In this document: piece by piece, positions 1 through 22,843 of the stretch | Numbering within the stretch: position 1 is the first letter of the stretch | Layout of the letters: the number at the start of each line of letters is the position of its first letter | Virus record (IMG/VR): IMGVR_UViG_3300009790_000079 | Coordinates: 1-22,843 of that record | Length of the DNA stretch: 22,843 nucleotides | DNA from: a virus | Strand: one strand, 5' to 3' | Notes under the pieces: model-generated | The model's input: only the letters and a program-made list of their open reading frames with translations | Databases searched by the model: none | What the model was told of the DNA's origin: nothing | Made by a program: the position numbers and the translations under genes

Positions 1-264
1 ACCAGAACTAATTCCACGCACAGACATATCAGCAACCATACTAGAAGCCTGTGAAGAATAAGCATTAATTCCTAATTTTAATCCCCATACTTGACCACCA
101 GATGGACCTGCAATATCAGTAAATACAAGATTACCCCAATTCATTGTGGTAAAAGCACCACCATTATTCTCAATACGCAAATAATAAATAAGAATTCTCT
201 GATTCTTATTTGTAGTATTAGTATGCGTGAATGTTCCTGCTCCGTTGTATACTGTTGCTGCCAT
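1..264 (-). CDS. Small virion/fibre-associated protein, 3' end beyond window
   Basis: The first 88 residues of a protein are visible, starting MAATVYNGAGTFTHTNTTN; the reading frame is open to the window edge, so the C-terminus is missing. It is a paralogue of the 140-residue protein encoded at 932-1354. Both begin MAAT(V/I)YNG, have a T/N-rich beta stretch with an (R/V)I(L/V)x(Y/W)(Y/M) core, and carry a (I/T)xYSSQA motif in the middle. No known domain is recognised. The position at the end of a fibre cluster, and a composition rich in small and polar residues with no cysteine, suggest a beta-rich virion accessory or fibre-tip protein; that is inference. The start is chosen because the ATG sits in a 27-nt segment (253-279) repeated exactly at the paralogue's start (1343-1369), and a late-promoter box lies just upstream. 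Confidence 0.75.
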   Translation of the reverse strand, partial: MAATVYNGAGTFTHTNTTNKNQRILIYYLRIENNGGAFTTMNWGNLVFTDIAGPSGGQVWGLKLGINAYSSQASSMVADMSVRGISSG

Positions 265-285
265 AATTTTAAATTACCTATTTTT

Positions 286-293
286 TATTTATT
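286..293 (-). promoter_or_regulatory. T4-type late promoter box (AATAAATA)
   Basis: On the minus strand the sequence reads AATAAATA, one base from the T4 late consensus TATAAATA. It overlaps the TAA stop of the upstream fibre gene (292-294) and lies about 22 nt before the ATG at 264. T4 late promoters need only this -10 box, read by the gp55/gp33-modified host polymerase, so the lack of a -35 box is expected. Confidence 0.6.
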
Positions 294-930
294 AACTGAG
301 GGGTATATTCCAGTACTTAGTTGTAAAAAGTCCACTACTACCACTACTATTAGATACGCCTCTACCTGTAGCATCTACCCATTGAGAGCTATTAGCATCC
401 TGATAATATACATGTAATCTACCATTTTGAGAGTCCCACCAAAGATCTCCGTCAGAAGGAGTAGATGGGGGTGTATCATTAGTAGTTACACTAGCACCAC
501 TACTGGGAGCATCAACAAATGATAATGCAGTTCCAGCACCATTTACCTGTAACCATTTATTAGCAGTCAGACCATTGGGTGTATCTAATAAAGAAGTAAA
601 TGTATAATCAGCAAACTCAATACCATTACCTGCTGAGTTGACTTTTAATACCTTATTAGCAGTATAAGTTGAAGGAGTATCAGTTAAATTAATAAATGAA
701 GTTGTAGGAGCATCAGTAAATTCTAACCCATCAGGAGTGCTATTAACCTTGATATATTTTCCACCTTGTCCAGTATAAGTTGAAGGAGTATCAGTTAAAC
801 CTGTAAATGTAGTAGCACCACTCTGAATTGTAGTTTGTAAATTCCATGTAGTTCCATCATAAATCCAAGTCAAACCGTTCTCGGTATGACTATCGCTAGA
901 AGAAGGACTATTTGGAAAATTTATTGCCAT
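292..930 (-). CDS. Modular tail-fibre-like protein with GLxDTP repeats
   Basis: A 212-residue structural protein built of small repeats. Residues 1-32 (MAINFPNSPSSSDSH, then TWIYDGTTWNL) resemble the N-terminal module common in marine T4-like phage fibres. Residues 42-141 hold three repeats of about 33 residues with the pattern F-x-x-L-x-DTP-x-x-x-T-(5-8)-K-x-(I/L)-(K/Q)VN-x-x-G-x-x-(L/I)-x-F-x-D. Residues 150-190 are a [19 protein letters not shown] module with QWVDATGRG, also found in the collagen-like fibre at 1379-2926. The C-terminus GLFTTKYWNIPLS matches that protein's [12 protein letters not shown]. At DNA level one 28-nt segment occurs exactly twice (661-688 and 772-799). It starts 1 nt after the stop of the gene upstream. 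The likely role is a trimeric fibre segment or tip; target and location in the virion are unknown. Confidence 0.8.
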   Translation of the reverse strand: MAINFPNSPSSSDSHTENGLTWIYDGTTWNLQTTIQSGATTFTGLTDTPSTYTGQGGKYIKVNSTPDGLEFTDAPTTSFINLTDTPSTYTANKVLKVNSAGNGIEFADYTFTSLLDTPNGLTANKWLQVNGAGTALSFVDAPSSGASVTTNDTPPSTPSDGDLWWDSQNGRLHVYYQDANSSQWVDATGRGVSNSSGSSGLFTTKYWNIPLS

Positions 931-931
931 A

Positions 932-1354
932 TTAATCTTCTGTTATAGCTACAAAATTATATGTAAGAGCATTAACATTTATATCTATTTGTGAAGGAAT
1001 CAGTACAGTAATTTTTGATCCATTAGGTATCATCATTTCCGTTGGAAAAAAACCTGCGTAACTACCATATGCATTTTGTGCATTGCTAGTACCTGTTTTA
1101 TTAAATGCAAGAGATTTACCTGCATAGAAACCTGCTTGTGATGAATAATGAATGGTATCAAGGTCTTGACCATTCTGATGTTGAGGATTAGAGGATGGAC
1201 CAATATACAATCCAAGTTCAGAAGGATGAGTATTTCCTACTCCAAAGTACATCCATACTATCCTTACATTTTTACCAGTATTGTTAGTATAAAGAACTTG
1301 GGTGTGAGTTGCTCCAGTACCCTGCAATACCCCATTATATATTGTTGCTGCCAT
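932..1354 (-). CDS. Small virion/fibre-associated protein (paralogue of 1-264)
   Basis: A 140-residue protein starting MAATIYNGVLQGTGATHTQV and ending NYNFVAITED-like (YNFVAITED). It is rich in G, N, T and aromatic residues, has no transmembrane segment, and looks all-beta. The central segment has IHYSSQAGFYAGKSL, and the C-terminal third has a hydrophobic strand around SKITVLIPSQIDINVNAL. It is related over its whole visible length to the truncated gene at the left edge, and both share an identical leader plus start (27 nt). Its own late-promoter box overlaps the stop of the collagen-like gene upstream. The two members of this family alternate with DLWWDS-type fibres, so each may be a partner or chaperone of the adjacent fibre, but nothing in the sequence proves a function. 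Confidence 0.75.
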   Translation of the reverse strand: MAATIYNGVLQGTGATHTQVLYTNNTGKNVRIVWMYFGVGNTHPSELGLYIGPSSNPQHQNGQDLDTIHYSSQAGFYAGKSLAFNKTGTSNAQNAYGSYAGFFPTEMMIPNGSKITVLIPSQIDINVNALTYNFVAITED

Positions 1355-1375
1355 AATTTTAAATTACCTGTTTAC

Positions 1376-1382
1376 TATTTAG
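1376..1382 (-). promoter_or_regulatory. Late promoter-like box (CTAAATA) fused to a stop codon
   Basis: The minus strand reads C-TAA-ATA. The TAA is the actual stop codon of the collagen-like fibre gene (1379-1381). The box is followed by a 21-nt gap and the ATG at 1354. The first base differs from T4 TATAAATA, but CTAAATA recurs at three other gene starts in this window. Confidence 0.5.
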
Positions 1383-2926
1383 AAAGGCATATTCCAATTT
1401 TTTGTTTGGAATAATCCAGCATCTGAGGTTTTAGCCTTGTTAGCCCATACTGTTCCATTATACTCTAGAGTATCACCTACTGCTGGATTGTCAAGAGTAA
1501 CTGTTAGTAATTGACCACCCATGTATGTTAAATTTCCATTACTAATACCTACTGAACGTACTACATCATCCGCACCCACAAACTTAATACTATTATCTGA
1601 TAAGAATAAATGTCTTACTTTATATTCAGCATTACCAAGATCATAGTCCTCATTTGATGCTGGAATTATATGTCCAGTACTAGTAACATTCCATCTTCTA
1701 GTTCCATTTGTTTCAAAAGAAATAGAACCAATACCAGAAGCATTGCTAGTATCATGAACTTCTACTCTAGTATCACCCTCTTCTATCATATCCGCTATTG
1801 GATAAGACGCTCCTCTACCAGAAATATCTACCCATTGAGAAGTATTAGCATCTTCATAGTAGACATTTAATCTAGCATTTTGAGAATCCCACCAAAGATC
1901 TCCATCATTAGGACTAGTTGGAGCAGTATCAGAAGTAGTTACATTAGCAGCACCACCACCTCCACCAGAAGAGCTAGTTACACCTCTACCACTAGCGTTT
2001 ACCCACTGAGAACTATCTGCATCCTCATAATAAACATTTAATTGACCATTAACAGAATCCCACCAAAGATCTCCATCATTAGGACTAGTTGGAGCAGTAT
2101 CAGAAGTAGTTACATTAGCACCACCTGATCCACCAGATCCAGGAGGACCAGGAGGACCAGCAGAACCTGGTGGTCCAGGAGTTCCAGCAGGACCTGGAGG
2201 ACCAGCAACAGTAGAAGCAGGACCAGGAGGTCCAGCAGCACCTGGAGTTCCAGGAGGACCAGCAACAGTAGAAGCAGGACCAGGAGGACCAGCAGCACCA
2301 GCAGATCCAGGAGGACCAGGAGGACCAGCAGCAGTAGAAGCAGGACCAGGAGGACCTGTCAATCCTTGTTGTCCAGCAGGACCAGGAGGACCAGCAGAAC
2401 CTGGTGGTCCAGCATTTGTATTACCACCACCAGAATTAGCAGTTACCCATTGTGAACTATCTCCATCATCATAATATATGAATAAATCACCAGAATCAGC
2501 TTCCCACCATAAATCACCACTAACAGCGTTTAATGGAGGAGTATCATCAACACTAACAGGAACAACTGTTATAGTTGCAGCAACACCAGGATGTCCAGAT
2601 GGATTTTGAACAGATACTTGAGCAGTAACCGCAGCACCAACAAAATTTAACTGGTTAATACTATTGGCAGCACCAACTAAAGACCCTTCATCATATACAC
2701 TAAGAGCACCTGGAATTAATCCACCACCAACAGGAACCCAATATCTTTTACCCTCATTACCAGGAACAGCAACTAATTGAAACTGAGATCCAGAAGGAAC
2801 AGGATCAGTAGTAGCAGGATCTCCTAATGTTGGTTCTGCTTGAGCAAGACTTAGATACTTATGTCTATTCGGATCTAACTGACTTGGAGGATCCTTTTTT
2901 ACTCTACCACTAACATACTTTGGCAT
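1379..2926 (-). CDS. Collagen-like tail fibre protein
   Basis: A 515-residue fibre. Residues 1-130 form a unique N-terminal domain, probably the virion attachment end. Residues 128-166 are a divergent DLWW module ([17 protein letters not shown]). Residues 173-269 are Gly-X-Y collagen-like sequence, mostly GPP and GPA triplets, with three interruptions of the form PAST(A/V)AG. Residues 271-315 and 328-372 are two near-identical [16 protein letters not shown] modules ending QW(V)xxSGRG. Residues 385-470 resemble head- or tail-fibre shaft segments ([19 protein letters not shown]). The C-terminus [12 protein letters not shown] matches the 212-residue fibre downstream. Collagen-like phage fibres form trimers. 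It starts 2 nt after the stop of the upstream gene, so it is probably translated from the same late transcript. Host binding is inferred only from architecture. Confidence 0.85.
1883..1949. repeat. 67-nt direct repeat, copy 1 (partner 2054-2120)
   Basis: These 67 nt are identical to 2054-2120 in the same gene. Both encode the start of the [16 protein letters not shown] module ([12 protein letters not shown] through DLWWDS). The remainder of the two modules has diverged at DNA level, which suggests a tandem module duplication followed by drift, or local gene conversion at the conserved half. Confidence 0.85.
2054..2120. repeat. 67-nt direct repeat, copy 2 (partner 1883-1949)
   Basis: Exact copy of 1883-1949, lying immediately next to the collagen-like segment. 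A more diverged relative of the same module is in the fibre gene at 292-930 (around 428-495 on the plus strand). Confidence 0.85.
2120..2410 (-). repeat. Collagen-like Gly-X-Y coding repeat
   Basis: About 32 glycine triplets, mostly GPP or GPA, encoded by GGTCCT/GGACCA-like units. On the plus strand this is a run of ccagga, ccagca and similar hexamers. The recurring block AGPPGPAST(A/V)AGPPG appears three times at about 39-60-nt spacing. The repeat can expand or contract by slippage or recombination and would change fibre length in steps of three residues. Confidence 0.85.
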
Positions 2927-2928
2927 AA

Positions 2929-4242
2929 TTATACATTACTATTTTCTAGAATACTTGCTGTCAATTCCATTTGTAATGGAGCAACAAATCCACCAGAGTA
3001 AGATTTTCCAACATTAACTCTAATTGATTCATTAGCAGTAGCAACAGCAACTGTCAAAGTAGCACCAGAAGCAGGATCAGTTGCTCTAGGATATGAATGT
3101 TCAGTTGCATTTAAATCCATTGTACATGTATAAATTAAAGAATCATTTGCTATCTTTATAGTATCATTATTAGCTAAACTATTAGCACCTATAGTTAAAG
3201 TCGCCTCACCCGTAGATGGATTGTAAGTCGATCCATAAACATTAAACTTTGTTCCAGATAATACACTAGCAGCAGTAACTACTTCTACAGCGTTTGGTTC
3301 ACCCCTAACAAATGTATGTACTGCTGGTTGATAAGTATGAACATTTCCAATAGCACTACCAAGAACAGCAGAAAATGTTTTAGATGTTCCAACTTGATCA
3401 ACAATATGATCAACAACATAAGATTGTTGTGGATCTGGGAATATATTTGTTGTTATTCCAGTATATGCGTTGTTACTAACAGAATTAGGAACACCACTAT
3501 TACTTACAAATGTATGAGCAGTTGTATTTGTAGATGGAACAGTATCAAGAACTTGTACAGTAGCAGTAGTTCCTGTAACAGCAGAAATAGTTAAAAGTTT
3601 ACCACTAGCAGGGTCAGTTGCTCTAGGATATGAATGTTGAGTAGCACCACTATCCTCAGTACAGGTAAAACTCATTGCGTTATCTTTGATTTTCAAATAT
3701 TCACCAACCTGAAGTGTATGAGCTCCCAAATCTAATACAAGAAGACCTGTACTACCATCATATGTTGTATTATTACCAGGTGTATAAGTTGAACCACAAG
3801 TGAAATATATTCCACCCATAGTTATTGGATCACCAGGATTAAAATTATGCTTGTCATAACACATGACTGTAGCAATTCCAGTTGGTTCATCATAATCAAC
3901 CCCAGTAATAATACCAACGTTCTCTTGATGACCTCTTACATATAAACTATCAGCAGTAATAGCAGTTTTCTCTAATACCAACCTACCATCAACTAATATA
4001 ACAGCATCATTTGGAGGTATTTCCACCTCTTTCATCACTCTTATATCTCTATCATTTCCAGTACCTCTTGACAATCTCTTCTGCCAAAAAGTAACCAATG
4101 GATATGTACCAACTCCAACATTAGCAACTTGACAATACAATAATAGTGAAGTAGTTCCTGTAGGAACCTCATATAATTTCTGTACTCCAGGTGCTACGGG
4201 AACAGCAATATTAATAAACTTATTTACTGGTGCTATTGCCAT
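2929..4242 (-). CDS. Virion structural/fibre protein with duplicated [12 protein letters not shown] domain
   Basis: A 437-residue protein. Residues 1-110 are a beta-rich domain ([16 protein letters not shown]; later WQKRLSRG and [20 protein letters not shown]) of the kind seen in marine T4-like phage baseplate-fibre proteins. Two related domains follow, at about residues 150-235 and 337-412. Each has a GSTY start, a strand-loop-strand, a (Y/F)TC(T)xD motif and an invariant [12 protein letters not shown]. The 12-residue motif is identical in both copies. Between them lies a linker containing AHTFV and VHTF. The gene begins 1 nt after the stop of the 1154-residue fibre gene and ends 2 nt before the collagen-like fibre, so all three are almost certainly cotranscribed. 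Its exact virion position is unknown; a baseplate-proximal fibre or connector is a reasonable guess. Confidence 0.8.
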
Positions 4243-4243
4243 A

Positions 4244-7200
4244 CTATCTTAACGCTAATATCAGTGGTGTTAATTGTGCTTGTATTGCTCGGTTGAAATC
4301 CCTTCCTCGTATTGTAGATGTTGTTTGATCAATTGTCAAACCATCACCAATTCTAAAATTACCTTTTTGATCCGTACTTGTAAATGGAACTTGACCCCCA
4401 TTAATAGCAACTACTTCATTTTCTGGTACTGGTTTTCCACCTTGGAACGGGTTAGCTGTATTTATATTCGTACCTGCACCTATGTATTCAAATGAATGTG
4501 AACTGGTTATAATTCTACTCATTCTAACCATCTCTATCTTTGTATTGTTAGCAATAGCATAAGGAATAAATTCATTAAAAGTTATTGTAGTTTTTCCTGC
4601 ATTTGGATCTGGTGTTACAGGAGTTTCAGTTGCTTCATCAATTGTAAATAATATAGGATCCATATCAACTTCAGCAGTTGCTGACCCACTACCAGATATT
4701 GTAATTACACATTCTTGCTCCTTAGTGTTATCTCTAGTAGAAGCATCATTATTTACTGGTAAGAAATTTCTACCACTAGCAATAATATCAATTGAAGTGA
4801 TTGTACCAGCAGCACTTACGTTAGGCGAAAATTCGGCAATAATTGACTCAGGTCCTCTAGGCAAAGTGGCAGTAACAAGTGGTGGAGAACTAGCAGTATA
4901 ATCACCAGGATTACCACCATTAGTAACTCTTACATTTCTAATAAATTGTAATGGTTTAGTTACTGTTCCATTTATTGATGGTAAAACATCATTATATTGA
5001 CTCATATCTAAATGGAAATATGCTGCCTGACCATCGAATGGCGTTCTTTCCCGTCTAGTAGGACTATTAAAATCTTTACAATCTTTTATAGAAACTCTAT
5101 CAGATTCACCACTAGCAGCAACATCTAAAGTTCCATCAAACTCAACATCACCAACACCATCAGCAACTAATCCAAAATTACCGAATGAGGAATTAGAGTT
5201 TGTTAAATCACACTGACCACCACTAGAACAGAATATACCTTTATCACAACCGATAGTAAAAATAGAAACTAACTGAGCATATCCATTATTTGTAATTGAT
5301 ACACCAATACCTGCCTCATTATACTGAGTAAAGGCATCACAAACCATGCTCTTTAAATCCTGCCCTAAATCATTAGTTCCTGTATAAGCAGCATCAACAT
5401 GATCACCATTAATTCTCATACCAATACTACCAGTCATAAAGTTAGTACAGTTCCTAACATACGGACTTCTATATCTACCAGATGCTCCTTCATTAGCAGG
5501 TCCAACTGCAGTATACCCACTAACTGCTTGGAATGATGTTCCAGCATCAATATCAGTCTGTGAAGGTGGAAAAGCAATAGCAGCACAATCTGGATGATCT
5601 TGAGATATTGTAGTTCCAGAGAAATTCAAGTTTTCAACTAAACATGCATTTCTTACATGGAAAACATCCCTATTAACATTATTTGGAATTACAGTAACCA
5701 ATCTTAAATCTTCACCCGTTATAGTTACTCTTTCTCTTAAACCTATTGGATTAACCTCAGTATAAGCACCAGAACGAACTTTAATTGTATCTCCTGGTTG
5801 TGCTATGACTGCTGCTGCAGCAATAGTTAACTTAGCATCGCCTTCTAATAATCCACTATTAGTATCATTACCATCTTTTGTGACATAGATTATATTTGTT
5901 GTCTCTACACCAGAAGGTCGCCACTCAACACCAGTATTACTAGAAGATAATCTATAATCATTTTTAGTTCTAGAAGCAGAATATCCTGTATCGTTTGCTT
6001 TATCAATTAACTCACTTTCAAGTTCTAATGTTCCAATTAATTTTGTATTCTCACCTACATTCAAATTCTTATTGATACCAACACCACCAATAACAAGAAA
6101 AGCACCAGTATCTTTATCAGTTGATTGAGTGGTATTTTCTACTTTAGTTACACCACCAATATTAACTTGTTTTACTACACCAACACCACCATCAATTTGA
6201 ACTGATCCAGTTGTTGAAGAAGTTGAATCTTGAAGATTATTAGATGTAATAAGACCATCAACATCAACTGAATTATTAAGTGTAGTAACACCGTCTACAT
6301 CTAAAGTAGCATTTAATGTAACCGCACCATCAACATCAAGGTTTGCATTTAAATCAGTATTTTGATCTACTTGAAGAGTTTGTTTAAATGTAACCGCACC
6401 ATCAACATTTAATGTTGTATCAAAATCAACCGCATCTGAAACATGAAGTGTTCCAGTAACATCTAACCAAGTATTTGGATTATTATTATTAACACCAACC
6501 TTGGTCATCCTATAAATGGCAGCATTAGTACCTGTTCCTTGATGACCCCACAAATCTGAAGATAATATTCTCGCAATCATTGTAGGATTTTGTGGATCAG
6601 GAATAGCTCTTACAGTATCAGTTCCTACTCCAGCACTATTCTCCTGTCTAAAGTTTAATGTTGTATATAATTGAGCAGCATTATTATTAGGTAAATAAAC
6701 ACTTTCATCTTGAACATACATTCCCTCCAAACTAAGAGGAGATGCTTGTACCCATCTAATTCCATTACCATCTCTATTCAAATAATATCCATTTACACCT
6801 GGAGAATCAGCAGAGTCAATGATATTTCTATCAATCTTTATTGATCCATTTACATTGATCTTTATTATACCTTGAGAACCTGGTGTATAGTTGGGAACAT
6901 TACCAGGACTTAAAATACCAAGACCAACAACTCCCTGAGAATTAACTACAAATACATCACCAGTATCGCTACTTTCTGGAACCGAACCGACTTGGAATTT
7001 ACCATACGGAACTGTAGTTCCAATACCAACCTTAGATACTTCAAAAGCACCCGTATTTTGTGTATCGTCAGTAACAATAAAGGAATTTAATCCAGAACCA
7101 ATCTGCAATTTACCATCAGGAATAGTAGTTCCAATACCAACTCTAATAATTCCAGAAGCATCACTAGAAGGATCTTTATCCTTTTTTACAATCGTTATTC

Positions 7201-7708
7201 CTGTAAACCCATATCCAATTTGTACCTCACCAGCAGGAACAGTAGTTCCAACACCTATAGCACCATCATCTGTAACAATAAGAGCAGAATATAAGGGATC
7301 GAATGGTTCTATTGGATCAAGACCTTCTCCACCAACTGCTACTTGGAATCTACCTGCAGGAAACGTACTTCCTATACCAACTCGACCAAAAGGTTGATCT
7401 TGTCCTGGTTTTGATTTTGATATAGCAGTAAATACTGTTCCAGCAAGACCAACATTAAGTCTATGATCTACTGTTAGATAATCAGTATCTAATTCAGCAT
7501 TTATAGTGACATCATTATTAAATGTAGATTTACCAGTAACATTGAAATTACCAACAGTTAAATTTTCAAGTTCCTCTACACTTAATCCAACATTATTAGC
7601 ATATAACTTACCGTAAATATAAACATCATCAGTAAACTCTGATACCAGAGTTATTACATTCTTATTAGAATCTTCATATTGAGGATCATTTGGGAAAATA
7701 TCAGCCAT
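4244..7708 (-). CDS. Large tail fibre/baseplate protein with right-handed beta-helix domain
   Basis: A 1154-residue protein, the largest in the window. Residues 1-100 are an N-terminal attachment region (DDVYIYGKLYANNVG). Residues 105-245 carry about four VGIG(S/T)T-x-PxGxxQ(I/V) repeats typical of phage fibre shafts. Residues 425-490 have a heptad-like series of DVDGAVT/LDVDGVTT repeats. Residues 605-890 look like a pectin-lyase-type beta-helix, opening with IIYVTKDGNDTNSG and AQPGDTIKVRSGAYTE. Residues 1060-1154 form a conserved-looking C-terminal domain (IITSSHSFEYIGAGTNIN, TSTDQKGNFRIGDGLTIDQ). A strong AGGAGGG ribosome site for this gene lies in the 3' end of the upstream gene, and the ATG overlaps that gene's TAA (TAATG). 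Possible roles are a long or short tail fibre or a fibre anchor; no T4 counterpart can be assigned from sequence alone. Confidence 0.8.
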   Translation of the reverse strand: MADIFPNDPQYEDSNKNVITLVSEFTDDVYIYGKLYANNVGLSVEELENLTVGNFNVTGKSTFNNDVTINAELDTDYLTVDHRLNVGLAGTVFTAISKSKPGQDQPFGRVGIGSTFPAGRFQVAVGGEGLDPIEPFDPLYSALIVTDDGAIGVGTTVPAGEVQIGYGFTGITIVKKDKDPSSDASGIIRVGIGTTIPDGKLQIGSGLNSFIVTDDTQNTGAFEVSKVGIGTTVPYGKFQVGSVPESSDTGDVFVVNSQGVVGLGILSPGNVPNYTPGSQGIIKINVNGSIKIDRNIIDSADSPGVNGYYLNRDGNGIRWVQASPLSLEGMYVQDESVYLPNNNAAQLYTTLNFRQENSAGVGTDTVRAIPDPQNPTMIARILSSDLWGHQGTGTNAAIYRMTKVGVNNNNPNTWLDVTGTLHVSDAVDFDTTLNVDGAVTFKQTLQVDQNTDLNANLDVDGAVTLNATLDVDGVTTLNNSVDVDGLITSNNLQDSTSSTTGSVQIDGGVGVVKQVNIGGVTKVENTTQSTDKDTGAFLVIGGVGINKNLNVGENTKLIGTLELESELIDKANDTGYSASRTKNDYRLSSSNTGVEWRPSGVETTNIIYVTKDGNDTNSGLLEGDAKLTIAAAAVIAQPGDTIKVRSGAYTEVNPIGLRERVTITGEDLRLVTVIPNNVNRDVFHVRNACLVENLNFSGTTISQDHPDCAAIAFPPSQTDIDAGTSFQAVSGYTAVGPANEGASGRYRSPYVRNCTNFMTGSIGMRINGDHVDAAYTGTNDLGQDLKSMVCDAFTQYNEAGIGVSITNNGYAQLVSIFTIGCDKGIFCSSGGQCDLTNSNSSFGNFGLVADGVGDVEFDGTLDVAASGESDRVSIKDCKDFNSPTRRERTPFDGQAAYFHLDMSQYNDVLPSINGTVTKPLQFIRNVRVTNGGNPGDYTASSPPLVTATLPRGPESIIAEFSPNVSAAGTITSIDIIASGRNFLPVNNDASTRDNTKEQECVITISGSGSATAEVDMDPILFTIDEATETPVTPDPNAGKTTITFNEFIPYAIANNTKIEMVRMSRIITSSHSFEYIGAGTNINTANPFQGGKPVPENEVVAINGGQVPFTSTDQKGNFRIGDGLTIDQTTSTIRGRDFNRAIQAQLTPLILALR

Positions 7709-8412
7709 TAAGACCCTCCTAAATTATCGAGAGCATCTGATAATCCACTAGTAGCTTGTTGAAGACCACTTTGTATAGCACCACTATTTGCTGAAACTTT
7801 TTCAGATAACTTACCTATTGTATCACCCAATCTATCTTCTACACGACCAAGTGAATCTGCTAATTTAATTCCACCTCCAGTTGGAATCATATCAGTAACC
7901 TCCGTTCCACCAAGAGCATTTTTAAATACCTGTCCCATAAATGTAACATCCCTTGGAGTTAAATTTCCACGCAATGCATCACAATCTGCCACATTAGACT
8001 TCAATAAAATTCTATTCTTAGCATCTAATTTTATATTATTTCCTGCTACCAAATCAATATTTTCATCAGCATCAATAACTATATTTTTACCTCTAATTTT
8101 AACTTCACCATTTTTTTCAGCAGTTATCCATACATCACCATTCTTACTAACAATTTGAATATTAACTCCACCAGACTGATCTTCTTGACCACCAACCATT
8201 TCAATACATTGGTCATTATAAATGTGGTATATTCCACCATTGGACATACCAACTGTACTCTTATCACCAGATTCAGTTTGAGCAAATAAATCATATGTGA
8301 TAGTACCATTCATCCCCATTTGAGGATTTCCTGTCTCTATCCTAAAATGGGGACCAAATGTAGTAATCTGCCTTTGTTGCCAATTCTGATTCTTAGCTGA
8401 TCTTTCTGCCAT
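7708..8412 (-). CDS. Baseplate spike protein with octad beta-helix (gp5 C-terminal-like)
   Basis: A 234-residue protein. Residues about 104-138 show a clean eight-residue periodicity: VKIRGKNI / VIDADENI / DLVAGNNI / KLDAKNRI. This is the signature of the intertwined triple-stranded beta-helix of T4 gp5C and VgrG spikes. The N-terminal part (PHFRIETGNPQMGMNG, then IYHIYNDQCIEM) leads into the helix. Residues 180-234 are helical and Gly/Ser/Ala-rich (LADSLGRVEDRLGDTIGKL), likely a trimeric coiled coil. It lies directly downstream of the gp5-like gene, which has the OB fold but no obvious octad repeat. It is therefore likely the membrane-facing spike shaft. It has its own late-promoter box at 8434-8441. 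Spike function is inferred from the repeat and neighbours. Confidence 0.75.
   Translation of the reverse strand: MAERSAKNQNWQQRQITTFGPHFRIETGNPQMGMNGTITYDLFAQTESGDKSTVGMSNGGIYHIYNDQCIEMVGGQEDQSGGVNIQIVSKNGDVWITAEKNGEVKIRGKNIVIDADENIDLVAGNNIKLDAKNRILLKSNVADCDALRGNLTPRDVTFMGQVFKNALGGTEVTDMIPTGGGIKLADSLGRVEDRLGDTIGKLSEKVSANSGAIQSGLQQATSGLSDALDNLGGS
7714..7720 (-). promoter_or_regulatory. Strong Shine-Dalgarno site for the 1154-residue fibre
   Basis: The minus strand reads AGGAGGG, 5 nt before the ATG at 7708. It lies inside the coding end of the upstream spike gene. Most starts in this window lack such a site, so this fibre gene is probably translated efficiently on its own and not only by coupling. 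Confidence 0.75.
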
Positions 8413-8433
8413 ATTTTAAGTTCTCGTAATAGT

Positions 8434-8441
8434 TATTTATC
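8434..8441 (-). promoter_or_regulatory. T4-type late promoter box (GATAAATA)
   Basis: The minus strand reads GATAAATA, directly after the TAA stop of the gp5-like gene (8442-8444) and 22 nt before the ATG of the spike protein. This is the only gap in the 7.7-15.0 kb stretch large enough for a promoter. It would boost spike and fibre genes relative to the hub genes upstream. Confidence 0.6.
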
Positions 8442-10520
8442 TTAACCAATACAATCAATAACTTGCTTAACTTCACCTTGATATGAAGGTCTAGGTTTCA
8501 ATTGAGGTTTCAGTATTGCACCATATCCAGTCTTAGATTTTATTTTCAAATTTGGTAAATCTGTTATCTTCTTAGTAGTTGTTAACGTACCATCAGGTGG
8601 AATTACATTTACGATTCTACCCTCAGTATCAACATAAACAGTATACTTATTACCATCATCATCAATTACTTCATCATCAGGATCATACTTAATTCCAGGA
8701 TTTACAGGAATAACATGGTCAATTACATATTCTGTAGAATCAACATCGGTATTATTGTCAGGAACAGGATAATTCTCACCCACAGAAACAATATAAATGT
8801 CAGTTACCTGTTGATAAGTAGGAGAAGTTTCATCTTGATCAACAACTGCTCGTGCTACAGCACCATATCCTTTGTTACACTTATCAGTTATTTCAACATA
8901 TGGTGGAGTAATATATCCAGAACCACCACTAACCAAATCAATACCAATTAAACTTCCAACTGCTTCTGCACCATCACCAACAAGATCTCCAATTATAGCT
9001 TCACCTAGTGCTTGTGTCCCACCACCACCAAAAATATTTATTTTTATACCAGCACAATTTAATGGAGGACCAGCATAACATTCACCTAATCCACTCTTAA
9101 ATCCAGGATTACTTACACTTGGATTTAAGAAATCAAATACTCCTAATGATCCAGTTGCGACACTCAATTTTTGTGCTCCAGAAACCAAAGATTCTACTAA
9201 TCCATCAGCAGCATTAGCAACTTTTAAGATCTCATCAACAGCAATACTAACAGAATTTTTAGCACCTTTACCAATTGTCCATTCAGCAGTTTTAGCGTTA
9301 TATGTTGGTTTTACTGTGTCACATGTAACTGCATTTACTAACCCCATTAAACCTTCTGCTTTCGATCTAAGAAATCCCCCTAAACTAAATCCACCCAAAA
9401 TCTTACCAACTCCTCCCATGAGTGGTCCTAAAGCACCTGTAATTCCACCAATAATATGATTCATCAAACCACCCATAAACTGATCAGCAATACAACTCAC
9501 AAAATTTTTAACATTATTAACAATACCATCAAGTAAAGATTTAATAGCTTTACCAATAGTACCCATTATTTTACCAGCAATACAAGGTAAAGCTTCTTGT
9601 ATTGCACCAACTGGACCTATCATTGCTTTCTGAGCATTAGTAGCAGCTTGCTTTGCATCAGATTTACTTTTAGTAGCAGCAAATATAGCAGTATAAACAT
9701 TTTTGTATAGTTTATTCACCCCACCATTAAGAGCATCTGATAATCCACCACCATATAGATTACCAAGCATATTTCCAATAATACCAGTAGATAATCCAGA
9801 AATCTTATCTGTTACATTTCCAACTAATGAATCAATTTTACCAGACACAGCACCTAAAGCATCAGCCGCACCACTAGTAATACCTTTAAGTTCTGATACT
9901 AAATTACCAACTTCACTATTAATTTTCTTCATAGTTGAAGATGGATCTGTAGACGCAGCAACAATAGTTTGACCAATAGCCTTAGATGGTGTTCTAACAT
10001 CATCTGGAAGTTCTTTTAATAAAGTTTCTGAAACATGCTGTGGAGATTTTTGAGACTTGGTATTCATCTCATTGGCTTCACTGTTTACAATATTTCCACC
10101 ATCATTAGTAACTTTACTAGTAAATCCTGTAAATGGTTTAAAAGGACCAGCATACTCACTACTAGGAGAATATACAGTATTACCAAGAACACCCATAATT
10201 ATAGGTTGTTGAGCATCATCACCATCTAAGAAAAATCCAACTACATTATCACCAGGTGATAATGCTACACTATTTGCTCTATTTCCCTTTCCAGACCCAT
10301 CAGTAGTACCTAACATGGCTTGTGCCCAGGGTAGATCTTCATCTGGTAATTCAACTATACTATGAGGATGATACCCCATAATACGAACCTTCACCCTATT
10401 TCCCCATCCTGCACCATTTATTTGATCTCCTTGAGCTTCTTCTGGTGCTACTTGTCCAGTCCACCAACGAAAACCATCTCTTCCTATAAAATTACTTTTT
10501 AATAATGAGTCTTCTATCAT
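8442..10520 (-). CDS. 5: Baseplate hub/spike protein, gp5-like OB-fold protein without visible lysozyme domain
   Basis: A 692-residue homologue of T4 gp5, which pierces the outer membrane at the tip of the tail tube. Residues 1-115 are a gp5/VgrG-type OB fold: NRVKVRIMGYHPHS, LPWAQAMLGTTDGSGKGN, LSPGDNVVGFFLDGDDAQQPIIMGVLGN. Residues 200-420 are a long Gly/Ala-rich helical region with hydrophobic stretches (for example KILGGFSLGGFLRSKAEG). Residues 525-600 have a GGSGYITPPYVEITD module found in many phage surface proteins, and the C-terminus is a small beta domain. The T4 lysozyme catalytic pattern is not evident where gp5 would have it. The ATG overlaps the stop of the gp27-like gene (ATGA). 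Marine T4-like phages often annotate this gene as baseplate lysozyme; the enzymatic label is not supported by what I see. Confidence 0.85.
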   Translation of the reverse strand: MIEDSLLKSNFIGRDGFRWWTGQVAPEEAQGDQINGAGWGNRVKVRIMGYHPHSIVELPDEDLPWAQAMLGTTDGSGKGNRANSVALSPGDNVVGFFLDGDDAQQPIIMGVLGNTVYSPSSEYAGPFKPFTGFTSKVTNDGGNIVNSEANEMNTKSQKSPQHVSETLLKELPDDVRTPSKAIGQTIVAASTDPSSTMKKINSEVGNLVSELKGITSGAADALGAVSGKIDSLVGNVTDKISGLSTGIIGNMLGNLYGGGLSDALNGGVNKLYKNVYTAIFAATKSKSDAKQAATNAQKAMIGPVGAIQEALPCIAGKIMGTIGKAIKSLLDGIVNNVKNFVSCIADQFMGGLMNHIIGGITGALGPLMGGVGKILGGFSLGGFLRSKAEGLMGLVNAVTCDTVKPTYNAKTAEWTIGKGAKNSVSIAVDEILKVANAADGLVESLVSGAQKLSVATGSLGVFDFLNPSVSNPGFKSGLGECYAGPPLNCAGIKINIFGGGGTQALGEAIIGDLVGDGAEAVGSLIGIDLVSGGSGYITPPYVEITDKCNKGYGAVARAVVDQDETSPTYQQVTDIYIVSVGENYPVPDNNTDVDSTEYVIDHVIPVNPGIKYDPDDEVIDDDGNKYTVYVDTEGRIVNVIPPDGTLTTTKKITDLPNLKIKSKTGYGAILKPQLKPRPSYQGEVKQVIDCIG

Positions 10521-11845
10521 TTGTCTTGAGGTCCGAATGTATCTTTGATTAATTCTAATGATGTAAAAGATCCAGCACTATCAAAATGATGGCATAATGC
10601 CTTAATCATATATAGACCACTTTGCTCCTGATCAATCTCTTTAGATTCTTTATTAGTATCAACTTTAGGAAATTTACATTCAATAACATTACCAGCCTTT
10701 AAATTAGTATTTGAAGGTATGGTCATTGATAAAGTTTGAGTTGTAATTAAACCATATCTCATCATTGCTTGAGATTGGGTCTTAGAAGGATCTGCATTTT
10801 TTGCTGTAGAAACACCTACTTCTATAGTTCCAACATCCAAAATAGCAGTTATATTACGACTAGGTATATCACCTAATGTTTCCGAACCTTCAGCATCTAC
10901 TTTTGGTAATTTAACCTGTTCACCTAAAGTAGCTGCCTTTCCAATATAATCAGAACTTTTAAACAAACCCTCTTGATATGGCGTATATTCAAAAGTTAAA
11001 GGATTTAAAAACATTCTATGACTACAAAAAGATCCTCTCTTTAATTTTTTAATTAAATCTTGATTTCTTTTAGTAGCATATTTAATAATATTATAATCAT
11101 TATTAACTTTACCACCCTGAATGACTTCCTGATAAGTATATGCATTCTCAAACTTTTTAGATGATATTAACGCATCAACAGATTTAAAAACATATCCATC
11201 CTTTGTTTGGAAAAATAAGTATCCAGCAGTAGCACCTTTTCCTTTAGCAGTTCCTGGCACCGATTTTGATGCCAACCATGTTATAACAGTAAAAGGTTTT
11301 CTCATATTACCAATAAATCCATATGGATTCTCAGTAGCTTCTACATCTTTATCTTGAATCTTATCAGATTTCAAATATTTCTTAATTATATCCTTAACAG
11401 TTTCAGATATAGGAGAAGATGATGGATATTTACATCCAACTCTTGACGTTTCATTGGACAGAGCTTCTCTAGAAAATAAATTTAAAACAAAAGTCTCAGA
11501 CTCTGTTGTTTTTATAACATTGTCTATACTAGCAACCCTAAAATGTTTTTTTGTATCACTATCAAAATCCAATCCAGGATTATCCTTACTATTACTTCCA
11601 ATTTTTAACTTAACAACTTCACCACCCCTCAATGGAAGACCATTATAAAGTGATTGCTTTTTACCGTCCTTTCCTGTTATAGTATTACCAGTATTACTAA
11701 TTAATAATTTAGCAGAAATTGTAGGCGAAAATACATCTTCAAAATATTGAACTGTTACTGTACCACCACGTATATCAGCAGACTTTGAGCCATCTGCTGA
11801 TATTATTTCAATTTTGTCAAATACTGAGGGATCTTTTGCTGCCAT
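10517..11845 (-). CDS. 27: Baseplate hub protein, gp27-like
   Basis: A 442-residue protein, slightly longer than T4 gp27 (391). It starts with a beta-rich tube-like domain (FDKIEIISADGSKSADIRGG, later VQYFEDVFSPTISAKLLISN). A central segment has a protease-hub-type WLASKSVPG followed by GYLFFQTKDGYVFKSVDALI, a combination I associate with gp27 and VgrG-type hub domains. It ends with a second beta domain (MTIPSNTNLKAGNVIECKFPK, GLYMIKALCHHFDSAGSFTS). In T4, gp27 forms a trimeric torus that joins the gp5 spike to the tail tube. The immediate gp5 neighbour, overlapping by 4 nt, is the same partnership. The start overlaps the stop of the upstream gene (TAATG). Assignment rests on motifs and context rather than alignment. 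Confidence 0.7.
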   Translation of the reverse strand: MAAKDPSVFDKIEIISADGSKSADIRGGTVTVQYFEDVFSPTISAKLLISNTGNTITGKDGKKQSLYNGLPLRGGEVVKLKIGSNSKDNPGLDFDSDTKKHFRVASIDNVIKTTESETFVLNLFSREALSNETSRVGCKYPSSSPISETVKDIIKKYLKSDKIQDKDVEATENPYGFIGNMRKPFTVITWLASKSVPGTAKGKGATAGYLFFQTKDGYVFKSVDALISSKKFENAYTYQEVIQGGKVNNDYNIIKYATKRNQDLIKKLKRGSFCSHRMFLNPLTFEYTPYQEGLFKSSDYIGKAATLGEQVKLPKVDAEGSETLGDIPSRNITAILDVGTIEVGVSTAKNADPSKTQSQAMMRYGLITTQTLSMTIPSNTNLKAGNVIECKFPKVDTNKESKEIDQEQSGLYMIKALCHHFDSAGSFTSLELIKDTFGPQDK

Positions 11846-13518
11846 TACGTGTAAGAGAGTTCTAAATCTTGTATGATGTTAATAATATTTACACCATCAA
11901 CTGCTTGGGGTAATTCAAGTGGCGGTGGTGGAGGTGGTGATGGTGGTGATGATTGTGATTGTGGTCTTGAAGAAGATGGAAGCATAATAACAGGTCCTGT
12001 TCTTTCCTTCTTAATAGTCTCAGAAACTGAAGGTTTTTTCTGAACCTGAATAGATTCACTAGACTCCACACCATCAATAATTGGTTTAATTTCCTTTGGT
12101 GGTATTGATGTTGTATTATTTTTTCTTGCATTTCTTGGTCCAAATATATATTGCTCTTTTAAAGCCTCATCCTGATCATGGTAAATAACACCATTCTGTT
12201 TTTCCTTAAGATCTTCAACTGCTTTCTCATATTTACTTCTATCTCTTCTTCTCTGTCTTATTTCATCTTTAGAACTACCGCTTGTAGTAGTCTTATTAAA
12301 AAAAGAATCCGTACTTAATTTATTATTTGGTATGATTGTTCCTGGTTTATCAGCAACAAATAACTCTGGACCCTTTTCACCAACAATACTTGTTTTACCA
12401 ACAACAGGACGACCACCATCAGCAAACATATCAAAACCACTGTCATTTATCCATTCTTGATATGCAACCCATTCTGGGTTTATTTTACTTTTTTGTTTAC
12501 CCCTCTTATCTTTGAAAAATATCTCCTTCTCAGGAGTATAACCATTTTCAAACCTTCTTGCTAAAGGTTCTGTTTTATCACTTGCTATTTTAGAATCAAA
12601 AATCTCATCATCCTCTTCTTTCTGTTCTTCCTTTACATCCCTCTTAACAGTTTCAGATATTTTCTTTTCTTTTCTTTTCTCTACTTTTTCCTTATTATCC
12701 TTTGCCTTCTCTAAAGTTTCGACAATAGGATCCTTTGATTCTGTTTTAATTTTTGCTGGTTCTTCCGTTTTTTCTGGTTGCTTTGTTTCTTTATTATTTG
12801 ATTCAATTTTTGGATCTGATTTTTGATCTTTAGTGGTTTCTTTATTTTTTACTCTATCTTCTATATTATTAAAAAAATCAAGACCAGTAAACTTATCATC
12901 AAATAATTGTTCTAAAGAAGATTGAAGACTGGAAAATACACTAAATGTATTATCATTTAACTTCTCTTGTTTTTTTTGTATTTCAGATTCTTCTTCCGAT
13001 AAATCAAGACCTTTTGTTTGTTGTTCTATTGTTTTAAGATTTTCTCCAAAAGTAGTAAAATTCTCTAATTGACTATCAGTATAATTTCTAGCACTATTAG
13101 AAAGTTTAGAAATATTATCATTTAATTCTTCACCACCTTCATTGATCTGTTTTCCATTCTTAAGAAGCCATCCAGTTAAAAGAACAGCAGTAAAATCCAA
13201 CATTCTTCCAAGAAATCCCTTAGTACTGTCTGTTGTGACTTTACCACCATATCTAATAGCACCACCAACTTTACCTGCTTCTATAACACCCTCTCTTTCC
13301 TTTCTAATTACAGACTCTCTTCTTTTGACAAAAAATGATTCTTCATCAGATATAACCTTTCTTAAAAATTTATTATCTTCTCTTGTCCTCTTTATCATAG
13401 AGGATGCTAACTTATTAGATTCTACAATACTACTTGAAAAATCAGTAACTGTACTGTTTATAGTCTTAAGACTAATGCCAGAAGTTAATAAAGTCTTTCT
13501 AACTACTGATATAGACAT
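11845..13518 (-). CDS. Tape-measure/baseplate hub protein with VGEKGPELF motif
   Basis: A 557-residue, strongly helical protein. Residues 1-90 are a charged coiled coil. Residues 101-120 hold a hydrophobic segment (GFLGRMLDFTAVLLTGWLLK). Residues 125-215 are another coiled coil. Residues 220-310 are K/E-rich low complexity. Residues 366-398 contain FADGGRPVVG, VGEKGPELFVAD and PGTIIPN, a motif best known near the C-terminus of lambda-type tape-measure proteins. Residues 525-540 are a proline run, and the end is NIIQDLELSYT. It shares its plan (coiled coil, GWL-containing hydrophobic segment, unstructured linker, proline/serine tail) with the 464-residue protein upstream, 1 nt away. T4 gp29, the tape measure and hub protein, is 590 residues and would be the functional equivalent. 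Whether one or both tandem proteins set tail length is unknown. Confidence 0.65.
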   Translation of the reverse strand: MSISVVRKTLLTSGISLKTINSTVTDFSSSIVESNKLASSMIKRTREDNKFLRKVISDEESFFVKRRESVIRKEREGVIEAGKVGGAIRYGGKVTTDSTKGFLGRMLDFTAVLLTGWLLKNGKQINEGGEELNDNISKLSNSARNYTDSQLENFTTFGENLKTIEQQTKGLDLSEEESEIQKKQEKLNDNTFSVFSSLQSSLEQLFDDKFTGLDFFNNIEDRVKNKETTKDQKSDPKIESNNKETKQPEKTEEPAKIKTESKDPIVETLEKAKDNKEKVEKRKEKKISETVKRDVKEEQKEEDDEIFDSKIASDKTEPLARRFENGYTPEKEIFFKDKRGKQKSKINPEWVAYQEWINDSGFDMFADGGRPVVGKTSIVGEKGPELFVADKPGTIIPNNKLSTDSFFNKTTTSGSSKDEIRQRRRDRSKYEKAVEDLKEKQNGVIYHDQDEALKEQYIFGPRNARKNNTTSIPPKEIKPIIDGVESSESIQVQKKPSVSETIKKERTGPVIMLPSSSRPQSQSSPPSPPPPPPLELPQAVDGVNIINIIQDLELSYT

Positions 13519-13519
13519 A

Positions 13520-14914
13520 TTATACAGGTGTTAGATTAAATTGCTGATATGCATGATAAACATATGTATTATCTGGATTAATAGCACCTATCATTGGAGT
13601 AGATTCTTGTGATGCAGTTCCAGGTAATACAGAACCTCCTGTAGAATTAGATGTTCCTTCATTACTTTGACCCCCATCTGAAGGTATAATAATTGGTTCT
13701 TCTTCAGGTAAAGATGCTAATTGCTCCGACACTTGAGGAGATCTTTTAACTGATGTAATATTCTCACTACTACCAGATTGTCTACCACTTAATGGAACAT
13801 TAGATAAAGAGTCTGATGAATCTCCTTCACTAGAACTCTCTTGTCGTATTAATTGAGTATAATTTTCCTTAAACTTTTCCGAAAGATTTTTTTCTGGATT
13901 CTCAACTTCCTTTGGTTTCCCCCTAAACATCCTAGTAAACCAATTACCCTTTTTATTATTAGTTTTAGGTTGAGATGCTAATTTTGAATCATTAGCTTTC
14001 GATGGTATAAGTTCAGTTTTTGGTTTAACTTGTTCGTTATCAGATGCTTTAGCATCTCCACCAAACAATCCACCAAATATTCTACCGAAAATAGAACGAT
14101 TTTCTTTTGGATCAGTACTTGTATCAGGCTTATTATCCATAAATTCATAGTTTTCAGTATTAAAAACTTGATCTTCTGGATCATTAACAACAGCATCCCA
14201 AATAGACAACCCACCAAGAGCCTGAAGAGAACGTTTAAAAACCTTTACAAAACCTGCTACAGGATTCCATATCCCAGATGTTTTACTCATCCTAGACATT
14301 CTCACAACAAAACTAGAGAGAATACCAGTCATCCCCTTCCAACCAAATTTTATTGCACCAATAGTAAAGGCAATTTGCCCTATAGTCCTTAGTACTTTAA
14401 AACCAATTTTCTTTTGAGCTTCTGTATTTTTATTAGCTACAGCATCATATGCCTCTAATGCTTGATCACTTAACCATCCAAAAAATAGTACATTAAAAGC
14501 ACCTCTAAGTTTACTTAAAGTACCCTGCACCTTTGATCCGATTTTATTTACTGGAGAAATTAAAGCATTTTGTATTTTTTTCTCAATAGTACTTTCTTTT
14601 CCTTCTCTTAATCGTAATGTTGCTAATCTTCTCTCTCTTTCAAATTCAGCATCAGTTCTTTGTCTCTCTAACTGAGATCTAACGTCTAAATTACTTTTTA
14701 CTACTGATAGAGAAAATCTTAATTGATTAAGTGATTGTGATACACCACTAAGTTGTTGAGAAACACTATTTAAGGATGCTGTATTCTGACTTAATAAATT
14801 TGTAGTTACTGGATCAGGTTGAGGTGGTGGTATAGCACGGCCACTAAACAAGCTAGATGATACAGTATTTCTTACTGCTTGTATTCCTCCTTGTATTGGT
14901 GAATTAATTGCCAT
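13520..14914 (-). CDS. Tape-measure-like coiled-coil tail/hub protein
   Basis: A 464-residue protein. Residues 37-110 are a long coiled coil ending in a charged run (FERERRLATLRLREGKES). Residues 136-155 (LRGAFNVLFFGWLSDQALEA) and 174-206 are hydrophobic helices, as in tape-measure proteins that enter membranes. Residues 240-450 are polar, S/N/P-rich and probably unstructured, with an EPIIIPSDGG segment. The C-terminus YVYHAYQQFNLTPV is a compact conserved-looking tail. The ATG lies inside the 3' end of the 58-residue ORF (11-nt overlap). Its place directly after the tail assembly chaperone-like pair is where tape-measure genes usually sit. It may be the tape measure itself, with the 557-residue protein as partner, or both may be gp28/gp29-type hub components. 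Confidence 0.6.
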   Translation of the reverse strand: MAINSPIQGGIQAVRNTVSSSLFSGRAIPPPQPDPVTTNLLSQNTASLNSVSQQLSGVSQSLNQLRFSLSVVKSNLDVRSQLERQRTDAEFERERRLATLRLREGKESTIEKKIQNALISPVNKIGSKVQGTLSKLRGAFNVLFFGWLSDQALEAYDAVANKNTEAQKKIGFKVLRTIGQIAFTIGAIKFGWKGMTGILSSFVVRMSRMSKTSGIWNPVAGFVKVFKRSLQALGGLSIWDAVVNDPEDQVFNTENYEFMDNKPDTSTDPKENRSIFGRIFGGLFGGDAKASDNEQVKPKTELIPSKANDSKLASQPKTNNKKGNWFTRMFRGKPKEVENPEKNLSEKFKENYTQLIRQESSSEGDSSDSLSNVPLSGRQSGSSENITSVKRSPQVSEQLASLPEEEPIIIPSDGGQSNEGTSNSTGGSVLPGTASQESTPMIGAINPDNTYVYHAYQQFNLTPV

Positions 14915-15080
14915 TTTGCTGTGCCTTTAAATTTTCCTCTTCAATATACTGTTGTAGAAGAGCAAGATATATCTCTCTTTCCCAAGGAATCATATTTTCT
15001 AACTCCGTTAAGCTATATTTATGATGCTGCATCAGAGCAAAGTTAATTTTATAGTATGACGCAAGATCCTCATGTGCCAT
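14904..15080 (-). CDS. 58-residue ORF, candidate -1 frameshift extension of the gp26-like chaperone
   Basis: The frame encodes MAHEDLASYYKINFALMQHH, then KYSLTELENMIPWEREIYLA and LLQQYIEEENLKAQQNGN. The last part is clearly helical and acidic, and the sequence looks coding: in a tightly packed operon it fills the only gap between the gp26-like gene and the tape-measure-like gene. Its ATG is 2 nt after the gp26-like stop and has no recognisable ribosome site (GGGTAAGT precedes it). Its frame is -1 relative to the gp26-like gene, and an ideal slippery site lies just upstream. It may therefore be translated mainly as a 299-residue fusion, in the manner of lambda gpGT, or separately by stop-start coupling. 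It ends 11 nt inside the tape-measure-like gene. Confidence 0.75.
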   Translation of the reverse strand: MAHEDLASYYKINFALMQHHKYSLTELENMIPWEREIYLALLQQYIEEENLKAQQNGN

Positions 15081-15095
15081 ACTTACCCGAAAAAA
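15054..15095 (-). promoter_or_regulatory. Candidate programmed -1 ribosomal frameshift site
   Basis: On the minus strand, positions 15095-15089 read TTTTTTC. In the gp26-like frame this is AGT TTT TTC, so the register is exactly T_TTT_TTC. A 6-nt spacer follows (GGGTAA, containing the zero-frame stop). Then GTATGGC (15082-15076) can pair with GTCATAC (15060-15054), a 7-bp stem with one G-U pair and a 15-nt loop. After slippage the ribosome would read CGG GTA AGT ATG GCA and enter the 58-residue ORF. Confidence 0.6.
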
Positions 15096-15802
15096 CTTTG
15101 TAATCCCTCCAATAGTACTTCATTTTCAACGTTTGTATTTGGATTAGTAACCTTTACTATATGTGATAACTTGGGCATAGTATCAAAAAAACTTTCAACC
15201 TCCTTAAATTGTTTAGTATTCAACTGTTCAATAAATTGAGTTAATTCTTTCTTAGTGCAATCAGAAGCTGCCCATGACTCCTCTTCAGAAAATACCTGCT
15301 CAATACAAGAAGATATCAATTCAAAAGTATCATCAACACTTATATCTTCATTAGAATTAAAATTAGTCTTAATAAATTCATTTAGAGATGGATATCTCAT
15401 TCTTAAAATATATTCATCATCTAATTTAATATCTCTAGAATGTTTATCATTTTTCTGAATTTGTATATCATCTAGATTGATAGTTGCTGGAACTTGAGTA
15501 GTACCATCGTCTGGACAAGTTACCATAACTTCAACTTCCTCACCCACAGATTTACCTCTAATGTTGAGAAAAATATATTCAATATCAAAAGTAGAAAGAC
15601 TTTCTACTTTCACCCCTCTAGTTAAAATACAAGATTTTATAACATCTTTAACAGCATTTGCTATCTGTTTACTATCTTGACTCTCCATAGCAAGAATCAA
15701 TACTTTTTCTTCCTTAACTAAAAATGGTCTAAATTTTATTTTCTTTTCAGTCGAAGGGATCACCAATTCATAAGAAGGTGTCGCAATTTTCGGTAAAGGC
15801 AT
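15083..15802 (-). CDS. 26: Baseplate hub assembly chaperone, gp26-like
   Basis: A 239-residue protein related to T4 gp26 (208 residues), a baseplate hub assembly factor. Visible family features are an N-terminal MPLPKIATPSYELVIPST with KKIKFRPFLVKEEKVLI, a helix carrying LSTFDIEYIFLNIRGKSVG, a short beta insert with TCPDDGTTQ, and a helical C-terminal half with SLNEFIK and an acidic patch. Proteins of this group lie upstream of the tape measure, as do the G-type tail assembly chaperones of other tailed phages. The final codons before the stop are AGT TTT TTC GGG, containing a canonical -1 slippery heptamer. A TATAAATA late promoter lies just upstream. The gp26 name is from recognition of the conserved segments, not from alignment. 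Confidence 0.75.
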   Translation of the reverse strand: MPLPKIATPSYELVIPSTEKKIKFRPFLVKEEKVLILAMESQDSKQIANAVKDVIKSCILTRGVKVESLSTFDIEYIFLNIRGKSVGEEVEVMVTCPDDGTTQVPATINLDDIQIQKNDKHSRDIKLDDEYILRMRYPSLNEFIKTNFNSNEDISVDDTFELISSCIEQVFSEEESWAASDCTKKELTQFIEQLNTKQFKEVESFFDTMPKLSHIVKVTNPNTNVENEVLLEGLQSFFG

Positions 15803-15824
15803 AATATGCTCAATTCAGTAATTT

Positions 15825-15832
15825 TATTTATA
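15825..15832 (-). promoter_or_regulatory. Perfect T4 late promoter (TATAAATA)
   Basis: The minus strand reads TATAAATA exactly, inside the 33-nt gap between the tube-fold gene (stop at 15836-15838) and the gp26-like ATG at 15802. Initiation about 5-6 nt after the box would leave a leader of some 18 nt. Confidence 0.75.
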
Positions 15833-15835
15833 GCA

Positions 15836-16681
15836 CTATACGGAGAAATATTTGTATGGATTAGATACATCCATACTACCATCATAAAGATTGACAAAAT
15901 CAGCTTTTCCAGTTGGAGAATTTAAAAGTGCCACCTGTCCAGAGACAGTAGAACCGTTATTTTGAAATTGTCCTTTACTCAAACTATCAGGAACATTCGT
16001 TGATTTTTTCCATACATATCCATTTGGTTCTTTATTTTCATCAGTGCCGTTATTAATAGATATTGATGATGATTCACCACAGATATACCTATCATAACTA
16101 AAATTACAGGTTGCTTTTAATACCTGAGAACGTTGATATGAAACTCTAGTAGAACTTAAAGATAATGGAAATAATCCAATAAATTTATACTCAATAAACT
16201 GCCTATAATTTTTTTCAAATTTAACTATTTTAGTTTCGTTTGATTTATAAAGTTCTGGATATCTCATCTTAAAATGATAAGAACTTGTAGCAGCAGAATT
16301 TGGATTAGCACCACCAATATATTCCATCCAATGCTCTAAAAATTTTAGAGTTTTATATTTATTATCAACATAAAATTCTAATGATATTTGAGTAAAATTT
16401 CTAGTGTGAGCAAATCTTTCAACAACACCTTGATAATTACCAACAACATCAACAGAAGCAAGAGCACTTCCTGGTAATGAAGCACTACTACAAAGCATTC
16501 CTATTTGATCACCAACAAATCTAAAATCAACCCCCTTCCTTCTAAGATGATGCCCTAATGAATATCCATCATTATTAGTATGTGGAGGCAGACTAAATTT
16601 TACCAAATAATTAGAAGTTTGTGCAACATTCTGAAATGTAGGTAATATCTGCGATATTTTCTTTGGAATTGGTGCTGGCAC
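15836..16681 (-). CDS. Tail-tube-fold protein, candidate gp54-type tube initiator
   Basis: A 281-residue protein, starting at GTG. After a short N-terminal arm it reads TSNYLVKFSLPPH, then MLCSSASLPGSALASVDVVG, then HTRNFTQISLEFYVDNKY with LKFLEHWMEYIGG, and near residues 160-220 VKFEKNYRQFIEYKFIGLFP, ending in CNFSYDRY. This order (a short LPG strand, an (S/T)ISLEFYVD strand, an F-x-x-W helix, then a K-F-x-GLFP strand and a beta strand with FSYDRY) matches the tube fold of T4 gp19. T4 gp54, which starts tube growth above gp48, has the same fold and a similar length (320). It is the first gene of the leftward tail operon and faces gp4. The start codon is chosen because no in-frame ATG lies between it and the late promoter. 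It could also be another tube-related baseplate protein. Confidence 0.65.
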   Translation of the reverse strand: MPAPIPKKISQILPTFQNVAQTSNYLVKFSLPPHTNNDGYSLGHHLRRKGVDFRFVGDQIGMLCSSASLPGSALASVDVVGNYQGVVERFAHTRNFTQISLEFYVDNKYKTLKFLEHWMEYIGGANPNSAATSSYHFKMRYPELYKSNETKIVKFEKNYRQFIEYKFIGLFPLSLSSTRVSYQRSQVLKATCNFSYDRYICGESSSISINNGTDENKEPNGYVWKKSTNVPDSLSKGQFQNNGSTVSGQVALLNSPTGKADFVNLYDGSMDVSNPYKYFSV

Positions 16682-16682
16682 T

Positions 16683-16689
16683 CTAAATA
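16683..16689 (+). promoter_or_regulatory. Late promoter-like box (CTAAATA) for gp4
   Basis: CTAAATA on the plus strand starts 32 nt before the gp4 ATG, giving a leader of roughly 20 nt. It lies 2 nt from the start codon of the divergent gene, so its core is in that gene's leader. The extended box CTAAATAG has an exact inverted copy at 16707-16714. Confidence 0.55.
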
Positions 16690-16707
16690 GTCTTACTATA
16701 TCATATC

Positions 16708-16714
16708 TATTTAG
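16708..16714 (-). promoter_or_regulatory. Late promoter-like box (CTAAATA) for the leftward tail operon
   Basis: The minus strand reads CTAAATA (extended CTAAATAG), ending directly against the gp4 ATG at 16715. It is the mirror image of the plus-strand box at 16683-16690 and sits 26 nt before the GTG at 16681. Confidence 0.55.
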
Positions 16715-17152
16715 ATGGCTTATTCAGGAAAGTATTATCCAAAATTTGCCCATAAGTATAAAGGAGACCCTACAAGAATAACTTTTAGATCATTATGGGA
16801 AAGAAAATTTATGAATTGGTGTGATAAAAATGCTAATGTATTAGAATGGGCAAGTGAAGAAATTGCAATACCTTATATATCTCCCGTTGATAATCGTCAG
16901 CACAGATATTTTCCAGACTTCTATATGAAACAAAAAGAAATTGATGGAACTATTAAAAAATATATTATTGAAATAAAACCCAAAAAACAATGTAGTCCAC
17001 CAAAAAAACCAAAAAGACAAACAGCAGGTTATATAAAGGAAGCATATACATATGCCGTAAATCAGACAAAATGGAAAGAAGCAAGAGAGTTCTGTGCTGA
17101 TAGAGGTTGGGAATTTAAAGTAGTCAATGAAGATCAACTTGGAGTTAAATGA
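16715..17152 (+). CDS. 4: Head completion protein, gp4-like
   Basis: A 145-residue homologue of T4 gp4 (also called gp50; 150 residues), which acts on packaged heads before tail joining. The sequence has the conserved N-terminal MAYSGKYYPKFAHKYKGD, a central FRSLWERKFMNWCDKN, an EWASEEIAIPYI strand, and then PDFY (Pro67-Asp68) followed by IIEIKPK (Glu86, Lys88). PD...ExK is the nuclease core of the restriction-endonuclease/TnsA-like family, and gp4 is known to look like such a fold. It leads a plus-strand set, preceded by a late box at 16683-16689, and its stop overlaps the start of the next gene (ATGA). Confidence 0.9.
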   Translation: MAYSGKYYPKFAHKYKGDPTRITFRSLWERKFMNWCDKNANVLEWASEEIAIPYISPVDNRQHRYFPDFYMKQKEIDGTIKKYIIEIKPKKQCSPPKKPKRQTAGYIKEAYTYAVNQTKWKEAREFCADRGWEFKVVNEDQLGVK

Positions 17153-17496
17153 GTAGAGTTAAAGAGATCCGTGATAATTTAATAGGAACAGAAGATCCTG
17201 ATGATCTGATGTTGGAAATTATTGGTGTCTTAACTGAAGGAGGAAAGGTTCCTCAAGTAGGAAAGTTCTATGTTTTTGTATATAATCCAAAAACACCTAA
17301 TATAAGGTATGACCAAAATCCTCTAGTTGGTGTAACTAATGTATATGAATGGGGATTTAAAGGAATCAACTTTCATTGGAACGATCATAGAAATTATACA
17401 TGGAATGAAGTACCTGGTGGTCTATATGAAGTGACTGACAATGAGTTAAGTGATCTTGACGGTATTCCTTTTGCTAGATTTCGACTAAATAACTGA
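17149..17496 (+). CDS. Conserved-looking protein of unknown function between gp4 and gp48
   Basis: A 115-residue protein with a short helical N-terminus (MSRVKEIRDNLIGTEDPDDL) and a beta-rich rest: VPQVGKFYVFVYNPKTP, GVTNVYEWGFKGINFHWND, YTWNEVPGGLYEV, and ending IPFARFRLNN. The aromatic G-x-N-x-H-W pattern suggests a small beta-barrel of SH3 or KOW type. I do not recognise a T4 homologue. A good ribosome site (GGAG at 17141-17144, 4 nt before the ATG) and the 4-nt overlap with gp4 support the start. It lies within a block of head and baseplate genes, so a structural or assembly role is likely. Confidence 0.8.
   Translation: MSRVKEIRDNLIGTEDPDDLMLEIIGVLTEGGKVPQVGKFYVFVYNPKTPNIRYDQNPLVGVTNVYEWGFKGINFHWNDHRNYTWNEVPGGLYEVTDNELSDLDGIPFARFRLNN
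17485..17491 (+). promoter_or_regulatory. Late promoter-like box (CTAAATA) for gp48
   Basis: CTAAATA occurs in the last codons of the 115-residue gene, 23 nt before the gp48 ATG. It resembles the boxes at 16683 and 1376. The following leader (17496-17513) is A+T-rich with an AGG touching the ATG. Confidence 0.4.
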
Positions 17497-17513
17497 AAAA
17501 GTAGTATTTTAGG

Positions 17514-18614
17514 ATGAATGATCCAAGAATAAATGATAGTGGTATGGATAGTGAGAGTACTCTCACTGATAATGGATTAAGAAGTAGTATACCTACAATG
17601 TCATATCCTTTGGATAGAAGTCCAGATGATTCGGAAGATACGTTCTTAATAAAATGTTTAAAATATACTCAACCTGAAGGAGGAAAAACAAAACTCGCAG
17701 TTACTGAGGGTGAAGGAGGTCCAGTACTCGCCTACGATCAATTAGGAGATTCAGAGAATCCAACTATAAGATTAAATAATTTCGATACTAGTGGTTGGAT
17801 TAATGATAGAATGACTGGTCAAAGTGATGAATCTTTTTCTGATGGAACTGCTGGATCTTGGAAAGATGATATACAATATTACGTAGAACTACCAATACCA
17901 CAACAAATAAGTGATACGACTTCAGTAACTTGGGGAGCTGATACCATTAATATGTTTGAGATGGCTGGTGTTACAGCAGCAATGAATTTGATGGAAACTG
18001 GTGGTGCAGGTGCTTTAGGTGCTCTAAATCTTACCAATCGAGTACTTACAGAAAAACTTAATATTCCAGGTATGAGTGATGGAGTCCGAAATGCATTTAG
18101 AGCAGCAGTTGGTGGTAAATTAGTAAATGCTTTAGGATCAAATATAGATCCCAATTCTATTATCTCTAGGGCAACAGGACAAGTTATGAATGGAAATCTT
18201 GAATTATTATTTCAAGGAGTTAATTTAAGAACATTTCCTTTCGATATGACATTTGCTCCTAGAAACAGAAAAGAAATGTTTCAAGTGAAGAAAATAATAA
18301 GAGCATTTAAAAAATCAATGGCAGCTAAAAAAGGAATGGGAGGTGTAGGTAGAACAGGATTATTCTTATCAGCACCAGATTTATTCTTATTAAGATATCT
18401 AAGAAGAGGAAAAGATCATCCATTCTTAAACGTATTTAAACCATGTGCTTTAACACAATTTAATGTTAATTATAGTGGAGCAGGTACATATGCAACATAT
18501 GGAGATTCTACACCAATTAACATACAAGTTAGAATGACATTTAAAGAAATTAATCCTGTATACAGTGAAGACTATGATGATACAGACTTAGCAGGTAATG
18601 GAGTAGGATTCTAA
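17514..18614 (+). CDS. 48: Baseplate tail tube cap, gp48-like
   Basis: A 366-residue protein, almost the length of T4 gp48 (364). gp48 sits on the hub and is the platform for tail tube assembly together with gp54. The best-conserved part is the C-terminal third: NLELLFQGVNLRTFPFDMTF, then APRNRKEMFQVKKIIRAFKK, and later DLFLLRYLRRGKDHPFLN, FKPCALTQFNVNYSGAGTY and PINIQVRMTFKEI. These match the LLF-x-G-x-x-LR-x-F-x-F and T-x-x-E-x-x-x-(V/I)-x-K-I-I-R-x-F-K patterns of gp48/gp54-type tube proteins. The N-terminal part holds an IKCLKYTQPEGG segment and an A/G-rich helix near residues 140-190. It is separated by 17 nt from the preceding gene and its stop overlaps the next ATG (TAATG). Confidence 0.9.
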   Translation: MNDPRINDSGMDSESTLTDNGLRSSIPTMSYPLDRSPDDSEDTFLIKCLKYTQPEGGKTKLAVTEGEGGPVLAYDQLGDSENPTIRLNNFDTSGWINDRMTGQSDESFSDGTAGSWKDDIQYYVELPIPQQISDTTSVTWGADTINMFEMAGVTAAMNLMETGGAGALGALNLTNRVLTEKLNIPGMSDGVRNAFRAAVGGKLVNALGSNIDPNSIISRATGQVMNGNLELLFQGVNLRTFPFDMTFAPRNRKEMFQVKKIIRAFKKSMAAKKGMGGVGRTGLFLSAPDLFLLRYLRRGKDHPFLNVFKPCALTQFNVNYSGAGTYATYGDSTPINIQVRMTFKEINPVYSEDYDDTDLAGNGVGF

Positions 18615-19360
18615 TGGCATACTTTAGCGAACTTCCAAATATATTATATCAATCACCTTTAGGTCATAAAACAGGATCTGGAGATTATATAGTAGTAAAA
18701 AACTTATTCAGAAATGTAAAATTATTAAATTATCTAGAATCCAACTCACATATATTCAACAAATATGTCATAAAAGATGGAGAAAGACCTGATACACTAG
18801 CAAAAAAAGTTTATAATAATTCTGAATATGATTATGTCGTTATATTATCTGCCAGAATTACTAATATTAGAGATCAATGGCCATTAGATAATAGAAATTT
18901 ATATGAATATGCTAAAGAAAAATATGGTATTGAAAAATTAAACGAAGCTAAAATGATAGCTGGTAGAAAAGTATATGAAACAGTTGAAGTTCAAGATAAT
19001 AAAGGAAGAGTTATTATTCCAAAAGGAATATCAATAGATGAAGGATTTAAAATAGATGGTCCTGATCGTAGATATAATGGTGGAAATTGGGTTGCTATTA
19101 GACCAAATGGTAGAGTTAGTATCACAGGCACAACAATAGGTGGTAATGCATCAGCATTATTAAATACTGTAGCCATATCATTATCAAACTATCAATACGA
19201 AGTTAATGAAAATGATAAGAAAAGAAATATTAGTATATTAAAACCATCATATCTTCAAATCTTCTTAGATGACTTTAGAAGAATTATGAGATATGATAGA
19301 AATTCACAATATATTAATCCCAAATTAATGAGAACAGAAAATACACGTTTAGTTGAATAA
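18614..19360 (+). CDS. 53: Baseplate wedge protein, gp53-like
   Basis: A 248-residue protein homologous to T4 gp53 (196 residues), the wedge subunit that joins the baseplate wedges around the hub. Similarity is clear at the N-terminus (MAYFSELPNILYQSP; KNLFRNVKLLNYLE; YVIKDGERPDTLAKKVYNNS, then YDYVVILSARITNIRDQWPL), where T4 has YYIKGSPRPEELANAIYGN. The end (SYLQIFLDDFRRIMRYDRNS) corresponds to T4 NSFMNDLIRIMEKSY. The extra length is a central insert at about residues 120-200 with IDGPDRRYNGGNW and an ITGTTIGGNASALLNTVA segment. It is the last gene of the rightward set and meets the leftward adhesin gene after a 4-nt gap. Confidence 0.9.
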   Translation: MAYFSELPNILYQSPLGHKTGSGDYIVVKNLFRNVKLLNYLESNSHIFNKYVIKDGERPDTLAKKVYNNSEYDYVVILSARITNIRDQWPLDNRNLYEYAKEKYGIEKLNEAKMIAGRKVYETVEVQDNKGRVIIPKGISIDEGFKIDGPDRRYNGGNWVAIRPNGRVSITGTTIGGNASALLNTVAISLSNYQYEVNENDKKRNISILKPSYLQIFLDDFRRIMRYDRNSQYINPKLMRTENTRLVE

Positions 19361-19369
19361 TTAATTATT
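19356..19369. repeat. 14-bp A/T palindrome bridging two convergent stop codons
   Basis: AATAATTAATTATT is a perfect palindrome. It holds the TAA of gp53 (19358-19360) and, on the other strand, the TAA of the adhesin gene (19365-19367). It has no G or C, so it would not form a good terminator hairpin. Confidence 0.8.
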
Positions 19370-20729
19370 GTGGTTGCATGAAAAATGCAACAGCATTATC
19401 ACTGTTTTGCCCCCACTGCTGATTACTACCAGAACCACCAGCAGGTCCACCCATCCAATGCATATTGGTGTGAATACGAGCATTACTTATAGTCCAACAT
19501 ATTGGAGCACTACTAGAACCCCATATTTGGTTCTGCCAAGATCCATTATAGTTATGATCACTTACCCAATAACTACCATTACCACCATGATTTCCATCTT
19601 GAGAGCATAATGTTCTACTCTCATAGCTATATCTCATAATTTCATATCCAGATCCATCATTATCATGATCTAAGCACAAATCATATTGTCCAGTAGGGTC
19701 TTGACTTGTTCCCCAGTTAGGAAGAGTATCACTACCAATATACTTAAATATCATACTACCTTGACGGCTATTTAAGAAAGCATCGCCAGGACTACCAGTA
19801 ACCCTTAATAAGAAGTTTTTATGACTTATATTATTAATAAGAGAGGATGCTAATTTTCCTGCTTGACTGGTGTTTATTTCAGAATCAATCCAAGTTCCAG
19901 CTGCATTCATTTCAGCAGAATTCATAACATCATTATTAGCATTCATTTGAGCAACCTTTATCCATCCACCATCACGGAAAATACAATATGTTTGAGATGT
20001 AGTTGTACCATCAGTAATCCAATATTTACCATTATCGGATGATGTTTTACCAGCTGCAAAAGTACTCCAATCTGTTGAAACGTCTACAGGACTACTTGAC
20101 GATGAACCATCACCACCACCAGTACTAGTATCATTAATCGTTATAGCAGGTGTAGTAGCAACTAAATCTGTTTTAGCAGCATCTGTGTATATTCGGAAAT
20201 ATATTGTTTCAGTTCCTTCTGTTAAAGTATCTTGTAAAAATTCTACTTGTACTTGAGCTTGATCGGTTGCAAATTGACCAACTGTAGATAATGATAATGA
20301 CAATGAAGCAGTCGTTAAATCAGAATCACTAGAAGAATCCCAATACAATTGAGTACCAGCAGGTACATTCTCAGTATTACAGTAAATGACAGGAGTATTA
20401 TTTTCATTTACTGTGTACATATTACTAGTTGCAGTATATCTTGGAGCATTAGGATCAAATTTTGCAACTTTTGTTACTAAATTTTGAGAATCATAATTTA
20501 CCTCCCAAACATCACTCACACCACCAATAGTCTCAGTATATCCAGTAACTAATCCAACATTTCCTGCATCATATACCATATTACTGTAAGCCATAGATCC
20601 TAAATCTATTGCTGTTACATTATTATTAGCATCTGTTGTAATACCAGATGATCTATCATAAGGTTCGGTAGGACCTAATCCTCCTCCACCTTGACCTTTA
20701 TTAAGGTATAATCCAATATATCTTCCCAT
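19365..20729 (-). CDS. Adhesin-like tail protein with Calx-beta-like domain and fibrinogen/lectin-like tip
   Basis: A 454-residue protein. Residues 1-95 (MGRYIGLYLNKGQGGGGLGP; then RSSGITTDANNNVTAIDL) are an N-terminal module shared with the adjacent 520-residue paralogue. Residues 98-202 resemble Calx-beta-type beta sandwiches: YTVNENNTPVIYCNTENVP, then DTLTEGTETIYFRI and ITINDTS. A Gly/Ser linker follows at about 203-216. Residues 219-454 form a separate globular domain rich in W, N and G (GKYWITDGTTTSQTYCIFRD, GSYWVSDHNYNGSWQNQIWG, INTHWM-like and AVAFFMQPQ) resembling fibrinogen-C or lectin-like receptor-binding domains, with cysteines that could pair. The gene starts 1 nt after the stop of its paralogue. 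Host recognition is inferred from architecture. Confidence 0.75.
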   Translation of the reverse strand: MGRYIGLYLNKGQGGGGLGPTEPYDRSSGITTDANNNVTAIDLGSMAYSNMVYDAGNVGLVTGYTETIGGVSDVWEVNYDSQNLVTKVAKFDPNAPRYTATSNMYTVNENNTPVIYCNTENVPAGTQLYWDSSSDSDLTTASLSLSLSTVGQFATDQAQVQVEFLQDTLTEGTETIYFRIYTDAAKTDLVATTPAITINDTSTGGGDGSSSSSPVDVSTDWSTFAAGKTSSDNGKYWITDGTTTSQTYCIFRDGGWIKVAQMNANNDVMNSAEMNAAGTWIDSEINTSQAGKLASSLINNISHKNFLLRVTGSPGDAFLNSRQGSMIFKYIGSDTLPNWGTSQDPTGQYDLCLDHDNDGSGYEIMRYSYESRTLCSQDGNHGGNGSYWVSDHNYNGSWQNQIWGSSSAPICWTISNARIHTNMHWMGGPAGGSGSNQQWGQNSDNAVAFFMQPQ

Positions 20730-20730
20730 A

Positions 20731-22293
20731 TTAGTATCCTGTAGGTGGATTTGCTCCCCAACTTATATAAACCAGTCCATCACCACCAGCACCCATAGCA
20801 TTATTTGATTCATTGTGGCCAGCTCCACCGCCACCGCCACCGAAGGCTCCACCGCCTCCACCACCAGCGTTTTGTCCTTGTCCTACTCCTTTATGTCCAC
20901 CACCAGCATTGTCGGCATATCCACCACCATGTCCACCATCAAGAGGATAGGCATCAGGATATCCTTGTCCAGTACCACCACCATAAGCTCCACCAGGACC
21001 ACCGTATACACCAGCGTTAGTACCATCAGTACCTCCACCACCTCCACCAAATGCTCTTGTATATCCTAACTGCTCAAATTCATATATTACGTTAGGTCCA
21101 CCTTGACCACCATCGCCACCTTGACCATTATCTGATCCACCGCCACCGCCACCGCCAGCGAAGTAGCTTCCTGCACCACCATTAATAGCGGGACCATTAT
21201 CAGCACCACCGCCTCCACCACCAGCACCACCATTAGTACCAGCAGCATTTGGATTTGTTGCATATCCATACTGAGATACTGGATCATTAGCATAAGGAGA
21301 TCCTGCACCACCTGTTCCGTTTACATCACCATTAGATCCTGTACCGCCACCGCCACCATTATTACCAGTATTTCCACCATTACCCCAACCCATACCACCA
21401 GATCCAACTATTGTTATACCTCCAGGTCCATTAAAGTCAGATTGTGATCCATTATTTCCATTAGAACTATTAAGTCTTGCTCCACCAGCACCAACATTCA
21501 ATGAATATGTTCCACCAGATACTAAATTATTCCAATATTTCATAGCAGCACCACCACCAGCACCACCACCTGAACCGCCACCGCCACCGCCACCGCCAAT
21601 GACGATTACCCTTGCTTTTGTTACTCCAGCAGGTACAGTCCAACTATAGGATCCAGGAGTATAGAAAGCAGTATGTGAGTAGTCTGCTAAACTACTATCA
21701 GTAATAGTTACTGTTGAGGATGTACCAAGTAACTGACTCAATCCAGCATCAGCATAAAGTTTAAACTGAAATGTCTCATTACCTTCTGTTGAAACATCTT
21801 GTGCAGTTGTGAGAGAAACTTGAGCAGCACCACCAGAAGTAGTAACTGTTCCAGTAGTTGTAGCACCCGTAAAATCAGCACCAGTTATACCAGTACCATC
21901 CGCTTTCCAATAAAAAGTTCCATCTGGAACATCTATTGTACTTATATTAAATGTTACAGTACTATTTTCATCAAGACTAAAAGTAGAAGGAGTTATATTA
22001 TATGCTGGTTCTGGATGTGCAGGTATTCTTTCAACAACAGTGTCTACTAAATTCTGTGAAGTATATGTTATTAACCACCCTTTCTTATTTCCACCAAAAT
22101 CTTCATTATACCCAGTAACCAATCCAACATTATTATAAAACATCTGCGTATACTTAACATCATCTAAAGTAACTTCAGTTACATGGTTACTAGAATCCGT
22201 AGAAATACCTGATGATCTAGTAAATGGTTTTACAGGACCTAATCCACCACCACCTTTACCTTTGTTAGTCCACAACCCAATGTATCTTCCCAT
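20731..22293 (-). CDS. Adhesin-like tail protein with Calx-beta-like domain and poly-glycine tip
   Basis: A 520-residue protein. Residues 1-95 match the N-terminal module of the gene downstream (MGRYIGLWTNKGKGGGGLGP; VGLVTGYNEDFGG). Residues 100-200 form the Calx-beta-like sandwich (FSLDENSTVTFNISTIDVP; then STEGNETFQFKLYADAG and STVTITDS). Residues 206-240 (FYTPGSYSWTVPAGVTKARV, IVIGGGGGGGG) open a glycine-rich domain that continues to about residue 510, with many GGGG blocks broken by short polar loops, and ends YISWGANPPTGY. Glycine-rich tips of this kind occur on T4-like adhesins such as the gp38 group, where they form polyglycine II helices and contact the receptor. A late box lies 26 nt upstream. 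The paralogue pair shares a base but not a tip. Confidence 0.8.
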   Translation of the reverse strand: MGRYIGLWTNKGKGGGGLGPVKPFTRSSGISTDSSNHVTEVTLDDVKYTQMFYNNVGLVTGYNEDFGGNKKGWLITYTSQNLVDTVVERIPAHPEPAYNITPSTFSLDENSTVTFNISTIDVPDGTFYWKADGTGITGADFTGATTTGTVTTSGGAAQVSLTTAQDVSTEGNETFQFKLYADAGLSQLLGTSSTVTITDSSLADYSHTAFYTPGSYSWTVPAGVTKARVIVIGGGGGGGGSGGGAGGGAAMKYWNNLVSGGTYSLNVGAGGARLNSSNGNNGSQSDFNGPGGITIVGSGGMGWGNGGNTGNNGGGGGTGSNGDVNGTGGAGSPYANDPVSQYGYATNPNAAGTNGGAGGGGGGADNGPAINGGAGSYFAGGGGGGGSDNGQGGDGGQGGPNVIYEFEQLGYTRAFGGGGGGTDGTNAGVYGGPGGAYGGGTGQGYPDAYPLDGGHGGGYADNAGGGHKGVGQGQNAGGGGGGAFGGGGGGAGHNESNNAMGAGGDGLVYISWGANPPTGY

Positions 22294-22318
22294 TTACCAG
22301 TATAGAGATCTACTTCAT

Positions 22319-22456
22319 CTATTTATTAAACATAAAAAAAGACCCACCCGAAGGTGAGTCTTCCCAGTATTCAGGCTCTCTTGGATCATCTTTCGGATCC
22401 CAGTAGAAGAACTTCATTTGGGATAATCGACAATGTTTAAGAGGCTTGATTTTCAT
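22319..22456 (-). CDS. Possible 45-residue ORF coupled to gp32 and read through a terminator hairpin
   Basis: The frame reads MKIKPLKHCRLSQMKFFYWD, then PKDDPREPEYWEDSPSGGSF and FMFNK. Its ATG uses the last base of the gp32 stop (TAATG), the same coupling seen at several real gene pairs in this window. Residues DSPSGGS are encoded by the terminator hairpin and FF by its T-run. It has no domain I recognise; the C-terminal half is acidic and aromatic (three W/Y residues). If transcription stops at the terminator, the message ends near codon 41, so full-length protein would need readthrough. It may be real, or an open frame by chance. No comparison is available here. Confidence 0.4.
   Translation of the reverse strand: MKIKPLKHCRLSQMKFFYWDPKDDPREPEYWEDSPSGGSFFMFNK
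22320..22327 (-). promoter_or_regulatory. T4-type late promoter box (AATAAATA) for the adhesin pair
   Basis: The minus strand reads AATAAATAG. Its final TAG is the stop codon of the 45-residue ORF. The box is 26 nt before the adhesin ATG at 22293 and just 6 nt downstream of the T-run of the gp32 terminator, which would insulate late adhesin expression from the gp32 transcript. Confidence 0.6.
22334..22360 (-). terminator. Intrinsic (Rho-independent) terminator after gp32
   Basis: On the minus strand, GACTCACC and GGTGGGTC form an 8-bp stem with one T-G pair around a TTCG loop, followed directly by seven T residues. UUCG is an extra-stable loop. The hairpin begins about 95 nt after the gp32 stop and separates gp32 from the adhesin genes. 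Confidence 0.9.
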
Positions 22457-22843
22457 TAACTTTCCGCTAGTTTAGCAAAGTATGATAATGCGTCATCATC
22501 TTCATCTGAAGATGCTTTAGATACAGATTCTACTGTCTCAACAACAGGAGCAGATGCTCTCACATCTTCAACTTCTTGCTCTACAGTTTCAGCATCGTTA
22601 CGAACTGGCTTGTTACCAAGAACATAACCAAGACGAGTCTTGAGTTCATCATAGGTTTTAAACTGATCATTAGCAACTAGTTCTGCTAAGGAATACTCCT
22701 TCTTCCAGATTGCTTCCATAGCATCGTCATCATCTAGTAAAGCACTAGTGGCAGCGAACTCAGAAGAGTCATAGTTACGATAACCAGCAACGTTCTTTGC
22801 CTTCAACTTGAAGTTAGCACCTTGCCAGAAATCGAATGGATCA
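22456..22843 (-). CDS. 32: Single-stranded DNA-binding protein gp32, C-terminal part
   Basis: The frame is open at the right edge and encodes 128 residues: DPFDFWQGANFKLKAKNVAG, YRNYDSSEF, and an acidic helical region. T4 gp32 has a closely similar CPWEGANFVLKVKQVSG / FSNYDESKF segment in its DNA-binding core, which fixes the identity. The C-terminal part (LAELVANDQFKTYDELKTRL, then LGYVLGN) matches T4 FEELNTKFGQVMG. After a long V/E/S-rich linker the protein ends in an acidic tail with DEDDDALSYFAKLAES, analogous to the acidic tail by which gp32 binds replication and recombination partners. A TTG-start ORF inside this sequence is only the 3' part of the gene. A strong terminator follows. Confidence 0.9.
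   Translation of the reverse strand, partial: DPFDFWQGANFKLKAKNVAGYRNYDSSEFAATSALLDDDDAMEAIWKKEYSLAELVANDQFKTYDELKTRLGYVLGNKPVRNDAETVEQEVEDVRASAPVVETVESVSKASSDEDDDALSYFAKLAES

What the first reader, a model, noticed from the sequence alone, without database searches (positions are those of the whole stretch)
15054..15095. Candidate -1 programmed frameshift in a T4-like tail operon (gp26-like to 58-residue ORF)
The gp26-like gene ends AGT TTT TTC GGG TAA. This contains T_TTT_TTC in the correct register, with a 6-nt spacer and a 7-bp stem-loop after it. The -1 frame enters a 58-residue ORF that lacks a ribosome site, fills the gap exactly and runs 11 nt into the tape-measure-like gene. The predicted fusion is 238 + 3 + 58 = 299 residues. 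This is the G/GT (or E/E') tail assembly chaperone layout known from lambda and P2. I do not recall it being described for the gp26 group of T4-like phages. The register, spacing and ORF phase are read from sequence; the function is inference.
Basis: partly seen in the sequence, partly recalled or inferred. Interest (0 to 1): 0.8.

Follow-up and report, generated by a model that had tools for sequence, protein, structure and literature searches.

The report
Frameshifted tail-assembly chaperone in marine phage
A T4-like marine phage very probably makes a short and a long version of one tail-building helper protein by having some ribosomes slip back one base at a conserved TTTTTTC, as phage lambda does; the evidence is strong, but the same trick had apparently already been reported for T4-like phages.

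Summary
TTTTTTC sits in the correct register at the end of the gp26-like gene, 6 nt before a stem-loop. The 58-residue ORF lies in the -1 frame, lacks a ribosome site and overlaps the next gene by 11 nt. Among 178 gp26 homologues (dereplicated at 90%), 177 keep a T_TTT_TTN site in that register, even where the second Phe has become Leu. All keep the downstream domain in the -1 frame, and about a third have no usable start codon for it. A Shine-Dalgarno-like GGAGGG 9 nt upstream and a covarying stem-loop complete the cassette. T4 and two relatives carry two gp26-type genes instead; T4 gp51 is the in-frame equivalent of the predicted fusion. This explains why marine 'gp51' looks 200 residues too short.

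Best reading: a -1 programmed frameshift making the short and long tail assembly chaperones (TAC-N, TAC-NC) of a T4-like phage. It is a well-supported new member of a known kind. Vladimirov et al. 2022 identified the T4-like TAC genes, and a later paper cites them for poly-T frameshift signals there; I could not read that paper. Translation itself is inferred, not shown. Ackermannviridae keep the -1 domain without the heptamer, which is unexplained.

The parts
15836..16681 (-). tail tube protein gene, immediately upstream (position of lambda V / P2 FII)
   Evidence: PF23849 E 9.8e-15 and phrog_45 tail tube E 1.2e-39
15083..15802 (-). gp26-like gene: 0-frame product, short tail assembly chaperone (TAC-N, lambda gpG counterpart)
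   Evidence: PF12322 E 1.7e-74, phrog_150 E 4.6e-80; AlphaFold2 mean pLDDT 88.8
15105..15110 (-). GGAGGG, Shine-Dalgarno-like probable frameshift stimulator, 9 nt upstream of the heptamer
   Evidence: at this site Glu is GAG 69% against 32% elsewhere in the gene, Gly is GGG 27% against 6%
15089..15095 (-). slippery heptamer T_TTT_TTC
   Evidence: in register in 177/178 dereplicated homologues
15083..15085 (-). 0-frame stop codon TAA, in the spacer
   Evidence: sequence
15053..15083 (-). downstream stem-loop, arms 15083..15074 and 15062..15053 (window has one mismatch in the arms)
   Evidence: 45 relatives: 96.4% of cells paired, covariation above all 500 shuffles and every slid control; 8 and 6 parsimony changes at the two sides of the key pair
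14904..15089 (-). -1 frame C-terminal domain (RVS + 58 aa + stop; 'gp51', lambda T counterpart) that completes the 299-aa TAC-NC
   Evidence: phrog_634 E 1.6e-27; aligns with the C terminus of T4 gp51, hhalign E 7e-10
13520..14914 (-). next gene, position of the tape measure gene; identity not confirmed by any profile
   Evidence: no Pfam or PHROG match

Best explanation
This is the tail assembly chaperone cassette of a T4-like (Kyanoviridae-like) marine phage. Most ribosomes translate the gp26-like gene to its TAA and make the 239-aa TAC-N. Some, paused by an SD-like GGAGGG behind and a stem-loop 6 nt ahead, slip both tRNAs on T_TTT_TTC back by one base, read CGG GTA AGT through the stop region, and continue into the 58-aa domain, giving a 299-aa TAC-NC. 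By analogy with lambda gpG/gpGT, many TAC-N and few TAC-NC would coat the tape measure protein, and the extra domain would recruit tail tube subunits. Shown here: conservation of site, register, phase, stem-loop and SD-like element; absence of alternative starts in many relatives; and a natural in-frame version of the fusion in T4-type phages. Inferred: that slippage occurs in vivo, its efficiency, and the chaperone function.
For: (1) TTTTTT in the T_TTT_TTN register in 177 of 178 gp26 homologues dereplicated at 90%. The preceding codon (S, N, D, A, T, H) always ends in T and the P-site codon is always TTT; the A-site codon is TTC, TTT, TTA or TTG, so the nucleotides are kept while the residue changes. 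(2) The -1 frame is open for 53-72 codons in every locus where its end is held; the +1 frame usually stops within a few codons. (3) In 45 of 177 the -1 frame has no ATG/GTG/TTG in its first 16 codons and in 12 more the first is at codon 9-15, although conserved residues such as H, L and Y lie before it. No SD before the ATG in 80 of 80 that have it. (4) SD-like and stem-loop elements conserved with covariation. (5) T4, PM2 and ZHF carry two PF12322 genes and their gp51 is gp26 domain plus this C-terminal domain in one frame; the other 13 named genomes searched carry one. (6) Gene order tail tube - gp26 - domain - long ORF. (7) The PDB match with highest probability for the gp26 model is the HK97 tail assembly chaperone 2OB9, weak (prob 0.82, E 0.8, 62 columns).
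Against: No protein or ribosome-profiling data. Ackermannviridae and a Vibrio phage lineage keep the -1 domain but lack the heptamer, so the heptamer is not universal in the wider group. The stem-loop in this exact register belongs to the window's clade; other lineages have different or weaker structures. The window itself has one mismatch in the stem. The TAC fold match is weak. P-values for codon choice ignore shared ancestry.
Confidence: 0.9

Rival explanations
1. The small ORF is an independent gene, translated by reinitiation after the gp26 stop (TAAGTATG) or by weak initiation at its own ATG, giving a separate 58-aa gp51.
For: In the window and many close relatives an ATG lies 2 nt after the stop, and public records annotate a separate 'baseplate hub assembly catalyst'.
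Against: No SD in 80 of 80. The ATG is replaced by Leu codons in many relatives while residues before and after it stay conserved. It does not explain the conserved heptamer, its register or the strict -1 phase. In T4-type phages the domain is fused to a gp26-type domain.
Confidence: 0.05
2. Transcriptional slippage: RNA polymerase stutters on the T run and makes mixed mRNAs, some of which fuse the frames.
For: The site is a T run of 6 (159), 7 (7) or 8 (11) in 177 representatives.
Against: Runs of exactly 6 T are short for slippage (general knowledge). The codon register is invariant although slippage needs only length. A stem 6 nt downstream and an SD-like element 9 nt upstream fit ribosomal pausing.
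Confidence: 0.04
3. The heptamer is kept only because the protein needs Ser-Phe-Phe at its end.
For: Phe at this place is invariant or nearly so in the protein alignments.
Against: The second residue changes to Leu while TTTTTT stays; the wobble base of the preceding codon is always T although only 31-78% T elsewhere for the same residues (log10 p about -40 uncorrected, -5.9 on 36 representatives at 50% identity).
Confidence: 0.01

Closest known systems
T4-like phage tail assembly chaperones gp26/gp51 (Vladimirov, Gautam and Davidson, Virology 2022, doi 10.1016/j.virol.2021.11.003; not held, known through papers that cite it)
   Same: Same protein family as far as can be told (PF12322 plus phrog_634 domain). 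Later papers cite it for poly-T -1 signals in T4-like TAC-N genes and for T4-like phages with a short gene plus a separate fused long gene.
   Different: T4 makes the two forms from two divergently placed genes; the window makes them from one gene with a frameshift. I could not check which lineages or stimulators that paper covers.
Phage lambda gpG/gpGT
   Same: Order tail tube - short chaperone - -1 extension - tape measure position; [quoted passage not shown] minor long product.
   Different: Different slippery sequence (from memory GGGAAAG in lambda), no sequence similarity seen, contractile-tail phage, and an SD-like plus stem-loop cassette.
Phage P2 E/E'
   Same: Contractile-tail phage with a -1 frameshift between the tail tube and tape measure genes; T-rich slippery site (from memory).
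   Different: Not compared by sequence here; P2 is an unrelated lineage.
Vandenendeviridae/Andersonviridae TAC locus (phage Adele, PMC12846349)
   Same: Conserved poly-T -1 frameshift at the end of TAC-N (GTTTTT), open -1 frame without stops, extension annotated as a hypothetical protein.
   Different: Different family and slippery context; no stem-loop covariation is described in the passages I read.

Membership tests
-1 programmed ribosomal frameshift site (tandem slippage) | X_XXY_YYZ heptamer in the 0-frame register | tested here: met
   T_TTT_TTC at 15095..15089; 177/178 representatives
-1 programmed ribosomal frameshift site (tandem slippage) | Downstream structure at 5-9 nt and/or upstream SD-like stimulator | tested here: met
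   Stem-loop 6 nt downstream with covariation; GGAGGG 9 nt upstream
-1 programmed ribosomal frameshift site (tandem slippage) | Trans-frame product made in vivo | not testable with these tools
   needs mass spectrometry or a reporter
Tail assembly chaperone pair (G/GT type) | Located between the major tail tube gene and the tape measure gene | tested here: inconclusive
   Tail tube gene directly upstream confirmed; downstream gene has no profile match
Tail assembly chaperone pair (G/GT type) | Short and C-terminally extended product share one N-terminus by frameshift | tested here: met
   By sequence only: phase conserved in all loci; natural in-frame long form in T4-type phages
Tail assembly chaperone pair (G/GT type) | TAC fold | tested here: inconclusive
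   2OB9 (HK97 TAC) is the PDB hit of highest probability (0.82) but E 0.8 over 62 columns
Tail assembly chaperone pair (G/GT type) | Absent from the virion, required for tail assembly | not tested
   Known for T4 gp51 (required, not in the particle; PMC3004832)
T4 gp26/gp51 family (PF12322, phrog_150, phrog_634) | Profile matches | tested here: met
   PF12322 2-218/219, E 1.7e-74; phrog_634 60-115/121, E 1.6e-27
T4 two-gene arrangement (separate gp26 and fused gp51) | Two separate PF12322 genes | tested here: not met
   Window record holds one (the record is a 22.8-kb fragment); 13 named relatives hold one each, T4, PM2 and ZHF two

The most novel reading that the evidence does not exclude
One-gene frameshifting is the usual and possibly ancestral way in the whole T4 supergroup. 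T4 and close relatives would be the exception, having duplicated the gene and fused the frames. A third state exists in Ackermannviridae, where the heptamer is missing but the start-less -1 domain is still read by an undescribed, perhaps single-tRNA (T_TTC), slip.
Probability: 0.5. Interest if true: 0.55.

Novelty: new member of a known kind. Interest (0 to 1): 0.42.

Why it matters
It explains an old puzzle: marine T4-like 'gp51' was reported to lack the first ~200 residues of T4 gp51 (PMC3037559). Those residues are supplied by gp26 through the frameshift. Hundreds of public phage records (585 with the domain) annotate the two halves as a baseplate hub protein plus a separate assembly catalyst, or leave the second half out. 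A 2016 review states the G-T frameshift is conserved in long-tailed phages 'except T4'; most of the wider T4 group follows the rule. The cassette gives direct tests of how long and short chaperone ratios are set.

Tried and rejected
Independent gp51 gene: rejected on missing starts and SD. Pure protein constraint on Phe-Phe: rejected on codon evidence. Transcriptional slippage: unlikely. A single stem-loop register for all lineages: fails outside the window's clade (59% of cells paired over 181 sequences); RNAalifold on broad groups gave no consensus. Sequence search of PDB with the gp26 profile: nothing. Confirming the downstream gene as tape measure: no match. Direction of the T4 duplication: the tree puts the six T4-type sequences apart from the rest (93/67 support), but without an outgroup the direction stays open. 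Viral-contig scan with the Vibrio K369 protein found no relatives. L075 lacks the pattern only because of an internal stop in gp26; its site is intact. One script timed out on an endless loop. The key paper (Vladimirov 2022) was not held.

Full report
What is there. On the minus strand the window carries a tail tube gene (16681..15836), a gp26-like gene (15802..15083), a 58-aa ORF (15080..14904) and a 464-aa ORF (14914..13520). The gp26-like gene ends CAA AGT TTT TTC GGG TAA. TTTTTTC (15095..15089) is in the T_TTT_TTC register. A -1 slip gives ...SFF-RVS-MAHEDLASYY..., 299 residues in all.

Family. The gp26-like protein matches PF12322 (E 1.7e-74) and phrog_150. The 58-aa ORF matches phrog_634, 'baseplate hub assembly catalyst' (E 1.6e-27), and also the far C-terminus of phrog_150 (positions 239-278 of 282), so some members of phrog_150 contain both parts in one protein.

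Comparison. I collected 337 gp26 homologues from IMG/VR and named phages, covering Kyanoviridae, Methylophilales phages, phiM7, DLP6, Cr30, KVP40, phiAS5, S13, Milchi, ACP17 and LG08. TTTTTT is in register near the end of gp26 in all but one of them (L092, Vibrio phage K369). After dereplication at 90% identity the count is 177 of 178. The codon before the P site is AGT, TCT, AAT, GAT, GCT, ACT or CAT, always ending in T; the P codon is always TTT; the A codon is TTC 147, TTT 18, TTA 11, TTG 1. TTA and TTG code for Leu, so the nucleotides are conserved where the protein is not. For the same residues elsewhere in these genes T is used 31-78% of the time. On 36 representatives at 50% identity the log10 probabilities are about -5.9 (wobble T) and -6.1 (TTT); shared ancestry means even these overstate independence.

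The -1 frame downstream is open for 53-72 codons in every locus where its end is held, and I met no case of the domain in another frame relative to a gp26-type short gene. The domain reads roughly R-[IV]-[AS]-[ML]-x-H-x-x-L-x-x-Y-Y-x-x-N-F...SLTE[LI]ENMIPWER. The window's ATG is one residue of this run. Other lineages have Leu there (RIALSH, RIALLH), and 45 of 177 have no start codon until inside the conserved core. None of the 80 representatives with that ATG has an SD sequence in range.

Stimulators. Six nt after the heptamer the mRNA folds into a stem-loop (-11.5 kcal/mol, z -2.9 in the window; -15.5 and -18.7 in two relatives). In 45 relatives chosen by gp26 similarity, 96.4% of cells of the 10-bp stem pair, against 19-48% for slid versions. 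The covariation score exceeds all 500 shuffles. Pair 21-35 switches among U-A, A-U and G-C: the third base of an Ala codon follows the second base of codon 10. Parsimony needs 8 and 6 changes at its two sides on a gp26 tree. More distant lineages have other stems at the same place (L330, GTAGCCCTC/GAGGGTTAC) or weaker ones. Nine nt upstream of the heptamer lies GGAGGG. Glu there is GAG in 69% (32% elsewhere), Gly is GGG in 27% (6% elsewhere). Both elements lie at distances known to stimulate -1 slippage in bacteria (general knowledge, dnaX type).

T4 itself. T4 gp26 (208 aa) and gp51 (249 aa) are homologous (BLASTP E 2e-6; both match PF12322 over its full length). gp51 has about 48 extra C-terminal residues that align with the window's -1 domain (hhalign E 7e-10). 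T4, Proteus PM2 and Aeromonas ZHF carry two PF12322 genes; the 13 other named genomes searched, KVP40 and phiM7 included, carry one. T4 therefore has in two genes what these phages encode in one by frameshifting. Sullivan et al. 2010 recorded that marine gp51 lacks the first ~200 residues; this is the explanation. An unrooted tree separates the six T4-type sequences from the rest (93/67) but cannot give the direction.

Function. T4 gp51 is required for assembly but absent from the particle, and gp26 and gp51 are listed as hub assembly chaperones (PMC3004832). The gp26 model (pLDDT 88.8) has as its most probable PDB match the HK97 tail assembly chaperone 2OB9, a weak hit. With the tail tube gene upstream, the tail assembly chaperone reading is the best one. 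The downstream gene is not confirmed as the tape measure protein.

Prior knowledge. A 2016 review says the G-T frameshift is conserved in long-tailed phages except T4. Vladimirov, Gautam and Davidson (Virology 2022) identified the T4-like TAC genes; the paper is not held. The Adele paper cites it for poly-T -1 signals in TAC-N genes of T4-like phages, and the PRFect paper for T4-like phages with separate short and fused long genes. So the kind is known. I found no held paper describing the covarying stem-loop, the SD-like element or the scale of conservation, but cannot exclude that the 2022 paper does.

Exception. Ackermannviridae (Mutine, Magnus, IME250) and Vibrio K369/K440 keep the domain in the -1 frame with no canonical heptamer (ATT TTC ATT TAA or CTT TTC AAG TAA). 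In the Ackermannviridae it is unannotated and there is no start codon before the conserved FEIDLLSYF; in the Vibrio phages an ATG overlaps the stop (TAATG). A T_TTC tetramer remains in register, which could support single-tRNA slippage. This is unexplained and untested.

Verdict. Real, strongly supported by comparison, mechanistically ordinary for tail assembly chaperones, new as an instance and useful for annotation; moderate interest.

Noticed in passing
L342:1780-1990, L343:1777-1985, L344:1777-1985 (Ackermannviridae); L092:2181-2395 and L345:1705-1920 (Vibrio phages K369, K440): The TAC C-terminal domain persists in the -1 frame after gp26 without the T6 heptamer; in the Ackermannviridae it is unannotated and has no start codon before its conserved core. 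A T_TTC tetramer in register is all that remains; a noncanonical slip is possible.
   Followed up: partly
L098:4803-6229 (T4), L099:768-2171 (PM2), L101:738-2141 (ZHF): gp26 and gp51 are divergent neighbouring genes of one family; gp51 equals gp26 domain plus the -1 domain of the frameshifting phages in a single frame.
   Followed up: yes
L103:1486-1686 (ACG-2014d) and other public records: Many cyanophage records annotate no feature over the -1 domain, or start it at an internal codon.
   Followed up: partly
L075:1501-2211: gp26 of this contig has an internal in-frame stop, probably an assembly or sequencing error; its frameshift site is intact.
   Followed up: partly
window 1379-2926: Structural protein with collagen-like GPP/GPA repeats and repeated [18 protein letters not shown] modules.
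   Followed up: no
window 20731-22293: Very glycine-rich 520-aa protein with long GGGGG runs.
   Followed up: no
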